Notes under the pieces: generated by a model
Told to the model about the DNA's origin: nothing
Databases searched by the model: none
What the model saw: only the letters and a program-made list of their open reading frames with translations
NCBI GenBank assembly: GCA_944380315.1
Contig: CALWHG010000004.1
Span: forward strand, 30,126 to 94,125
Length of the DNA stretch: 64,000 nt
DNA from: an uncultured Lachnospiraceae bacterium
GTDB lineage: Bacteria; Bacillota; Clostridia; Lachnospirales; Lachnospiraceae
Reading direction: 5' to 3'
Position numbers and translations under genes: made by a program
Shown: positions 1 through 64,000 of the stretch, one piece after another
Layout: the number at the start of each line of letters is the position of its first letter
Position numbering within the stretch: position 1 is the stretch's first letter

Positions 1-1067
1 TCCGTGAGATAAACGGAGAGCTGGAGAAGTATTACAGAGATGCTACCTTCTACTCCTCCATCACGAACCCCTGCACCAGGTTCGTCAATGCTGTGGTCTA
101 TGCGGCGGTAGGCGTGTCAGGTGCCATGGTGGCCATGAACGGACTCATGACCGTGGGAAACCTTACTTCGTTCCTTAGCTATGCCAGCCAGTATGCCAAG
201 CCCTTCAATGAGATAAGCGGAGTGGTGACTGAGCTTCAGAACGCCATAGCATCTGCAGAAAGGGTATTTGAGATCATAGATGCGGAGGCACCTGTCTACG
301 ACAGGGAGGGTGCTTCCGAGATTCAGGATGTAAAGGGAGAGGTGGATCTCAGCAAGGTGGCATTTTCCTATACTGAGGATGTGCCGCTCATAGAGGATCT
401 GAACCTTCATGTGCGCCCCGGACAGCGTGTGGCCATAGTAGGTCCCACTGGTGCGGGAAAATCCACCCTCATAAATCTGCTCATGAGATTTTATGAGCCC
501 AACAGCGGAAGCATAAGTCTTGACGGAAGGGATTCCAGGGACATACTCATAAAGAGCCTTCGGGAAAACTTTGGTATGGTGCTCCAGGAGACCTGGCTCA
601 AGAGCGGTACTGTCCGGGACAACATAGCCTATGGCGACCCCGATGCAAGTGATGAGGATGTGCGCAGGGCAGCCCATGAGGCCTATGCGGACAGCTTCAT
701 AGAAAAGATGAAGGACGGATACGATACGGTCATATCCGAGGACGGAGGCAGCCTGTCACAGGGACAGAAGCAGCTGCTCTGCATAGCCAGAGTCATGCTC
801 AAGCTTCCTCCCATGCTCATACTGGATGAGGCCACCTCCTCCATAGATACCATGACCGAGCAGCGTGTTCAGAAGGCCTTTGCCAAGATGATGGAGGGCA
901 GGACCTCCTTCATAGTGGCCCACAGGCTTTCAACCATACGTGAGGCTGATGTCATACTGGTCATGAAGGACGGCCATATCATAGAGCAGGGCAGCCATGA
1001 GGAGCTCATGGCAAAGCATGGCTTCTATCATGATCTGTACATGAGCCAGTTTGAGACCTCGGGCTGA
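1..1067 (+). CDS. ABC exporter (transmembrane-ATPase fusion), 3' part
   Basis: The gene is cut by the left edge; the frame is open from base 3, and 354 residues are visible. The first ~80 residues are the end of an ABC type 1 exporter membrane domain. A nucleotide-binding domain follows with Walker A (GPTGAGKST), Q-loop (VLQET), signature (LSQGQKQ), Walker B (MLILDEATSSID) and H-loop (IVAHRLST). It would couple ATP hydrolysis to export of a lipid, drug or peptide, as one half of a homo- or heterodimer. The substrate cannot be read from this part. A bidirectional terminator follows. Confidence 0.93.
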   Translation, partial: REINGELEKYYRDATFYSSITNPCTRFVNAVVYAAVGVSGAMVAMNGLMTVGNLTSFLSYASQYAKPFNEISGVVTELQNAIASAERVFEIIDAEAPVYDREGASEIQDVKGEVDLSKVAFSYTEDVPLIEDLNLHVRPGQRVAIVGPTGAGKSTLINLLMRFYEPNSGSISLDGRDSRDILIKSLRENFGMVLQETWLKSGTVRDNIAYGDPDASDEDVRRAAHEAYADSFIEKMKDGYDTVISEDGGSLSQGQKQLLCIARVMLKLPPMLILDEATSSIDTMTEQRVQKAFAKMMEGRTSFIVAHRLSTIREADVILVMKDGHIIEQGSHEELMAKHGFYHDLYMSQFETSG

Positions 1068-1112
1068 CCGAAGTGCGGCTCGGCACTATATACTAAAATA
1101 TGGATAATATAA

Positions 1113-1149
1113 AAGATGAGGTCTCCGGTACATCCGGGGGCCTCATCTT
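1113..1149. terminator. Bidirectional rho-independent terminator
   Basis: AAGATGAGG...CCTCATCTT with an inner CTCCGG/CCGGGG stem lies between two convergent genes. A/T-rich flanks on both sides let it work for the ABC exporter (+) and for transaldolase (-). Confidence 0.8.
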
Positions 1150-1204
1150 ATTATATGCTTCTGACTTTCGATGTCCTAGGGCTGTTGCCTTGCAGGGACA
1201 GGTA

Positions 1205-1861
1205 TCACTCACCAAATACGGCGATGTAATCCTTCTTGAACTTCTCTATGCCTATGTCGGTCAGGGGATGATTGAACATCTGCATGAGCACCTTGTAGGG
1301 TACTGTAGCTATGTCAGCTCCTGCCTTTGCGCACTCGGTGATGTGCATGGGGTTACGGGTAGAGGCTGCGATGATCTGAGTCTCTATGTCGGGATAGTTG
1401 GAGAAGCACTCCACTATGTCATAAATGAGATCGGTGCCGCAGGTGGATATATCGTCAAGCCTGCCGAGGAAGGGAGATACATAGGTAGCTCCTGCCCTTG
1501 CTGCCAGCAGTGCCTGGTTTGCGGAAAATACCAGAGTGACGTTGGTCTTGATGCCTTCCTTGGAAAGGACCTTCACGGCCTTGAGTCCCTCGGGAGTCAT
1601 GGGGATCTTTACTACCATGTTTTTGTGGATCTTTGCGATCTCACGTCCCTCGGCGATCATGTCCTCTGCCTTGGTGGTGGTAGCTTTTACCTCACCTGAG
1701 ATGGGGCCGTCAACTATGGATGTGATCTCCTTTATGACCTCGTTGAAATCCCTGCCTTCCTTGGCTATGAGCGAAGGATTGGTGGTGACTCCGCAGATGA
1801 TGCCCATCTCGTTGGCTTCCCTGATCTCGTCAACATTTGCAGTGTCGATGAAAAACTTCAT
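1205..1861 (-). CDS. fsa/tal: Transaldolase / fructose-6-phosphate aldolase family
   Basis: This 218-residue protein has the length of the short transaldolase subfamily (TalC/FSA type), which moves a dihydroxyacetone unit between sugar phosphates in the non-oxidative pentose phosphate pathway. Visible signatures are MKFFIDTAN at the N-terminus, GVTTNPS, the Schiff-base lysine in VVKIPMT, and the C-terminal [11 protein letters not shown]. The start is the ATG at 1861, because GAGGAGG lies 5 bases upstream (1867-1873); the frame continues 12 codons further upstream without a ribosome site. A consensus promoter precedes it at 1949-1977. Sequence alone does not separate true transaldolase from FSA. 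Confidence 0.92.
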
Positions 1862-1948
1862 AAGAACCTCCTCATATGTGCGGGCCCGGTCATACAAAGC
1901 TCTACACCCTCTCCGGGACCCGATCTATGGCTTTTAACAGCTACGTAT

Positions 1949-1977
1949 AGTATATTTGAAACGCAGGTCAAAGGCAA
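1949..1977 (-). promoter_or_regulatory. Sigma-A type promoter of the transaldolase gene
   Basis: On the minus strand TTGCCT and TATACT are separated by exactly 17 bases, about 90 bases upstream of the start codon. Confidence 0.65.
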
Positions 1978-2022
1978 GAGGAACATAGGCCACAAATAGT
2001 GTTTTTATACCTGCCTGATTCC

Positions 2023-2051
2023 TTGCTAAGAAAATCGGCCTGTGCTATACT
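2023..2051 (+). promoter_or_regulatory. Sigma-A type promoter of the aminotransferase-ligA operon
   Basis: TTGCTA and TATACT are separated by 17 bases, 41 bases upstream of the aminotransferase ATG. Confidence 0.65.
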
Positions 2052-2091
2052 TATTCGATCTGGATCCATGATATCTAAGGAGGATTATCTG

Positions 2092-3450
2092 ATGAAGAAA
2101 TACAGTGAGATGAGCAGGGAGGAGCTCCGCGCGGAGTATTCAGCCCTCAGGAAGGCATACAAGGATTTTCAGTACAAGGCTCTGAGCCTTGACATGTCCA
2201 GGGGCAAGCCCTCACCGGAGCAGCTTGATCTGTCCATGGGCATGATGGATGTGCTCAGTTCCCAGGAGGAGAGCGACATGACCTGCGAGGACGGCATGGA
2301 CTGCCGCAACTACGGAGATCTGGACGGCATACCTGAGGCCAAGGAGCTGCTTGCGGATATCATGGAGGTCAACCCCACAAATATCATCATCTACGGCAAT
2401 TCCTCTCTCAATGTCATGTATGATTTCATAAGCCGAAGCTATACCCACGGCGTCATGGGCTCCACGCCTTGGTGCAAGCTCCCTGAGGTGAAGTTCCTCT
2501 GCGTCGTGCCCGGCTATGACAGACATTTCAAGATAACCGAATACTTTGGCATAAAGATGATCAACGTGCCCATGCTGAGCACAGGCCCTGACATGGACAT
2601 GGTGGAGAAGCTAGTAAGCTCCGATGAGAGCATAAAGGGCATCTGGTGCGTGCCCAAGTATTCAAATCCCACCGGCAATTCCTACGACGATGAGACCGTA
2701 AGGCGTTTTGCAAGGCTCAGGCCCGCAGCCAGGGATTTCCGCATATACTGGGACAATGCCTATACCATACATCATCTCTACGATCACCATCAGGATCACC
2801 TCATAGAGATACTTGCAGAATGCAAGCGTGCAGGCAATCCTGACCTGGTATACAAGTTTGCATCCACCTCCAAGGTGACATTTTCCGGTTCGGGCATATC
2901 GGCCTGTGCCGCATCCCTCAACAACCTGGAGGAGATAAAGAAGCAGCTGTCCATACAGACCATAGGCCATGACAAGGTGAATCAGCTCCGCCATGTTCGC
3001 TTCTTCAAGGACATCCATGGAGTAGTGGAGCACATGAGGAAGCATGCAGACATACTCCGTCCCAAGTTCGAGGCAGTGGAGGATATATTTGAGCATGATC
3101 TGGGCGGTCTGGACATAGGCACCTGGACAAAGCCCAACGGAGGCTATTTCATCTCCTTCGATTCGCTTCCCGGCTGCGCCAAGGAGATAGTGTCCATGGC
3201 AAAGAAGGCGGGAGTGACACTGACCCCTGCCGGAGCAGCATTTCCCTATGGAAAGGATCCGGAGGACAAGAATATACGTATAGCCCCCTCCTATCCCTCA
3301 CTTCAGGAGATAGAGCAGGCAGCAGGCCTGTTCACCCTCTGCGTGAAGCTCGTTACGGTCAGGAAGATGCTGGAGCAGAGCGAGCCCGGTGCGGCTGCAG
3401 TCAAGGAAAAGACTGACAAGGCAGCAGAGAGCTCAGAGAAGAAGGGCTGA
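2092..3450 (+). CDS. PLP-dependent aminotransferase, aspartate aminotransferase type Ic-like
   Basis: The 452-residue protein resembles the Asp_aminotransf family (PF12897). Landmarks in order are SRGKPSPEQLDLS, RNYGDLDGIPEAKELL, NSSLNVMYD, VPKYSNPTGNSY (asparagine contacting PLP), the IYWDNAY aspartate/tyrosine pair, and the Schiff-base lysine in ASTSKVTFSGSGIS. It probably transfers amino groups between aspartate (or alanine) and 2-oxoacids. The ATG at 2092 has AAGGAGG 8 bases upstream. The C-terminus ends in a charged low-complexity tail rich in Lys, Glu and Ser. ligA starts 15 bases downstream. Confidence 0.88.
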   Translation: MKKYSEMSREELRAEYSALRKAYKDFQYKALSLDMSRGKPSPEQLDLSMGMMDVLSSQEESDMTCEDGMDCRNYGDLDGIPEAKELLADIMEVNPTNIIIYGNSSLNVMYDFISRSYTHGVMGSTPWCKLPEVKFLCVVPGYDRHFKITEYFGIKMINVPMLSTGPDMDMVEKLVSSDESIKGIWCVPKYSNPTGNSYDDETVRRFARLRPAARDFRIYWDNAYTIHHLYDHHQDHLIEILAECKRAGNPDLVYKFASTSKVTFSGSGISACAASLNNLEEIKKQLSIQTIGHDKVNQLRHVRFFKDIHGVVEHMRKHADILRPKFEAVEDIFEHDLGGLDIGTWTKPNGGYFISFDSLPGCAKEIVSMAKKAGVTLTPAGAAFPYGKDPEDKNIRIAPSYPSLQEIEQAAGLFTLCVKLVTVRKMLEQSEPGAAAVKEKTDKAAESSEKKG

Positions 3451-3464
3451 GAGCCATACAGGAT

Positions 3465-5477
3465 ATGACAGCTGAGGATAAGAAAAAAAGGATAAGAGAG
3501 CTCACGGAGCGTCTGTCTGAGGCCGCGAGGGCCTATTATGTAGATGGTCGTGAGATCATGCCAAACATAGAATATGACGCTCTGTATGATGAGCTTCAGA
3601 CACTTGAGCAGGAGACAGGCATAGTCATGGCCGGGTCTCCTACTCAGTATGTGGGCTATGAGGTGCTGTCCGAGCTTCCTAAGGAAAGGCACCAGAGCCC
3701 CATGCTCTCCCTTGACAAGACCAAGTCTGTGGAGGCGCTTTCCGAGTGGCTGGGGGACAAAAAGGGCATACTGAGCTGGAAGCTTGACGGACTGACCGTG
3801 GTGCTGACCTACAGGGACGGAGAGCTTCAGAAGGCAGTGACCAGGGGAAATGGAGAGATAGGCGAGGTCATCACGGCCAACGCCAGATGCTTTGAGAACC
3901 TGCCGCTGCGCATAGCCTATAAGGGAGAGCTGGTGCTGAGGGGCGAGGCAGTCATAAAGTACAGCGACTTCAGAAGGATAAATGAGGAGATACCTGAGGC
4001 CGATGCGGCCTACAAAAACCCCAGGAACCTGTGCTCCGGCTCCGTAAGGCAGCTGGATCCCAGGGTAACCAGGAGGAGGCATGTCAATCTCATAGCCTTC
4101 CAGCTGGTGTCCGCAGAGGGGGTGGACTTCGGGGGCTCCTTCAAGCGGCGCTTTGAGTGGCTTTCGGAGCAGGGCTTCGATGTGGTGGAGTACCGGGAGA
4201 CAGACGGTGTCTCCATAGCATCAGATGTGGAATGGTTCAAGAGCAGGGTCGGAAGCAATGACCTTCCTTCGGACGGACTGGTGCTCACCTATGAGGATGT
4301 GGAGTATGGACTTTCTCTGGGACGCACTGCCAAGTTCCCCCGCAATTCCATAGCCTTCAAATGGCAGGATGAGCTGGCGGAGACCAGCCTGCGCCATATA
4401 GAGTGGTCACCCTCAAGGACCGGCCTCATAAATCCCATAGCGGTATTTGATCCAGTGGAGCTGGAGGGGACTACGGTGTCCAGGGCCAGTGTCCATAACC
4501 TGAGCATCATGAAGGAGCTGGGGCTTGGGGTCGGAGACCGCATAACCGTATATAAGGCAAACATGATTATACCCCAGATCGCCGAGGACCTGACACGAAG
4601 CGGCAGCATAGAGATACCTGACCGCTGTCCCGTCTGCGGAGCACCTACGGAGATCAGGAAGGACAAGGATGCGGAGACCCTGTACTGTACGTCCCCGACC
4701 TGTCCCGCAAAGAAGATAAAGGCATTCAGTCTCATGGTGAGCAGGGATGCCCTCAACATAGAGGGCCTGTCCGAGATGACTCTTGAGAAGTTCATCGGAG
4801 CAGGCTTCATAAAGGAGTACGCGGATCTGTTCAGGCTCTCTGAGCATAAGGATGAGATCACCTCCATGGAGGGCTTCGGGGAGAAGTCCTTTGACAATCT
4901 GTGCGCTGCCCTGGAAAGGGCCAGGGACACGGAGCTTTACAGGCCTCTTTATGGCCTTGGCATCCCCGGCATAGGCCTTTCGGGAGCAAAGCTCATAGTG
5001 AGAGCCTTTGGAGATGATTATGAGAGAGTGAAGGCCGCAGGACGGGAGGAGCTCCTGTCCATCGACGGCATAGGAGAGGTGCTGGCAGATCAGTTCATCG
5101 GATTCTTTGCCGATGAGCAGAAGCGGGGAGAGGCCGACAGGCTCATGGCCATGCTGAGGCTCAGGAAGGAGGAGCTCCAGGATGCCGAGGGGTATGTGGA
5201 GCTGTCTCTGGGCGATCGGGAGCTGCGCATAAGGAGTGGAAGGCTCTCTGGGCTCACCTTCGTCATCACCGGGGATGTGGAGCATTTTCAGAACAGAAGA
5301 GAGCTTCAGGATCTAATCGAGAGGATGGGCGGCAAGGCTTCGGGGTCGGTATCGAAAAAGACCTCTTATCTTATAAACAACGATGCCGCAAGCTCCTCCT
5401 CCAAAAATAAAAAGGCCAGGGAGCTGTCGGTGCCTATCATGACCGAGGCGGAGTTCCTTGAGTTTATCGCAGAGTAA
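3465..5477 (+). CDS. ligA: NAD-dependent DNA ligase LigA
   Basis: At 670 residues this is full length. It seals nicks in duplex DNA with NAD+ during replication and repair. The N-terminal Ia region (about 1-60) is followed by the adenylation motif KLDGL with the nucleophilic lysine at residue 106. Later come the OB fold, a four-cysteine zinc finger (CPVCG...CTSPTCP), helix-hairpin-helix repeats (GLGIPGIG, IDGIGEVLA), and a C-terminal BRCT domain of about 80 residues starting at LSGLTFVITG. Only a weak ribosome site is visible, and coupling to the aminotransferase 15 bases upstream is likely. Confidence 0.97.
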   Translation: MTAEDKKKRIRELTERLSEAARAYYVDGREIMPNIEYDALYDELQTLEQETGIVMAGSPTQYVGYEVLSELPKERHQSPMLSLDKTKSVEALSEWLGDKKGILSWKLDGLTVVLTYRDGELQKAVTRGNGEIGEVITANARCFENLPLRIAYKGELVLRGEAVIKYSDFRRINEEIPEADAAYKNPRNLCSGSVRQLDPRVTRRRHVNLIAFQLVSAEGVDFGGSFKRRFEWLSEQGFDVVEYRETDGVSIASDVEWFKSRVGSNDLPSDGLVLTYEDVEYGLSLGRTAKFPRNSIAFKWQDELAETSLRHIEWSPSRTGLINPIAVFDPVELEGTTVSRASVHNLSIMKELGLGVGDRITVYKANMIIPQIAEDLTRSGSIEIPDRCPVCGAPTEIRKDKDAETLYCTSPTCPAKKIKAFSLMVSRDALNIEGLSEMTLEKFIGAGFIKEYADLFRLSEHKDEITSMEGFGEKSFDNLCAALERARDTELYRPLYGLGIPGIGLSGAKLIVRAFGDDYERVKAAGREELLSIDGIGEVLADQFIGFFADEQKRGEADRLMAMLRLRKEELQDAEGYVELSLGDRELRIRSGRLSGLTFVITGDVEHFQNRRELQDLIERMGGKASGSVSKKTSYLINNDAASSSSKNKKARELSVPIMTEAEFLEFIAE

Positions 5478-5482
5478 AGGAC

Positions 5483-6241
5483 ATGAACGGGACTGAAGCT
5501 CATCACATAGGAAACTGCATAATCACTCTGGGAGAGGACCTGCTGAGATACGGTGGAGAGGTGAGCAGGGTGGAGGATACGGTGTACAGGCTGGGCATGG
5601 CCTACGGCTTTAGGTCCGTGGACTGTCTGACCATCATGAACTGCATCATCATAAGCTTTACCTGCTCTGACGGGGAGACCTTTACCCAGATGCGCCGTGT
5701 CCTGGAGATAAGGAAGGACATGGAAAAGGTCAGGGCCTGCAATGGGCTCAGCCGTGAGCTCTGCGCAGAGCCCCGGGAGGCGGAGATATTTGAGCAGAGG
5801 CTTGAGGAGATAAGCCGCCAGCAGAGCTATCTGGCCTGGCAGATGTGCCTCATATATATGCTGACCTCAGCCTCCATGACTCTCTTCTTTGGAGGGAGCC
5901 TCTGGGACGCCGCGGCCTCAGGCGCGGCAGGAGCTGCCCTTTATCTCAGCGGCAGGTTCATGGACCTTGCCAGGATGCAGAATTTCGTCACCTCCTATAT
6001 CGAGGCCTTCATGGTGGGCTCGGCCATATGCCTCATGCTGGCTCTGGGACTTCCGGGACACTATGACCTCATATCCATGGGCAACATCATGCTCATGATA
6101 TCCGGCTCGGGACTCATGACCTCAGTAAGGGACATGATCAATAATGATCTGCTTAGCGGCATGATGGGCCTAGTGTCTGCACTCATGGGTGCGGCGGCCA
6201 TAGCACTGGGCTTCGTATCGGCGGCCCTGCTTTTTATGTAG
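5483..6241 (+). CDS. Threonine/serine exporter, N-terminal component (DUF1212)
   Basis: The 252-residue protein matches the PF06738 half of ThrE-type exporters. A soluble N-terminal segment contains LGEDLLRYGGEVSRVEDT, the conserved start of the family, and is followed by about five hydrophobic segments from residue ~115. It begins 5 bases after ligA. The partner membrane half is the next gene, so the two probably form one exporter of threonine, serine or small peptides. Confidence 0.88.
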   Translation: MNGTEAHHIGNCIITLGEDLLRYGGEVSRVEDTVYRLGMAYGFRSVDCLTIMNCIIISFTCSDGETFTQMRRVLEIRKDMEKVRACNGLSRELCAEPREAEIFEQRLEEISRQQSYLAWQMCLIYMLTSASMTLFFGGSLWDAAASGAAGAALYLSGRFMDLARMQNFVTSYIEAFMVGSAICLMLALGLPGHYDLISMGNIMLMISGSGLMTSVRDMINNDLLSGMMGLVSALMGAAAIALGFVSAALLFM

Positions 6242-6250
6242 GAGGTGTGC

Positions 6251-6718
6251 ATGGAGACATATATGATCCCTGTGGTCACCGCCTTTTTCGGTACCCTGGG
6301 CTTTTCGGCATACTACAATGTAGGACTTCGGATAGCTGCGGTAAATGCAGCCTGCTCCATGGCCGGATATTTCGCATACATGATGCTGTATGCCCGGTCG
6401 GGAAGCATTTTCATGAGCAATCTCCTGACGGCGGTGATCATAACGGTCGCCAGTGAGCTGCTTGCCAGGCGCTTTCGGGTCCCCACGACCATGCTGCTGG
6501 TGCCCATGCTGTTTCCGGAGATACCGGGAAGCAGCCTCTACAACATGGTCTGGAGCCTGTTTGTGGGGGAAACGAGGCTCAGTCTTATTTACGGCATAGA
6601 GCTGGTGAAGATCATAGCCGCCCTCAATCTTGGCATAGTGCTGGTCACTGCCCTCATAAAGATATGGACAAACATCAGGGACCGTATGAGATGGGGCAGA
6701 TATGAGGGCTACAGATGA
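6251..6718 (+). CDS. Threonine/serine exporter, C-terminal component (DUF3815-like)
   Basis: The 155-residue integral membrane protein corresponds to the ThrE_2 (PF12821) half, with four to five hydrophobic segments and the conserved VPMLFPEIPGSSLY. The ATG at 6251 is preferred because AGGAGG sits at 6240-6245; a GTG at 6245 overlaps that ribosome site. In many Firmicutes ThrE is split in this way, and the 9-base gap supports co-translation. Confidence 0.87.
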   Translation: METYMIPVVTAFFGTLGFSAYYNVGLRIAAVNAACSMAGYFAYMMLYARSGSIFMSNLLTAVIITVASELLARRFRVPTTMLLVPMLFPEIPGSSLYNMVWSLFVGETRLSLIYGIELVKIIAALNLGIVLVTALIKIWTNIRDRMRWGRYEGYR

Positions 6719-6768
6719 TGTATCAAAAGGAAAACAAAGGATGCAGCTCATGTATCGCAAGGAAAACA
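6718..6768 (+). repeat. Short direct repeat upstream of the hydrogenase cluster
   Basis: ATGTATC(A/G)(A/C)AAGGAAAACA occurs at 6718-6736 and again at 6750-6768, 32 bases apart, in the leader region before the hydrogenase genes. The function is unknown; a regulator site or a local duplication are both possible. Confidence 0.5.
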
Positions 6769-6814
6769 TTTTTAGCGTGGCGGTGAGCGGCTCCATATGG
6801 TATCATAGATACGA

Positions 6815-6832
6815 TAGGCAATTATTTAACAA
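6815..6832 (+). promoter_or_regulatory. Possible Rex redox-repressor site (weak)
   Basis: TTAACAA is an exact half of the clostridial Rex operator (TTGTTAA-N4-TTAACAA). The other half is degenerate (TAGGCAA). Rex is known to control hydrogenase and fermentation genes in clostridia, and this site lies 25 bases before the hydrogenase start. Confidence 0.3.
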
Positions 6833-6856
6833 ATGATCATATAACGGAGAGCAGAG

Positions 6857-8380
6857 ATGAGAGGAGTAGAGACCAGGATCCAGGAGATCAGGCACATGAT
6901 CTTTACAGAGGTAGCGAAGCTTGCCTATGACAAGGATGCTGACATCAGCAGGAGGATCGAGGAGCTTCCCTACAAGATCATACCCGGAGAGGTAGGAAAA
7001 TACAGGAACAACGTATTCTGGGAGAGAGCCATAGTAGGTGAGAGGCTGAGGCTGGCCATGGGACTTCCCAGCAGGAGCGCTGCGGAGCATGCGCCCATCT
7101 CAGACGGCATAGAGGAGGCAAACAAGGCTGAGACCTACTATACTCCGCCCCTTATAAATGTACTCAAGTTCGCCTGCAACGGCTGTGCGGAAAAGAAGGT
7201 CATAGTGACCGAGGGCTGTCAGGGCTGTCTGGCACATCCCTGTGAGGAGGTATGTCCCAAGGGAGCAGTGAAGCTCAGCCACATAGACGGAAGATCACAT
7301 ATAGATCAGGACAAGTGCATAAAGTGCGGACGCTGTGCCGATGTGTGCGCCTACAATGCCATCATCATCCAGGAGAGGCCCTGCGCCAAGGCCTGCGGCA
7401 TGGACGCCATAGGCACTGATGAAAACGGCAAGGCAGACATAGACTATGACAAGTGCGTGTCCTGCGGACAGTGTCTCGTAAATTGTCCCTTTGGAGCCAT
7501 ATCAGACAAGTCACAGATATTTCAGGTCATAAGGGCCATACAGTCAGGAGAGAGGGTCTATGCTGCCGTGGCACCTGCCTTCGTAGGACAGTTTGGAGCC
7601 AAGGTCACTCCCGGAAAGCTAAGGGCCGCCATGAAGGAGCTGGGCTTTGCGGACGTATTTGAGGTGGCCATAGGAGCTGACCTCTGCGCCACTCAGGAGG
7701 CCATAGACTTTGTGGAGGAGGTGCCTGACAAGAAGCCCTTCCTTGCTACCTCCTGCTGCCCTGCATGGTCAGTCATGGCCAAGAAGCTCTTCCCCGAGCA
7801 GGCCGAGTGCATATCCATGGCACTGACACCCATGACCCTTTGTGCAAGGCTCATAAAGTCCGAGCAGAAAAATGCCAAGGTAGTCTTTATAGGTCCCTGC
7901 TCTGCAAAGAAGCTGGAGGCCATGAGACGCTCAGTCCGTTCCGAGGTGGATTTCGTGCTTACCTTTGAGGAGATGACCGGCATATTTGAGGCCAAGAACA
8001 TAGATCTGGCAAGCCTTGTGGAGGACGAGGGCGGAGTCAATGATGCTTCTGCGGACGGACGTAATTTTGCAGTGGCAGGCGGAGTGGCAAAGTCAGTCGT
8101 AGACGTCATCCACAACATGTATCCCGACAAGGAGATAAAGGTGGTAAATGCAGAGGGTCTCAGGGACTGCCGCAAGATGCTGACCCTTGCTAAGGCCGGA
8201 AAATACAACGGCTATCTGCTTGAGGGCATGGCCTGTCCCGGAGGCTGCGTAGGCGGCGCCGGCACCATGCAGCCCATCAAGAAGGCAGCCACTCAGGTCA
8301 ACCTTTATGCGGCCAAGGCCGGACATGTCAATTCAAATGAGACAGAGCACGTAAAGGAGCTTGAAAAGCTCGTAGATTAA
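6857..8380 (+). CDS. [FeFe] hydrogenase, group B-like monomeric enzyme
   Basis: The 507-residue protein has an N-terminal region of about 100 residues without clusters, then a cysteine-rich ferredoxin region (CNGCAEKK, CQGCLAHPCEEVCP, CIKCGRCADVC, CVSCGQCLVNCP), then the catalytic H-cluster domain. The H-cluster motifs are TSCCPAW, GPCSAKKLE and EGMACPGGCVGG. The PC.AKK form of motif 2 and the absence of the 2Fe-2S/His-cluster N-terminus point to group B ([FeFe] hydrogenases of uncharacterised or ferredoxin-linked role) rather than the bifurcating type. It reduces protons or oxidises H2. The HydEFG maturases it would need are not in the window. Confidence 0.9.
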   Translation: MRGVETRIQEIRHMIFTEVAKLAYDKDADISRRIEELPYKIIPGEVGKYRNNVFWERAIVGERLRLAMGLPSRSAAEHAPISDGIEEANKAETYYTPPLINVLKFACNGCAEKKVIVTEGCQGCLAHPCEEVCPKGAVKLSHIDGRSHIDQDKCIKCGRCADVCAYNAIIIQERPCAKACGMDAIGTDENGKADIDYDKCVSCGQCLVNCPFGAISDKSQIFQVIRAIQSGERVYAAVAPAFVGQFGAKVTPGKLRAAMKELGFADVFEVAIGADLCATQEAIDFVEEVPDKKPFLATSCCPAWSVMAKKLFPEQAECISMALTPMTLCARLIKSEQKNAKVVFIGPCSAKKLEAMRRSVRSEVDFVLTFEEMTGIFEAKNIDLASLVEDEGGVNDASADGRNFAVAGGVAKSVVDVIHNMYPDKEIKVVNAEGLRDCRKMLTLAKAGKYNGYLLEGMACPGGCVGGAGTMQPIKKAATQVNLYAAKAGHVNSNETEHVKELEKLVD

Positions 8381-8413
8381 ATGATATAATCTCTGACGTA
8401 CATCAATTTATCA

Positions 8414-8436
8414 TGCGGGGCCACTTCCGCCCCGCA
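8414..8436 (+). other. Intergenic hairpin between the two hydrogenase transcription blocks
   Basis: TGCGGGGC and GCCCCGCA form a perfect 8-bp stem with a 7-base loop. No T-tract follows, so it is more likely an mRNA processing or stabilising element than a terminator. It lies 26 bases before the next start codon. Confidence 0.55.
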
Positions 8437-8461
8437 ATGTATTGTCGGAGGTTATTTTTTT

Positions 8462-10294
8462 ATGAGCAGACTTGAGATACTTACGCCGAGTAAGTCTCAG
8501 CTTGTGGTCGAGTCTATCTACAAGAATCTCGAACAGAGGATAGTAGCAAGTCCTCCGGGACTCTGCCCCGTAGATATCACCAGAGTGTTCGTGGAGATGT
8601 GTCATGCTCAGTCCTGCGGAAAGTGCGCGCCCTGCCGTATCGGACTCATGCAGCTCAATAAGCTCCTCACCTCTGTGCTTGACGGCAAGGCTGATTATGG
8701 AGTCATCGATGTCATCGAGGATACTGCCAGGTCCGTCATGGAGACGGCGGACTGCGCCATAGGCTATGAGGCAGCAAACATGGTGCTGAAGAGCGTGCTC
8801 AACTGTCGTGAGGACTATGAGGAGCATATCAGGCATAAGCGCTGCACCTGCATGACATCCCAGCCTGTTCCCTGCGTGGCACTCTGCCCCGCTCATGTGG
8901 ACATACCCGGCTATATAGCACTTGTAAGAGAGGGGCGTTTTGCAGACGCCATAGCTCTTATCAGGAAAGACAATCCCTTCCCCTGCACCTGCGGATTCAT
9001 CTGTGAGCATCCCTGTGAGGCGCGCTGCAGGAGGAACATGGTCGATTCTTCCATAAACATCAGAGGCCTCAAGAGAGCCGCTGCAGACTATGCAGGCAAG
9101 GTGCCTGCACCCAAGTGCGGCCCTTCCACCGGCAAAAAGATAGCCGTGGTCGGAGGAGGCCCTTCAGGCCTTTCATCGGCATACTATCTCCAGCTCATGG
9201 GTCATCAGGTGACCATATATGAGATGCTTCCTCAGTTGGGAGGCATGCTCCGTTACGGCATACCCAACTACAGACTGCCCAAGGACAGGCTCGATGAGGA
9301 TATCGAGGCCATACTTGATACAGGAGTAGAGGTCAGGTACGGACAGAAGATAGGCAAGGACATCAAGCTTGAGGAGCTCAAGCAGCAGTATGATGCGGTG
9401 CTCATATCAGTAGGTGCATCCACGGACAAGAAGCTGGGACTTCCCGGTGAGGATGCGGAGGGAGTCATATCTGCAGTGGATCTCCTTCGCGATGTCAGCC
9501 TTGGAGAGCATATAGATCTGAGCGGTCAGGAGGTCGCAGTAGTAGGAGGCGGAAATGTCTCCATGGATGCGGTACGTACTGCAGTAAGGCTCGGAGCAAA
9601 GAAGGTAAGCATAGTATACAGGAGGAGAGTGGCTGACATGACAGCCCTTCCTGCAGAGATAGAGGGAGCCATAGCCGAAGGCGTGGAGGTACAGACCCTC
9701 AAGGCGCCCGCAGGCATATCCGTAGGTGAGGACGGCAAGGTCAACGGACTCTATGTCACACCTCAGATGATCAGCCTCATAAAGGACGGCAGGGCTTCCG
9801 TGGTACCCAACGGTGAGCCGGATGAGCTCATACCCTGCCAGACCCTTATCATAGCCATAGGACAGAACATAGAGACCAAGCACTTTGAGGAGTCAGGCAT
9901 ACCCGTAAAGCGCGGCAGGCTCGATACACTCCCTAACGGCGGCTTCAGGGATATCCCCGGAGTATTTGCAGGAGGAGACTGTGCATCCGGTCCCGCTACC
10001 GTCATAAAGGCCGTGGCGGCAGCCAAGGTCATGGCAGCCAACATCGATGAATATCTGGGATATCATCATGAGATAAGCTGCGACGTGGAGATCCCCGTAC
10101 CCAACATCAGCGACCGCACTCCTTGCGGAAGAGTTGAGATGACTGAGAGAGAAGCCGGAGAAAGGAAGCATGACTTTGATGCGGTGGAGAACTGCATGAA
10201 GCCCGGAGAGGTCAAGCAGGAGGCTGACCGCTGCCTGAGATGCGATCACTTTGGCTTCGGCATATTCAAGGGAGGTCGTGAGAAGCTATGGTAA
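8462..10294 (+). CDS. NAD(P)-dependent flavin oxidoreductase: NuoF-type FeS module fused to a GltD-like domain
   Basis: The 610-residue protein has two parts. Residues about 30-120 match only the C-terminal 4Fe-4S region of NuoF/HydB (SCGKCAPCRIG at 51-61, fourth cysteine near 98), without the FMN-binding fold. From ~128 on it is a GltD/NfnB-type domain: two FeS cysteine groups (CVALCPAHVDIPGY; CTCGFICEHPCEARC), an FAD Rossmann motif GGGPSG at 231-236, and an NAD(P) Rossmann motif GGGNVSMD. It probably passes electrons between NAD(P)H and the hydrogenase encoded immediately downstream (7-base overlap). Hydrogenase genes linked to gltD-like genes are described as the group A2 arrangement. Confidence 0.85.
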   Translation: MSRLEILTPSKSQLVVESIYKNLEQRIVASPPGLCPVDITRVFVEMCHAQSCGKCAPCRIGLMQLNKLLTSVLDGKADYGVIDVIEDTARSVMETADCAIGYEAANMVLKSVLNCREDYEEHIRHKRCTCMTSQPVPCVALCPAHVDIPGYIALVREGRFADAIALIRKDNPFPCTCGFICEHPCEARCRRNMVDSSINIRGLKRAAADYAGKVPAPKCGPSTGKKIAVVGGGPSGLSSAYYLQLMGHQVTIYEMLPQLGGMLRYGIPNYRLPKDRLDEDIEAILDTGVEVRYGQKIGKDIKLEELKQQYDAVLISVGASTDKKLGLPGEDAEGVISAVDLLRDVSLGEHIDLSGQEVAVVGGGNVSMDAVRTAVRLGAKKVSIVYRRRVADMTALPAEIEGAIAEGVEVQTLKAPAGISVGEDGKVNGLYVTPQMISLIKDGRASVVPNGEPDELIPCQTLIIAIGQNIETKHFEESGIPVKRGRLDTLPNGGFRDIPGVFAGGDCASGPATVIKAVAAAKVMAANIDEYLGYHHEISCDVEIPVPNISDRTPCGRVEMTEREAGERKHDFDAVENCMKPGEVKQEADRCLRCDHFGFGIFKGGREKLW

Positions 10295-12081
10295 ACCTGA
10301 AGATAGATAACATTGACGTCAGCGTCAAGGAAGGCACCACCATCATGGAGGCGGCAGCCTCCGCAGGCATAGGCATCCCTCACCTCTGCTACTGGAAGGG
10401 ACTCAATGAGATAGCCGCGTGCCGCGTGTGCGTCGTGGAGATAGAAGGCAAGGACAAGCTCATCACCGCCTGCAACAACATGGCTGAGGAGGGCATGGTG
10501 GTCTACACCAACAGCCGCAAGGTCAGACTGGACCGCAGGCGTACGGTACAGCTCATCCTTTCAGAGCATGACTGCCTTTGTGCTACCTGCGTAAGGAGCG
10601 GAAACTGTTCGCTTCAGAAGATCGCAAACGATCTGAACATACATGACACCATATATGAAAAGCACCTGGAGGAGCAGCCCTGGGACAGCACCTTCCCTCT
10701 GATCAGGGATTCTAAGAAGTGCATAAAGTGCATGCGCTGCGTACAGGTCTGCGACAAGATACAGAGCCTCAACATATGGGATTTCGAGGGTACGGGCTCA
10801 CGCTCTACCATCAACGTTACCCGCAACAGGACCATCAGGGAGGCAGACTGCTCCCTGTGCGGACAGTGCATAACCCACTGCCCCGTAGGCGCCCTTCGCG
10901 AGCGTGACGATACCGAGAAGCTCTGGAAGGCCATAGCCGATCCCAACAAGACAGTAGTCGTACAGGTGGCTCCCGCTGTTCGTGCAGCCTTTGGAGAGAG
11001 CCTGGGACTTACCAGGGAGCAGGCTACCGTAGGAAAGATATTCGATGCCCTCAAGAAGATGGGCGTGGACTATGTATTTGACACCTCCTTCTCTGCGGAT
11101 CTTACGATCATGGAGGAGGCAAATGAGTTCCTGGAGAGGTATCAGAAGGGCGAGCTTCGAGACAGGCCCATGTTCACCTCCTGCTGCCCCGGCTGGATCA
11201 GGTTCATCAAGAGCCAGTTCCCGGAGCTGGTGCCTCAGCTGTCCTCAGCCAAGTCACCCATGCAGATGTTCGGTGCCATCATGAAGACCTATTTTGCTGA
11301 TCAGATCGGCAAGAAGCCCGAGGACATCTACTCGGTTGCCATCATGCCCTGTCTGGCAAAGAAGGGCGAGGCAAACATGGAGCTCTACTATGGTGAGTAT
11401 GCCGGACATGATACTGATCTGGTCATCACCACCAGGGAGCTTTGCCGCATGATAAGGAGCACCAACCTCATGCCCACGCTCCTTAAGGATGTGGAGCCTG
11501 ACAGACTGTTCCGTGACAGCTCAGGAGCCGGAGTCATCTTCGGTGCTACCGGAGGAGTCATGGAGGCAGCTCTCCGTACAGCATACTTCCAGATCATGGG
11601 AGAGAACTGCGAGCCCGATGCCTTCAAGGTGGTCAGAGCCGATAACGACGACTTCGACGTCCAGGAGGCAGAGTTCAAGCTTAAGGACATCACGCTCCGT
11701 GTGGCTGCGGTCAGCGGACTTGCAAATGTAAGGAAGCTCATCACTGCCATACAGCGCGGCGAGAAGCATTATGATTTCGTGGAGGTCATGGCCTGCCCCG
11801 GAGGCTGCGTAGGTGGAGGCGGACAGCCTCAGCACGACGGCTATGAGATGGCCTATGAGAGAGGTCAGAATCTGTATTTCCTGGATAAGAATGCACCCAT
11901 ACGTCATTCTCACATGAATCCGGATATATGGAACCTGTACAACAACTTCCTTGGAGAGCCTCTGAGCCACAAGGCCCATGAGCTGCTCCATACGGATCAC
12001 AACAGATGGGAGATGCCCAGGAGCCCTGAGAGGAACCGCAACGGTTACGTTATCAATCCCAATCTCAAGCTTCAGGGATAA
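10288..12081 (+). CDS. hydA: [FeFe] hydrogenase with NuoG-like N-terminus (HydA, group A)
   Basis: 597 residues. The N-terminal 2Fe-2S domain has cysteines at 34, 45, 48 and 62. The His-ligated cluster is H94-x3-C98-x2-C101-x5-C107. Two 4Fe-4S sites follow (C145IKCMRCVQVC and CSLCGQCITHC), then the catalytic domain with TSCCPGW, MPCLAKKGE and EVMACPGGCVGGGGQP. A short C-terminal tail contains a small-subunit-like segment. The start overlaps the flavoprotein gene, so the two products probably form one complex that exchanges electrons between H2/H+ and NAD(P)H, perhaps with ferredoxin. Confidence 0.94.
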   Translation: MVNLKIDNIDVSVKEGTTIMEAAASAGIGIPHLCYWKGLNEIAACRVCVVEIEGKDKLITACNNMAEEGMVVYTNSRKVRLDRRRTVQLILSEHDCLCATCVRSGNCSLQKIANDLNIHDTIYEKHLEEQPWDSTFPLIRDSKKCIKCMRCVQVCDKIQSLNIWDFEGTGSRSTINVTRNRTIREADCSLCGQCITHCPVGALRERDDTEKLWKAIADPNKTVVVQVAPAVRAAFGESLGLTREQATVGKIFDALKKMGVDYVFDTSFSADLTIMEEANEFLERYQKGELRDRPMFTSCCPGWIRFIKSQFPELVPQLSSAKSPMQMFGAIMKTYFADQIGKKPEDIYSVAIMPCLAKKGEANMELYYGEYAGHDTDLVITTRELCRMIRSTNLMPTLLKDVEPDRLFRDSSGAGVIFGATGGVMEAALRTAYFQIMGENCEPDAFKVVRADNDDFDVQEAEFKLKDITLRVAAVSGLANVRKLITAIQRGEKHYDFVEVMACPGGCVGGGGQPQHDGYEMAYERGQNLYFLDKNAPIRHSHMNPDIWNLYNNFLGEPLSHKAHELLHTDHNRWEMPRSPERNRNGYVINPNLKLQG

Positions 12082-12099
12082 GCATTTGAAAAAGACATA

Positions 12100-12606
12100 A
12101 TGAAAAATGGGAAAGTACCGCAAAACAGCATAGCCATATATGGAGCTTCAGTGGCTGTTTCGCTGGTACTTTCCTACGTTGAGAGCATCATCCCCATAAA
12201 TATGGGGATACCGGGCGCAAAGATCGGTCTTCCGAACATAGTCACGATCTTCCTGCTTTATACCGCAGGAGCCAGAGGAGCACTGGCAGTGTCAGTCATG
12301 CGTATACTGCTGTCGGGCTTCATGTTCGGAAACATGTTTTCCATAGTATATTCTCTGTCAGGATTGCTGCTGAGCTTCGCAGGCATGGTCCTGCTGAGGC
12401 AGACCGGACGCTTCAGTACCTTGGGCGTCAGCATAGCCGGAGGCATACTGCACAACATGGGGCAGCTCATATGTGCAGTGCTGGTGGCTGGGCCCTATGT
12501 GGCGGTCTATCTGCCGGCACTTCTGCTGGCGGGCTGCCTGGCCGGTACGGCGGTAGGCCTTTTGGGGGCAGAGACAGTAAAAAGAGTGGGGAGGTATTTG
12601 AGATGA
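12100..12606 (+). CDS. Gx transporter family membrane protein (heptaprenyl diphosphate synthase component I-like)
   Basis: The 168-residue, nearly all-hydrophobic protein has about five membrane segments and the family pattern IPGAKIGLPNIVTIFLLY...GGILHNMGQL. It belongs to the family annotated as Hpre_diP_synt_I / Gx transporter, which resembles small ECF-type substrate-binding membrane proteins. The substrate is unknown. It follows hydA by 18 bases and its stop overlaps the galT start (ATGA). Confidence 0.75.
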   Translation: MKNGKVPQNSIAIYGASVAVSLVLSYVESIIPINMGIPGAKIGLPNIVTIFLLYTAGARGALAVSVMRILLSGFMFGNMFSIVYSLSGLLLSFAGMVLLRQTGRFSTLGVSIAGGILHNMGQLICAVLVAGPYVAVYLPALLLAGCLAGTAVGLLGAETVKRVGRYLR

Positions 12607-14225
12607 ATGTATCCAGGGCAGTAAGAGATCTTGTGGACTACGGCCTGTACTGCGGGCTCATGCAAAAGGATGACGCCATATACTGCAGGAACCGTATGCT
12701 TTGGCTTCTGGGCCTCGATGAATACGAGGACAGCGAGGAGGACAGGCTCTGCTTTACCGAGGAAAGCAAGGGAGACATGCTGGAGGGCATACTGGCGGAG
12801 CTCCTTTCATATGCGGTGGAGGCCGGTATCATAGAGGATACGGTGACTCAGAGAGACCTCTTTGATACCAAGCTCATGAACTGCCTCATGCCCATGCCCC
12901 ATGAGGTCATAGCAGAGTTCAGGAAGCGATATGAGCAGTCTCCCGTGGAGGCCACGGACTATTTTTATGAGATATCCAGGGACAGCGACTATATACGCCG
13001 CTACAGGATCAAAAAGGATCTTCGCTGGAAGACGGATACGCCCTATGGGGAGCTGGACATAACCATCAATCTCAGCAAGCCTGAAAAGGATCCCAGGGAC
13101 ATAGCTGCGGCCAAGAAGATGAAGCAGTCAGGCTATCCCAAGTGTCAGCTCTGTGTGGAAAATGTGGGCTATGCAGGCAGGACGAACCACCCTGCCAGAG
13201 ACAATCATAGGATCATACCCCTTAAGCTTGACGGAGCAGACTGGGGCTTCCAGTACAGCCCTTATGTTTATTACAATGAGCACTGCATAGTATTCAACTA
13301 TGAGCATACGCCCATGAAGATCTCAGAGGCCACCTTCAGGAGGCTCTTTGACTTCGTGAAGCTGTTCCCCCATTATTTCCTGGGCTCAAATGCAGACCTT
13401 CCCATAGTGGGAGGCTCCATCCTGACCCATGATCATTTTCAGGGAGGAAACTATGAGTTTGCCATGGCAAGGGCTGGCTGTGAGACGGCCTATGAGCCTC
13501 CGAAGGCTGCCATGGACATGGACGGAAGCCTGACCGCAGAGATAGTCAAGTGGCCCATGTCAGTCATAAGGCTCCGTGCGGCAGATACGGAGGTGCTGGT
13601 CAGCGAGGCCTCAAGGATACTGACAGCCTGGAGGAGCTATACGGACGAGGAGGCATTCATATATGCGGAGACCGACGGGGAGCCTCACAACACCATCACG
13701 CCCATAGCCCGCTTCAGGGACGGACACTATGAGCTTGATCTGGTGCTCCGCAACAACATCACCACGGAGGAGTATCCACTCGGTGTATATCATCCTCACA
13801 AGGAGCTCCATCATATCAAGAAGGAAAATATAGGCCTTATAGAGGTCATGGGACTGGCCGTGCTTCCTGCAAGGCTGAAGGCCGAGATGTCAGAGCTTCG
13901 GGAGCTCATAGATGGCTGCGCTGCATCTGTGTCTGCAGACCTGGGTGCTGAAGAAAGGGCCGATGCCATGGCTAAGTTCTTCCTTGCGGCTTCGGAGGCC
14001 CATGACTCCATAGCGTCCCACATACCCTGGGCAGAGGCCTGGATCAGGGAGAGGACGCTGAAGGGAGAAAATCTCTCCGGGGAGGTACTTTCCAGGGCCA
14101 TGGATGAGGAGATAGGCAGGGCATTCTGCAGGGTGCTGGAGGATGCAGGCGTCTACAAGTGTACGGAGGAGGGAAGAAGGTATTTTGACCGCTTCATGAG
14201 CTCCGTAGGATATAAAAAGAGATAA
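12603..14225 (+). CDS. galT: UDP-glucose--hexose-1-phosphate uridylyltransferase, type 2 (GalT)
   Basis: 540 residues, the length of the Firmicutes type 2 GalT family, which moves UMP between glucose-1-P and galactose-1-P in the Leloir pathway. Recognisable segments are PSEEV-like LMPMPHEV, CQLCVENVGYAGR near the middle, NYEHTPM, and the catalytic region GGSILTHDHFQGG. The ATG at 12603 overlaps the previous stop and has GGGGAGG just upstream; the open frame extends 44 codons further but reads a non-GalT sequence. No galK or galE is nearby. Confidence 0.93.
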   Translation: MNVSRAVRDLVDYGLYCGLMQKDDAIYCRNRMLWLLGLDEYEDSEEDRLCFTEESKGDMLEGILAELLSYAVEAGIIEDTVTQRDLFDTKLMNCLMPMPHEVIAEFRKRYEQSPVEATDYFYEISRDSDYIRRYRIKKDLRWKTDTPYGELDITINLSKPEKDPRDIAAAKKMKQSGYPKCQLCVENVGYAGRTNHPARDNHRIIPLKLDGADWGFQYSPYVYYNEHCIVFNYEHTPMKISEATFRRLFDFVKLFPHYFLGSNADLPIVGGSILTHDHFQGGNYEFAMARAGCETAYEPPKAAMDMDGSLTAEIVKWPMSVIRLRAADTEVLVSEASRILTAWRSYTDEEAFIYAETDGEPHNTITPIARFRDGHYELDLVLRNNITTEEYPLGVYHPHKELHHIKKENIGLIEVMGLAVLPARLKAEMSELRELIDGCAASVSADLGAEERADAMAKFFLAASEAHDSIASHIPWAEAWIRERTLKGENLSGEVLSRAMDEEIGRAFCRVLEDAGVYKCTEEGRRYFDRFMSSVGYKKR

Positions 14226-14249
14226 GGACCGGAGGCATACCGGCAGATC

Positions 14250-14945
14250 ATGATCCACAGGACAGGACAAAGCCATAAAGGGACAGATCAGACAAGGCCC
14301 CGCGGACCCATACTGGGCGCGGGGCTCCTTCTTTTGTGCATGGAGCTGTGGAAGCAGGCGTTCCTTTATCTGGAGGTGTTTGGAGGACATTACAATGTAT
14401 GGTACCTTCCCTTCCAGCTCTGCTCCATGCCCATGTACATGGCCATAGGCTGGGCCATGGCCATAAAAAGGAAAAGGACAGGGACGGCGGCTGTGCTGGC
14501 CACCTTCATGCAGGACTTTGGAGTGCTGGGAGGCATAGCCGCCCTCATAGTGCATGATGGCTTTACCTGGCCGGAGCATCCCATGCTCACGGCCCATGGC
14601 TACATATGGCATGTGCTGCTCATAGCTCTTGGCATATATCTCTGGCGGACCGGACGCTCGGATCTGAGCCTCAGAGGCTTTCTGAGGTCTGTCGGACTGT
14701 TTATGTGCTGTGCCCTTGTGGCGGAGCTCATAAATGTGGCCCTTCATGGATATGGTGACTGTGACATGTTTTACATATCTCCATATCATCTAAGCTCTCA
14801 GCCGGTCTTTCGTGATGTGGACCGGGTGCTGGGGCGTCCGGCGGGGATAGGAGCATATCTTCTGTGCGTAGTCCTGGGTGCAGGGCTTGTCCACCTTTGT
14901 TTTTCTTTCAATACTGTACGGCAAAGATTTAATGTGCTAAAATAA
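14250..14945 (+). CDS. YwaF-like integral membrane protein
   Basis: 231 residues with about six membrane segments. The pattern (early ELWKQ, YLPFQLCSMPMY, a GGIAALIV loop, and HGYIWHVLL) resembles the YwaF/TMEM164-type family of unknown function. GGAGG lies about 15 bases before the ATG at 14250, which is a long spacing, so the start is uncertain. It follows galT by 24 bases and is probably in the same transcript. Confidence 0.55.
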   Translation: MIHRTGQSHKGTDQTRPRGPILGAGLLLLCMELWKQAFLYLEVFGGHYNVWYLPFQLCSMPMYMAIGWAMAIKRKRTGTAAVLATFMQDFGVLGGIAALIVHDGFTWPEHPMLTAHGYIWHVLLIALGIYLWRTGRSDLSLRGFLRSVGLFMCCALVAELINVALHGYGDCDMFYISPYHLSSQPVFRDVDRVLGRPAGIGAYLLCVVLGAGLVHLCFSFNTVRQRFNVLK

Positions 14946-14988
14946 CATATTGTTTTTATTGATCACGGATAACAGGGAGTATGGAAAA

Positions 14989-16470
14989 ATGCAGCAGATC
15001 GGTTTTGACAATGAAAAATATCTTCGCATCCAGTCTGAAAGGATAAAGGAGCGCATAGGAAAGTTCGAGGGCAAGCTCTACCTTGAATTTGGAGGCAAGC
15101 TGTATGACGACTATCATGCATCCAGGGTGCTGCCCGGCTTCGAGCCCGATTCAAAGCTGAAGATGCTGCTTTCCCTCAAGGATGAGGCAGAGGTGGTCAT
15201 AGCCATAAGCGCAGAGGACATAGAGCGCAACAAGAAGCGCGAGGACTTGGGCATAGGCTATGATGAGGACGTGCTCAGACTTGCAAATGTCTTTACCGAG
15301 AGGGGACTGGAGGTCAATTCCGTAGTCATAACCATGTTCACGCCTTCCCAGGCGGTGACCCAGTTCAAGCAGAGGCTGGAGCGCAAGAAGATCAAGGTAT
15401 ACAGACATTACAGCATAGAGGGCTATCCCGGCAACATACCTCTCATAGTCAGCGACAAGGGCTACGGAAGGAATGAATATATAGAGACGAAGAAGCCTCT
15501 GATCATAGTCACGGCTCCCGGACCCGGAAGCGGAAAGATGGCTACCTGCCTGTCCCAGCTCTACCATGAGAACAAGAGGGGCATAAAGGCGGGATACGCC
15601 AAATTTGAGACATTCCCCGTATGGAACCTGCCGCTCAAGCACCCGGTGAACCTGGCCTATGAGGCGGCTACGGCAGATCTCAACGATGTCAACATGATAG
15701 ACCCCTTCCATCTGGCTGCCTATGGAGAGACTACGGTCAATTACAACAGGGACGTGGAGATATTCCCGGTGCTCAATGCCATATTTGACGGCATATATGG
15801 AGAAAGCCCCTACAAGTCTCCCACTGACATGGGAGTCAACATGGTGGGCATGTGCATCACCGATGACGAGGTCTGCAGAGAGGCCTCAAAGCAGGAGATC
15901 ATAAGAAGGTATTTCCAGGCCAAGGAGGCTTTTGCCAGGGGCACCGGCGATGAAAAGGAGATCTACAAGATAGAGCTCCTTATGAAGCAGGCGGACATAA
16001 CCCCTGAGTACCGCAAGGTGGTAGGCCCCTGCCTTGAAAGAGCAAAGAAGGAGGGCAAGCCCTCCATGGCCATAGAGCTGGCGGACGGAGAGATAGTCAC
16101 TGGAGGCACTACTGCGCTCCTGGGCCCTTCGGCTGCAGGACTCCTCAATGCCCTCAAGAAGCTGGCAGGCATACCCAGGAAGGTCAAGGTGATCTCACCT
16201 CAGGCCATAGAGCCCATCCAGAAGCTCAAGATAGAATATCTGGGGTCACAGAATCCGGCCCTTCATACAGATGAGACTCTCATAGCCCTGAGCATGAGTG
16301 CGGCGGAGGATCCCAATGCAAGGCTTGCCATGGAGCAGCTTCCCAAGCTTAGGGGATGCCAGGTGCATACCTCTGTCATGCTGGCCCATGTGGATGTGAA
16401 GATGTTCAAGAAGCTGGGCATAAATCAGACCAGCGAGGCCATACAGGAAAAGGGTTCACGGAGTATTTGA
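14989..16470 (+). CDS. DUF1846 domain-containing protein
   Basis: 493 residues, the standard size of the DUF1846 family (PF08903), which is widespread in Clostridia and Streptococci and has a P-loop-like N-terminal half of unknown function. Landmarks are MQQIGFDNEKYL at the start, EFGGKLYDDYHASRVLPGF, a P-loop-like TAPGPGSGKMATCLSQLYHE, and YKSPTDMGVNMVG. The ATG at 14989 gives the conserved N-terminus and has GGGAG upstream; the frame also contains an earlier TTG at 14950. The stop overlaps the ftsH ATG (TGATG). Confidence 0.9.
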   Translation: MQQIGFDNEKYLRIQSERIKERIGKFEGKLYLEFGGKLYDDYHASRVLPGFEPDSKLKMLLSLKDEAEVVIAISAEDIERNKKREDLGIGYDEDVLRLANVFTERGLEVNSVVITMFTPSQAVTQFKQRLERKKIKVYRHYSIEGYPGNIPLIVSDKGYGRNEYIETKKPLIIVTAPGPGSGKMATCLSQLYHENKRGIKAGYAKFETFPVWNLPLKHPVNLAYEAATADLNDVNMIDPFHLAAYGETTVNYNRDVEIFPVLNAIFDGIYGESPYKSPTDMGVNMVGMCITDDEVCREASKQEIIRRYFQAKEAFARGTGDEKEIYKIELLMKQADITPEYRKVVGPCLERAKKEGKPSMAIELADGEIVTGGTTALLGPSAAGLLNALKKLAGIPRKVKVISPQAIEPIQKLKIEYLGSQNPALHTDETLIALSMSAAEDPNARLAMEQLPKLRGCQVHTSVMLAHVDVKMFKKLGINQTSEAIQEKGSRSI

Positions 16471-18629
16471 TGGACGAAAACAGAGACAACAGAGATGATC
16501 AGTGGGGCTTCGGCGGAGGAGACGGAAATGGAGGAGACAGACGCGGCCCCGGCAGGAGAGGAGGATACGACCCCGGACCGGGAGGCGGATTTTCCTCCAG
16601 TATGATGGCGCTCATCATCACACTGCTGGTGAGCTTCTTCCTCATGAACATGGGGAGGAGCGCCATAAATGATACGAGCAGAGTAGAGGTGCCCTACACC
16701 GAGTTTTATGAAATGGTGGATGAGGGCATAGTGGACAGCGTGGAGGTGGGAGAGACTCAGATATCCATAAGAGTGCGTCCCGATGCCCCGGGCTATTCCT
16801 CTGCTCTTACTTATTATACACAGAAGATGGATGACCCTCTGCTTTCCACCTATCTTGTGAGCAGAGGCGTCACTGCATATCAGCAGAAGCCCAGCAATAC
16901 GGGGCTCATATTTGACATCATAGTCACCATAGTCCTGCCCATACTTATGCTGGTCATCATGATCAACTATATGAACAAGCGCATGGGAGGAGGCTCCGGT
17001 GGCATCATGGGCGTGGGCAAGTCCACAGCCAAGATGTACATGCAGAAGCAGACCGGAGTCACCTTTGCGGACGTGGCCGGCGAGGATGAGGCCAAGGAGT
17101 CCCTGGTGGAGATAGTGGATTTCCTCCACGATCCGGAAAAGTACAGGAAGATAGGCGCCAAGCTGCCCAAGGGTGCCCTGCTGGTGGGACCTCCGGGCAC
17201 TGGAAAGACTCTGCTCGCCAAGGCAGTGGCAGGAGAGGCCGACGTGCCCTTCTTTTCACTGACAGGCTCGGACTTCGTTGAGATGTTCGTGGGCGTGGGA
17301 GCATCCAGGGTCAGAGACCTTTTCAAGCAGGCCAACTCTGTGGCACCCTGTATCATTTTCATAGATGAGATAGATGCCATAGGCAAGTCCAGGGACAACA
17401 GGCTTGGCTCAAATGATGAGAGGGAGCAGACCCTCAATCAGCTGCTGTCCGAGATGGACGGCTTCGACCCCGGCAAGGGCATCATGGTGCTCGGGGCCAC
17501 GAACAGACCGGAGATACTGGATCCGGCGCTGCTCCGTCCGGGAAGGTTCGATCGACGGGTCATAGTCGAGAAGCCGGATCTTCGAGGAAGAGTGGAGATA
17601 CTCAAGGTGCATTCCAAGGGAGTGAAGTTGGACAGCACCGTGGATTTTGAAGAGATAGGCCTGGCCACCAGCGGAGCTGTGGGCGCAGACCTTGCAAATA
17701 TGATGAATGAGGCGGCCATCACCGCGGTCAAGCATGGCAGGGCCGCAGTGAGTCAGAAGGACCTTTTTGAGGCCGTGGAGGTGGTGCTGGTCGGCAAGGA
17801 AAAGAAGGACCGCATACTTTCACAGGAGGAAAGACGCATAGTATCCTATCATGAGGTGGGACATGCGCTTATCGCGGCCATACAGAAGGATGCGGAGCCC
17901 GTTCAGAAGATCACCATAGTCCCCAGGACCATGGGGGCCCTAGGCTATGTCATGCAGGTGCCTGAGGAGGAAAAATACCTCAACACAAAAAAGGAGCTTC
18001 AGGCCATGCTGGTCACCACTCTGGGCGGCAGGGCTGCTGAGGAGCTGGTATTTGATACGGTCACTACAGGAGCCTCAAATGACATAGAGAAGGCCACCCA
18101 GATAGCAAGGGCCATGATCACTCAGTACGGCATGAGCGACAAGTTCGGGCTCATGGGACTTGCCAGACAGCAGGACATGTACCTTACGGGCAGGACCGTC
18201 ATGGACTGCGGAGACGAGACGGCCACAGAGGTGGACCATGAGGTCATGAAGATGCTGAAGGAGGCCTACGAGGAGGCTAAGCGCATCCTTTCCGAAAACA
18301 TGGAGGCCCTTCATCGCATATCTGATTATCTGATAAAGAAGGAGACCATCACAGGCAAGGAATTCATGGACATACTCGCAAGGGTCAATGCCCACGAGCC
18401 CGTGACTGAGTTGGAGCAGTCCCCTGAGCAGGAGGCAGCCGCCCCGGCAGGCGGAGCAGCAGTCGCCTCCAAGGAGCCGGCAAGGTCGGATGCGGCAGAC
18501 GGCTCAGGAAGACAGGGTACTGAAGACAGCTCAGACTCGGAGGATCATGGAGACGAGCCACGCCACAAGGCCAGCTTTGAGGATGTAGCGGCTCAGATGA
18601 ATATAGATACAGGAGCTGGAAACAAATAA
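16470..18629 (+). CDS. ftsH: ATP-dependent zinc metalloprotease FtsH
   Basis: 719 residues. This membrane-anchored AAA+ protease degrades misfolded membrane proteins and regulators. It has an unusually Gly/Asp/Arg-rich cytoplasmic N-terminus (1-40), membrane segments at about 41-61 and 147-166, an AAA domain with Walker A GPPGTGKT (240-247) and Walker [12 protein letters not shown], the second region of homology ending LRPGRFDRR, and the zinc site HEVGH (461-465). The last ~75 residues are an acidic, Ala/Ser-rich tail. The start overlaps the DUF1846 stop. Confidence 0.97.
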
Positions 18630-18663
18630 AAATGTCGTAAAGATATCGTAATAGGCCGGTGCT

Positions 18664-18691
18664 TTGAATAGCAGCCGGTCTATGATATACT
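18664..18691 (+). promoter_or_regulatory. Sigma-A type promoter of the carboxypeptidase-queA operon
   Basis: TTGAAT and TATACT are separated by 16 bases in the ftsH-dac intergenic gap, 43 bases before the start codon. Confidence 0.55.
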
Positions 18692-18733
18692 TAGCTTCGG
18701 CATGAAATTTCCAGATGAAGGAGTCAGTCATAG

Positions 18734-20479
18734 ATGCTTAAGAACATGAAGGGATCAGGAGCTCTCGCGCTTGCGGTCGCCCTGATGGCAGCAGATATAG
18801 CTTTTGGAGCTTCAGCGATCACGGCCACATCCCCTACGGTGGGAGCGGTCCAGACCAGCAGCCTTGATGGATATGTGAACTCAGGCCCCGGTACCGTGGG
18901 AGTATTTGCCCAGGATGGAGCTCAGGACGTGACCATCATAGACGGCAGCGGAGCAGCAGAGACTCAGCCCTCTCAGCAGGAGACAGGCACAGCTCAGACC
19001 TCCCCCATACAGCCTACGGCACCCCAGACCACACAGCCTGCTCAGAACGGGACAGGGGATCTGACCCCTGGCCTTATCACAGGCCCCGGGGCTCAGCAGA
19101 CTGTTCAGCCTGGACAGGGGACCACTACAGGACAGCAGGGCCCCGGACAGCAGACTGCCGGTCAGCAGACCCAGGGACAGATCTCCCAGACAGGTACCCA
19201 GGGAGTCCAGATAAATACCAGCGTCAAGGCCCCTGAGATATCCAGTGAGGCAGGCGCTCTCTATGATGCCACCACCGGACAATTCCTTTTTGATAAAAAC
19301 GGCACCAAGGCCATGTATCCGGCATCCATCACAAAGCTCATGACGGCGCTCCTTGCAGTGGAGAACCTGAGCCTTGACGATACAGTGACCTATTCGGCTT
19401 CGGCTACCCAGGATCTGGAGTCCGGTGCGGCTACCGTAAATCTTACTGAAGGAGATACGCTTACAGTAAGAGACAGCCTTTATGCACTGCTCCTTAAGTC
19501 AGCCTGTGAGGTGGCAAACGGACTTGCGGAAAAGGTCTCCGGGACCCAGGCAGCATTTGCAGAAAGGATGAACCAGAGGGCAGTAGAGCTTGGGTGTACA
19601 GGCACTCATTTTGAAAATGCCTCCGGCCTCAACGGTGCCAGCCACTATACCACTGCCAGGGATATGGCTCTCATAGCCAATGCCGCAGTGTCAAATGACA
19701 CCATCAGGCCCATCCTTCAGACACGTACATATCAGCTCCCCGCTTCAAAGAAGCGCGGTGCCATAACCATTACGAACGGCAACAAGATGATAAATCCCGC
19801 CAACACTCAGTATTATGAGGGCATACAGGGCGGAAAGACAGGCTATACCTCAAAGGCCGGCAACACCCTGGTCGAGGTGGCCGACATAAACGGACACAGG
19901 CTCGTGGCAGTGGTCATGAAGTCAAAGAGCAAGCATTATGATGATATAAAGCTCCTGTTTGACTATGGCAAGGCGCTGCTTACGGGACAGTCCACAGGCA
20001 GCACTTCTGCAGGGACGGCCTCAGGCACGACCACCGGTACTGCTGCGTCCGGAACAGGCAGCACTCAGACCGGTACGGTGCCTGCAGGACCCGGACAGAC
20101 CCAGTCAGGACCGTCCGCCGGATCACAGCAGGGCCCTGCAGCCCAGACAGGTACAGGCTTCATAAAGACTGCTGAGGGTACACAGTATCGCAAGGCTGAT
20201 GGTACCATATGTAAAAATGAGTGGCTGGATCTGGATGGCAAGTCCTATTTCTTCAACGGAGATGGTATCATGTGTACAGGCTGGATCCATTTCTCCAACG
20301 GAGACTATTATTACTTTGACCCTGAGGACGGATCCATGGTAAGGAACAAGTGGGTGACTGACACCGAAAAGGGCAAGTCCTACTATCTTGGTTCAAACGG
20401 AGTCATGGCTACAAATACCGTCATAGACGGAACCTACAGAGTCAACGAAGAGGGAGAATACGTTGAAAAGGTCGGATGA
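18734..20479 (+). CDS. D-alanyl-D-alanine carboxypeptidase with cell-wall-binding repeats
   Basis: 581 residues, secreted. A signal peptide (1-28) leads into a ~130-residue Gln/Thr/Gly/Pro-rich linker, then a peptidase S11 domain (about 172-395) with SITK at 198-201 (nucleophile S198) and KTG at 368-370. A second low-complexity Thr/Gly/Ser linker follows, and three to four choline/cell-wall-binding type repeats (W..L.GK.YYF..DG.M) end the protein. It trims the terminal D-Ala from peptidoglycan stems. The middle catalytic motif, normally S-x-N, reads SAC at 256-258. AAGGAG lies 10 bases before the ATG. Confidence 0.92.
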   Translation: MLKNMKGSGALALAVALMAADIAFGASAITATSPTVGAVQTSSLDGYVNSGPGTVGVFAQDGAQDVTIIDGSGAAETQPSQQETGTAQTSPIQPTAPQTTQPAQNGTGDLTPGLITGPGAQQTVQPGQGTTTGQQGPGQQTAGQQTQGQISQTGTQGVQINTSVKAPEISSEAGALYDATTGQFLFDKNGTKAMYPASITKLMTALLAVENLSLDDTVTYSASATQDLESGAATVNLTEGDTLTVRDSLYALLLKSACEVANGLAEKVSGTQAAFAERMNQRAVELGCTGTHFENASGLNGASHYTTARDMALIANAAVSNDTIRPILQTRTYQLPASKKRGAITITNGNKMINPANTQYYEGIQGGKTGYTSKAGNTLVEVADINGHRLVAVVMKSKSKHYDDIKLLFDYGKALLTGQSTGSTSAGTASGTTTGTAASGTGSTQTGTVPAGPGQTQSGPSAGSQQGPAAQTGTGFIKTAEGTQYRKADGTICKNEWLDLDGKSYFFNGDGIMCTGWIHFSNGDYYYFDPEDGSMVRNKWVTDTEKGKSYYLGSNGVMATNTVIDGTYRVNEEGEYVEKVG

Positions 20480-21371
20480 GGATATTAAAACTGATCTGGA
20501 TCTCAGCTTTTTCGACAAGGAAAAAAGGAGATCCTCAGACGATAGCAAAATAAGGAAGACGGCAGGCAGAAGGAGCAGGGCAAAGAGCTCCTCCGGCCAC
20601 GGCCGTCTCTTTGCTGTATGTGCGGCAGTGATAGTGCTCGTGCTGGCAGCAGTACTGGTCTTTATGCTTAAGGGCGGAGACGGAGGTGCGACTGACGAGG
20701 CCGATGCAGCCGCAGCATCAGTGACTGCTGAGGGGCCTGCAGCTGCGTCAGAGGAGACGGAAGCTCCCGAGGATGCTTCATTGCTCAGGAACTGTGACAT
20801 CCCGGAGATCAGCATGCTCATAGACAGCTATTTCAGTCTCAGGCATAGTGCTGATGTGGAGGGGCTTTATCAGCTTTTCGGAAAATCCGAGGATGCATAT
20901 ATGGAGACGCTCAGAGAGCAGCTGACTGCTCAGGCCTCATGGATACAGGGCTTTGGAGGTATAGAGATATGGCTTGCCAACGGGCTTGATGCAGACTCGA
21001 AGGTATGCTTCGTGACCTATGACATCAACTTCCGCAGGACCGACACGGACGCTCCCGGCATCATGTACTGCTATGTGGAGAAGTCTGATGGTGGAAGCTA
21101 TATCATAGATGAGCAGCTTGAGAGCGACAAGGTGGAGCTCATAGACAGTCTGCTCAGTGAGCCCGAGGTGGATGAGCTTATAACCGAGGTGGACAACGAG
21201 CTTTCAAATGTCCTCGGCTATGACAGTGACCTGGCGCTCATCTATACTGCATTTACAAACGGAGACATTTACGATGAGTCGAACTTCGACCCTGACCGGG
21301 AGCCGGAGGTAAATCTGTTTACGGATCCCATGGACTCCGTACTTATAGAGACAGAGGAAGTGACAGGATAA
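20463..21371 (+). CDS. Single-pass membrane protein of unknown function
   Basis: 302 residues. A charged cytoplasmic segment (1-45) rich in Lys/Arg/Ser, one membrane helix (about 48-68), an Ala/Glu-rich spacer, then an extracellular domain of about 200 residues whose [18 protein letters not shown] opening resembles NTF2-like folds. The start is a TTG at 20463 with AGGGAG 6 bases upstream, inside the end of the carboxypeptidase gene (17-base overlap), so the two are coupled. A cell-envelope role is inferred from topology and neighbour only. Confidence 0.7.
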
Positions 21372-22558
21372 TGGATGTAAAGGATTTTGATTATGAGCTT
21401 CCTGAGGAGCTGATAGCCCAGGATCCACTTGAGGACCGCAGCTCCTCAAGGCTCATGCTGCTGGACAAGGAGACCGGAGAGATCGGCCATGAGCATTTCA
21501 AGGACATCATCGATCATCTGGATCCCGGAGATTGTCTGGTCATAAATGACACCAAGGTCATACCCGCAAGGCTCCTGGGAGTGAAGGAGGACACAGGTGC
21601 CCATGTGGAGATACTTCTCCTTACCAGGAAGGCAGGAGATGTATGGGAATGCCTCGTTAGGCCAGGCAAGAAGCTGCGCAAGGGGGCCAGAGCCGTTTTT
21701 GGAAACGGAGAGCTCCGGGCTGAGATACTGGACACGATAAATGACGGCAACAGGCTGGTGCATTTTGAGTATGAGGGCATATTTGAGGAGGTGCTGGACA
21801 GTCTGGGAGAGATGCCTCTGCCGCCTTATATAACCCATAAGCTCAAGGACAAGGACAGGTATCAGACTGTCTACGCCAAAAACGAGGGCTCAGCGGCAGC
21901 GCCCACTGCAGGGCTTCATTTCACCAAAGAGCTGCTTGAGCGCATAGAGGAAAAGGGCATAAGGATAGCCAGGGTCACCCTGCATGTGGGACTGGGCACC
22001 TTCAGGCCGGTCAAGGCTGAGACCATAGAGGAGCATCACATGCACTCCGAGTTTTATATAGTAAACGAGGAGACAGCAGAGCTCATAAACAGGACCATGG
22101 CAGAGGGACACAGGATAGTGTCCGTAGGCACCACCTCCACACGTACCCTGGAATCCGCAGCTGAGCTCAATCCAGAGTTTGAGGAGCTCAGGAACAGAGG
22201 GGCAGAGGTCATGGGAGCCGCAGAGGATGATATCGCCCATAAGGAGTCCGATCCTGATATGTCTGTCATGGAGGACAGGGTCAGAGGGAAGCGCTATATA
22301 GTTTCCGGGGACGGGAGGATAGTCCCGGAATACATACTCAGGGCAAAGAGCGCCTGGACGGAGATATTTATCTATCCGGGATATCAGTGGAAGCTGGTGG
22401 ATGAGCTGATCACCAATTTCCATCTGCCTCAGTCCACTCTCATCATGCTGGTGTCTGCTCTTTGCGGAAGGACTCATATCCTTGACGCATACAGGGAGGC
22501 AGTAAAGGAAAGGTACAGGTTCTTTTCCTTTGGAGACGCCATGTTCATACATGATTGA
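21371..22558 (+). CDS. queA: S-adenosylmethionine:tRNA ribosyltransferase-isomerase QueA
   Basis: 395 residues. It transfers the ribosyl part of SAM to preQ1 in tRNA to form epoxyqueuosine. Family signatures are [15 protein letters not shown] at the start, [36 protein letters not shown], and [35 protein letters not shown]. It is about 50 residues longer than usual: an acidic insert of ~55 residues (about 265-320) separates [11 protein letters not shown] from the [12 protein letters not shown] block. It overlaps the previous gene by one base (TAATG). Confidence 0.94.
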
Positions 22559-22561
22559 CAC

Positions 22562-22590
22562 TTGTAAAAAGGGTCAAAATAAGATAAAAT
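22562..22590 (+). promoter_or_regulatory. Promoter of tRNA-Gln
   Basis: TTGTAA and TAAAAT are separated by 17 bases; initiation would fall about 20 bases before the mature tRNA. A TTGACA a few bases upstream overlaps the queA end but is at the wrong spacing. Confidence 0.55.
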
Positions 22591-22617
22591 CTGACAAAGC
22601 GGCAACAGCCGCAGCTT

Positions 22618-22689
22618 AGGGCCATCGCCAAGCGGTAAGGCACAGCACTTTGACTGCTGCATTCGCTGGTTCAAATCCAGCTGGCCCTG
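22618..22689 (+). tRNA. tRNA-Gln (UUG)
   Basis: 72 bases fold as a cloverleaf. Acceptor stem AGGGCCA/TGGCCCT (7 bp, perfect), D-stem GCC/GGC, anticodon stem CAGCA/TGCTG with loop CTTTGAC (anticodon TTG), T-stem GCTGG/CCAGC with loop TTCAAAT, discriminator G. CCA is not encoded. A short inverted repeat (GTCTCAC-A-GTGAGAC, 22694-22708) follows before guaA. Confidence 0.95.
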
Positions 22690-22736
22690 TCAAGTCTCAC
22701 AGTGAGACCTTATATCAGTGCGCGAAAGGAGAGACG

Positions 22737-24287
22737 ATGGAACATAACGGCCAGGAAATGATCATAGTCATGGACTTTGGCGGACAGTACAATCAGCTTA
22801 TCGCCCGCAGAGTGCGTGAATGTCATGTCTATTGTGAGGTCCACCCTTCTACCCTTTCTCTGGATAAGATCAGAGAGATGGCTCCGAAGGGCATCATATT
22901 TACCGGCGGTCCCAACTCTGTCTACAACGAGGAGTCGCAGCATGTGGACAAGGCCATATTTGACATGGGCATACCCATACTCGGCATCTGCTACGGAGCC
23001 CAGCTCATAGCCTACACTCTGGGCGGCAGAGTAGAGACGGCTCCTACCTCGGAGTACGGAAGGACCGAGATCAGATATGACAGATCCTCTGTCCTTTTCA
23101 GGGATGTGCCTGAGAGCTCAGTGGCCTGGATGAGCCATACTGATTACATAGCAGAGGCTCCCGAGGGCTTCAGGGTCACGGCCTCCACAGCCGTATGTCC
23201 CATAGCTGCCATGGAGTGTGCTGAGAGGAAGATATATGCCATCCAGCCTCATCCTGAGGTAAACCATACGGAGCATGGCTTTGACATGCTTAAGGCTTTC
23301 GTCATGGATGTCTGCGGCTGCAGCGGCGACTGGACCATGGGCTCATTTATAGAAAACAGCATAGCCTCCATACGTGAAAAGGTAGGCTCAGGCAGAGTGC
23401 TGCTGGCCCTTTCCGGAGGCGTGGATTCATCGGTATGTGCCGTGCTCCTTTCCAAGGCCATCGGAAAGCAGCTGACCTGCGTATTCGTCGATCACGGTCT
23501 GCTCCGCAAAAATGAGGCTCAGGAGGTCGAGGACATATTTGGAGACAAGGGCATATATGACCTCAACTTCGTACACGTGGATGCTTCAAAGCGCTTTTAT
23601 GAAAAGCTCTCCGGGGTGACTGACCCTGAGCAGAAGCGTAAGATCATAGGCGCAGAATTCATAAATGTATTTGAGGAGGAAGCCAAAAAGATAGGTGCAG
23701 TGGACTTCCTTGCCCAGGGCACCATATATCCAGATGTCATAGAGTCGGGCCTTGGCAAGTCCGCAGTCATAAAGTCCCATCACAATGTGGGCGGACTTCC
23801 TGAGCATGTGGATTTCAAGGAGATCATAGAGCCCCTGAGGCTGCTCTTTAAGGATGAGGTCAGGGCAGCCGGCCTGGAGCTGGGACTTCCCGAATATCTG
23901 GTGTTCCGTCAGCCTTTCCCCGGTCCCGGACTTGGAGTGCGTATCATAGGCGACATAACACCGGACAAGATCAGGATAGTACAGGATGCTGACTATATAT
24001 ACAGGGATGAGATCGCAAAGGCAGGTCTTGACAAGCATATAAGCCAGTACTTTGCAGCTCTCACAAACATGCGCTCCGTAGGAGTCATGGGAGACTTCCG
24101 CACCTACGATTATGCTGTAGTACTTCGTGCGGTGCTGACCTCCGACTTCATGACGGCCACGGCAGCAGATCTGCCCTATGAGCTGCTCCAGCGCATCATG
24201 ACCCGCATAGTCAACGAGGTCAAGGGAGTCAACCGCGTACTTTACGATGTGACGAGCAAGCCCCCGGGAACCATAGAGATGGAGTGA
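22737..24287 (+). CDS. guaA: GMP synthase (glutamine-hydrolysing) GuaA
   Basis: 516 residues. It makes GMP from XMP, ATP and glutamine. The class I glutamine amidotransferase domain (about 1-195) has the nucleophile in GICYGAQL and the HPE motif in QPHPEV. The ATP-pyrophosphatase domain has the P-loop [12 protein letters not shown], and the C-terminal dimerisation domain ends in the family-typical PPGTIEME. The ATG at 22737 follows AAAGGAGAG. An integrated element starts in the last codons of this gene; the insertion preserves the reading frame and stop codon. Confidence 0.97.
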
Positions 24288-24288
24288 T
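24276..24288 (+). repeat. attL core (guaA-proximal copy)
   Basis: GAGATGGAGTGAT spans the last codons and stop of guaA and recurs exactly at 31600-31612. Just upstream, GGAAC also recurs beside the right copy with a 4-base shorter gap. Confidence 0.85.
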
Positions 24289-24344
24289 CCCACAGGTCTA
24301 AAAAGCCCAGTTATCACCGGACTTTTTAAGGATTTGAGCCTTTC

Positions 24345-24363
24345 GTGGCAACGAAATGGCAAC
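24345..24363 (+). repeat. Left arm-type integrase site
   Basis: GTGGCAAC-GAAA-TGGCAAC. The same bipartite motif with a different 4-base spacer is at 31480-31498, near the right end. Shared motifs inside both ends are typical integrase arm-binding sites. Confidence 0.7.
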
Positions 24364-24384
24364 AAAACTTCATTATTCAACAAT

Positions 24385-24427
24385 AAAGAGCTAACTGATT
24401 TTGATTAAGTCAGTTAGCTCTTTTTTT
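24385..24427 (+). terminator. Strong terminator inside the left end of the element, serving guaA
   Basis: AAAGAGCTAACTGA pairs with TCAGTTAGCTCTTT across an 11-base loop and is followed by seven T. It lies inside the element, so the element supplies a terminator to guaA and shields its own minus-strand genes. A smaller AAAAAG/CTTTTT hairpin precedes it at 24300-24327. Confidence 0.85.
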
Positions 24428-24447
24428 GCGCTCATGAATGAAGTGTG

Positions 24448-25299
24448 TCATTCTTTAATATTAATTTTAATTTTGGGATTACTTTTTAGAATGTCAAAGG
24501 AAGCTTTAAGTTCTTTGATCGGCAAAGGCTGAACGTGACTTCCTTCAATGTTTTCTTTGTCTTTAGTTTTGAAGATAACCGGCACTTTCACATCGTATTT
24601 TCTACAAAACGTACCATATGTATTTATACCATCGAGTATATCGTTTGCAAAGTAGCTGAAGAAATCAATATAGAGCGCATAAATCATACCACTCATGTTA
24701 TCTACCAGCCCTGGCAGATCGATTATATCATCCATCTTCTGTATGTCATCTTTAGAGTGTTTCCAATTGTCAAATTGCAGAAGGTGTTCTTTAGTGCAGA
24801 TGATTCTGCATCCAGTATCGACAGACTCTTGATATACAGAGTACGGAAATTCACAATGAACTATATAATTTCTAAAGTTTGCCCAAAATCTATACTCAAT
24901 ATTTTTATCATAGAAAGTATGGCATATTGCCTCAAAAGAAGATAACGCCTCTTTAGTGGATTTTTTCTTTAGGAGGCGAGTTTCCATATCAATGTATGTT
25001 TTGATTGAAGAAGCATAGTTCAATACCGCTTTATTGGCAAGTGTTATTGCTCGTTCTGGAGACACATTATTTCTTCTTAGCATCTTGAGATTTTGTGCCC
25101 CCATAAATCGTTTGAAGCTTTCACCATTCTCAACGACAATGTCTTTTATCTGCGTAATGCTATGATAAATACTGCATACACGGAAGGCTGAATTTAGTTG
25201 TGTAAGTTCTCCTTGTGTAATTTCATTTTTTAGTACGATATCTGCATCTGTTTTTTGTGGATGATACGTTTCGGCTACATATAAGAGTAGTTTACTCAT
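24448..25299 (-). CDS. HEPN-like protein of unknown function, element cargo
   Basis: The 283-residue, largely helical protein is not a family I can name. Its clearest feature is FRNYIVH (R143-N144-x3-H148), which has the R-N-x3-H form of the RNase active site of HEPN domains, inside a predicted helix after ALSSFEAICHTFY. No signal peptide or membrane segment is seen. The start overlaps the end of the upstream XRE regulator gene by 4 bases (ATGA), so the pair is an operon. A regulator coupled to a HEPN-like protein on a defence-bearing element suggests a toxin or phage-response effector, but that is inference. Confidence 0.55.
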   Translation of the reverse strand: MSKLLLYVAETYHPQKTDADIVLKNEITQGELTQLNSAFRVCSIYHSITQIKDIVVENGESFKRFMGAQNLKMLRRNNVSPERAITLANKAVLNYASSIKTYIDMETRLLKKKSTKEALSSFEAICHTFYDKNIEYRFWANFRNYIVHCEFPYSVYQESVDTGCRIICTKEHLLQFDNWKHSKDDIQKMDDIIDLPGLVDNMSGMIYALYIDFFSYFANDILDGINTYGTFCRKYDVKVPVIFKTKDKENIEGSHVQPLPIKELKASFDILKSNPKIKINIKE

Positions 25300-25826
25300 T
25301 TCTCCTCCTCACTCAAAGCCTCAACGAGCATATCGCTGAGTGCCTGCGAAGGCGCCTTTGCCCAACGCTGAGTGATATCAAATTCGGGATAGCGATAACG
25401 CCAACGGTCGTATTCATCCTGCGTGATCTCGCCTGCTTTGAGCATAGCGGCAGCTTGCCGCCATGCACACAGCATTTCGTGAAGCTGTGCGGCATCCTTG
25501 TTCTTGCGCACATCGACCTTCAAGCAGATTTCCCCATCGGCTTCGTCGATATGGAGTCCGTATCTGTCCTCCAAGGTAAACAGCGTGTGCATCAGACCGA
25601 TATAGGAATCAATGTCCGGTACGGCGAGAGCCTGCGGAGATACATCAAGGGTATCAGCCAATGCTGCAGTCAAATCGGTTTTAGGAGTTCTTGTCCCTGT
25701 TTCGTACTGAGCAAGACGAACATCGGCAGACTTCTCCGGGAAGCCCACCTGCATACCAAGATATTTCTGAGTCATACCACGCATATTGCGGAAAAAGTTG
25801 ATTCTTTCGCCAATAGCCATAATCAT
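25296..25826 (-). CDS. XRE-family transcriptional regulator of the element
   Basis: 176 residues. The N-terminal helix-turn-helix (about 5-62: GERINFFRNMRGMTQKYLG...ETGTRTPKTDLTAALADTL) is followed by a conserved C-terminal region (IDSYIGLMHTLFTLEDRYGL...GEITQDEYDRWRYRYPEFD) seen in regulators of Clostridiales integrative elements. It probably represses its own divergent promoters: copies of ATTTGTTTA lie in its promoter spacer and across the intergenic region. GGAGAG precedes the ATG; a second in-frame ATG is 2 codons downstream. It is translationally coupled to the HEPN-like gene. Confidence 0.85.
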   Translation of the reverse strand: MIMAIGERINFFRNMRGMTQKYLGMQVGFPEKSADVRLAQYETGTRTPKTDLTAALADTLDVSPQALAVPDIDSYIGLMHTLFTLEDRYGLHIDEADGEICLKVDVRKNKDAAQLHEMLCAWRQAAAMLKAGEITQDEYDRWRYRYPEFDITQRWAKAPSQALSDMLVEALSEEEK

Positions 25827-25856
25827 TCTCTCCTATCGTATATGTCTTATTCAAAT

Positions 25857-25885
25857 ATTATAACATATTTGTTTAGGATAGTCAA
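25857..25885 (-). promoter_or_regulatory. Near-consensus promoter of the XRE/HEPN-like operon
   Basis: On the minus strand TTGACT and TATAAT are separated by 17 bases. One copy of the ATTTGTTTA repeat (25867-25875) lies inside the spacer, consistent with autorepression. Confidence 0.8.
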
Positions 25886-25976
25886 GATATCTTAAATAAA
25901 TTTGTTTAATATTTTTCTGCAAACTCCTTGACATAAACATAAACGTTTAGCATAATAATGGTGAAGATAAACAAAT
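25867..25976. repeat. Three copies of a 9-bp operator-like motif
   Basis: ATTTGTTTA is at 25867-25875 and 25900-25908, and its reverse complement TAAACAAAT at 25968-25976. A palindrome TAAACGTTTA (25940-25949) sits between them, in the spacer of the rightward promoter. The set covers both divergent promoters and is the natural binding region for the XRE regulator. Confidence 0.65.
25928..25956 (+). promoter_or_regulatory. Rightward promoter of the element backbone
   Basis: TTGACA and CATAAT are separated by 17 bases, divergent from the XRE promoter. The palindrome TAAACGTTTA falls in the spacer. Confidence 0.75.
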
Positions 25977-26266
25977 ACGCTTAATTTTCTAAAAACGGCA
26001 TGATAATACTCGCTCGGGCAAATCGGAGGCGACAAGAAAGTATCCGACACGAAATAAGGATAATTATGCCAAAAGCTCAGAGAGCAAAGTCAATGGGAAT
26101 CTGAATCAATGTTTTAAGGATTTTTGGAAAAGACCGATGATTTTTCCTCTCTAAAATTCCGAATCAGTGAAAGGGGTGATTTACAAAACAATCCAAAACA
26201 ACTGAATAACAGCCGCAGGAAACCGTCAGTCAACCGCAGATCAACAAATCACAGGAGGTACGCTTA
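25977..26266 (+). other. Untranslated leader between the rightward promoter and the excisionase-like gene
   Basis: About 290 bases with no convincing gene on either strand. With the divergent promoters at 25857-25956 it completes the 440-base gap between genes. It may hold part of the original transfer region, but I recognise no nick site or structured RNA. Confidence 0.5.
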
Positions 26267-26458
26267 TTGAACGAAAACAACTTTATGAGAGTCGAGGATG
26301 TGGCAAAGGAGCTTGGGATCTCTATCTCCCATGCCTACAAAGTCATGCAGCAGCTCAATAAGGAGCTGAAAGCAAAAGGGTATATGACCATCGCAGGAAG
26401 GGTCAACCGCAAATATTATATGGAAAAGTTCTGCTACAACGGAACGGAAAGGAAGTGA
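26267..26458 (+). CDS. Excisionase-like small helix-turn-helix protein
   Basis: 63 residues. The RVEDVAKELGISISHAYKVMQQLNKELKAKG segment is a winged-helix/HTH of the type found in small excisionase or DNA-binding proteins placed just before tyrosine integrase genes. The start is a TTG at 26267 with AGGAGG 8 bases upstream. It ends 4 bases before the integrase fragment. It would direct integrase toward excision if the integrase were intact. Confidence 0.75.
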   Translation: MNENNFMRVEDVAKELGISISHAYKVMQQLNKELKAKGYMTIAGRVNRKYYMEKFCYNGTERK

Positions 26459-26462
26459 TCAA

Positions 26463-26864
26463 ATGGCAGTTTATAAAGAAGAAAAAACAGGCACTTGGCG
26501 AGTGATTTACCGCTACACCGATTGGACGGGTGAAAAGAAGCAGACACAGAAGCGTGGTTTTCAGACCAAGCGTGAAGCACAGGCTTGGGAGCGTGAACAG
26601 CTCAATAAAGCGAGAGCCGATCTGGATATGACCTTCAAGAGCTTCGTGGAGCAGTACACGGCAGATATGCAGACCCGCATCAAGGAAAACACATGGGCAA
26701 CCAAGGAGCATATCATCCGTTCCAAGCTGTTGCCGTACTTCGGTAAACTGAAGATGAGCAACATCACCGCCCAGCAGATCATCACATGGCAAAACGAGCT
26801 TATGTTGCCCAAGAGAAAAAAGAACACAAATTGCAAAAAGCCCTGGATGCCGCACACAAGCTGA
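26463..26864 (+). pseudogene. int: Tyrosine integrase, truncated (catalytic domain deleted)
   Basis: Of the 133 codons, the first ~114 are a normal tyrosine integrase N-terminus: arm-type DNA-binding domain (MAVYKEEKTGTWRVIYRYTDWTGEKKQTQKRGF in pieces) and the start of the SAM-like core-binding domain (TFKSFVEQYTADM...ITAQQIITWQNELM). After NELM the sequence leaves the integrase family and reads relaxase DNA in the wrong frame for 19 codons. The whole catalytic domain with the R..HxxR..Y residues is absent, so the product cannot recombine DNA. The deletion junction is near 26800. Confidence 0.88.
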
Positions 26865-27100
26865 TCGCAGAATTGAAAAACACGGTAGCCGATCTCACAA
26901 GGAAATTGGCAGCGGCAACTAAAGAGCTTGCCGAGTATAAATCCGTTCGCAGCAAACTCAACGCCGCCAACGTAGAACAAGAAAATGAGCGTCTACGCAA
27001 CAGGCTCCGCACCTATGAGGATGTAATTTTTCGAAATAATCTATGGTCTTATTTCTCCCGACACAGAGGAAAAACACCCACAAAAGACGATGCCCGCTGA
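26786..27100 (+). pseudogene. C-terminal remnant of a Pre/MobV-type relaxase
   Basis: From about 26803 the frame encodes a coiled-coil (KKEHKLQKALDAAHKLIAELKNTVADLTRKL...) ending in ENERLRNRLRTYEDVIFRNNLWSYF, which resembles the tail of plasmid recombination/mobilisation enzymes. The first seven residues are integrase DNA read in another frame. The relaxase catalytic N-terminus is missing. With the truncated integrase it marks one deletion that removed the middle of the element. Confidence 0.65.
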
Positions 27101-27138
27101 TTCCCGTGTAGAACTGTAAAAAACGCAAATTGTCAAAT

Positions 27139-27179
27139 GGGAGCGTTCAAATCATACCGCATATCGTTTGGGCGCTCCC
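27139..27179 (+). other. Long hairpin after the relaxase remnant
   Basis: GGGAGCGTTCAAA (27139-27151) pairs with TTTGGGCGCTCCC (27167-27179) over 13 bp with two G-U pairs and a 15-base loop. No T-tract follows. It could be a weak terminator or an RNA-processing element. Confidence 0.55.
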
Positions 27180-27246
27180 TATCCAAAAATCAGCCTACTT
27201 TTACAGGAGATGAGCTGAGAAAAAATCGTGAAAAACAGGAGGTTTT

Positions 27247-27546
27247 ATGAGAATAGGTCTTTCCAAGAAACAGAAAGCAATCAACATCTATTTTAATGAA
27301 GCAGACAGTATGATCAAAGTCTGCACCTACAACACCGCACTCAAAAACAGGCTCACCGAGTTTGCCGGGAAATATCCCTCTGAGTGCCGATTGATCGACG
27401 ATGACGGAAACGGATGTCTGACCTTTGAGGTCAGCAAGGGGCGTTTCGGCTTCAAGCTGACCGCACCCTATGACGAAAACCGTCGCAAGGCCGCAAGTGA
27501 ACTGGCGAAGAAAAACACCAAACGATTAAGGAGGCAAGAACAATGA
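27247..27546 (+). CDS. Small conserved protein of Clostridiales mobile elements
   Basis: 99 residues, basic at the C-terminus (KKNTKRLRRQEQ). The opening KKQKAINIYFNEADSMIKVCTYNTALK and the aromatic FGFKLTAPYDENRRKAA block look like a small conserved accessory protein of integrative elements that I know only as hypothetical. AGGAGG lies 5 bases before the ATG, and the 3' end overlaps the next gene by 4 bases, so both are one operon. Confidence 0.65.
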   Translation: MRIGLSKKQKAINIYFNEADSMIKVCTYNTALKNRLTEFAGKYPSECRLIDDDGNGCLTFEVSKGRFGFKLTAPYDENRRKAASELAKKNTKRLRRQEQ

Positions 27547-27788
27547 AAATTCTGTCCTGTGTGTTCAATATGGATACAGCCTGCGTGGAACTGAAATTCG
27601 ATGACGGCACCATGATTGCGATTGACACAATCGCCGTGGAGAATGAGATTGCCGACAATATGTATCAGAGGTCAGAGCTGGACTATCTGATCTACAATGA
27701 CCCGGTAGGATATGCCGAGCTGATACTAAACGGCGATCCCGAAACCTATTTGAAATCCGTAACTGTGAATAAGCAGTTTGAGAACTAA
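27543..27788 (+). CDS. DUF6061-like small protein
   Basis: 81 residues, acidic. The pattern MKILSCVFNMDTACVELKFDDG...QRSELDYLIYNDPVGYAELILNG resembles DUF6061, a family carried by clostridial integrative elements with no known function. It overlaps the preceding gene by 4 bases and is followed at once by a strong terminator. Confidence 0.65.
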   Translation: MKILSCVFNMDTACVELKFDDGTMIAIDTIAVENEIADNMYQRSELDYLIYNDPVGYAELILNGDPETYLKSVTVNKQFEN

Positions 27789-27798
27789 GTGCTATATG

Positions 27799-27826
27799 CC
27801 GCCTGTAGATGTTTTTCTACAGGCGG
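27799..27826 (+). terminator. Terminator after the small element proteins
   Basis: CCGCCTGTAGA/TCTACAGGCGG, an 11-bp perfect stem with a 6-base loop, followed by TGTTTT. It separates the element backbone from the restriction-modification cargo. Confidence 0.85.
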
Positions 27827-27854
27827 TGTTTTCATATTGTTTACACCGAAGAGA

Positions 27855-27883
27855 TTGACATTATCAATCAAATGGCATATAAT
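27855..27883 (+). promoter_or_regulatory. Perfect-consensus promoter of the XRE-methyltransferase operon
   Basis: TTGACA and TATAAT are separated by 17 bases. It lies 32 bases before the small XRE gene that precedes the methyltransferase. Confidence 0.88.
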
Positions 27884-27891
27884 ATCAATCA
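27862..27891 (+). repeat. Operator-like TATCAATCA repeat over the promoter
   Basis: TATCAATCA occurs at 27862-27870 (in the spacer) and at 27883-27891 (just after the -10), 21 bases apart, about two helical turns. This is a likely site for the small XRE protein encoded immediately downstream. Confidence 0.6.
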
Positions 27892-27914
27892 GAATATCTA
27901 AGAAGAGGTGTAGT

Positions 27915-28127
27915 ATGACTACTTCAGAACAGATTCGTGTTTTGTGCGTAAGAACTGGTGTAAGCTTGTCTGAGCTTGCACGTAGGATTGATCAAACACC
28001 GCAAAACTTCAATGCTAAACTCAAACGAAATACAATAACCCAGGACGAACTTAATCAGATTGCAAAGGCTTTGGACGTTACATACGAACAATACTTTGTT
28101 TTGGGCAACGGTGAACTCGTTAAGTAA
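27915..28127 (+). CDS. Small XRE-family regulator preceding the methyltransferase
   Basis: 70 residues, almost entirely one helix-turn-helix domain (SLSELARRIDQTPQNFNAKLKRNTITQDELNQIAKALDVTYEQYF). The ATG at 27915 follows GAGGTG; the open frame extends 42 codons upstream but runs back through the promoter, so it is not coding there. It is 14 bases from the methyltransferase gene and probably tunes its expression. Confidence 0.8.
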   Translation: MTTSEQIRVLCVRTGVSLSELARRIDQTPQNFNAKLKRNTITQDELNQIAKALDVTYEQYFVLGNGELVK

Positions 28128-28141
28128 GAAAGGACTTTGCT

Positions 28142-29416
28142 ATGACTGAACATAAAATCATATTTGGCGATAGTCGTTCACTTAACCAAATTAAAGATAA
28201 ATCTGTGCAGCTAATCATAACCTCGCCCCCTTACTGGCAGTTAAAAGATTATGGCACAGAAGATCAGATTGGTTTCAATGACAGCTACGAAGAATACATA
28301 AACAATTTGAATTTAGTATGGAAAGAGTGCAACCGTGTTCTTTCTGATGGGTGCAGATTGTGTATCAATATTGGAGATCAATTTGCTCGTTCCGTATATT
28401 ATGGTAGATACAAGGTTATACCGATCAGAACAGAGATAATTCGTTTCTGTGAATCTCTCGGTATGGACTACATGGGAGCGATCATTTGGCAGAAAACGAC
28501 GACTATGAATACCTCTGGTGGCGGTGCTATTATGGGAAGTTTTCCTTATCCTCGTAATGGTATCCTTAAAATGGATTATGAGTTTATTCTGCTTTTCAAA
28601 AAATTAGGTAATGCTCCTAAGCCCACTCAACAGCAAAAGGAACAGTCTGCAATGACAAAAGAAGAGTGGGGACAGTATTTTTCTTCTCATTGGAATTTCA
28701 ATGGCGTCAAGCAGATGGGACACATCGCCATGTTCCCGGAAGAACTTCCCAAACGACTGATTAAGATGTTTTCCTTCGCAGGAGAAACAGTATTTGATCC
28801 GTTTGCAGGGAGTGGTACGACATCGCTTGCAGCAAAGAATCTTGGTCGAAATTCTATTGGTTATGAAATCAACAGAGATTTTGAACCCATCATTCGTGAG
28901 AAATTAGGAGCAGATCAACTTAGATTAGGCGAGGATACAAAGGTGATTTTTACAGAAGACGAAATCGGAAACATTTCTTCTTTTGATCAGCTCCCTTATA
29001 TTTTCAGTGATCCACATCGAATGGACAAAAAGGTTGATGTAAAGAAACTTCAATTCGGTTCAAAGATTGATCAGTCTGAAGCAAAACGTGATGAACTTTT
29101 TGGCGTAAAGCAAGTTATTTCCTCTGATAAAATTGAACTTAGTAATGGACTTGTCGTTCGTCTGCTGGGCATCAAACCTAACCCGCTATATCAAGGACAA
29201 GCTATCAGTTTCTTACAAGAGAAATTCCATAAGCGAAAGGTTTTCTTAAAGTATGACACTATAAAATACGATGCAGAAAACAATCTGATGTGCTATGTGT
29301 ATCTTGATAATAAAACCTTTATAAACAACCATTTGGTCAGAACGGGATATGTAGATGTCGACACATCGTTTGAATATACCTGTCAAAAGAAATTCCTAAA
29401 TTCACTTCCTAATTGA
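28142..29416 (+). CDS. DNA methyltransferase (beta-class, N4C/N6A) with a C-terminal SNase-like domain
   Basis: 424 residues. Motif IV TSPPYW is at 27-32 and the SAM-binding motif I FDPFAGSGTT follows near 218-227, the beta-class order. TSPPY-type motifs fit N4-cytosine or N6-adenine methylation. The last ~100 residues (VVRLLGIKPNPLYQGQ...LMCYVYLDNKTFINNHLVRTGYVDV) resemble a staphylococcal-nuclease fold in which the catalytic Asp-Thr-Pro-Glu region reads IKPNP, so this part is probably a binding module. It is the protective partner of the convergent MjaI-like endonuclease, 35 bases away. Confidence 0.88.
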   Translation: MTEHKIIFGDSRSLNQIKDKSVQLIITSPPYWQLKDYGTEDQIGFNDSYEEYINNLNLVWKECNRVLSDGCRLCINIGDQFARSVYYGRYKVIPIRTEIIRFCESLGMDYMGAIIWQKTTTMNTSGGGAIMGSFPYPRNGILKMDYEFILLFKKLGNAPKPTQQQKEQSAMTKEEWGQYFSSHWNFNGVKQMGHIAMFPEELPKRLIKMFSFAGETVFDPFAGSGTTSLAAKNLGRNSIGYEINRDFEPIIREKLGADQLRLGEDTKVIFTEDEIGNISSFDQLPYIFSDPHRMDKKVDVKKLQFGSKIDQSEAKRDELFGVKQVISSDKIELSNGLVVRLLGIKPNPLYQGQAISFLQEKFHKRKVFLKYDTIKYDAENNLMCYVYLDNKTFINNHLVRTGYVDVDTSFEYTCQKKFLNSLPN

Positions 29417-29420
29417 AAAC

Positions 29421-29444
29421 GGGCGGAGGTTTTCGCCTCCGCCC
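29421..29444. terminator. Shared terminator between methyltransferase and endonuclease
   Basis: GGGCGGAGG/CCTCCGCCC, a 9-bp GC-rich stem with a 6-base loop between convergent genes. A short T-rich stretch follows only on the minus-strand side. Confidence 0.7.
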
Positions 29445-29450
29445 TAAATG

Positions 29451-30041
29451 TTAGTCTTCAATTTCAATGGTCAAGCCAGTCTTAGTTTTAGTGTAGTAGA
29501 TCATCTTAACAGCGATTGTTTCAGATAAACGCCCCATAGTTTTGTATGTATCAGGCTTTACGGAATAAGGAACATTGCCAACATAGCCGTCAATGCCAAC
29601 AGATTCTTCTTCGGGAGTAGCAAGACGATAAGTTGTACCTTTGCGTTCTGCAAGAGAAGCTAAAATCGCCTTCTGAACATACATGCCGTTGAATGTCTTG
29701 GCAATGACGAGATCTTCAACCCAATGTTTAACCATTTCACGATCAATAAGCGGAATTGCATCACGAAGATTCTGTACCTGTGCATAAATCTTTTCGGTTG
29801 CCTTTTCGAAGGCATCGGGGTATCTTTCTACATACCAATCATGCCAATTCTCAATGGTAATTTCTTCGCCGGACGCCATAAACTCTGGGAATAATTCAGA
29901 CATTTGACCGACCACAACAGGACGGGTACCCTGCGCATTCTGATTTGCCCAGTTGATCAACTGAGAAGTGTATTTCGGAAAGCTGAAAGTGTCGCTTTCG
30001 TTATAGCTTTCTATGTTTTCGTTTTTCAGAGTATATTTCAT
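29451..30041 (-). CDS. MjaI-family type II restriction endonuclease
   Basis: 196 residues. The pattern FPKYTSQLINWANQNAQGTRPVVVGQMSELF near the start and ESVGIDGYVGNVPYSVKP near the end (candidate catalytic Asp in GIDGY and Lys in SVKP) fit the RE_MjaI family, whose founder cuts CTAG and is paired with an N4-cytosine methyltransferase. Sequence specificity here is inferred, not shown. It overlaps the upstream winged-helix gene by one base (TAATG) and converges on the methyltransferase gene. Confidence 0.72.
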   Translation of the reverse strand: MKYTLKNENIESYNESDTFSFPKYTSQLINWANQNAQGTRPVVVGQMSELFPEFMASGEEITIENWHDWYVERYPDAFEKATEKIYAQVQNLRDAIPLIDREMVKHWVEDLVIAKTFNGMYVQKAILASLAERKGTTYRLATPEEESVGIDGYVGNVPYSVKPDTYKTMGRLSETIAVKMIYYTKTKTGLTIEIED

Positions 30042-30346
30042 TACTTTTCTCCTTTGAAAATTTTTGTAATGACGCTCTTTCTTTCATCAATACCAGCTTT
30101 TCTCGAATCAAGATTTGCCATGTATTCATCGTATTCGTTTTCGTTTGCAATAATAAAATAACCCTTATTATTAGCTGCAACTGGTAGATCGTATTTTTCA
30201 ATACAAGCATCAATTAATTCACGGGCTTTTCTATGTGTCTTATCGCTTGATTTTCCGTATTCATCTTCAATCACCTGAGCAGATACTTCATTGCCTTTGC
30301 CGACATGACTCTCCAGTAAAACTTTTATTTTTTCCAATTTATCCAT
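30041..30346 (-). CDS. Small winged-helix protein of the restriction-modification operon
   Basis: 101 residues. KLEKIKVLLESHVGKGNEVSAQVIEDEYGKSSDKTHRKARELIDACIEKYDLPVAANNKGYFI (shown in pieces) reads as a winged helix: a cleft-forming helical part and a wing ending in NNKGYFI. The ATG at 30346 overlaps the end of the controller gene, and its stop overlaps the endonuclease start, so it is always co-translated with the enzyme. It may be a second regulator or a DNA-recognition helper of the endonuclease. Confidence 0.7.
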   Translation of the reverse strand: MDKLEKIKVLLESHVGKGNEVSAQVIEDEYGKSSDKTHRKARELIDACIEKYDLPVAANNKGYFIIANENEYDEYMANLDSRKAGIDERKSVITKIFKGEK

Positions 30347-30560
30347 TTTGTTGATCCTCCAGAAATAGTTTATATGTTTCGATTTCAAGTGCATCAGCTA
30401 TTCGCTGAATGTTTTCAAGGGAAATACTTCTGCGATAGCACTCGATTGCACTGATATATGTTCTGTGAAGCCCGCACTTTTCAGCAAAGGCTTCTTGGGA
30501 AATACCCAACGCCTGTCGATAGCGCTTCACGTTTCTTCCAAAAACTTTTACAATATCCAT
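30339..30560 (-). CDS. XRE-type controller (C) protein of the restriction-modification system
   Basis: 73 residues, a single HTH domain (VFGRNVKRYRQALGISQEAFAEKCGLHRTYISAIECYRRSISLENIQRIADALEI in pieces) with the size and Y/R-I-S-x-I-E core typical of restriction controller proteins, which delay endonuclease expression. The ATG at 30560 has GGAGG 9 bases upstream; the longer open frame upstream runs through a divergent promoter. It is first in the operon controller - winged helix - endonuclease. Confidence 0.85.
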   Translation of the reverse strand: MDIVKVFGRNVKRYRQALGISQEAFAEKCGLHRTYISAIECYRRSISLENIQRIADALEIETYKLFLEDQQNG

Positions 30561-30562
30561 AC

Positions 30563-30591
30563 TTGTAAACCTCCATGTTATATGATACAAT
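30563..30591 (+). promoter_or_regulatory. Promoter of the DUF6414 gene
   Basis: TTGTAA and TACAAT are separated by 17 bases. It overlaps the ribosome-site region of the divergent controller gene, so the two directions probably influence each other. Confidence 0.6.
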
Positions 30592-30605
30592 AATGAATAC
30601 AATAA
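30585..30605. repeat. Tandem ATACAATAA motif in the divergent regulatory region
   Basis: ATACAATAA occurs at 30585-30593 and 30597-30605, 12 bases apart, overlapping the DUF6414 -10 box. Paired short repeats before a controller gene are the usual form of C-boxes. Confidence 0.5.
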
Positions 30606-30651
30606 ATCTACAGACAATAAGTAACATCTGCATTGAGAAAGGAATGTTTTA

Positions 30652-31464
30652 ATGAAGTTACGCAATTTTTTATACTTAAACACAAAAGTAATAGAAGATT
30701 ATGTTTCTGCTATTGACGGATTTACATACGACGAAGAATCTCAGGAACTTGAAACCAGCAACGAAAACGTAGTGGCTGGAAAAGCCGCCGTTGGTGTGGC
30801 ATCTGGGAATGGATCTCATACTGGAAAGCAAACAGAGGGGATTAAACGTTCTGTGCGAATCAGCGATGCAGCAAAGTTCGATAAGATCTATAAATTTCTT
30901 CAATCCGACGAAGATGACGGAATGAAGTATTATGAATTCCTCTCGGAATCTGATTATAATGGTTTGCATCGTGATGACTTTCTTGAGGTACTGGTAACTG
31001 CAAGGTTCTCCAAAATGAAGGAGCTCACCGATAGCGTGAAGAAAATTGCTGAATTGGCAGCTGTCTTTGAAACCATAACAGACCAGCAGATACTCGACAA
31101 AAAAGCATCTGAAGCGGTTAATGGCTTCTCGGCGTTGGGTCAGATGAAAGCTGGCAAGGAAATATCCTGCGTTTTTGAATTTGAAGATGGGTCGTATCCG
31201 TTGGTTGCATATCTCGATGAAAGTTATTTTAGATGTGGGCAGGGCAATTTTGTAGGTCAAGCATATCTGCTTTGCAAAGTTATCAAAAAAATCCCCAAAG
31301 GGCAAAGTGTAAAGCTTGATGAAATATTTGATGACATCAAGAAGCTGCCCCTAAATAGAGCACAGCGAAGGAATATGCCTAAAAATATGGACAATCCTGC
31401 TGAGCTTCGGGACGTTATTAAAGGTCCTGCATTAGTGGTCCTGCCGATTGCAGTTTATCAATAA
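30652..31464 (+). CDS. DUF6414-like protein, defence-associated cargo candidate
   Basis: 270 residues. The start MKLRNFLYLNTKVIEDYVSAIDGFTYDEE is characteristic of DUF6414, a family without known function. A Gly/Ser-rich loop (about 43-60) separates it from a helical middle (FDKIYKFLQ...VTARFSKMKELTDSVKKIAELAAVF) and a beta-rich C-terminal part. There is no membrane segment. AAAGGA precedes the ATG. It is divergent from the restriction controller and is the last gene before the right arm site. A role beside restriction is inferred from position only. Confidence 0.65.
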   Translation: MKLRNFLYLNTKVIEDYVSAIDGFTYDEESQELETSNENVVAGKAAVGVASGNGSHTGKQTEGIKRSVRISDAAKFDKIYKFLQSDEDDGMKYYEFLSESDYNGLHRDDFLEVLVTARFSKMKELTDSVKKIAELAAVFETITDQQILDKKASEAVNGFSALGQMKAGKEISCVFEFEDGSYPLVAYLDESYFRCGQGNFVGQAYLLCKVIKKIPKGQSVKLDEIFDDIKKLPLNRAQRRNMPKNMDNPAELRDVIKGPALVVLPIAVYQ

Positions 31465-31479
31465 TGACACACAGATTCA

Positions 31480-31498
31480 GTGGCAACACTTTGGCAAC
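31480..31498 (+). repeat. Right arm-type integrase site
   Basis: GTGGCAAC-ACTT-TGGCAAC, the same bipartite motif as at 24345-24363, 16 bases after the DUF6414 stop. Confidence 0.7.
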
Positions 31499-31599
31499 AA
31501 AAAATCAGATAGCCCATACTGTCTGAATAATGAAAGTAATATAGATAATCCGGGCTAAATCCCATAAGCAAATCTGTTTAAGATTTATTTTTCAGGAAC

Positions 31600-31612
31600 G
31601 AGATGGAGTGAT
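31600..31612 (+). repeat. attR core
   Basis: Exact repeat of GAGATGGAGTGAT from the guaA end (24276-24288), preceded by GGAAC as in guaA. Sequence to the right is the native downstream flank of guaA. The 235 bases between the DUF6414 gene and the next gene hold this site, the right arm site and a promoter. Confidence 0.85.
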
Positions 31613-31635
31613 GTCCTTCATTCCGTCCATGTAAC

Positions 31636-31663
31636 TTGCAAAACTCTTTATCCTAATTATATT
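31636..31663 (+). promoter_or_regulatory. Promoter of the small acidic protein gene
   Basis: TTGCAA and TATATT are separated by 16 bases, about 30 bases before the start codon, outside the element. Confidence 0.5.
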
Positions 31664-31692
31664 TAACCTATAAAGAAGAAAAGAGAGATAAT

Positions 31693-31875
31693 ATGGATCT
31701 TAAAGACCTTGAAGGACTTAAGGACAATATCGGCGACCTCATGAAAAACGTTAAGGAAGAGGACATCGATAAGATCAAGGAGCTTGTAAAGGACGGCGTG
31801 GACACTGACAAGATCAAGGATACACTTGGTAAGCTTGACGGACTCAAGGGGCTCTTCGGAGGAAAAAAGGACTGA
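31693..31875 (+). CDS. Small charged helical protein
   Basis: 60 residues, rich in Asp, Lys and Leu, with a repeated DLKDLEGLKDNI / DIDKIKELV / DTDKIKDTLGKL amphipathic pattern ending in GLFGGKKD. AGAGAG precedes the ATG, and the gene is flanked by its own promoter and terminator, so it is a monocistronic and probably well-expressed gene. I do not recognise its function. Codon use is native (host-like). Confidence 0.7.
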   Translation: MDLKDLEGLKDNIGDLMKNVKEEDIDKIKELVKDGVDTDKIKDTLGKLDGLKGLFGGKKD

Positions 31876-31915
31876 CCAGGGACTAAGAGACAACTGAAGT
31901 CGATCGAAAGTCGTG

Positions 31916-31967
31916 GGACTGCTGCAGGATGGATGGATCATCATCTATTGGCAGCAGTCCTTTTTTT
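31916..31967 (+). terminator. Terminator of the small acidic protein gene
   Basis: GGACTGCTGC pairs with GCAGCAGTCC across a 25-base loop, followed by seven T. Confidence 0.85.
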
Positions 31968-32007
31968 ATGGTACCATATATCTGCTGATATGAGAAAGGA
32001 GATCCAC

Positions 32008-32583
32008 ATGGACAGGAGGCTTGAGCTGTTCCTCAGCTTTGCGAAGATAGGGCTGTTTACCTTTGGCGGCGGGTATGCCATGATAGCCCTCATAGAGGAT
32101 GAATGTGTGGAGAAAAAGAAGTGGATCACACAGGATGAGATGATGGACATAACCGTCATAGCAGAATCCACTCCGGGGCCCATAGCCATAAACTGTGCCA
32201 CATTTACCGGGTACAGACAGGCAGGCCTTTCAGGGGCCCTTGCGGCTACTCTTGGTATGGTCATGCCTTCCTTTCTGGTCATCTACCTCATATCCATGTT
32301 CATGGACAGCTTCCTTGACATACCGATCATAGCTGCTGCCTTCAGAGGGATAAAGGTATGCGTAGGCATACTTATAGTGGATGCTGCCATGGGTATGATC
32401 AGAAAGATGAAAAAGAGCTCTGCCAGAGCATTCATGGCGGCTGCCTGCATTGCCATGCTGGTCATAGATATATGTTCCTTAAAGATCTCTTCCATAAGTC
32501 TGATGCTTGCTGCAGCCCTGATGGGCCTTATGCTTTATGCGCTTGGTATCACCGGAGAAAAGGGGAAGGGAGGCTGCGGATGA
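32008..32583 (+). CDS. Chromate transporter-type membrane protein, first half
   Basis: 191 residues with about five membrane segments. It carries the short-chain CHR signatures FTFGGGYAMIALIEDE near the start and ESTPGPIAINCATF...G. The start at 32008 follows AAAGGAGA. Short CHR proteins work as pairs of oppositely oriented halves; the second half overlaps by 4 bases. Natural substrates in gut anaerobes are not known, so chromate export is only the family name. Confidence 0.88.
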   Translation: MDRRLELFLSFAKIGLFTFGGGYAMIALIEDECVEKKKWITQDEMMDITVIAESTPGPIAINCATFTGYRQAGLSGALAATLGMVMPSFLVIYLISMFMDSFLDIPIIAAAFRGIKVCVGILIVDAAMGMIRKMKKSSARAFMAAACIAMLVIDICSLKISSISLMLAAALMGLMLYALGITGEKGKGGCG

Positions 32584-33140
32584 TCTGGACTGATCTTTTC
32601 TGGGGATTCTTTAGGGTAGGCTGCTTTTCTTTCGGGGGAGCCTATGGTGCCATACCTCTTATACGGGATGTGGTTCGAGCTTACGGATGGCTCAGCGATG
32701 AAGATCTTACCTACATGATAGCCGTCAGCGAATCCACTCCCGGCCCCATCATGGTCAATCTGGCCACCTATGTGGGAAGTGATCAGGCAGGCCTCCCGGG
32801 AGCCTTGCTCGCTACGTTGGCGGTAGTTCTGCCTTCATTTCTCATCATCCTTCTGGTCACGGCCATGCTTGGGCCTGCATTGAAAAACAGATATGTGCAG
32901 GCGGTGCTTGGAAGCGTAAAGCCCTGTGTCGCTGGCATCATACTTGCCACTGGCATAGGTATGGTGGCGGAAAGCATCATGGGATCTGTACTGGCTCCAA
33001 GTCCTCATATGGATGCCATGATCATGATCCTCCTGTTGCTTTCGATCAGAGCCATCTACAGGAGGCTCAGGAAAAGGAAAATGTCTTCGATCATGCTCAT
33101 ACTTACATCGGCAGTGCTGGGCATGCTCATATATATGTAA
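32580..33140 (+). CDS. Chromate transporter-type membrane protein, second half
   Basis: 186 residues. FSFGGAYGAIPLIRDVV and SESTPGPIMVNLATYVG mirror the motifs of the preceding gene. Its ATG overlaps the previous stop (ATGA), indicating translational coupling into one two-subunit transporter. Confidence 0.88.
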   Translation: MIWTDLFWGFFRVGCFSFGGAYGAIPLIRDVVRAYGWLSDEDLTYMIAVSESTPGPIMVNLATYVGSDQAGLPGALLATLAVVLPSFLIILLVTAMLGPALKNRYVQAVLGSVKPCVAGIILATGIGMVAESIMGSVLAPSPHMDAMIMILLLLSIRAIYRRLRKRKMSSIMLILTSAVLGMLIYM

Positions 33141-33155
33141 CTGGAGAAGAACAGG

Positions 33156-33854
33156 ATGAAAGAATATATCAAGGGTGCCAAAGCAGGCGTCCCGGTCATA
33201 TTTGGATTCATACCGGTGGCCATAGCCTATGCCGTCATGGCAAAGCAGGCAGGCATCTCTGCCGGAGAGACCGTGTTTATGTCCATGGCGGTATTTGCAG
33301 GAGCGGCTCAGATGATGGCCTGCGGCATGTATGCACAGGGCGCAGGAGTGGCAGCTATAGTGCTTACTACCTTCATACTGAACCTGAGGCATCTCATCAT
33401 GAGCACCTGTGTCATAAACAAGATGAAGGGCGGCGGGATGGCCGTAAGGCTCCTGTCCTCCTTTGGAGTCACGGATGAATCCTTTGCCATATTTACCACT
33501 CAGCCGGAGGAACACAGCTCTCCCGCGTTTTTCCTGGGGCTGATCTCTGTCACCTACAGCTCCTGGGTAGGAGGTGCCGTCATAGGGACCTTAGTGTCTG
33601 AAGCGCTTCCTCCCACCATATCCTCAAGCCTTGGCATAGCTCTATATGCCATGTTCATAGTGCTGCTCGTACCGGGGCTAAGGGGCAACCTGAGACTTGG
33701 CCTGCTGGTGGCGCTGACAGCAGTGATAAACAGTGTGCTGTCTCTGCTCATGTCCTCCAGCTGGGCACTGATAGCAGCCACGCTCCTCTGTGCATTTCTG
33801 GGAGTATTTTTTGTGGAGCTGGATGAGGAAAAGGAGGATGCCCATGAAGCCTGA
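33156..33854 (+). CDS. azlC: AzlC-family amino acid exporter, large subunit
   Basis: 232 residues, six to seven membrane segments. The opening GAKAGVPVIFGFIPVAIAYAVMAKQAG and FILNLRHLIMS...FGVTDESFA are AzlC signatures. With AzlD it exports branched-chain amino acids or analogues. It starts 15 bases after the second CHR gene and overlaps azlD. Confidence 0.93.
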   Translation: MKEYIKGAKAGVPVIFGFIPVAIAYAVMAKQAGISAGETVFMSMAVFAGAAQMMACGMYAQGAGVAAIVLTTFILNLRHLIMSTCVINKMKGGGMAVRLLSSFGVTDESFAIFTTQPEEHSSPAFFLGLISVTYSSWVGGAVIGTLVSEALPPTISSSLGIALYAMFIVLLVPGLRGNLRLGLLVALTAVINSVLSLLMSSSWALIAATLLCAFLGVFFVELDEEKEDAHEA

Positions 33855-34146
33855 AGTGATGCTCATGATACTCGGCATGGCCATAGTTACCTTCATACCC
33901 AGGGCCATACCTGCCATATTTATAGAAAGGATGCATTTTAGTCCCAGAGTCGAGAAGTTCCTCAGGCTTATCCCATATACTGCCATGGCAGCGCTCATAT
34001 TTCCGGGAGTGCTCACCGTGGATGCGGCACGCCCTGAGATAGGCATCATAGGCGGACTGGCAGCAGGCCTCCTTGCCTGGAGGAGACTGCCGGTCATGGT
34101 ATGTGTGCTGGCGGCCATAGGGGCAGACATGCTTTTGTACTTATGA
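33844..34146 (+). CDS. azlD: AzlD-family transporter, small subunit
   Basis: 100 residues, three to four membrane segments, with the family pattern TFIPRAIPAIF. Of two nearby ATGs the one at 33844 is chosen, because AAGGAGG (33831-33837) touches the earlier ATG but is 6 bases from this one. It overlaps the end of azlC and the start of sfsA. Confidence 0.9.
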   Translation: MKPEVMLMILGMAIVTFIPRAIPAIFIERMHFSPRVEKFLRLIPYTAMAALIFPGVLTVDAARPEIGIIGGLAAGLLAWRRLPVMVCVLAAIGADMLLYL

Positions 34147-34841
34147 GATATGAAAATGTAGAAAAGGGCATATTTTTAGATCGCCCGAACCGTTTCATCG
34201 CCCTGGTGGATATCGACGGAAGGACCGAAAGGGTCCATGTCAAGAATACAGGCAGATGCAGGGAGCTCCTGGTGCCCGGAGCAGAGGTCTGGCTGAGCAG
34301 ATCCGGTGATCCCAAAAGAAAGACAGCCTATGATCTCATAACGGTGCTCAAGCCAGGGCTCGGGCTGGTAAATATAGACAGCCAGGCTCCCAATCATGTA
34401 GCTTTTGAGTGGCTTCAGGAGCAGGGCTTTTCTGTCATAAGGCCGGAGTACACCTATGGTGGCTCCAGACTGGATTTTTATATGGAAATGCAGGGACGCC
34501 CCATGCTCATGGAGGTCAAGGGCTGTACTCTTGAGATAGACGGTGTGGGATATTTCCCAGATGCGCCTACAGAGAGAGGCATAAAGCATCTGCATGAGCT
34601 TGCGGGCGCAGTTTCTGAGGGCATAAGCTCATACCTGGCCTTTGTCATCCCCATGCCGTCCGTCACCAGGGTGCTTCCAAACATGGACACGGCCCCTGAA
34701 TTTGGCAGGGCACTATGTGATGCACAGGAGGCCGGAGTAAAGGTCATCTACCTGCCCTGCGTGGTGAAGGAAGATGAGCTCTATATCGACAGCGAGCTTG
34801 GTAAAAGGATAAATGCAGATGTGCTGTCAGACTGGAGCTGA
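34143..34841 (+). CDS. sfsA: DNA/RNA nuclease SfsA
   Basis: 232 residues. SfsA-family landmarks are the N-terminal RPNRFIALVDIDG...HVKNTGRCRELLVPGAEVWL and the PD-(D/E)xK-like core SRLDFYMEM...MEVKGCTLE. The role is historically sugar fermentation stimulation, more recently a nuclease. The ATG overlaps the azlD stop by 4 bases. Confidence 0.92.
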   Translation: MRYENVEKGIFLDRPNRFIALVDIDGRTERVHVKNTGRCRELLVPGAEVWLSRSGDPKRKTAYDLITVLKPGLGLVNIDSQAPNHVAFEWLQEQGFSVIRPEYTYGGSRLDFYMEMQGRPMLMEVKGCTLEIDGVGYFPDAPTERGIKHLHELAGAVSEGISSYLAFVIPMPSVTRVLPNMDTAPEFGRALCDAQEAGVKVIYLPCVVKEDELYIDSELGKRINADVLSDWS

Positions 34842-34851
34842 GGAGCAGATA

Positions 34852-35160
34852 TTGAAAAGGATAATGGATGAAAGACTGATATATGAGATACTGTCTGTAG
34901 TTGAGGAGATCCCCTGTGGCCGGGTGGCTTCGTATGGTCAGATAGCAAGGCTCATAGGCAGAGACAAAAATTCCAGGCTGGTGGGCAAGGTGCTCAGTAT
35001 GGCTGAATACTATGGGAATTATCCCTGTCACAGGGTGGTGAACAGTGTGGGCCGCACCGCTCCACATTTCCGGGACCAGCGTTATCTCCTGGAGGCAGAG
35101 GGAGTAGAGTTCAAGGACAATGGCTGTGTGGATATGAAGCGCTTTCAGTGGGAGGAATAG
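34852..35160 (+). CDS. Small methylated-DNA--cysteine methyltransferase (MGMT domain only)
   Basis: About 102 residues, only the C-terminal Ada/Ogt domain. It keeps the alkyl-acceptor motif PCHRVV, so it is an active-type enzyme rather than an alkyltransferase-like (PWHR) protein, and has SYGQIARLIGR for DNA binding. The start is taken as TTG 34852 because GAGGAG lies 5 bases upstream; ATG 34864 in the same frame is an alternative. Part of the azlCD-sfsA gene string. Confidence 0.85.
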   Translation: MKRIMDERLIYEILSVVEEIPCGRVASYGQIARLIGRDKNSRLVGKVLSMAEYYGNYPCHRVVNSVGRTAPHFRDQRYLLEAEGVEFKDNGCVDMKRFQWEE

Positions 35161-35193
35161 CTCCAGGGTCATGGAAGAAGCTGGAGAAGATAT

Positions 35194-35637
35194 ATGGACA
35201 TAAAAGAGATAACACAGGACAAAAAGGCCTTCCTGCCGCTGCTCCTCCTTGGCGATGAGCAGGAGAGCATGATAGATCGGTATCTGGAGAGGGGAAGGCT
35301 GTTTGCGCTGTATGACGGTGAACTCAGGAGCGTATGCGTGGTAATGGATGAGGGAGAGGGTGTACTTGAGATAAAGAACATAGCCGTGGCCCGAGATTTT
35401 CAGAGGATGGGCTATGGGCGCAGTATGATCGATTTCCTTCTTGAGACATTTTCCGGAGCATACAGAGTGCTGAGAGCGGGCACCGGGGACAGCCCTTTGA
35501 CTACGGGGTTTTATGAAAGGCTTGGATTTCACAGGGCTGACGTGATCAGAGATTTCTTCACGACAAACTATGATCATCCTATACTGGAATGTGGAGTGGA
35601 GCTTAGGGACATGATCATTTATGAAAAAGAAATATGA
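35194..35637 (+). CDS. GNAT-family N-acetyltransferase
   Basis: 147 residues. Beta strands lead into IKNIAVARDFQRMGYGRSMIDFLL, whose RxxGxG/A region (QRMGYGR) binds acetyl-CoA, and TTGFYERLGF is the usual C-terminal GNAT motif. The substrate is unknown. It ends just before a palindromic operator-like repeat. Confidence 0.87.
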   Translation: MDIKEITQDKKAFLPLLLLGDEQESMIDRYLERGRLFALYDGELRSVCVVMDEGEGVLEIKNIAVARDFQRMGYGRSMIDFLLETFSGAYRVLRAGTGDSPLTTGFYERLGFHRADVIRDFFTTNYDHPILECGVELRDMIIYEKEI

Positions 35638-35643
35638 TGATAC

Positions 35644-35689
35644 GGTGAATATTCACTCTGTTCAGTGAATATTTACCTTATGGGTGAAT
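35644..35689. promoter_or_regulatory. Three-fold GGTGAAT operator-like array
   Basis: GGTGAATATTCAC (35644-35656) is palindromic, AGTGAATATTTACC (35664-35677) nearly so, and a further GGTGAAT half-site starts at 35683. The copies begin 20 and 19 bases apart, on the same face of the helix. The first two can also pair as a 14-bp stem with one mismatch. The array sits just before the ribosome site of the hydroxyacid dehydrogenase. Confidence 0.6.
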
Positions 35690-35708
35690 GAATAATAAGG
35701 AGGACACC

Positions 35709-36677
35709 ATGTCAAGGTTCATAGGAGTACAGGTAGCGAGCCTGACGGAAGAAAGAGAAAAGAGACTGAGAAGTGCGGCGGAGGAGCTGGGCTTCAGCAT
35801 AAAGCTGCTCCCGAAGGGCAGCGGCTATGAGCCCCAGGAGCTTTCGGACTGCGAGATACTTTTTGGAGGCTTCCCCGCCTCGGAGCTCAGGCATGCCACT
35901 TCCCTCAAGTGGTTTGCAACCTCAAATGCAGGCATCAACAACTATGTCAGCGATGACATCTATCCCCATGAGGGAGTCATACTCACGAATTCCAGTGGGG
36001 CCTATGGGGTAGCCATATCGGAGCACCTGCTGGTGACAGCCCTTATGCTGCTCAGACGCATGCCGGAGTATGCGGAGCAGCAGAGGGAAAAGAAGTGGAA
36101 CTATCTGGGCAAGGTCCGCTCCATCTACGGAAGCGTCGTCACAGTAGTGGGTACAGGCGACATAGGAGGCAACTTTGCAAGGCGCTGCAAGGCCCTTGGA
36201 GCTTATGTGCGGGGCGTGAAGCGCAGCAGGACTGAAAAGCCTGACTACATCGACGAGCTTTATCTCAGAGATGAGCTTATCGCTGCCATCAGGGATGCGG
36301 ATGTGGTGGCGCTCTGTCTCCCCGGTACAGCAGAGACCGAGCATATCATAGGAGAGAGGGAGCTCAGATCGATGAAGCCCGGCGCCATACTTCTCAATGT
36401 GGGCAGAGGAAGCGCCATAGATCAGCAGGCTCTTATGAAGGCTCTTGAGAGCGGTCACCTGGGAGGAGCTGCATTGGATGTGACAGAGACAGAGCCCCTG
36501 CCTGCTTCGGATCCTCTCTGGGACATGCCGAATCTGATCATCACCCCTCACGTGTCAGGCAACGACTCTCTTTCCCATACTACCGACATGATAGTCGACA
36601 TGTTCATAGAGGACCTGAAGCTCTATGTAGAGGGCAGGCCCATGCTCAGAGTCATGGACAGAAAAAAAGGGTATTGA
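35709..36677 (+). CDS. D-2-hydroxyacid dehydrogenase
   Basis: 322 residues. The NAD-binding motif VGTGDIGG is followed by the catalytic set: Arg in NVGRGSAID, Glu in DVTETEPLP, and His in ITPHVSGN. It oxidises or reduces a D-2-hydroxyacid with NAD(P). The ATG at 35709 has AAGGAGG 5 bases upstream; an ATG 7 codons earlier lacks one. The preceding operator-like array suggests specific control. The substrate is not predictable. Confidence 0.9.
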   Translation: MSRFIGVQVASLTEEREKRLRSAAEELGFSIKLLPKGSGYEPQELSDCEILFGGFPASELRHATSLKWFATSNAGINNYVSDDIYPHEGVILTNSSGAYGVAISEHLLVTALMLLRRMPEYAEQQREKKWNYLGKVRSIYGSVVTVVGTGDIGGNFARRCKALGAYVRGVKRSRTEKPDYIDELYLRDELIAAIRDADVVALCLPGTAETEHIIGERELRSMKPGAILLNVGRGSAIDQQALMKALESGHLGGAALDVTETEPLPASDPLWDMPNLIITPHVSGNDSLSHTTDMIVDMFIEDLKLYVEGRPMLRVMDRKKGY

Positions 36678-36702
36678 CATATGGGTTAGTTGGTGCTAAC
36701 AT
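36674..36702 (+). promoter_or_regulatory. feo: Promoter of the feo operon
   Basis: TTGACA and TAACAT are separated by 17 bases. The first GTTAG-N6-CTAAC operator covers the end of the spacer and the -10 box, so repressor binding would block RNA polymerase. Confidence 0.75.
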
Positions 36703-36725
36703 TTACACAGTTAGAAAAAACTAAC
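36685..36725. promoter_or_regulatory. Two GTTAG-N6-CTAAC operators (DtxR/IdeR-like iron boxes)
   Basis: Inverted repeats GTTAG-TTGGTG-CTAAC (36685-36700) and GTTAG-AAAAAA-CTAAC (36710-36725) are spaced 25 bases centre to centre. The half-site matches the core of DtxR-family metal-repressor boxes. The second lies between the promoter and the feoA ribosome site. Confidence 0.8.
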
Positions 36726-36740
36726 GGAGGTGAGATATTG

Positions 36741-36950
36741 ATGCCTGTATATATGGGTACAAACGGATGCAGCTATACCATACAGAGACTTACGGGATCT
36801 GGCGAGGTCAGGGCCCATCTCAATGCCATGGGCTTTAATCCCGGAACGGAGGTCACACTGGTATCCAAGCTCTCCGGCAATGTCATACTTGCCGTCAAGG
36901 ACACCCGGGTCGCCATAAACCAGGAGGAGGCCCGGCATATCCTTGTATAA
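36741..36950 (+). CDS. feoA: FeoA-type SH3-like iron transport accessory protein, first copy
   Basis: 69 residues. YTIQRLTGSGEVRAHLNAMGFNPGTEVTLV is the FeoA fold (SH3-like), which binds and modulates FeoB. The ATG at 36741 follows CGGAGG, which overlaps the second iron box. First gene of feoA-feoA-feoB. Confidence 0.9.
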   Translation: MPVYMGTNGCSYTIQRLTGSGEVRAHLNAMGFNPGTEVTLVSKLSGNVILAVKDTRVAINQEEARHILV

Positions 36951-36968
36951 TATGTAGGAGGACATGAG

Positions 36969-37196
36969 ATGACACTTAAGGAAGCAAGAGTGGGCTCAAC
37001 GGTAGTCGTCACAAAGATCCTGGGTGAGGGTGCTTACAAGCGCAGGATAATGGACATGGGCATAACCAAGGGCAGCGAGCTTTTTGTAAGGAAGGTGGCT
37101 CCTCTCGGAGATCCGGTAGAGCTTACCGTACGCGGATATGAGCTTTCCCTCAGGAAAAATGATGCCGAGTGCGTCGAGATCAAGGAAGTTGGCTGA
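36969..37196 (+). CDS. feoA: FeoA-type protein, second copy
   Basis: 75 residues. VTKILGEGAYKRRIMDMGITKGSELFVRKVAPLGDPVELTVRGYELSLRKNDAECV (in pieces) is the canonical FeoA with the PLGDP..V.VRGY..SLR signature. AGGAGG precedes the ATG. Two FeoA proteins before FeoB are common in clostridia; the copies are distinct, not a recent duplication. Confidence 0.94.
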   Translation: MTLKEARVGSTVVVTKILGEGAYKRRIMDMGITKGSELFVRKVAPLGDPVELTVRGYELSLRKNDAECVEIKEVG

Positions 37197-37236
37197 TGAG
37201 GCCATAGGCTTTAGCAGCCATTTTTTAAGGATGCAA

Positions 37237-37252
37237 GTTAGCCAAAACTAAC
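37237..37252. promoter_or_regulatory. Third GTTAG-N6-CTAAC operator, before feoB
   Basis: GTTAG-CCAAAA-CTAAC, same 5-6-5 format as the two upstream sites, 19 bases before the feoB start. It may control an internal promoter or act as a roadblock. Confidence 0.8.
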
Positions 37253-37270
37253 ATTTTAGGAGGCAAGAAC

Positions 37271-39472
37271 ATGAAACTGAAGTTTGGATTGGCCGGAAAT
37301 CCCAACTGTGGAAAGACGACCATGTTCAACGCTCTGACGGGAGCCAACCAGTATGTGGGAAACTGGCCCGGAGTCACCGTGGAGAAAAAGAGCGGAAAGC
37401 TTAAGGGAGCGGGAGAAGATGAGATAGAGATAGTCGATCTTCCCGGTATATATTCCCTTTCACCCTATACGCTTGAAGAGGTTGTATCTGCGGACTTTAT
37501 CCTCAAGGATAAGCCCGACGTGGTCATAGACATAGTCGATGCCACAAACATAGAGAGGAACCTGTATCTGACTACTCAGATCATAGAGACCGGTGTACCG
37601 GTGGTCATAGCTCTCAACATGTCAGATCTGCTCAAGAAAAACGGCATGACCATAAATAACTCAAAGCTTTCAGAGATACTGGAAGTGCCCGTTGTGGATA
37701 CATCAGCCCTCAGGGGAACTGGCCTTAAGGAGCTCATAGCTACCGCTGTCGATACAGCCAAAAAGGTAAAGTCAGGCCAGAGGAAGGCCGTATATGACAA
37801 GGCCATCTTCTCAGAAGAGATCGAGGACATGATCTCAGCCATCAGAGATCAGCTTCCCGTCACCATACCTGAGGAGGAGAAGCGCTGGTACAGCATCAAG
37901 CTCCTTGAGCAGGATGGCAGAGTACTGAAGGAGCTGGGGCTTTCGCAGCAGAATCAGTTCAAACAGTATACGGATGAGCTTGAGAAGAAGCACGATGATG
38001 AGGCTGAGGCCGTTATCACGGATCAGCGCTATGTATATATCCAGGATATATGCAGCAAGGCTGTCAGGAAGCCCGGCACCAAGATGAGCATATCCGACAG
38101 GCTAGACAGTATCGTCACCAGCAGGATACTGGGACTTCCCATATTTGCTGCAGTCATGGTGTTTGTATATTATGTGACGGTGACCACCGTGGGTACGGTC
38201 ATGACTGACTGGACAAATGACTCCTTCGTTGTAGCCATACAGGATGCGGTAGCCGGCATGCTTACGGCTGCAGGCGCCGGAGACCTGATACAGGGACTCA
38301 TAGTTGACGGTATCATAGGCGGACTCGGAGCAGTCCTTGGATTTGCTCCTCAGATGGCGCTTCTGTTCCTGCTCCTTTCCATACTTGAGGACGTGGGATA
38401 CATGGCCCGTATAGCCTTTGTCATGGACAGGGTATTCAGACATTTTGGACTGTCGGGAAAGAGCTTCATACCACTCCTGATATCCTCGGGCTGCGGCATC
38501 CCCGGCATCATGGCCTCCAGGACCATAGAACAGGAAAATGACAGAAGGCTGACCATCATGACAGCCACCTTCGTTCCCTGCGGAGCCAAGCTGCCTGTCA
38601 TAGCCCTTATGGCAGGAGTGCTTGCCTCATACAGCACAGGCTCTGCTTCAGTGGGAGCGCTGCTTGCCCCCATCATGTATTTTATAGGTGTGGCAGCCGT
38701 GATAGTATCGGCAGTCATACTGAAGAAGACGAAGCCCTTTGCAGGAGAGCCTGCACCCTTCGTCATGGAGCTTCCGGCATATCATATACCTCAGGTAAAG
38801 ACGGTGCTCCTCCATGTATGGGAGAGGCTCAAGAGCTTCTTCATAAAGGCAGGTACCATATTGTTCGTGGCCTGCGTGGTCATGTGGTTCCTTTCCACCT
38901 TTGGCTTTGAAAACGGAGCCTTCGGTATGGTGGAGGATACAAATGCTTCACTCATATCCTACCTTGGAAATGCCATAGCATGGATATTTATCCCTCTGGG
39001 CTTCGGACAGTGGCAGCCGGTAGCCGCCTCCATAGCAGGCTTTACCGCCAAGGAGGCCATAGTCTCCACCATGGGAGTACTGGCAAATGTATCAGAGGAG
39101 CTTTCAGAGGAGACCGATGTGGTGGCAGCAGCCATCACCACCTGGTTCCCTACGGCAGTGGCAGCATTTTCATTCCTTACCTTCAACCTGCTCAACTCAC
39201 CCTGCCTGGCAGCCATAGCTACCATGGCACAGCAGATGCAGTCAAGGAAGATGTTCTGGTTTGCCATCATATATCAGAACGTATTTGCTTACTGTGTATC
39301 CCTGATCATCTATCAGGTGGGTGGATTTGCCATAGGAGCAGTGGGATTCAGCATATGGACAGTCATAGCATTTGCGGTACTGGCAGTGCTTCTGTTCCTT
39401 CTCTTCAGGCCGGATCCCTACAAGGAGACCAGAAGGTATACAAGATCTTCAGTCGAGGCTGCCAGGGGCTGA
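37271..39472 (+). CDS. feoB: Ferrous iron transporter FeoB
   Basis: 733 residues. The N-terminal G-protein domain has G1 GNPNCGKTT, NWPGVTVEKKSG, G3 DLPGIYSLS and G4 NMSD. A helical GDI-like domain leads to the membrane part with about ten helices, including Gate motifs around PLLISSGCGIPGIMASR and PCGAKLPVI. It imports Fe2+ under anaerobic conditions, and the operon is controlled by iron-box operators. Confidence 0.97.
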   Translation: MKLKFGLAGNPNCGKTTMFNALTGANQYVGNWPGVTVEKKSGKLKGAGEDEIEIVDLPGIYSLSPYTLEEVVSADFILKDKPDVVIDIVDATNIERNLYLTTQIIETGVPVVIALNMSDLLKKNGMTINNSKLSEILEVPVVDTSALRGTGLKELIATAVDTAKKVKSGQRKAVYDKAIFSEEIEDMISAIRDQLPVTIPEEEKRWYSIKLLEQDGRVLKELGLSQQNQFKQYTDELEKKHDDEAEAVITDQRYVYIQDICSKAVRKPGTKMSISDRLDSIVTSRILGLPIFAAVMVFVYYVTVTTVGTVMTDWTNDSFVVAIQDAVAGMLTAAGAGDLIQGLIVDGIIGGLGAVLGFAPQMALLFLLLSILEDVGYMARIAFVMDRVFRHFGLSGKSFIPLLISSGCGIPGIMASRTIEQENDRRLTIMTATFVPCGAKLPVIALMAGVLASYSTGSASVGALLAPIMYFIGVAAVIVSAVILKKTKPFAGEPAPFVMELPAYHIPQVKTVLLHVWERLKSFFIKAGTILFVACVVMWFLSTFGFENGAFGMVEDTNASLISYLGNAIAWIFIPLGFGQWQPVAASIAGFTAKEAIVSTMGVLANVSEELSEETDVVAAAITTWFPTAVAAFSFLTFNLLNSPCLAAIATMAQQMQSRKMFWFAIIYQNVFAYCVSLIIYQVGGFAIGAVGFSIWTVIAFAVLAVLLFLLFRPDPYKETRRYTRSSVEAARG

Positions 39473-39552
39473 TGGCCCGGAGCAGACTGGAGGATATGAC
39501 TTAGCTTACTGACTTTATACTCATACATATCTCCATACATCTTTAAGATCAG

Positions 39553-39601
39553 AGGAGCCCTGGCAAAAACAGGAAAAACCTGTTGGAGCCCGGGCTCCTT
39601 T
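39553..39601 (+). terminator. Terminator-like double hairpin after feoB
   Basis: AGGAGCCC pairs with GGGCTCCT, enclosing an inner ACAGG/CCTGT hairpin. Only two to three T follow. The 220-base feoB-DJ-1 gap also contains a promoter (39583-39611). Confidence 0.6.
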
Positions 39602-39611
39602 GATATATAAT
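39583..39611 (+). promoter_or_regulatory. Promoter of the DJ-1 family gene
   Basis: TTGGAG and a perfect TATAAT are separated by 17 bases. The -35 lies inside the terminator hairpin. Confidence 0.6.
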
Positions 39612-39694
39612 GATGTACAGAAAGGTCTGTCGCCGGACTTAACGGACAAAGAAGTGGAAGGCGGCACATATTGGCGCAAAAAGGAGGATAAGAC

Positions 39695-40246
39695 ATGGCT
39701 TTGATATATGCATTTCTTGCGGAAGGCTCAGAGGAGGTGGAGTGCCTCGCCTGTGTGGACGTGCTTAGACGTGCAGGCATAGATACGAGACTGGTGGCTC
39801 TCGGGGACGACAGGACAGTGAGGGGCTCTCACAACATACCCATAGTATGTGATGCCTGTCTGGATGAGGTAGACCTTGAGGCAGCGGACGTGCTTTTCAT
39901 ACCCGGAGGCCTGCCCGGCACCACCAACATGGCAGCAGACAGGAGGCTCTGCGATGCCCTGGTAAAACAGGCAGAGTCAGGGAAGAGAGTGGCTGCCATA
40001 TGTGCGGCTCCCTCCGTGCTTGGAGGGCTTGGACTTCTTGAGGGAAAGAAAGCTACCTGCTATCCCGGCTTTGAGGATAAGCTCAGAGGTGCGACCTATA
40101 CTCATGAGGGAGTGGTGACCGACGGCAATGTTACGACTGCCAGAGGCCTTGGTTATGCCCTCGACCTAGGCATAGAGCTGGTCAGATTGCTCATAGGTGA
40201 AAAGGAGGCCCTTTCGGTCAAGGCGGCCATCCAGTACGACAAGTGA
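39695..40246 (+). CDS. DJ-1/YajL/PfpI family protein
   Basis: 183 residues. The nucleophilic elbow is AAICAAPSVLG (conserved cysteine), with the acidic residue in AEGSEEVE near the start and FIPGGLPGTTNM. Members act as protein deglycases, glyoxalases or stress chaperones. AAGGAGG lies before the ATG. A 7-bp hairpin (40267-40283) follows. Confidence 0.92.
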   Translation: MALIYAFLAEGSEEVECLACVDVLRRAGIDTRLVALGDDRTVRGSHNIPIVCDACLDEVDLEAADVLFIPGGLPGTTNMAADRRLCDALVKQAESGKRVAAICAAPSVLGGLGLLEGKKATCYPGFEDKLRGATYTHEGVVTDGNVTTARGLGYALDLGIELVRLLIGEKEALSVKAAIQYDK

Positions 40247-40290
40247 CTCCGGCATTTCGCCGAAATTCAGTCTGAAAGACTGAGAAAGTT

Positions 40291-40319
40291 TTGACAACAT
40301 TAACATAAGTTAGTATAAT
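40291..40319 (+). promoter_or_regulatory. Perfect-consensus promoter of the V-ATPase operon
   Basis: TTGACA and TATAAT are separated by 17 bases, 79 bases before the first gene. This is the strongest core-gene promoter in the window. Confidence 0.9.
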
Positions 40320-40335
40320 TGAATTCAAAATCATA

Positions 40336-40375
40336 GCCGCAGGAAGTCATGGACATAATGCCCTGCGGCATTTTT
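40336..40375 (+). terminator. Terminator-like hairpin in the V-ATPase leader (possible attenuator)
   Basis: GCCGCAGG pairs with CCTGCGGC across an 18-base loop and is followed by ATTTTTGTTATTTT. It lies between the promoter and the first ATPase gene, so transcripts must read through it. Confidence 0.7.
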
Positions 40376-40397
40376 GTTATTTTCAGAGGAGGAGACT

Positions 40398-40709
40398 ATG
40401 GCCAAGGAGATCATAGATGCCGTAAAGGAAGCGGAGCTGAATGGCAGATACAACGTGGAAAATGCCAAGGATGAGGCCGCCGGCAGGGTGAGTGAAGCTG
40501 CCCAGGAGTTTTCTGTCTCCTCTGAGGTCAGGATCCTTGAGGCAAAGAAGGCTGCCCAGGCAAAGCTTGAGAATGCAAGGACCATGGCCAGGGACATGCT
40601 TGAAAGGGCGGAAGATGAGGCGGTGAAGGAGAGGGACAGCCTTCGCAGGAGCTGCGTCGAGCGCAGGGCCAGGGCCTCAGAGTCAGTTATCAGCTTTTTG
40701 TTCGGCTGA
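40398..40709 (+). CDS. V-type ATPase subunit H/G-like (peripheral stalk)
   Basis: 103 residues, an almost continuous charged helix (EAELNGRYNVENAKDEAAGRV...AKKAAQAKLENARTMARDMLERAEDEA in pieces), as in the peripheral-stalk subunit that pairs with subunit E. AGGAGGAG lies 4 bases before the ATG. First gene of the operon. Confidence 0.82.
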   Translation: MAKEIIDAVKEAELNGRYNVENAKDEAAGRVSEAAQEFSVSSEVRILEAKKAAQAKLENARTMARDMLERAEDEAVKERDSLRRSCVERRARASESVISFLFG

Positions 40710-40728
40710 GCAAGAAGGAGGGATATGA

Positions 40729-42750
40729 TTGGCTAAGATACCCGTAAAGCGGATATTTATATGCGGACTGAAAAAGGATCGCAAGCATGTGCTTGAGAGC
40801 ATACAGATGGAAGGCGTGGTGGAGATCATCCGCAGAGACGAGGAGGATGAGTATCTCAAGGCCATGGATGTCATGCCTCAGAAGCTCCAGTTCGATAAAA
40901 ATTCAAATGTGGCTGAGCAGGCTCTTACGGTCCTTGAGAGATATGCCCACGAGCAGAAGGGATTGCTTGATTCCTTTGAGGATGCAAGGGAGCTCTCACG
41001 GGAGGATTACGACAGACAGACAGCCCATGCGGAGGAATACCTGTGCATGGCAGATGACATCCTGAAGCTCCAGAAGAGGATAGATGAGGACCGGGAGGAG
41101 CTCCCCAAGATAGAAAGCAGACAGGAGGCTCTGAGGCCCTGGGTCAGCTTCGACCTGCCCCTGGATCCGGGAGACACTGCCTATACGACTACATTTACAG
41201 GTACAGTGGACCGGGAGATAAGCGAGCAGGAGGTGCTGGAGGCCATAGAGGAGTCGGCCGGCGAGGCGATCCCTGCTGAAGTCAGCGTGGTCAGTGCATC
41301 AAAGGAGATGAGCTGTCTCTTTATCATCTGTCTTAAGAAGGATCGCCAGGCGGTGGCTGAGGCACTCAAGATACTGGATTTCAGTGCTCCCAAGAGCCGT
41401 TCTTCGGCATTGGTGCCCTCTGAGGAGCTCAGGAGACTGGAATCTCAGAGGCAGGAGCTCCTGAGGGATATGGATGAAAAGAAGGCTGCCATAGCAGCCT
41501 ATGCTGCAAGGCGGGACGACCTGAAGTTTGCTTCCGACTACTATGCCATGAGAGCTGAAAAGTATTCTGTGCTTGCAGGACTTCCTCAGTCTGGATCTGC
41601 ATTTTTCATAGAAGGATACGTGCCGGAGGCCCTGGGAGAGGCCCTGTGCAGAAGGCTTACGGAAAGATACGATGTGGCCTGTGAGCTCATGGAGCCCGGT
41701 CCTGATGAGGACGTGCCTGTCATACTCAGGAACGGAGTCCTGTCAGAGCCGGTCGAGGCAGTAGTGGAGAGCTACTCCATGCCGGGCAAGGGAGAGATAG
41801 ATCCGACCAGGATCACCAGCATCTTTTACTATATCTTCTTTGGCATGATGCTTTCAGATGCGGGCTACGGGCTTCTGCTCACCTTTGGTACGGCACTCAT
41901 ACTCATGAAGGTAAGGAACATGAAGCCGGGCACCAGGAAGATGATGAAGCTCTTCTTTTACGGAGGCATAAGCACCATATTCTGGGGACTCATGTTCGGA
42001 AGCTTTTTCGGAAACTCGGTAAATGTCATAGCCACCACCTTTTTTGGCAGGCCTGACATAAGCCTGAAGCCCCTGTGGCTTGATCCCATGAGCGAGCCCA
42101 TGCGGTATCTGGTATTTGCCTTTGCCTGCGGCATAGTCCATATCTTTACGGGACTTGCCATCAAGCTTTATCAGTGCATAAGGCAGAAGGACTATATGTC
42201 CGCATTTTGCGATGCGGTGCTCTGGTTCATGTTCGTGGGAGGCGGCATAGTATATCTGCTGTCCATGCCCATGATCACAGGCATGATGGGACTGAGCTTC
42301 ACGGTAGGAGCCACACCTGCAGCCATAGCAGGAGCCGTGGCAGTCGCAGGCTGCATAGGGGTGGTCCTTACTGGAGGAAGGGAGTCAAAGAACTGGTTCA
42401 AGCGCATACTCAAAGGGCTATATGCAGCCTATGGAGTGACCAGCTATCTGTCTGACATACTTTCCTACTCCAGACTGCTGGCTCTGGGACTTGCCACAGG
42501 CGTCATAGCCCAGGTATTCAATCAGATGGGATCCATGCTGGGTGCGACCTGGTACGGAGCGCTCATATTCATACTCATATTCATGATAGGACACGTCCTC
42601 AACATAGCCATAAATGTGCTGGGGGCATATGTACATACCAACAGGCTCCAGTTCGTGGAGTTCTTTGGAAAGTTCTATGACGGCGGGGGCAAAAGCTTTG
42701 AGCCGTTTACGGAAAAAACCAGGTATTTCAAGGTCAAGGAGGATAAGTGA
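40729..42750 (+). CDS. ntpI: V-type ATPase subunit I (membrane subunit a)
   Basis: 673 residues. The N-terminal cytoplasmic half (about 1-360) contains long coiled coils; the C-terminal half has seven to eight membrane helices with FFGMMLSDAGYGLLL and SYLSDILSYSRLLALGLATGVIAQV, including the essential arginine. It provides the ion half-channels. The start is TTG 40729 with AAGGAGG about 8 bases upstream; a nearby ATG is out of frame. Confidence 0.94.
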   Translation: MAKIPVKRIFICGLKKDRKHVLESIQMEGVVEIIRRDEEDEYLKAMDVMPQKLQFDKNSNVAEQALTVLERYAHEQKGLLDSFEDARELSREDYDRQTAHAEEYLCMADDILKLQKRIDEDREELPKIESRQEALRPWVSFDLPLDPGDTAYTTTFTGTVDREISEQEVLEAIEESAGEAIPAEVSVVSASKEMSCLFIICLKKDRQAVAEALKILDFSAPKSRSSALVPSEELRRLESQRQELLRDMDEKKAAIAAYAARRDDLKFASDYYAMRAEKYSVLAGLPQSGSAFFIEGYVPEALGEALCRRLTERYDVACELMEPGPDEDVPVILRNGVLSEPVEAVVESYSMPGKGEIDPTRITSIFYYIFFGMMLSDAGYGLLLTFGTALILMKVRNMKPGTRKMMKLFFYGGISTIFWGLMFGSFFGNSVNVIATTFFGRPDISLKPLWLDPMSEPMRYLVFAFACGIVHIFTGLAIKLYQCIRQKDYMSAFCDAVLWFMFVGGGIVYLLSMPMITGMMGLSFTVGATPAAIAGAVAVAGCIGVVLTGGRESKNWFKRILKGLYAAYGVTSYLSDILSYSRLLALGLATGVIAQVFNQMGSMLGATWYGALIFILIFMIGHVLNIAINVLGAYVHTNRLQFVEFFGKFYDGGGKSFEPFTEKTRYFKVKEDK

Positions 42751-43236
<486 letters not shown>

Positions 43237-43264
43237 GACCAGGATGAGGAAAGGAGCTTGCTTT

Positions 43265-43858
43265 ATGGGCGGACTTCAGAATATCATAGATCATATAAAT
43301 GAAGAATCCAGGCAGCAGATAAAGGGCATACTTTCAGAGGCCGAGGCCAGGATAGAGGCTATGAAGGAGGAAAGCAGGAAGCGCACTGACGACGAATGCA
43401 GCCGCATAGCTGAAAAGGCTGAGTCCGAAAGACAGCTCATACTGGAACGAGGACAGGCATCTGCGGATCTGCGGAAAAAACAGCTTCTGCTCTCAGCAAG
43501 GCAGGAGTTGATCACGGAGACCATACAGGATTGCCTGAGGAAACTGAGGGAGCTTCCCGATGACCAGTATTTTGAGATGCTGGAAAGGCTTTTTGTCAAG
43601 CATCTCCCCAGTGAGGATGCAGAACTCAGATTCAATGCCAGGGATCTTGGGCGCATGCCCGAGTCCTTCCGAAGCTTCATAGCATCGGAGTCTGAGAAGG
43701 CCGGAGTCAGGACAGTCATATCTGACAGGACAGAGGACATGGACGGCGGCTTCGTCATGGACTTTGGAGAGACGGAGGAGGATCTGTCCTTTGGCTCCAT
43801 GGCAGAGCAATATGAGACTGACATAAGGGACCTCGTAAGCCGGGTGCTGTTTTCCTGA
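43265..43858 (+). CDS. ntpE: V-type ATPase subunit E (peripheral stalk)
   Basis: 197 residues. A long charged helix (about 8-95) precedes an alpha/beta C-terminal domain ending in SFGSMAEQYETDIRDLVSRVLF, the usual E-subunit finish. ATG 43265 is preferred over 43244 because AAAGGAG lies between them at a good distance. Confidence 0.87.
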   Translation: MGGLQNIIDHINEESRQQIKGILSEAEARIEAMKEESRKRTDDECSRIAEKAESERQLILERGQASADLRKKQLLLSARQELITETIQDCLRKLRELPDDQYFEMLERLFVKHLPSEDAELRFNARDLGRMPESFRSFIASESEKAGVRTVISDRTEDMDGGFVMDFGETEEDLSFGSMAEQYETDIRDLVSRVLFS

Positions 43859-43886
43859 TGGCATGTGAGCCCTGGGAGACCATAAG

Positions 43887-44864
43887 ATGTCAAATGCTTT
43901 TGTAGATAAAAATTATATATATGCGGTATCAAGGATACGCTATGCAGAGCTGAGGCTGCTGGATCGTTCGGTGTTTGACCGGCTCTGCGATGCAGCGGAT
44001 CTTTCCGAATGCCTGTCCATACTGGCGGAGAAGGGCTTTGGAGGGGACAGCAGGGATCCTGAGGACATGATAGCCGAGGAAAGAAGGAGGCTGTGGGAGC
44101 TCATGGAGGAGCTCGTGCCTGACAGCAGTGTCTTCGATGTATTCAGACTTCAAAATGATTATCAGAACCTCAAGGCTGCCATCAAGGAATCGGCCATGGA
44201 CCAGCCCATGCCTGACATATATGTCAGTGACTGTGTGGTGGATCCGGCCCTTGTCAGAAAGGCAGTCAGGGAGAGACGCTATAAGGAGCTGCCGGGAGAT
44301 CTGGCGGAGACAGCAGAGAGATGCCATGAGATCTTCCTGCGTACAAGGGACGGCCAGCTCTGCGACATACTGGTGGATCATGACGCCCTTGTGGCTCTGC
44401 AGAAGGCTGCAGAGGCTACCAAGGACCCGACCCTCATAAAATATGCAGGATTGACTGCGGCCTCTGCGGATATAAAGATCGCCGTGAGGGCTGCATCCAC
44501 AGGCAAGGATGAGACCTTCCTTGACCGGGCCCTGGCCGAGTGCAGTGAGCTGGATATAGACAGTCTGAAGAAGGCAGCCATTTCCGGTACTGAGGCGGTG
44601 TATGCATATCTTGCAAATACTGACTTTGCAGATGCGGTGCCGAAGCTTCGGGAGTCTTCTGCGGCATTTGAATGCTGGTGTGATGATCTGATCATAAGGA
44701 GCATAAAGCCTCAGCTGTGGAATTCCTTCGGACTCGGGCCTCTGGCAGCATATATACTTGCCAAGGAGACGGAGCTGAGATCCGTGCGTATACTTCTTAC
44801 TGCCAGACAAAACGGCTTTTCCGCAGACAGAGTAAGGGAAAGGGTGCGTGAGACTTATGTATAG
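43887..44864 (+). CDS. ntpC: V-type ATPase subunit C (central stalk adaptor)
   Basis: 325 residues, all helical, with the AC39-family opening YIYAVSRIRYAELRLLDRSVFDRL and internal repeats. It links the rotor ring to the central stalk. Its 3' end overlaps the subunit F start. Confidence 0.9.
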   Translation: MSNAFVDKNYIYAVSRIRYAELRLLDRSVFDRLCDAADLSECLSILAEKGFGGDSRDPEDMIAEERRRLWELMEELVPDSSVFDVFRLQNDYQNLKAAIKESAMDQPMPDIYVSDCVVDPALVRKAVRERRYKELPGDLAETAERCHEIFLRTRDGQLCDILVDHDALVALQKAAEATKDPTLIKYAGLTAASADIKIAVRAASTGKDETFLDRALAECSELDIDSLKKAAISGTEAVYAYLANTDFADAVPKLRESSAAFECWCDDLIIRSIKPQLWNSFGLGPLAAYILAKETELRSVRILLTARQNGFSADRVRERVRETYV

Positions 44865-45177
44865 GATAGCAGTCATGGGGGATCGCGACAGTATTTACGG
44901 ATTTGCCGCTGTAGGCCTTGAGCCGGTGGTGGCTGAGGATCCGGAGACTGCGGCAGACAGGCTGAAGGAGCTGGTGGCCAGGGACTATGCGGTGATCTAT
45001 ATTACGGAAGCCCTGGCGGACAAGCTTGAAAAGGAGATAGCGAGATATGCTGACAGGCCTCTTCCTGCCATCATACTCATCCCCGGAGTCTCAGGCAATA
45101 CCGGCAAGGGACTTACTTCAGTAAAAAGATCGGTCGAAAGAGCCATAGGCTCTGATATAATATTTGGTGAAGGATAA
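44857..45177 (+). CDS. ntpG: V-type ATPase subunit F (central stalk)
   Basis: 106 residues. [22 protein letters not shown] is the family N-terminus, and [10 protein letters not shown]...PAIILIPG follows. It lies in the order C-F-A of bacterial V-ATPase operons. ATG 44857 is the second in-frame start and fits the family; it overlaps the subunit C gene by 8 bases. Confidence 0.92.
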
Positions 45178-45190
45178 AGGAAGTGCTGAT

Positions 45191-46963
45191 ATGAGCAAAG
45201 GTGTGGTAAAAAAGGTGGCAGGACCGCTGATCATAGCCAAGGGCATGCGTGATGCAAACATGTCAGACATGGTCAGGGTGTCGGAGGATCACCTTATAGG
45301 AGAGATCATAGAGATGCACGGAGACGAAGCCTCCATCCAGGTCTATGAGGAGACATCGGGGCTGGGACCCGGTGCGCCCGTGGAATCCCTGGGAGTGCCC
45401 ATGTCCGTTGAACTGGGGCCAGGGCTCATAAGCAGCATCTATGACGGTATACAGAGGCCGCTCAACAAGATCCTTGAGGTCACAGGATCCAACCTGCTCC
45501 AGAGAGGAGTGGAGGTGCCTTCCCTTGACAGGGAGAAAAAGTGGCATTTTGTCCCGACTGCAGAGGTCGGAGCTGAGGTGGAGAGCGGAGACATCATAGG
45601 CACTGTACAGGAGACAGAGTCAGTGCTCCACAGGATCATGGTGCCCTATGGCATAAAGGGACGCATAAAGGCCATCACCGAGGGGGACTTCACCGTGACC
45701 TCGGATGTGGCAGTCATCACAGGTGACAAGGGCGACGTGAGCATAGGACTCATGCAGCGCTGGCCCGTAAGACGGGGAAGGCCTTACAAGAGGAAGCTCA
45801 CTCCCAACACCCCTCTGGTCACCGGACAGAGAGTCATAGACACCCTGTTTCCCATAGCAAAGGGAGGCGTGGCCTCGGTGCCCGGACCCTTCGGCTCAGG
45901 AAAGACAGTGGTACAGCATCAGCTTGCAAAATGGGCCGATGCGGATATAGTAGTGTATATAGGCTGTGGAGAGCGCGGCAATGAGATGACGGACGTGCTC
46001 AACGAGTTTCCGGAGCTTAAGGACCCCAAGACCGGACGCTCGCTGATGGAGAGGACCATACTCATAGCCAATACCTCGGACATGCCGGTGGCTGCCAGGG
46101 AGGCATCCATATATACTGGCATAACCATAGCAGAATATTTCAGGGACATGGGCTACTCTGTGGCACTCATGGCAGACTCCACATCCAGATGGGCAGAGGC
46201 CCTGAGGGAGATGTCGGGACGCCTTGAGGAGATGCCGGGAGAAGAAGGTTATCCAGCCTATCTTGGATCAAGGCTGGCTCAGTTCTATGAGAGGGCCGGA
46301 AGGGTCATAACCCTTGGAAGCGGAGAGCGCACGGGAGCCCTTTCAGTCATAGGCGCCGTATCTCCTGCAGGCGGAGATCTGTCAGAGCCCGTGACCCAGG
46401 CCACCATGCGTATAGTAAAGGTTTTCTGGTCCCTGGATTCAAACCTTGCATATAAGAGACATTTCCCGGCCATCAACTGGCTGAACTCCTACTCCCTCTA
46501 TCTGGACAGCATGGAGAGCTACTTCAACGAAAGTGTGGCGCCTGACTGGTCAAGACTCAGGACTAGGCTCATGGGCCTTCTGCAGGATGAGGCGGAGCTG
46601 GAGGAGATAGTAAAGCTGGTCGGTATGGATGCGGTATCTTCCGCGGACAGGCTCAAGCTTGAGACAGCCAGGTCCATAAGGGAGGACTATCTGCATCAGA
46701 ATGCCTTCAGTGATACTGATACCTATACATCTCTTCAGAAGCAGCATCTCATGATGCAGCTGATCCTTGACTATTATGACGAGGCCACTAAGGCTCTGGA
46801 GCAGGGCGCAGGCATAAACGATCTTGTAGCCCTTCCCTGCAGGGAAGCCATAGGAAGGTTCAAGTATGTCAGGGAGGATGAGACTGAAGCCGAGTTTGAG
46901 AGCATAGAGTCAAGGCTCCAGGAGGAGTGCCGCGAGGCAGTGAAGAGAAGGGAGGACCTCTGA
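45191..46963 (+). CDS. ntpA: V-type ATPase catalytic subunit A
   Basis: 590 residues. The catalytic P-loop is [12 protein letters not shown], followed by [13 protein letters not shown] and the A-subunit non-homologous region ([10 protein letters not shown]). It hydrolyses or makes ATP in the A3B3 head. ATG 45191 follows AAAGGAAG, and subunit B begins 2 bases after the stop. Confidence 0.97.
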
Positions 46964-46964
46964 T

Positions 46965-48344
46965 ATGTCAAAGGAATACAAGACCATACAGGAGGTGGCC
47001 GGACCTCTGATGCTGGTGCGCGGAGTAGAGGGGGTCACCTATAACGAGCTTGGAGAGATAGAGCTTGCGGACGGATCAAGACGTCGCTGCAAGGTCCTTG
47101 AGATAGACGAAGGCAATGCGCTGGTACAGCTTTTTGAGGTATCTGCGGGCATAAACCTGAGCTCTTCAAAGGTCAGGTTCCTGGGAAGATGCATGGAGCT
47201 TGGAGTATCGGAGGACATGCTGGGCCGTATGTTTGACGGACTGGGCCGTCCCATAGACGGAGGCCCTGAGATACTTCCTGAAAAGCGCATGGACATAAAC
47301 GGCCTTCCCATGAATCCGGCAGCACGCAGCTATCCGGAGGAGTTCATACAGACAGGAGTATCAGCCATAGACGGCCTGAACACTCTGGTCAGGGGACAGA
47401 AGCTGCCCATATTTTCCTGCTCCGGACTTCCACATGCAAATCTGGCGGCACAGATAGCCAGACAGGCCAAGGTGCGCGGATCAAATGAGCCCTTTGCGGT
47501 AGTATTTGCAGCCATGGGCATAACCTTCGAGGAGGCTGACTTCTTCATGAAGTCCTTCAGTGAGACAGGAGCCATAGACCGGGCGGTCCTGTTCCTCAAT
47601 CTGGCAAATGACCCGGCAGTAGAACGTGTATCGACTCCCAAGCTGGCGCTGACGGCTGCGGAGTACCTTGCCTTTGAAAAGGACATGCATGTGCTGGTCA
47701 TCCTGACGGACATAACCAACTTTGCCGATTCACTCAGAGAGATATCAGCGGCCCGCAAGGAGGTCCCCGGCAGGAGAGGCTATCCCGGATATATGTATAC
47801 CGAGCTGGCCACCATATATGAAAGGGCAGGCAGACAGCGCGGACACAAGGGCTCCATAACCATGATGCCCATACTTACCATGCCCGAGGATGACAAGACC
47901 CATCCCATACCTGACCTTACGGGATATATAACCGAGGGGCAGATCATACTGTCCAGGGAGCTCTACAGAAAATCTATAGCACCTCCCATAGACGTGCTGC
48001 CATCCTTGAGCCGTCTGAAGGACAAGGGCATAGGCAAGGGCAAGACCAGAGAGGATCACGCGGACACCATGAATCAGCTGTTTTCCGCTTATGCCAGAGG
48101 AAAGGATGCAAAGGAGCTCATGGTGGTGCTGGGTGAGGCTGCCCTTACTGACATGGATAAGCTCTATGCCAAGTTCGCTGACGAATTTGAGAAGCAGTAT
48201 GTATCTCAGGGATACAACACGGACAGGAGCATAGAGGAGACCCTTGACATAGGCTGGAAGCTGCTTGGCATACTTCCCAAGTCAGAGCTCAAGCGTATCA
48301 AGGACGAATATCTGGACAAATATTACAGGCCCTACAGTGGGTGA
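46965..48344 (+). CDS. ntpB: V-type ATPase regulatory subunit B
   Basis: 459 residues. [20 protein letters not shown] at the start, [16 protein letters not shown] (degenerate P-loop) and [19 protein letters not shown] identify the non-catalytic B subunit. It alternates with A in the head. Confidence 0.97.
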
Positions 48345-48356
48345 TGAAGGAGGAGC

Positions 48357-49025
48357 ATGGCACAGGTACAGCAGAATCCTACCAGGATGGAGCTTACAAA
48401 GCTCAAGAAAAAGCTTGCCACCGCCAGAAGAGGACATAAGCTTTTAAAGGACAAGCGCGATGAGCTTATGAGACAGTTCCTGATACTTGTAAGGGAGAAC
48501 CGGGAGCTGAGAGAAAGGGTGGAGGCAGGCATAAAGGCATGCAACAGCAATTTCGTACTTGCCAGGGCCTCCATGAGCCGTGAGGCCCTCAATATAGCGC
48601 TTATGGCGCCTAAGCAGGAGGTATGGCTGGAGGGCGATACCAGGAACATCATGTCGGTGGAGGTGCCGAAGTTCAGCTTCAGGACCAGGACCCAGGATGC
48701 AAATGACATCTACCCCTACGGCTATGCATTTACCTCTGCAGATCTGGACAGCGCAGTAAAGAGCATAGCGGACATACTTCCTGATATGCTCAGGCTCGCG
48801 GAATGTGAAAAGGCCTGTCAGCTCATGGCTGCCGAGATAGAAAAGACCAGGCGCAGGGTCAATGCCCTGGAGCATGTGATGATACCCCAGACTGAGGAGG
48901 GCATCAGATATATCACCATGAAGCTGGATGAAAATGAGCGCAGCTCACAGGTCAGGCTCATGAAGGTCAAGGATATGATGCTGGAATCAGCACATCATTA
49001 TAAAGAAAAAAATGGATTGGAGTAG
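48357..49025 (+). CDS. ntpD: V-type ATPase subunit D (central shaft)
   Basis: 222 residues. NPTRMELTKLKKKLATARRGHKLLKDKRDELM at the N-terminus and a long C-terminal helix (EKTRRRVNALEHVMIP) form the antiparallel shaft. AAGGAGG precedes the ATG. Last ATPase gene. Confidence 0.95.
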   Translation: MAQVQQNPTRMELTKLKKKLATARRGHKLLKDKRDELMRQFLILVRENRELRERVEAGIKACNSNFVLARASMSREALNIALMAPKQEVWLEGDTRNIMSVEVPKFSFRTRTQDANDIYPYGYAFTSADLDSAVKSIADILPDMLRLAECEKACQLMAAEIEKTRRRVNALEHVMIPQTEEGIRYITMKLDENERSSQVRLMKVKDMMLESAHHYKEKNGLE

Positions 49026-49031
49026 AGGTTT

Positions 49032-49958
49032 ATGAAAGAGACAGCACTTGTGATCATGGCTGCCGGCATAGGCTCAAGATATGGAAAGGGCATAAAGCAG
49101 CTGGCAAAGGTAGGCCCCTGCGGAGAGATAATCATGGACTACAGCATACATGATGCGCTGGAGGCAGGTTTTGACAAGGTCATCTTCATCATCCGCAAGG
49201 ATATAGAGGAGGAGTTCCGCGCAGTCATAGGCGACCGCATAGCAAGACATGCAAAGGTCGAGTACGCATTTCAGGATCTGCATGATCTTCCCGTGGGCTA
49301 TACGGTGCCGGAGGGCAGGACAAAGCCCTGGGGCACAGCCCAGGCCGTACTCTGTGCCAAGCACCTTATAGACTGCCCCTTCATAGTCATAAATGCCGAT
49401 GATTTTTACGGGGCTGACGGCTTCAGGAAGATACATGATTATCTGGTAAATGACATGGATGAGTCTGCCGAGGTACTGGACATGTGCATGGCGGGCTTCA
49501 TACTCGGAAACACCCTCAGTGACAACGGTACGGTGGCAAGAGGCGTATGCCGCGCCGATGAGACCACCGGAGAGCTGATATCAGTCACCGAGACCTATGA
49601 GATAGGCAGACGGGACGGCGGTATCTTTGGCAAGGACAAGGCAGGAAACACCGTGAGCCTGGAGGAAGGCTCCAGAGTCTCCATGAACATGTGGGGACTG
49701 CCGGCGCGCATACTTGACGTGCTTGAGGAGGGCTTCCCGACCTTCCTTGACAGCCTTGAGCCCGGAGACATCAAATCCGAATATCTCCTTCCCAATATCA
49801 TAGATCAGCTCATAAAGGCCGGAAAGGCAAGAGTAAAGCTTCTTGAGACCTCAGGTAAGTGGTACGGCGTCACCTATGCAGAGGACCGTGCCTATGTTGA
49901 GGAGGCCATGAGGCGCATGACTGAGGAAGGCATATATAAGGAGAGACTGTTTGGCTGA
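49032..49958 (+). CDS. Sugar-phosphate nucleotidyltransferase-like protein
   Basis: 308 residues. LVIMAAGIGSRYGKGIKQL is the nucleotide-binding loop and VINADDFYG the metal-binding DD motif. KPWGTAQAVL is also typical. It would activate a sugar phosphate with NTP, but the sugar is not identifiable. It starts 6 bases after subunit D and overlaps the DUF5711 gene. Confidence 0.85.
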   Translation: MKETALVIMAAGIGSRYGKGIKQLAKVGPCGEIIMDYSIHDALEAGFDKVIFIIRKDIEEEFRAVIGDRIARHAKVEYAFQDLHDLPVGYTVPEGRTKPWGTAQAVLCAKHLIDCPFIVINADDFYGADGFRKIHDYLVNDMDESAEVLDMCMAGFILGNTLSDNGTVARGVCRADETTGELISVTETYEIGRRDGGIFGKDKAGNTVSLEEGSRVSMNMWGLPARILDVLEEGFPTFLDSLEPGDIKSEYLLPNIIDQLIKAGKARVKLLETSGKWYGVTYAEDRAYVEEAMRRMTEEGIYKERLFG

Positions 49959-51189
49959 GGGTTCTGTAAGAAATATGGATAACGGAAGGCCCAGGATAGT
50001 CCCTGCGGAAAAGGACAAGGGCGGAAACGGAGGAAAGGGCAGGTCCGGCAGGCTGAAGAAGCTCCTGCTCGTCCTGCTCATCCTTGTGCTTGCCGGTGGA
50101 GGCGTATATCTCTGGTGGTCCGGACGCTATATGTCTGACTATGCCATAAGCTGGGAAAATACTGCATCAGGCGGCATGGGAGAGAGCGAGACCTTCAAGG
50201 GATATGAGCTTTTTTCTGACGGGGTCATAAACTACTCCAGGGATGGAGCTTCCTTCGTGGACAGGGAAGGCGATGCCATATGGGAGCGCAGCTATCAGAT
50301 GAACTCCCCGAGGGCCTTTGTAAATGGAGATCATGCGGCCATAGCCGACATAGGCGGCACATCGCTTTATATCTTCGATGATGAAAACAATACAGGCTCC
50401 GTAAGCTCGGTGCTTCCCATCATCACGGCTGCCATATCACAGCAGGGAGTGGTCTATGTGGTCACCTCTGACGGTGATTCTGAGTATATAAATGCCTACA
50501 GGGAAGACGGAAGTGCCATAGAGCTTACGGTCAGGTCTCTGATCACTGGCGACGGATATCCTCTGTGCATATCTGCCTCCCCTGATGGGAGCCAGCTCAT
50601 AACTGCCTATGTAAGCATAGACGGCAGCAGCATCATGAGTCAGGTCATATTCCGCAACTTTGATGCCATAGGACAAAATGCAGATGCAAAGCGTATAGTC
50701 GGAGGCTTTGCCGATGAATTTGCAGGACACTTAGTGGGCAGGGTGCATTTTTCTGATGATGAGCATTCTCAGGCGTTTTATGACGGTGGCATAGTATTTT
50801 TCTCCACCAGGGTCCTTACGAGCCCGGAGGTCATAGGCAGGGCCGAGATAGAGGGCGAGATGCTGTCCATAGCCTGTTCAGAGCGCTACGTGGCGGCCAT
50901 AGTCCGGGATACTGAGGGCGAGATGCCCTACAGGCTGCTGATCTATGAGGCAGACGGCGATCTGGCAGGAGAGGCTGCATTTGACATGCAGTATACGGGC
51001 TTTGACATCTCCGGCAAGGAGATATATGTATACAATGACTCAGAGCTTCGCATCTATACCGCAGGCGGCAGGGAAAAGGCATACATAAGCGCGGACGAAT
51101 TCAGCATATCTAAGGTGGTGAAGGGCAAGCTTCCCTCATCTTACATGATAGTTGACGGAAATGATTATATAGGCATAGATCTGCAGTAG
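49951..51189 (+). CDS. DUF5711 family membrane-anchored protein
   Basis: 412 residues. A basic Gly-rich cytoplasmic start, one membrane helix (about 37-57), and an extracellular beta-propeller-like domain with repeated DG/DGS turns (INYSRDGASFVDREGDAIWERSY; SPDGSQLITAYVS). The family function is unknown. The start is TTG 49951 with AAGGAG 7 bases upstream, overlapping the nucleotidyltransferase; ATG 49975 lacks a ribosome site. Confidence 0.75.
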   Translation: MAEGSVRNMDNGRPRIVPAEKDKGGNGGKGRSGRLKKLLLVLLILVLAGGGVYLWWSGRYMSDYAISWENTASGGMGESETFKGYELFSDGVINYSRDGASFVDREGDAIWERSYQMNSPRAFVNGDHAAIADIGGTSLYIFDDENNTGSVSSVLPIITAAISQQGVVYVVTSDGDSEYINAYREDGSAIELTVRSLITGDGYPLCISASPDGSQLITAYVSIDGSSIMSQVIFRNFDAIGQNADAKRIVGGFADEFAGHLVGRVHFSDDEHSQAFYDGGIVFFSTRVLTSPEVIGRAEIEGEMLSIACSERYVAAIVRDTEGEMPYRLLIYEADGDLAGEAAFDMQYTGFDISGKEIYVYNDSELRIYTAGGREKAYISADEFSISKVVKGKLPSSYMIVDGNDYIGIDLQ

Positions 51190-51216
51190 CGGACATATGC
51201 CGGAGGAAGGTAATAT

Positions 51217-52179
51217 ATGAAGTATTGTGCAGGTGTAGACATAGGCGGAACCACCATAAAGATCGGTATGATAGACAGTGACGGAGCTCTCGTAGCAAAG
51301 TGGGAGATACCCACCAGGAAGGGTGAGAACGGACTACTGTTCATGAAGGACATAGCCGATGAGATCAAGAGGTTTGTGGAGGAAAAGGACGACATGACCA
51401 TGGAGGACCTCATAGGAGTAGGCATGGGCATGCCGGGTCCTGTGCTTCCTGACGGCTATATGGAGGTCTGCGTAAATCTGGATGTACACGAGCTCTATCC
51501 CGCAAGGCTGCTTAGTGAGCTGCTGGGAGGCATAAAGACGGCGCTTGCAAATGATGCAAATGTGGCTGCTCTCGGAGAGATGTGGCAGGGCGCAGGAAAG
51601 GGACAGGATTCCATATGCATGGTCACTCTCGGCACTGGAGTAGGCGGCGGCATCGTAAATGAAGGCCGCATAGTTTCCGGCATGCATGGTGCAGGTGGAG
51701 AGATAGGCCATATGTGCGTTGAGCCCGGAGAGACTGAGGTCTGCAATTGCGGAGGCCATGGCTGCCTTGAGCAGTATGCCTCTGCCACGGGCATAGTCAG
51801 GGTGGCAAAGAGGAAGCTGGCTTCGTCAGACAGGCCCAGCCGTATGAGGGATGTGGCGGACCTGAGCGCCAAGGACGTCTGTGACCTTGCCAAGGAGGGC
51901 GATGAGCTGGCGCTGGAGTCCCTGAGATATTCCATGGACAGACTGGCCTTCATACTTTCTCACATAGCCCTGGCATCTGATCCTCAGATGTTCGTCATAG
52001 GCGGAGGCGTATCAAAGGCCGGTACCTTCCTTACGGACATGATATCAGAGGAGATGAAGAAGTATCAGGGCATAGTGCCCATGGACCGATATGATGTGGC
52101 CCTGGCCACGCTTGGGAACAATGCAGGCATATACGGGGCAGCCAGGCTGGTCATGCCTGAGGAGGCCGCCGAAGCCTGA
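51217..52179 (+). CDS. glcK: ROK-family glucokinase
   Basis: 320 residues. The ATP loop GVDIGGTTIKIGMID, the catalytic Asp in LANDANVAALGE, TLGTGVGGGIV, GGEIGHM and the ROK zinc motif CNCGGHGCLEQYAS are all present. It phosphorylates glucose with ATP. GGAGGAAGG precedes the ATG. It converges on the sensor kinase gene. Confidence 0.93.
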   Translation: MKYCAGVDIGGTTIKIGMIDSDGALVAKWEIPTRKGENGLLFMKDIADEIKRFVEEKDDMTMEDLIGVGMGMPGPVLPDGYMEVCVNLDVHELYPARLLSELLGGIKTALANDANVAALGEMWQGAGKGQDSICMVTLGTGVGGGIVNEGRIVSGMHGAGGEIGHMCVEPGETEVCNCGGHGCLEQYASATGIVRVAKRKLASSDRPSRMRDVADLSAKDVCDLAKEGDELALESLRYSMDRLAFILSHIALASDPQMFVIGGGVSKAGTFLTDMISEEMKKYQGIVPMDRYDVALATLGNNAGIYGAARLVMPEEAAEA

Positions 52180-52194
52180 CAGAAAACAGATATA

Positions 52195-53613
52195 TCATGC
52201 TCCCGGGCTCTGGGCCGTGGGATCTGAGAGGGGAAGTGAAAAGGTAAATTCACTTCCCACTTTTTCTGTTGAGACCACGTCTATATTTTCCCCGTGGGCC
52301 TGAATGATCTCCTTTACTATGGACAATCCGAGGCCAGTACCTCTGCGGTCCTTTCCCCTGGAGCTGTCGGTCTTATAGAACCTGTCCCAGATCTTTTTGA
52401 GGGAATCCTTCGGTATGCCGCAGCCCGTATCCCTGACTGATACAAATACCTTACGCTGCCTGACGGAGGTGGATATGTATATGGTGGAGTCGCTGCTGCT
52501 GAATTTGATTGCATTGTCTATGAGATTGTAGAGCACCTGCTGAATCTTTCCATAGTCGGCATATACCATCTCGGATTCATCCTCGAAGGTGAGCTGGAAG
52601 TTTATGTTTTTGCTCAGGCAGGCATTTTCATTTGCTGCACAGACATCCTTGATGGTACGGTTTATGTCGAAGCTGCTGCGCTTGAGATTGCTTCCGCTTT
52701 CAAGGGAGTTGAGGGTCAGCATGCCCTCAGTCAGCTTGTTCAGCCTTTCAGTCTCTGAGATGACACGCCCTATGTATTTTTCCCTCAGCTCCTCAGGTAT
52801 GGTGCCGTCAAGCATGGCCTCCAGATATCCCTTTATGGAGGTCAGGGGCGAGCGGAAATCATGAGAGACATTTGCTATGAATTCTCTTTGGTACTGCTCC
52901 TGCTTCGCAAGCTCCTGGCTCATGAAATCCAGGGTGTCTGCCAGATATCCGATCTCGTCATTTTTATTTTTGAGATCTATCTTATGATCAAAATTGCGCT
53001 GAGCATATTCAGCAGCGCCACGGGTTATCTGCTTCAGGGGTATATATATGGAAAATGTAAATATGACCAGCAGGAGCAGGGAGAGCAGGAACAGGACTAT
53101 GCAGGCTATGTAGACTATGTTAAGGGCAGAGGTGGTGTTGCTCAGCACCTGGCTCATGGGATAGTGTATGATCACATAGCCGCCGGTGGAATAGCCGTAG
53201 TTAATGGGTGCGCTGACCGACAGCATGTCCGAGGAAAACATGCCGTAGAAGCTGCCTATGGTATAGCTGCTCCGCTCAGCCCCCGGATCGAAGCCGCGTA
53301 TGAGCTGGTCCTCCCTGGAGCCTGATGTGTCCATGAGTATGTGGCCGTCATCGTCCACGAGCCAGATGGAGGTACCTGTAAATGCTGCCACTCCTTCCAT
53401 CTCCCTGTGGACCGAAGTCAGAGCCTCGCCCTCCACTGTCTGCTCCGAGTAGGAATCGGCTATGCGCCCTGCCATGGCATAGAGCTCGCTGGCCTGTCCA
53501 TCAACCAGCAGATCGTAGGTCATGGAGGAGGATATGAAGGCCACAAAAAGGAAGCCTATGAGCCCGTATAAGATATATCCAAGTATCAGTTTGGAATAAA
53601 GCGTCCTGAACAT
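52195..53613 (-). CDS. Orphan membrane sensor histidine kinase
   Basis: About 472 residues. Two membrane helices (near 9-29 and 164-188) flank a ~130-residue extracellular sensor domain. HAMP, the phospho-acceptor VSHDFRSPLTSIKGY (H255 counted from the upstream ATG), N-box YNLIDNAIKFS, G1 RDTGCGIP and G2 GTGLGLSI follow. No response regulator gene lies beside it. ATG 53613 is preferred over 53625, because GAGGAA falls between them. Confidence 0.92.
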   Translation of the reverse strand: MFRTLYSKLILGYILYGLIGFLFVAFISSSMTYDLLVDGQASELYAMAGRIADSYSEQTVEGEALTSVHREMEGVAAFTGTSIWLVDDDGHILMDTSGSREDQLIRGFDPGAERSSYTIGSFYGMFSSDMLSVSAPINYGYSTGGYVIIHYPMSQVLSNTTSALNIVYIACIVLFLLSLLLLVIFTFSIYIPLKQITRGAAEYAQRNFDHKIDLKNKNDEIGYLADTLDFMSQELAKQEQYQREFIANVSHDFRSPLTSIKGYLEAMLDGTIPEELREKYIGRVISETERLNKLTEGMLTLNSLESGSNLKRSSFDINRTIKDVCAANENACLSKNINFQLTFEDESEMVYADYGKIQQVLYNLIDNAIKFSSSDSTIYISTSVRQRKVFVSVRDTGCGIPKDSLKKIWDRFYKTDSSRGKDRRGTGLGLSIVKEIIQAHGENIDVVSTEKVGSEFTFSLPLSDPTAQSPGA

Positions 53614-53673
53614 GCGTTTCCTCATCTATAAAATGATCAAAATGTCATAGTTTGTTTACAGTTTTATTTTAGA

Positions 53674-53682
53674 ATTATAGCA
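53674..53682 (-). promoter_or_regulatory. Extended -10 promoter of the sensor kinase
   Basis: On the minus strand TGC-TATAAT, an extended -10 box with perfect TATAAT. No -35 is evident. Confidence 0.55.
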
Positions 53683-53739
53683 TATCACATCAACGATATA
53701 TACCAGTTTTGAGCTGGACCTGATATCATGGTATGACAT

Positions 53740-55077
53740 ATGGCTGGAGAAGACAGAAAAAAATTCATAAATGAAAAGATAGTAGGCAGGAACATAAGCC
53801 CGCAGAATGCAGCAAAGCGCATATTGCTTGCCCTGGTCTGTGGTCTGGCATTTGGGGCCGCAGCCGCAGCAGCCTATGTGACAGTTTTGCCCGCCATCAC
53901 TGAGCTCCTGGAGAAGCGTGCCGAAAGGGCTGAGGAGCATGCGGATCCGGAGACAGATGACCTGGGTGCCGAGGCTCCGGTAAATGAGCCAGAGGATATC
54001 ATTGACGGAGTCGATACGGATGATGAGGCTCTCATCTCAGACGGGGAGCTCTCCTCTGATGCCATAAGGGAGGAGATAGAACGGGCAGTGGAGCTTCACC
54101 TGTCTGATCCTGATTATACTGAGAAGGACCTGAGAGCCATGTCTGAGGCAGTAAAGGACATGGCGGAGGAGGCCGAAAGATATGTGACGAAGGTACATGC
54201 AGTCTCTACCAGCACTACCTGGTTTGAGGACACCGTAGAGTCCTCCCATACCTTTTCGGGACTCATATACGATGAGGATGATACGGAGATACTTGTCCTT
54301 ACCACTGCAGAGGCAGCCAGGAGCGGCCAGAGCTTCAGCATCACCTTCAGTGACGGAACTGAAAAGGATGCTGTACTGAAACAGGTCTCAGAACAGGACA
54401 ATATTTCGATCATAGCAGTATCAAAGGAAGGACTCGGACAGGAGTTTTTGTCACAGCTTGAACATATTCATGTAGGAAGCTCCTTCAGTATATCAGAAGG
54501 CAGCATGATCCTGGCTGTGGGAGCCCCCCTTGGCAGGGCAGGCTCCTATGATCTGGGAGTCATAGGCATGGTCTCCCGGGAGGAGCCCTATGTAGACGGA
54601 GGACGGGAGATATATTACTCCTCCATAAGCTCAGATCCCTCTCACGGCACATTTTTCCTGAACATGTCAGGAGAGCTCATAGGTATGGCCGATGCGGCCC
54701 AGAGCTCGGAAGGCCTGGCCGGCATAGTAAGCATAGCTGATCTCAAGCGCACTGCAGACAAGCTCGGCAGGGGAGAGACATTGCCATATATAGGGCTCAG
54801 CGGCAGCAGCATAAGCTTTGAGATGAGCTACGATGGCATACCGGAGGGCATGTACATAACCGATGTGAAGCTCGGGAGCCCCGCCTATGAAGCAGGCATA
54901 AAAAATGGAGACATACTGACCCATATAGGCAACGCTACGGTCTCCGACATAAAGACCTATGAAAATGCAGTCTGGCTGCTTCACAGCGGAGACAGGGTAA
55001 AGCTTAAGCTGCTTCGCAGCTCGGGAAGCGGAGGCTATACGGAGTTGGAGTTTGAGCTCGCGGTGGGCATAAGATAA
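53740..55077 (+). CDS. HtrA-like pseudoprotease with PDZ domain, membrane-anchored
   Basis: 445 residues. A cytoplasmic N-terminus, one membrane helix (27-49), an acidic linker to about 150, a trypsin-like HtrA domain (about 165-340) and a PDZ domain (about 348-440). Aligned to active HtrA, the catalytic His (TNAHV) is E191 in TTAEAA, the Asp is N221 in DNISIIAV, and the Ser of GNSGGP is H302 in DPSHGTFF. It therefore cannot be a classical serine protease. The SYDLGVIGMVSR core and the PDZ glycine motif are kept, so the fold should be intact; a binding or sensing role is inferred. Confidence 0.85.
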   Translation: MAGEDRKKFINEKIVGRNISPQNAAKRILLALVCGLAFGAAAAAAYVTVLPAITELLEKRAERAEEHADPETDDLGAEAPVNEPEDIIDGVDTDDEALISDGELSSDAIREEIERAVELHLSDPDYTEKDLRAMSEAVKDMAEEAERYVTKVHAVSTSTTWFEDTVESSHTFSGLIYDEDDTEILVLTTAEAARSGQSFSITFSDGTEKDAVLKQVSEQDNISIIAVSKEGLGQEFLSQLEHIHVGSSFSISEGSMILAVGAPLGRAGSYDLGVIGMVSREEPYVDGGREIYYSSISSDPSHGTFFLNMSGELIGMADAAQSSEGLAGIVSIADLKRTADKLGRGETLPYIGLSGSSISFEMSYDGIPEGMYITDVKLGSPAYEAGIKNGDILTHIGNATVSDIKTYENAVWLLHSGDRVKLKLLRSSGSGGYTELEFELAVGIR

Positions 55078-55104
55078 GATCAAGGACGGGATGACTGGAA
55101 GAGC

Positions 55105-56547
55105 ATGAAAAAAAACGACGAATTTGAAGTGACAGTCACTGATATGACTGACGAGGGCCTGGGAGTAGGCAGGCACGAGGGATTTACCTGGTTCATAAAG
55201 GACAGTATCGTAGGAGATACTGTCCTTTGCGGTGTTACAAAGCTTAAAAAGACCTATGGCTATGCCAGGGTCATAAGGGTGATCAGCCCATCAAAGGACC
55301 GCATAGCTCCGCCCTGTCCTGTGGCCAGACAGTGCGGGGGCTGCCAGATACAGCAGATGAGCTATGAGGCTCAGCTCAGGCTCAAGGAGGGAAAGGTCAG
55401 AAATGCTCTCATGAGGCTGGGAGGCTTTTCACAGGAAGCGGTGGATCAGGTGCTGGAGCCCATAGTATCTTCGGAGAAGCAGTTCAGATACAGAAACAAG
55501 GCTCAGTTCCCCATAGGCAGGGACAGGGCGGGAAGGCTCTCTGCAGGCTTTTATGCAGGCAGGACCCATGATATGATCCCCTGCGAGGACTGCCTTCTTG
55601 GTGCGGAGGAAAACAGACTTATACTCCAGGCCATACTTGGCTGGATGGAGGAGCTCAGGCTGGAGCCCTATGATGAGAGGACCGGAAAGGGCCTGGTGCG
55701 GCATGTGCTCATAAGGAGGAGCAGGGCCAGGGGAAGCTTCATGGTATGCCTGGTCATAAACAGTGACAGGTTACCCGGAGAGCGTGAACTCGTAGCAAGG
55801 CTTCAAGAGCTCAGCGGCAGAGATGGCATAAGCATAGACAGCCTGAGCTTCAGCTCCAATCTGCGCAATACAAATGTCATCATGGGCGACAGCTATGTGA
55901 CCATAGACGGTACGCCCTATATAGAGGACACGATCAGGCTCCCGGGAGGAGAGGATGGCATAAGCTTTCGTATCTCTCCCCTGTCCTTTTATCAGGTCAA
56001 CCCGGAGCAGATGGAGAGGCTCTATGCGGGAGCCCTGGAATTTGCAGGGCTCACAGGCAGGGAGACCGTATGGGATCTTTACTGCGGCATAGGCACCATA
56101 TCCCTTTTCCTGGCCAGGAGCGCAGCTAAGGTATATGGGGTGGAGATAGTCCCTCAGGCCATAGAGGATGCCAGGGACAATGCCCTGCGAAACGGCATAG
56201 CAAATGCGGAATTCTATACGGGAAAGGCTGAGGAGGTGCTTCCTCGCTGGTACGAGGAGCACAGGGGCTCAGGCTCAGCCGGACTGGCTCCGGATGTCAT
56301 AGTGGTGGACCCTCCCAGGAAGGGCTGTGACGAGGCCTGCCTTGAGACCATGGTCGCCATGGCTCCCGACCGTATAGTCTACGTATCCTGCAATCCGGCC
56401 ACCCTGGCCAGGGATCTCAGATATCTCTGCGACCATGGCTATGAGCTCCGTCGTGCCAGGCCCTACGACCTATTTCCCCAGAGTGTGCATGTTGAAGTCG
56501 TGATTCAGATAACATATTGTGGTGATAGGGCAAAAAATAAAGGATAA
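55105..56547 (+). CDS. rlmD: 23S rRNA (uracil-5-)-methyltransferase, RlmD/TrmA family
   Basis: 480 residues. A TRAM domain (1-60), the 4Fe-4S cysteines CPVARQCGGCQ plus a later cysteine, SAM-binding DLYCGIGTISLF, VDPPRKGCDE, and the catalytic VSCNPATLARDL. It methylates a uridine of 23S rRNA with SAM. The C-terminus departs from the family after FPQSVHVEVV: it carries a further IQITYCGDRAKNKG and host codon use stops there, as if an element had inserted in the last codons. Confidence 0.93.
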   Translation: MKKNDEFEVTVTDMTDEGLGVGRHEGFTWFIKDSIVGDTVLCGVTKLKKTYGYARVIRVISPSKDRIAPPCPVARQCGGCQIQQMSYEAQLRLKEGKVRNALMRLGGFSQEAVDQVLEPIVSSEKQFRYRNKAQFPIGRDRAGRLSAGFYAGRTHDMIPCEDCLLGAEENRLILQAILGWMEELRLEPYDERTGKGLVRHVLIRRSRARGSFMVCLVINSDRLPGERELVARLQELSGRDGISIDSLSFSSNLRNTNVIMGDSYVTIDGTPYIEDTIRLPGGEDGISFRISPLSFYQVNPEQMERLYAGALEFAGLTGRETVWDLYCGIGTISLFLARSAAKVYGVEIVPQAIEDARDNALRNGIANAEFYTGKAEEVLPRWYEEHRGSGSAGLAPDVIVVDPPRKGCDEACLETMVAMAPDRIVYVSCNPATLARDLRYLCDHGYELRRARPYDLFPQSVHVEVVIQITYCGDRAKNKG

Positions 56548-56578
56548 ACCACAATATATAGTGGTTTTAAGAGAAAAT

Positions 56579-56627
56579 TCGAGGCAAAAACCGACCGAAA
56601 AACGGCCGTTTTTGACCTCGATTTTTT
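56579..56627 (+). terminator. Strong terminator after rlmD
   Basis: TCGAGGCAAAAAC pairs with GTTTTTG(A)CCTCGA around an inner CCG/CGG hairpin, followed by six T. A second hairpin AAACCAC/GTGGTTT (56546-56567) overlaps the rlmD stop. Confidence 0.85.
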
Positions 56628-56752
56628 AGTGGTTTGACAGATAACATGGCGATTTTTGAGAGTGATGGCAGATGAAAAGGAGGTGGAACCGCTTTGGCTA
56701 AAGATGGAAAACAAAATGTATGACAAGGGAAATTGATGTCAGGAGGTATGGG

Positions 56753-56989
56753 ATGCAGAAAAAAGAATGGGACGATATGACAGTTGCTTCGGGAGTGCTG
56801 TCTATTCCCGATGAAATTTTGGAAGCGGCAGAGCTGTCAAACGAAGAGGAAATGACAATTGAAACAGTCCCGGGGGTAATCCTGATTGGAAAAGAGGATC
56901 CTGCCGGAATCATTAATCAACCGCTGATTGATTTGTTTCAGGCGTTGGGGATCGAACGGGATGAAGTGGAACGGATCATCAAGGGGTAA
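56753..56989 (+). CDS. AbrB/MazE-like small DNA-binding protein
   Basis: 78 residues. SGVLSIPDEILEAAELSNEEEMTIETVPGVILIGKED reads as a swapped-hairpin AbrB-type domain, followed by a helical tail (LIDLFQALGIERDEVERII). Such proteins are antitoxins or transition-state regulators, but no toxin gene adjoins it. ATG 56753 follows AGGAGG by 6 bases; ATG 56720 in frame is an alternative and is coupled (ATGA) to a 9-codon open frame at 56694-56723 that has its own AAGGAGG. Confidence 0.6.
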   Translation: MQKKEWDDMTVASGVLSIPDEILEAAELSNEEEMTIETVPGVILIGKEDPAGIINQPLIDLFQALGIERDEVERIIKG

Positions 56990-57041
56990 AGCAAAAGAAA
57001 GATTGCAATAAAATCAAATAGAAGTGAGAAGGAATGAAATT

Positions 57042-57086
57042 GACCGGTTCGGTTCTTCGCAGTGGAAGGATAGCCGGTCTTTTTTT
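57042..57086 (+). terminator. Terminator after the AbrB-like gene
   Basis: GACCGG/CCGGTC with a 26-base loop followed by seven T. Confidence 0.75.
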
Positions 57087-57138
57087 GTGCCTTTATAAAG
57101 TAAATATTTAAAAAATACGAACTAAATCTATAAAAGAC

Positions 57139-57168
57139 TTGACGAAGGTGCGAATAAACGAATAATAT
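57139..57168 (+). promoter_or_regulatory. Promoter of the HTH-LysR genes
   Basis: TTGACG and TAATAT are separated by 18 bases, 37 bases before the small HTH gene. Confidence 0.5.
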
Positions 57169-57204
57169 TCAGTATAGAATTAAAATTCAGAAAATGAAAA
57201 AATT

Positions 57205-57393
57205 ATGGATTACATATCAGTTAGAGCTGCATCAATTAAATGGAAGATTTCTGAAAGGCGTGTTCAAAAGCTTTGCAGTTCAGGAAGGATTGAGGGAGTC
57301 CTTCGATTCGGAAAGTCATGGATGATTCCGAAAGATTCGGATAAGCCTGCGGACAGACGCCGGAACCATCAAAAGAATCCTCCAAAGTCTTAG
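57205..57393 (+). CDS. Small MerR/excisionase-type helix-turn-helix protein
   Basis: 62 residues. ISVRAASIKWKISERRVQKLCSSGRIEGVLRFGKSWMIPKD is the compact HTH found in many mobile-element regulators; a basic Asn/Pro/Lys tail follows. No clear ribosome site. It lies 17 bases before the LysR gene and may be co-transcribed. Confidence 0.7.
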   Translation: MDYISVRAASIKWKISERRVQKLCSSGRIEGVLRFGKSWMIPKDSDKPADRRRNHQKNPPKS

Positions 57394-57410
57394 AGAGGTG
57401 AGGTGTTTGC

Positions 57411-58304
57411 ATGTATAACCCACAATTGGATACCTTTCTCTGTGTCGCCGAATGCGGGAGCTTTAATAAGGCGGCGGAAAAACTGTACATCTCTCCGCCT
57501 GCGGTCATCAAACAGATCAACCTGTTGGAAAAGGACCTGGATCTCCAGCTTTTTGTCCGTACCCACCGGGGGCTACAGCTTACCGAGGCGGGAAGATCCC
57601 TGGAAAAAGACGCGCGGTATATCATCGAATACTGCAATGCCTCGGTGACACGGGCAAGGAATGCGATGCAGAAGGACAGCGAGGTCATCCGCATCGGAAA
57701 TTCCCCCATGACCCCCGCCGAGGCCATCGTCAGCCTGTGGCCTAAAATAAAAGATGAATGCCCGAACATCAAGTTCCAGCTGGTGCCTTATTTCAATACG
57801 CCGGAAAATGCCCGGGAGATCCTGGCGAACCTGGGCGAAAATATCGATGTGGTGCCCGGGATCTTTGATGAGACCATGCTGGCTCTTCGTAAATGCGCGG
57901 GACTGGAGATATCCAGAGAGCCCATCTGCTGCGCCGTTCCGATCCATCACCGGCTTGCCGAGAAAGACCGGCTCACGATAAAGGATCTTTATGGAGAAAA
58001 GCTGATGCTCATAAGGCGCAACTGGAGCCATCATGTGGATCTTCTCAGGGATGAGATCTGGAAGAACCACCCGCAGATCCAGATCATAGATTTTGACTTT
58101 TATAATACCGATGTATTCAATGAATGTGAAAACAATAATTATATCCTGATGGCAATACAGAAATGGCAGTATGTCCATCCTTTTTTAAAGATACTGCCGG
58201 TGGACTGGAATTTTTCCATCCCTTACGGACTTCTCCATGCGGTAAAGCCCACTCCTGTGGTATGTAAGTTTTTAGATGCGGTGGAGAAAATAACGCACCA
58301 ATAA
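57411..58304 (+). CDS. LysR-family transcriptional regulator
   Basis: 297 residues. The N-terminal HTH (LDTFLCVAECGSFNKAAEKLYISPPAVIKQINLLEKDL in pieces) and an effector-binding domain from about 90. It probably controls the downstream hydrolase, dehydrogenase and reductase genes, which run in the same direction after its terminator. GAGGTGAGG lies upstream of the ATG. Confidence 0.9.
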   Translation: MYNPQLDTFLCVAECGSFNKAAEKLYISPPAVIKQINLLEKDLDLQLFVRTHRGLQLTEAGRSLEKDARYIIEYCNASVTRARNAMQKDSEVIRIGNSPMTPAEAIVSLWPKIKDECPNIKFQLVPYFNTPENAREILANLGENIDVVPGIFDETMLALRKCAGLEISREPICCAVPIHHRLAEKDRLTIKDLYGEKLMLIRRNWSHHVDLLRDEIWKNHPQIQIIDFDFYNTDVFNECENNNYILMAIQKWQYVHPFLKILPVDWNFSIPYGLLHAVKPTPVVCKFLDAVEKITHQ

Positions 58305-58350
58305 GAGAAAAAAGACTTTAAACCTTTAACTTAATACTGCATAACAAATC

Positions 58351-58375
58351 GAGACTTCTTAGGAGGTCTCTTTTT
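58351..58375 (+). terminator. Terminator after the LysR gene
   Basis: GAGACTTC/GAGGTCTC (one G-U pair) with a 4-base loop followed by TTTTT. Confidence 0.75.
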
Positions 58376-58414
58376 ATTTATACTGAAACCATCCAAAAGG
58401 AAAGGATAAAGCTT

Positions 58415-59452
58415 ATGAGGGTTAAGGAAGTTTTGGCAGGGCTTATGTGCATACAGCTTATCTTAACAGGATGCGGAAACGGAATAAACATCGCCGGGGA
58501 ATCACGGGAACAAGGAAACAAGCAAACGGAAGCCGAAAGGATCTCTGCACAAACAGATATGGAAAAGCCGGAAGGTCCATTTGATGAAAATACAAAGATC
58601 GATACCGTAAGGAATGATCCGGTGTTTGAAGATTACGGTAGGCTCCTGTTTCCGGTGGACGATTGGTATATGGACGGAGATACGCTGGGAAATTTGAGGC
58701 TCACCTGGTACAGCAACATTGATCCCGGGGAGACTGTTGCAATCGTAAACACGCTGTGGCAGCGGGCGGATGCAGGGGAGACGGTATTTTACGATCTGTA
58801 CTCCCAGGAAGAAAAAGCGGCGGACCCGGCAAAAGAAGATACCGGCTTGTTTTTCTTCAAAGGCGAACCCGGAGCCCGGTTTGCGGTATGTAATGCCGGA
58901 GGCGGATTCGCTTATGTGGGAGCTATGCAGGACAGCTTTCCCCATGCATTGGAATTGTCAAAACTCGGTTACAATGCCTTCGCGCTGATCTACCGCCCCG
59001 GCGCTCAGACAGCATGCGAGGATCTGGCACGGGCCATCAGCTTTATCTTTGAACATGCGGAGGAATTGGAGGTGGATACGGACTGCTACTCCCTGTGGGG
59101 AGGCTCCGCGGGAGGCCGTATGGCGGCATGGATGGGAACCTACGGGACAGCGGCCTTCGGAGGTGACGATCTTCCGAGGCCGGGAGCGGTCGTCATGCAG
59201 TATACCGGCCATAGGGAGTACTCGGAACATGATCCCCCAACCTTCGCCTGTGTGGGAGAGCGGGACGGCATTGCCAACTGGCATACCATGCAGCGGCGTC
59301 TAGAAGCCATGAGCGCGCTGGGGATCCCAACGGAGTTTCATCATTATCCGGGGCTGTCCCATGGCTTTGGACTGGGAACGGGCACCGCGGCGGAAGGATG
59401 GCTCAATGAAGCGGTAGCTTTTTGGGAAGCCCAGATGCCGGATACCCATTGA
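58415..59452 (+). CDS. Lipoprotein alpha/beta hydrolase (BD-FAE/esterase-like)
   Basis: 345 residues. A lipoprotein signal ends in LILTGC, so it is anchored outside the membrane. The catalytic set of an alpha/beta hydrolase is visible: nucleophile in WGGSAGGRMAAW, Asp in VGERDGIANW, His in GLSHGFGLG, and an oxyanion-type NAGGGFAYVG. It probably cleaves an ester or acts on acylated sugars. CGG/ATC codon use differs from the core genome. Confidence 0.85.
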   Translation: MRVKEVLAGLMCIQLILTGCGNGINIAGESREQGNKQTEAERISAQTDMEKPEGPFDENTKIDTVRNDPVFEDYGRLLFPVDDWYMDGDTLGNLRLTWYSNIDPGETVAIVNTLWQRADAGETVFYDLYSQEEKAADPAKEDTGLFFFKGEPGARFAVCNAGGGFAYVGAMQDSFPHALELSKLGYNAFALIYRPGAQTACEDLARAISFIFEHAEELEVDTDCYSLWGGSAGGRMAAWMGTYGTAAFGGDDLPRPGAVVMQYTGHREYSEHDPPTFACVGERDGIANWHTMQRRLEAMSALGIPTEFHHYPGLSHGFGLGTGTAAEGWLNEAVAFWEAQMPDTH

Positions 59453-59511
59453 TATGGATAGATAAAAAGAAAACCAAAAACGAAAAATAAACCAGGAAAG
59501 GAAGCAGCGAT

Positions 59512-60678
59512 ATGAACAACTTTATTTTTCAGAATGCCACAAAAGTCTATTTCGGAAAGGGATGCGTAAAGGAGTATCTTTCCTGTCTCACGAAGGATGC
59601 CGGTACCATCCTGCTGGCATACGGCGGCGGAAGCATCAAACGAAACGGCGTTTATGACGAGATATGCGCCATCCTCAAAGACGCCGGCAAGAACATCGTG
59701 GAGTTTTCGGGCATTATGTCGAACCCCACCTATGAAAAGGTCCAGGAGGGAGCGAAGCTTGCCCGGGAGAACCACGCCGACATGATCCTTGCGGTGGGAG
59801 GCGGCAGCACCATGGACTGCTGCAAGGCGGTATCCCTGCAGGCAAGGTATGATGGAGACATCTGGAACGATTTCTGGGCGCGCCAGGGCGTGATCGATTT
59901 CTATCCGCTTCCCCTCGGGGTAGTCGTTACCGTGGCGGGCACCGGAAGCGAGTGCAACGGCGGTGCGGTCATTACCAATGAAGATAAAAAAATCAAGATG
60001 GGCAGGGATTATCCGAAGCTGAATCCGGCATTTGCCCTGATGGACCCCACCTATACTTTTTCGGTACCTATGGGGCAGATGGTATCCGGAAGCTTCGACA
60101 TTTTAAGCCACATCATGGAGACTTATTTCAGCGAGCCCAATGAGGACAATGTTTCCGACGACATCATGGAAGCGCTGATGAGGAGTGTGATCAGGAACCT
60201 GAGAGCTGCGATCAAGGACCCGAAGGACTATACCGCCCGTTCAAACCTGATGTGGGATTCCACTATGGCCGAGAACAGGGTCATCAAGATGGGGAAGAAA
60301 TGCGATTTCGAGTGCCACAACATGGAGCATCAGCTTGGGGCGTATTCCAACTGCAACCACGGCAAAGGGCTTGCGGTCATCCATCCCGTATATTACAGGC
60401 ATATTTACAAGTATGGGCTTCCCAAATTCGTAAGGTTTGCAAAAAACGTGTGGGGCATAAGCGATGAAGGTCGGGATGACGATGCCATTGCCATGGCCGG
60501 CATCACCGCCCTTTCGGAATTTATCAAGGAGGTGGGCCTTCCCACTACGTTAAAGGAACTGGGAGTAAAGAAAGAGCAGCTTAAGGAGATCGCTGATTCC
60601 TGTGGTATCTCCCAGGGAAGCTATAAGGTCATGACGCACGAGGAGATCCTTCAGATCTTTGAAGAGTGCTATGAATAA
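59512..60678 (+). CDS. Iron-containing alcohol dehydrogenase (BdhA/YqhD type)
   Basis: 388 residues. FGKGCVKEYL, AYGGGSIKRNGVYDE, and the NAD(P)-binding AVGGGSTMDCCKAV are family motifs. Metal ligands lie in DILSHIMETYF and CNHGKGLAVIHP with the preceding ECHNMEHQLG. It reduces aldehydes (butanal type) with NAD(P)H. AGGAAAGGAAG precedes the ATG. Confidence 0.93.
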   Translation: MNNFIFQNATKVYFGKGCVKEYLSCLTKDAGTILLAYGGGSIKRNGVYDEICAILKDAGKNIVEFSGIMSNPTYEKVQEGAKLARENHADMILAVGGGSTMDCCKAVSLQARYDGDIWNDFWARQGVIDFYPLPLGVVVTVAGTGSECNGGAVITNEDKKIKMGRDYPKLNPAFALMDPTYTFSVPMGQMVSGSFDILSHIMETYFSEPNEDNVSDDIMEALMRSVIRNLRAAIKDPKDYTARSNLMWDSTMAENRVIKMGKKCDFECHNMEHQLGAYSNCNHGKGLAVIHPVYYRHIYKYGLPKFVRFAKNVWGISDEGRDDDAIAMAGITALSEFIKEVGLPTTLKELGVKKEQLKEIADSCGISQGSYKVMTHEEILQIFEECYE

Positions 60679-60744
60679 ATAAAACCTGCTATGGCTATCT
60701 GCCGGGTAAGTAAAATTACAGACTAAGAGAGGAGAATATCGATT

Positions 60745-61482
60745 ATGAAAAAGAAACTGGCGATGGTTTTAAGCTTTGCCGTCTTAATGGGGCTTGCAGG
60801 CTGCAGCAGCAGCTCAGAGGCTGAGACAGAGGCAACGACTGCGGCACAGACAACGGCGACACAGCAAACGGAAAGCTCTGCGGAGGAAACAGAGGCTGCA
60901 GAGACAGAGGAAGCGGCATCAGTGGAAGCTGCAGAGACAGAAACTGCCGGGGTAACTGGCTCGGAAGCAGAGGGCGGAGATGCAGAAGCAGATGCTCAGG
61001 GCGGCACGCTTGTCGTATATTATTCCGCTACTGGAAATACTGAGGCTGTAGCGAGCTATATCGCAGAATATACCGACGGAGATCTGTTTGAGCTGGAGCC
61101 TGTGGAGCCTTATACCGACGACGACCTTAATTGGACAGACGATAACAGCAGGGTTACCCGTGAGCATGAGGATGAGAGCCTGAGAGATGTGGAGCTGGTC
61201 GCTGATACGGTAGAGAACTGGGACAGCTATGACACAGTGTTTATCGGATATCCTATCTGGTGGGGCATCGCGGCATGGCCCGTGGATACCTTTGTGGAGG
61301 CCAATGACTTTACCGGAAAGACCGTGATCCCCTTCTGTACCTCATCGAGCTCCGGGCTTGGAGAGAGCGGAGAGCTCCTTTCCGAGATGGCAGGCACAGG
61401 AGAATGGCAGGAGGGAATGAGATTCCGCTCAAGTGCTTCAGAAGAAGATGTACAGGAATGGCTTGACAGCCTGGATCTATGA
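60745..61482 (+). CDS. Flavodoxin-domain lipoprotein
   Basis: 245 residues. A lipoprotein signal (GLAGCSSSS) is followed by an 80-residue Glu/Ala/Thr-rich spacer, then a flavodoxin-like domain with the phosphate loop YYSATGNTEAVA and FIGYPIWWG. Such secreted flavodoxins accompany aldo/keto reductases and probably carry electrons at the membrane surface. GAGAGGAG precedes the ATG. Confidence 0.9.
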   Translation: MKKKLAMVLSFAVLMGLAGCSSSSEAETEATTAAQTTATQQTESSAEETEAAETEEAASVEAAETETAGVTGSEAEGGDAEADAQGGTLVVYYSATGNTEAVASYIAEYTDGDLFELEPVEPYTDDDLNWTDDNSRVTREHEDESLRDVELVADTVENWDSYDTVFIGYPIWWGIAAWPVDTFVEANDFTGKTVIPFCTSSSSGLGESGELLSEMAGTGEWQEGMRFRSSASEEDVQEWLDSLDL

Positions 61483-61507
61483 TACGGAAAAGGAGGCTTG
61501 AATATCC

Positions 61508-62134
61508 ATGATAAAAACATATGGTAAAAAGTTTCCTTTCGCTGCCATGGCAGGAGCCGCCATGCTCCTGCTGGCAGCCTGCGGGAGCAATGCTTCGGAA
61601 CCGGCGGCAGCACAGAACGCATCCGCTGAAACCACTGCCGGGGAGACGGAAGAGGAAGGATCTGCCGACGGCGTGGTGGAGACGACGGCCGGGCCTGTAC
61701 AGGGAACGGAAGAGGACGGGATATACCGATACCTGGGAGTCCCCTATGCCGAGGCAAAAGAGCGCTTTGTGCCGGCGGAAGAAGTAGAACCATGGGATGA
61801 GGTATATGTGGCTGACAGCTATGGCCCCATGTCGCCCCAAGGCTCCATATCAGGGGTCGGAGGAGAGTCCGACCAGGAAGGGACGGACAATAACTGCCAG
61901 AATCTCAACATCTGGACGCCCGGCATCAATGACGGAGAAAAACGTCCTGTCATGGTATGGCTCCATGGAGGCGGTTTCTCCACAGGCTCCGCAAATGATG
62001 CGGGATATGATGGAGAAAACCTAAGCCGTGAGGGAGACGTGGTGGTCGTAGGTGTGAACCACAGGCTCAATACCTTCGGATTCCTTGACCTTTCCGCATC
62101 TGCTTTTCTATGGGCAGGATTACAATATAGATAA
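61508..62134 (+). pseudogene. Type B carboxylesterase lipoprotein, truncated
   Basis: 208 codons remain of a gene normally near 500. The lipoprotein signal (LLLAACGS), a short acidic spacer, then GPVQGTEEDGIYRYLGVPYAEA, NIWTPG, the oxyanion-hole WLHGGGFSTGSA and VGVNHRLNTFGFLDLSA are intact. After LDLSA the frame becomes unrelated (SAFLWAGLQYR) and stops, before the catalytic GESAG serine. A deletion near 62100 has joined it to the leader of the next gene. The remaining product cannot be an active esterase. Confidence 0.82.
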
Positions 62135-62152
62135 AGGAAAGAAGGGATTCCA

Positions 62153-63157
62153 ATGCAATCACGCGTTTTAGGAAAAGATTTGACCGTTTCCGCGGTGGGC
62201 CTTGGGTGCATGGGATTTTCCCACGCCTACGGCGCTCCCACAGAGGAACAGGAAGCCGTCCGGCTGATCCGGCGGGCTTTTGATTTGGGGTATACATTTT
62301 TTGACACCGCCGAAGTCTATGGAACGGCGGAAAATCCCCATGTGAACGAAGAATTGGTGGGGAAAGCCCTTGCCGATGTAAAAGGCCGGGCGGTGATCGC
62401 CACGAAGTTCGGCCTGCGGTTTGATTTTGACAGCGGTAGGGTGCCGATTCCCCTCGTTCCCGATTCCAGGCCGCAGACCATCCGCCGGTCGGTGGAAGGA
62501 TCGCTCCGGCGGCTGGGAGTAGACCACATCGACCTCTATTTCCAGCACCGTATCGACCCGGAGGTGGAACCGGAGGAAGTGGCAGTTGTGATGGAGGATC
62601 TGATACGGGAAGGAAAGATCACCCATTGGGGGATCTCAGAGGCAAACGAGGAATATCTGCGCCGTGCTAACGCCGTATGTCCGGTAACAGCGGTACAAAA
62701 CCGTTATTCCATGATGGCCCGGCATTATGAAAACCTATTCCCGGTGCTGGAGGAACTTAGGATAGGGCTTGTGGCATTTTCTCCCATGGCTAACGGCTTT
62801 CTCACAGGAAGGTACGGCAAAGGACAGCATTTTGACGCTGCTACGGACTACCGGGCCGCCATGCCTCAGTTTACCGATGAAGCGATAGACCAAAACGCCG
62901 CATTATTGAAGCTGTTAAACGATATGGCAGCAGAGAAAAACGCTACGCCTGCGCAGATTTCCCTGGCATGGATGCTGTGTAAAAAACCTTGGATCGTACC
63001 CATCCCCGGCACGCGGAAGGAAGAACGGATGGCAGAAAACGCCGGTGCAGCCGGTGTGATTTTGTCAGCCGATGAAGTGAATGCGTTGGATCAAGCGCTG
63101 GACTGCATGGAGATGTCCGCCGTGTTTGGGGGAACGCCGGTCGGGAAAGGGGCATAG
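62153..63157 (+). CDS. Aldo/keto reductase (AKR11/13-like)
   Basis: 334 residues. The AKR tetrad is present: D and Y in FFDTAEVYG, K in IATKFGL, H in YFQHRID. VSAVGLGCMGFSHAYG opens the barrel and IPGTRKEERMAENAGA binds the NADPH phosphate. It reduces carbonyls. It starts 18 bases after the truncated esterase. Confidence 0.92.
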   Translation: MQSRVLGKDLTVSAVGLGCMGFSHAYGAPTEEQEAVRLIRRAFDLGYTFFDTAEVYGTAENPHVNEELVGKALADVKGRAVIATKFGLRFDFDSGRVPIPLVPDSRPQTIRRSVEGSLRRLGVDHIDLYFQHRIDPEVEPEEVAVVMEDLIREGKITHWGISEANEEYLRRANAVCPVTAVQNRYSMMARHYENLFPVLEELRIGLVAFSPMANGFLTGRYGKGQHFDAATDYRAAMPQFTDEAIDQNAALLKLLNDMAAEKNATPAQISLAWMLCKKPWIVPIPGTRKEERMAENAGAAGVILSADEVNALDQALDCMEMSAVFGGTPVGKGA

Positions 63158-63161
63158 ACAA

Positions 63162-63242
63162 ATGAAGGTATTGTTGGCCAATGGAAGCGCGGCTTCGGGA
63201 GGCACGGGTTTGGGCAGAAGTAAGCAGTTGTGCAGATTTTGA
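63162..63242 (+). pseudogene. Remnant of an FMN-reductase-like gene
   Basis: The 26-codon frame starts MKVLLANGSAASGGTG, like the N-terminus of NADPH-dependent FMN reductases, and then stops. An overlapping frame continues EVSSCADFEDLQK to a stop at about 63257. It looks like the two ends of a gene joined by a deletion. The call rests on a very short match. Confidence 0.35.
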
Positions 63243-63274
63243 AGATTTACAAAAATAGAAAGGATGTATGAACG

Positions 63275-64000
63275 ATGGAATACGCAACTTTGAACAATGG
63301 AGTAAAAATGCCTATGGCCGGTATCGGCACCTTTATGCTCAGCCCGGATGAGGCGGAGGCATCTGTGCTCTCTGCCCTCCAGTGCGGCTACCGGCTGATC
63401 GACACCGCCAACGCCTATGTGAATGAAAAAGCCGTGGGAAGGGCTATGAAGAGATCCGGCCTGCCGCGGGAGGAAATCTTCCTAGAGACGAAGCTGTGGC
63501 CGGCCTTCTATGAACAGCCGGACGCGGTGGAAAAGACGCTCCAGCGCCTGGACACCGACTATATTGACCTCTTGCTGATCCATCAGCCCGCGGGCAATTA
63601 CATCGCCGGGTATAAGCTGATGGAGAAAGCTTATAAAGAGGGCAAGGTGAAGGCTATAGGACTTTCCAACTTCAACGAAAAGCAGATTGAGGAAATCTTG
63701 GACATCTGCGAAGTGAAACCCGCTGTGCTGCAAACTGAGGTGCATCCTTACTCCCAGGAGAAGGAGCTGAAGAAGTTCCTGGCAAAAGAAGGCATCATCA
63801 TCCAGGCATGGTATCCTCTGGGCCATGGGGACAAAGCATTGCAGCAGGAGCCGTTGTTCACGGAACTGGGCAAAAAGTATGGCAAGAGCAATGCCCAGGT
63901 TATCCTGCGCTGGCACATTCAGGACGGCAATATCGTGATCCCCGGCTCCAAGAACCCGGCCCATATTAAGGACAACCTGGATCTGTTCGATTTCTCTCTC
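63275..64000 (+). CDS. Aldo/keto reductase (AKR5 / diketogluconate-reductase-like), 5' part
   Basis: 242 codons are open to the right edge. LNNGVKMPMAGIGTF opens the family; the tetrad is D and Y in LIDTANAYVNE, K in LETKLW, H in LLIHQPAG, and VIPGSKNPAHIKDN binds NADPH. It is a different subfamily from the preceding AKR, so it is not a tandem duplicate. ATG 63275 follows GAAAGGA. Confidence 0.92.
   Translation, partial: MEYATLNNGVKMPMAGIGTFMLSPDEAEASVLSALQCGYRLIDTANAYVNEKAVGRAMKRSGLPREEIFLETKLWPAFYEQPDAVEKTLQRLDTDYIDLLLIHQPAGNYIAGYKLMEKAYKEGKVKAIGLSNFNEKQIEEILDICEVKPAVLQTEVHPYSQEKELKKFLAKEGIIIQAWYPLGHGDKALQQEPLFTELGKKYGKSNAQVILRWHIQDGNIVIPGSKNPAHIKDNLDLFDFSL

Follow-up and report, generated by a model that had tools for sequence, protein, structure and literature searches.

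A guaA-integrated defence island in an uncultured Lachnospiraceae bacterium: a probable deletion derivative of a mobilizable element, and a possible arm-site code

The 3' end of guaA is a documented island site (PMC5704250, PMC5357655), as the preliminary description of the present locus had held. Streptococcal integrative mobilizable elements (IMEs) with Tyr_3 integrases, ATE-1, an IncP island, and GIsul2 all use a tyrosine integrase at this site; they inhabit other hosts, and are likened to the element described here by target and integrase type only. PMC5704250 also defines the CIME (cis-mobilizable element), an ICE or IME that has decayed by loss of its integration and transfer genes and has kept attL and attR, and treats restriction-modification (R-M) as a possible addiction system. 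The present locus is a new example of these known classes, guaA islands and CIMEs; a partial code for integrase arm sites is the novel lead.

Other comparisons concern single proteins. ICEBs1 provides the Xis-like match of the excisionase-like protein, and the integrases of Tn1549 and lambda come closest to the fold predicted for the intact integrase of a relative. All three differ from our element in target site and cargo, and the element has no conjugation genes. In the solved Tn1549 integrase chains, which begin at residue 82, no arm domain is seen; when the intact integrase was searched by sequence against the PDB, core and catalytic domains alone were returned.

The window (the whole 64,000-nucleotide stretch of DNA analysed) carries this element directly behind an intact guaA (Table 1).

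Table 1. Features of guaA and the element inserted at its 3' end, in window coordinates
Feature	Position	Strand	Basis or remark
guaA (GMP synthase), intact, target gene	22737..24287	+	Pfam GMP_synt_C + GATase
attL core	24276..24288	+	13 bp, includes guaA stop; 2 copies in genome
Left arm pair TGGCAAC-N4-TGGCAAC	24346..24363	+	2 copies in genome; position fixed in guaA elements
Terminator-like hairpin with T-run	24382..24426	.	Folding energy against shuffles
Cargo slot 1 protein	24448..25299	-	phrog_30874
HTH repressor	25296..25826	-	HTH match; homologues in relatives; conserved next to int and xis in guaA elements
Excisionase-like protein	26267..26458	+	Resembles ICEBs1 Xis, 62.5 bits, under model cut-off of 100
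Truncated tyrosine integrase	26463..26864	+	Retains Arm and SAM-like domains alone; genuine integrase sequence up to codon 114
Mob_Pre relaxase C-terminal tail	26786..27100	+	86% identical to G073 relaxase tail; Mob_Pre domain lost
Deletion junction	26801..26804	.	TATG common to both sides; 3852 bp of G073 element absent
99-aa ORF	27247-27546	+	First of three small genes (27247..28127)
DUF6061	27543-27788	+	Second of three small genes
HTH	27915-28127	+	Third of three small genes
Type II DNA methyltransferase with C-terminal SNase-like domain	28142..29416	+	PADLOC MTase_II 558 bits; PF01555, PF00565
MjaI-type restriction endonuclease	29451..30041	-	PF09568 222 bits; PADLOC REase_II 210 bits
Small protein	30041..30346	-	phrog_2113
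R-M control protein (HTH)	30339..30560	-	PADLOC Control_protein 70.9 bits
Cargo slot 2: DUF6414 protein	30652..31464	+	PF19952 130 bits; G073 has DolA + DolB here
Right arm pair TGGCAAC-N4-TGGCAAC	31481..31498	+	119 bp upstream of right core
attR core	31600..31612	+	13 bp; 2 copies in genome; likeness to G073 ends at 31602

The ends are as the preliminary description had them: an identical 13-bp core, GAGATGGAGTGAT, at both, and a matched arm motif inside each. Both core (on one strand) and arm pair occur exactly twice in the whole genome (2,187,194 bases), and their controls, reversed in the case of the core, not at all. Spacings of 58 bp at the left end and 119 bp at the right match the rule obtained from other guaA elements. 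The 7.3-kb insert indeed differs in composition (GC 0.36-0.45 inside, 0.50-0.53 outside). Moreover, DNA likeness to a complete relative in genome G073 stops at both ends, the outer limits of the shared blocks being the two cores, which bears out precise site-specific insertion. For the empty-site comparison that had been called for, G007, a close relative of another species (guaA 93% identical), has neither insert nor arm pair: its guaA end reads ...GAGATGGAGTGATTTTC, and sfsA begins no more than about 80 bp further on.

The first core copy includes the guaA stop codon (TGA, 24285-24287), and, as had been proposed, the element brings a terminator to guaA: the stretch 24375-24432, which contains the T-run hairpin, folds at -24.1 kcal/mol (z -6.4). 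A hairpin nearer guaA (24289-24335) is no better than shuffled sequence (z -0.8). The strong hairpin recurs in 13 of 17 related left ends; one has a different hairpin, and three are cut by a contig end. An arm pair lies downstream of guaA in 39 of 77 loci, and in 24 of 56 in a second set; in Lachnospiraceae, then, guaA is a site crowded with islands. Accretion happens there, as tandem arrays in G071 and G072 show.

The element of G073 (contig CALWYZ010000006, MAG BRZ_KQ__bin77) is a complete 12.6-kb IME at guaA, encoding a 357-aa integrase with its catalytic domain; a NikA-like protein; an AAA_25 protein; a Mob_Pre relaxase (PF01076); and the same R-M system. Both elements have a common backbone, with the same ends, arm 7-mer, repressor, Xis, and integrase N-terminal half, and four common DNA blocks are 96.2, 96.5, 89.7, and 96.1% identical. 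They differ in the integrase and mobilization genes, which are intact in G073, and in both cargo slots, where G073 carries PDC-M35 and Dodola. In the window, shared blocks overlap by the junction TATG, where G073 has the DNA from integrase codon 115 to the relaxase tail. The window integrase retains its Arm (PF14657) and SAM-like (PF14659, residues 57-114) domains; no integrase catalytic, NikA-like, AAA, or Mob_Pre domain is left in the element. Because the integrase lacks its catalytic domain and the relaxase is reduced to a tail, this is a deletion derivative rather than a working element, a point that the preliminary description missed.

These comparisons point, with a probability of roughly 0.87, to a guaA-specific IME with defence cassettes that was immobilised by one internal deletion and so became a CIME. 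We infer the following order of events. A tyrosine recombinase would have integrated the IME at the 3' end of guaA in an Avilachnospira-like host, with exchange of the stop-spanning core, leaving guaA intact and furnished with the element's terminator. A later single deletion (3852 bp relative to G073, junction TATG) would have taken the catalytic part of the integrase, both the NikA-like and the AAA protein, and all of the relaxase but its tail, and left attL, attR, the arm sites, the repressor, the Xis-like gene, and the R-M cargo. Such a remnant could presumably not excise itself, and would stay unless a related element either provides, in trans, an integrase that matches it in arm and core specificity or integrates alongside.

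The junction itself could instead be an assembly error, a fusion of two coexisting variants that conceals an element with full integrase and mobilization genes. All genomes used are drafts, most of them metagenome bins, and relatives' contigs often end inside the element; since 14 of 17 end less than 5 kb from the left end, the region assembles badly. Nevertheless, such an error is quite improbable: the contig is continuous for 94 kb; the joint shows 4-bp microhomology, as real deletions often do; and G005 has another, different truncated integrase, which indicates that integrase losses occur in the family. Among 397 family genomes, the junction was found in none but the element's own, G000 alone matching across it; G005 matches both halves, on separate contigs, and ten more match in the integrase half alone.

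A same-specificity integrase from another locus in the cell, or from a strain nearby, might still excise the element in trans. Neither the two ends nor the two arm pairs are corrupted, nor are the Xis-like gene and the arm domain at the integrase N-terminus, and the R-M proteins share 98-99% identity with their counterparts in a distant host, so transfer was recent. This continued mobility is conceivable but unlikely: the element's own genome has only the truncated copy of the integrase family, with no second member found (E to 1e-10; single PF14657 match), although a helper could be missed because the genome is 95% complete. A further suggestion, that the remaining 133 aa of integrase have been retained as a brake, occupying att sites and blocking excision by related integrases, draws on the deletion lying directly behind the SAM-like domain, with the frame left open and the arm residues unchanged. 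It is highly improbable, for a recent deletion would give an identical picture without function, and the 397 genomes showed no conservation of the truncated form.

Judged by its sequence, then, the immobilised IME is a CIME by the published definition: cores and arms persist at both ends as in the intact G073 element; integration and transfer genes are gone; and the deletion relative to G073 marks decay from an IME. It lacks the integrase and relaxase of its own that a functional IME would have. It resembles the CIMEs of PMC5704250 in keeping its att sites, in losing integration and transfer genes, and in lying at a 3' gene end with tandem arrays, although at guaA these arrays are known from relatives and not from the window copy; unlike them, it still has a repressor and a Xis-like gene. 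The literature searched held no description of a CIME from this host and family.

The cargo had been called a dense set of defence-like genes. One clear system is present, a complete type II R-M system, 99.3% and 98.5% identical to that of G073, with an MjaI-family endonuclease and its cognate methyltransferase (PF09568; PADLOC MTase_II/REase_II); the description thus holds only in part, the DUF6414 protein and ORF 24448-25299 having no PADLOC match. MjaI recognizes CTAG. The element's R-M system probably protects its host and, again probably, penalises loss of the locus. A literature search found no paper on DUF6414, and 50,697 phage records held no match to the protein. The element had no near match among 72,556 plasmid records, and its left-end pattern occurred 0 times in viral_contigs. 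A prophage or phage satellite was rejected, no phage structural or packaging gene being found among the scanned element genes (Pfam; PHROGs on five).

Elements at guaA have a rigid att geometry in common; their arm 7-mers vary, and track integrase residues 13, 15, 17, and 29 (numbered as in the window protein). The pattern suggests that arm DNA sites are partly readable from a few integrase amino acids. On balance, Arm-DNA-bind_4 integrases appear to follow a code in which one β-sheet face of the arm domain reads a pair of 7-mers offset by 11 bp (a single helical turn), with residues 29, 13, 15, 17 (and 31) setting the bases. The predicted rules are: residue 29 for base 3 (T/C/L/V/M, A; Q/S/N/K, G; W, C); residue 13 for base 4 (R/E, C; Y/F/L, T; H, G); residue 15 for base 5 (Q, T; others mostly A); residue 17 for base 7 (R/H, C; Y, T); and, probably, residue 31 for base 2 (R, G; E, C), a rule first noticed in the validation loci themselves. 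Base 6 has no clear single reading residue, and column 3 also attains the lowest possible p for bases 4 and 6. One integrase (class TGCATTT), whose arm domain did not align, was left out of these statistics.

Other integrases served for validation, in two sets that are not fully independent of guaA elements. Agreement across 33 loci gave p=0.0003, with the guaA end present in nine of them and the free choice of phase raising the permuted mean to 82.3/109; nine were not fully correct (L253, L254, L300, L303, L305, L314, L319, L340, L350). A set of 25, some of them probably guaA elements with guaA beyond the locus, gave p=0.001, with every predicted base correct in 12. The other 13 comprise three with 0/3 correct (L246, L350, L351) and ten partly wrong (L250, L267, L274, L276, L280, L286, L300, L303, L305, L326); E31 occurs in L267, L276, L280, and L286. 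A third set, 18 loci in which no exact repeat lay within reach, gave a null result, 9.00 against 8.90 permuted (p 0.34). Of the 19 distinct E31 integrases listed, eight have no such repeat behind them, some lying at contig ends.

Together, the intact element and its one-deletion relative form a clean pair, from mobile defence carrier to fixed defence island. If the code is true, arm sites, and hence element ends, would be predictable from integrase sequence, as would the helpers capable of moving an island crippled like this one, and which elements mobilise which.

Exact period-11 repeats lie at the expected place in 39 of 77 guaA loci picked without regard to arm sites, with long contigs favored; a second set, fetched later, contains a period-11 repeat in 24 of 56 testable loci (60 fetched). 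By a similar test, repeats are present in 52 of 91 loci (pattern-picked loci included) versus 7 of 5548 control windows farther downstream. The repeat and a forward integrase gene co-occur. Counts for both, repeat only, integrase only, and neither were 24, 9, 4, and 30 in the first set (p 4e-7), and 9, 8, 1, and 21 in the second (p 9e-4). At least 6 kb of sequence was available for 44 elements. The same arm pair recurs downstream in 20 of them, at 24 places and with no more than one mismatch; in the other 24 elements, the available sequence shows no second pair. At 21 of the 24 places, the best core match lies 119–123 bp past the downstream arm pair; for 16 of the 20 elements, it agrees at 8 or 9 of 9 bases.

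The window spacings, 58 bp at the left and 119 bp at the right, fit this geometry and thereby support the element ends. Other evidence agrees with the preliminary description, which had claimed matched 13-bp ends, matched arm motifs, unlike composition, and a terminator supplied to guaA. The 2.19-Mb genome has exactly two copies of the core, GAGATGGAGTGAT, and exactly two of the arm pair, TGGCAAC-N4-TGGCAAC, on the same strand; reversed controls gave 0. GC content is 0.36–0.45 between the cores versus 0.50–0.53 outside. The guaA stop codon is within the left core, and the element contributes a strong terminator-like hairpin (−24.1 kcal/mol, z −6.4).

Related genomes reveal the locus without the insert. 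In the genus relative G007 (guaA 93%), insert and arm pair are both absent, and sfsA lies about 80 bp or less past guaA. In two others, G003 and G019, guaA is followed by a homologue, on the opposite strand, of the small gene beyond the window insert, and then by sfsA. The window order is guaA, insert, a 60-aa gene, two chromate transporters, azlC/azlD-like genes, and sfsA, with azlC, azlD, and sfsA named from their sequences. Left-end matches at E <1e-50 occur in 3 of 25 genus genomes (G000, G005, and G010) and in 2 of 397 genomes sampled from the family (G000 and G005).

Coordinates of features in the window and in compared loci
Sequence	Feature	Position	Identity to G073
Window	Shared block 1	24270-24425	96.2%
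Window	Left core	24276-24288	
Window	Slot-1 ORF	24448-25299	
Window	Shared block 2	25321-26804	96.5%
Window	Relaxase tail	26786-27100	
Window	TATG, overlap of the two inner blocks	26801-26804	
Window	Shared block 3	26801-30631	89.7%
Window	Methyltransferase	28142-29416	99.3%
Window	Shared block 4	31476-31602	96.1%
Window	Right core	31600-31612	
Window	Small gene	31693	
G071 (L066)	Cores	16764 (guaA), 26035, 33736, 35246	
G072 (L067)	Cores	5557 (guaA), 18294	
G005 (L023)	guaA element	1-3113	

Seventeen stretches in the genome collection carry the left-end pattern; their hosts are Lachnospiraceae, Oscillospiraceae, and other Clostridia, and 14 of the 17 contigs stop less than 5 kb from the left end. 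Fifteen stretches are directly 3′ of the guaA end, and the remaining two (in G071 and G072) are farther along a guaA-bearing contig, like tandem arrays. The four successive G071 cores (L079/L080) delimit two or more elements whose integrases are full-length (67% and 100% identity to the query, the L066 integrase), along with a short third segment. Relatives of the G005 integrase (E 1e-20) were found in 4 of the 16 genomes of the left-end loci, G005 left out. The G005 element itself encodes a differently truncated integrase (328 aa), which diverges from that of G073 past the HDIRH stretch, and a shortened repressor gene; its next long frame, which runs off the contig end after 651 aa or more, includes an AAA ATPase part resembling PtuA.

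The complete G073 element spans 12,568 bp core to core, with an arm pair at each end. Its backbone comprises an HTH repressor, an Xis-like gene, the integrase (357 aa, with Arm, SAM-like, and catalytic domains all present), a NikA-like protein, an AAA_25 protein, a Mob_Pre relaxase, and DUF6061. The gaps between the shared blocks are accounted for by the cargo slots (two) and by a deletion of 3852 bp in the window, which removed the integrase from codon 115 onward, the NikA-like and AAA genes, an ORF of 93 aa, and the domain of the relaxase. No second integrase of this family was found in the window's own genome. The remaining relaxase tail is still an open frame, with an ATG start inside the integrase fragment in a different frame.

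As judged from sequence, the window restriction-modification system is complete; its REase and control protein are 98.5% and 87.8% identical to those of G073. (The methyltransferase has a carboxyl-terminal SNase-like domain: PF00565, 23.9 bits, cut-off 21.) G073 slot 1 encodes PDC-M35A (322 bits) and PDC-M35B (170 bits), and slot 2 encodes DolA (176 bits) and DolB (345 bits), which together make up the Dodola system. The window has other genes in these places, so both slots look like exchangeable defense cassettes. The window slot-2 protein, a DUF6414 protein without a PADLOC match, may be a lone DolA-like protein, because G073 DolA scores 24.1 bits against DUF6414 (cut-off 25), a borderline match. 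The slot-1 protein matches no family except phrog_30874, itself of unknown function. Its RNYIVH sequence fits R-x4-6-H, the motif of HEPN nucleases.

Arm 7-mers vary among elements: TGGCAAC, TGACAAC, TGACAAT, TGATAAC, TGATACC, TGATACT, TGATATT, TGATGTT, TGATTCT, TGCATTT, TGCTACT, TGGCTCT, TGGGTAC, TGGTACT, and some others without an available integrase sequence. We propose a code linking these bases to integrase residues (window-protein numbering). The statistics took in 41 integrases, grouped at 80% arm identity into 22 clusters (one integrase was dropped). The best protein columns were 29 for base 3, 13 for base 4, 15 for base 5, and 17 for base 7 (z 12.9); with 220 tests and phylogeny not modelled, p reached its floor (5e-4) at bases 3, 4, and 7 and was 0.003 at base 5. 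The base 4 and base 7 rules, fixed before the second set was fetched, were obeyed by 8 of 8 aligned second-set integrases, 7 with already-seen 7-mers; the base 3 and base 5 rules were derived from both sets pooled. Structure prediction for the intact L066 integrase (pLDDT 88) places strands at residues 11–19 and 25–33, so that residues 13, 15, and 17 and residues 29 and 31 would alternate along them, as expected for one face.

Validation used integrases from viral contigs and a PF14657 search. For 25 deduplicated integrases with exact TG pairs nearby, 54 of 81 predicted bases were right, versus 41.8 (sd 3.4) under permutation (p 0.001). For 33 deduplicated integrases with a period-11 repeat directly behind the gene, 97 of 109 were right, versus 82.3 (sd 2.9) under permutation (p 0.0003), with every predicted base right at 24 of the 33 loci. 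At 18 loci without an exact repeat, imperfect repeats gave a null result for the code (p 0.34). In an exploratory comparison, 11 of the 19 distinct integrases listed with E, not R, at residue 31 have CGTA-type rather than TG-type repeats directly behind the gene (L247, L251, L261, L263, L267, L276, L286, L287, L297, L306, and L334). This suggests that residue 31 could act as an E/R switch for base 2.

IMEs at guaA and CIMEs are described in published papers (PMC5704250, PMC5357655), and no paper on the window-element family was among the matches listed for guaA elements, CIMEs, and arm-site recognition; the element therefore is of a known kind. No paper on an arm-site code was among the matches listed, in which subscription journals are thinly covered, and the code is a novel lead.
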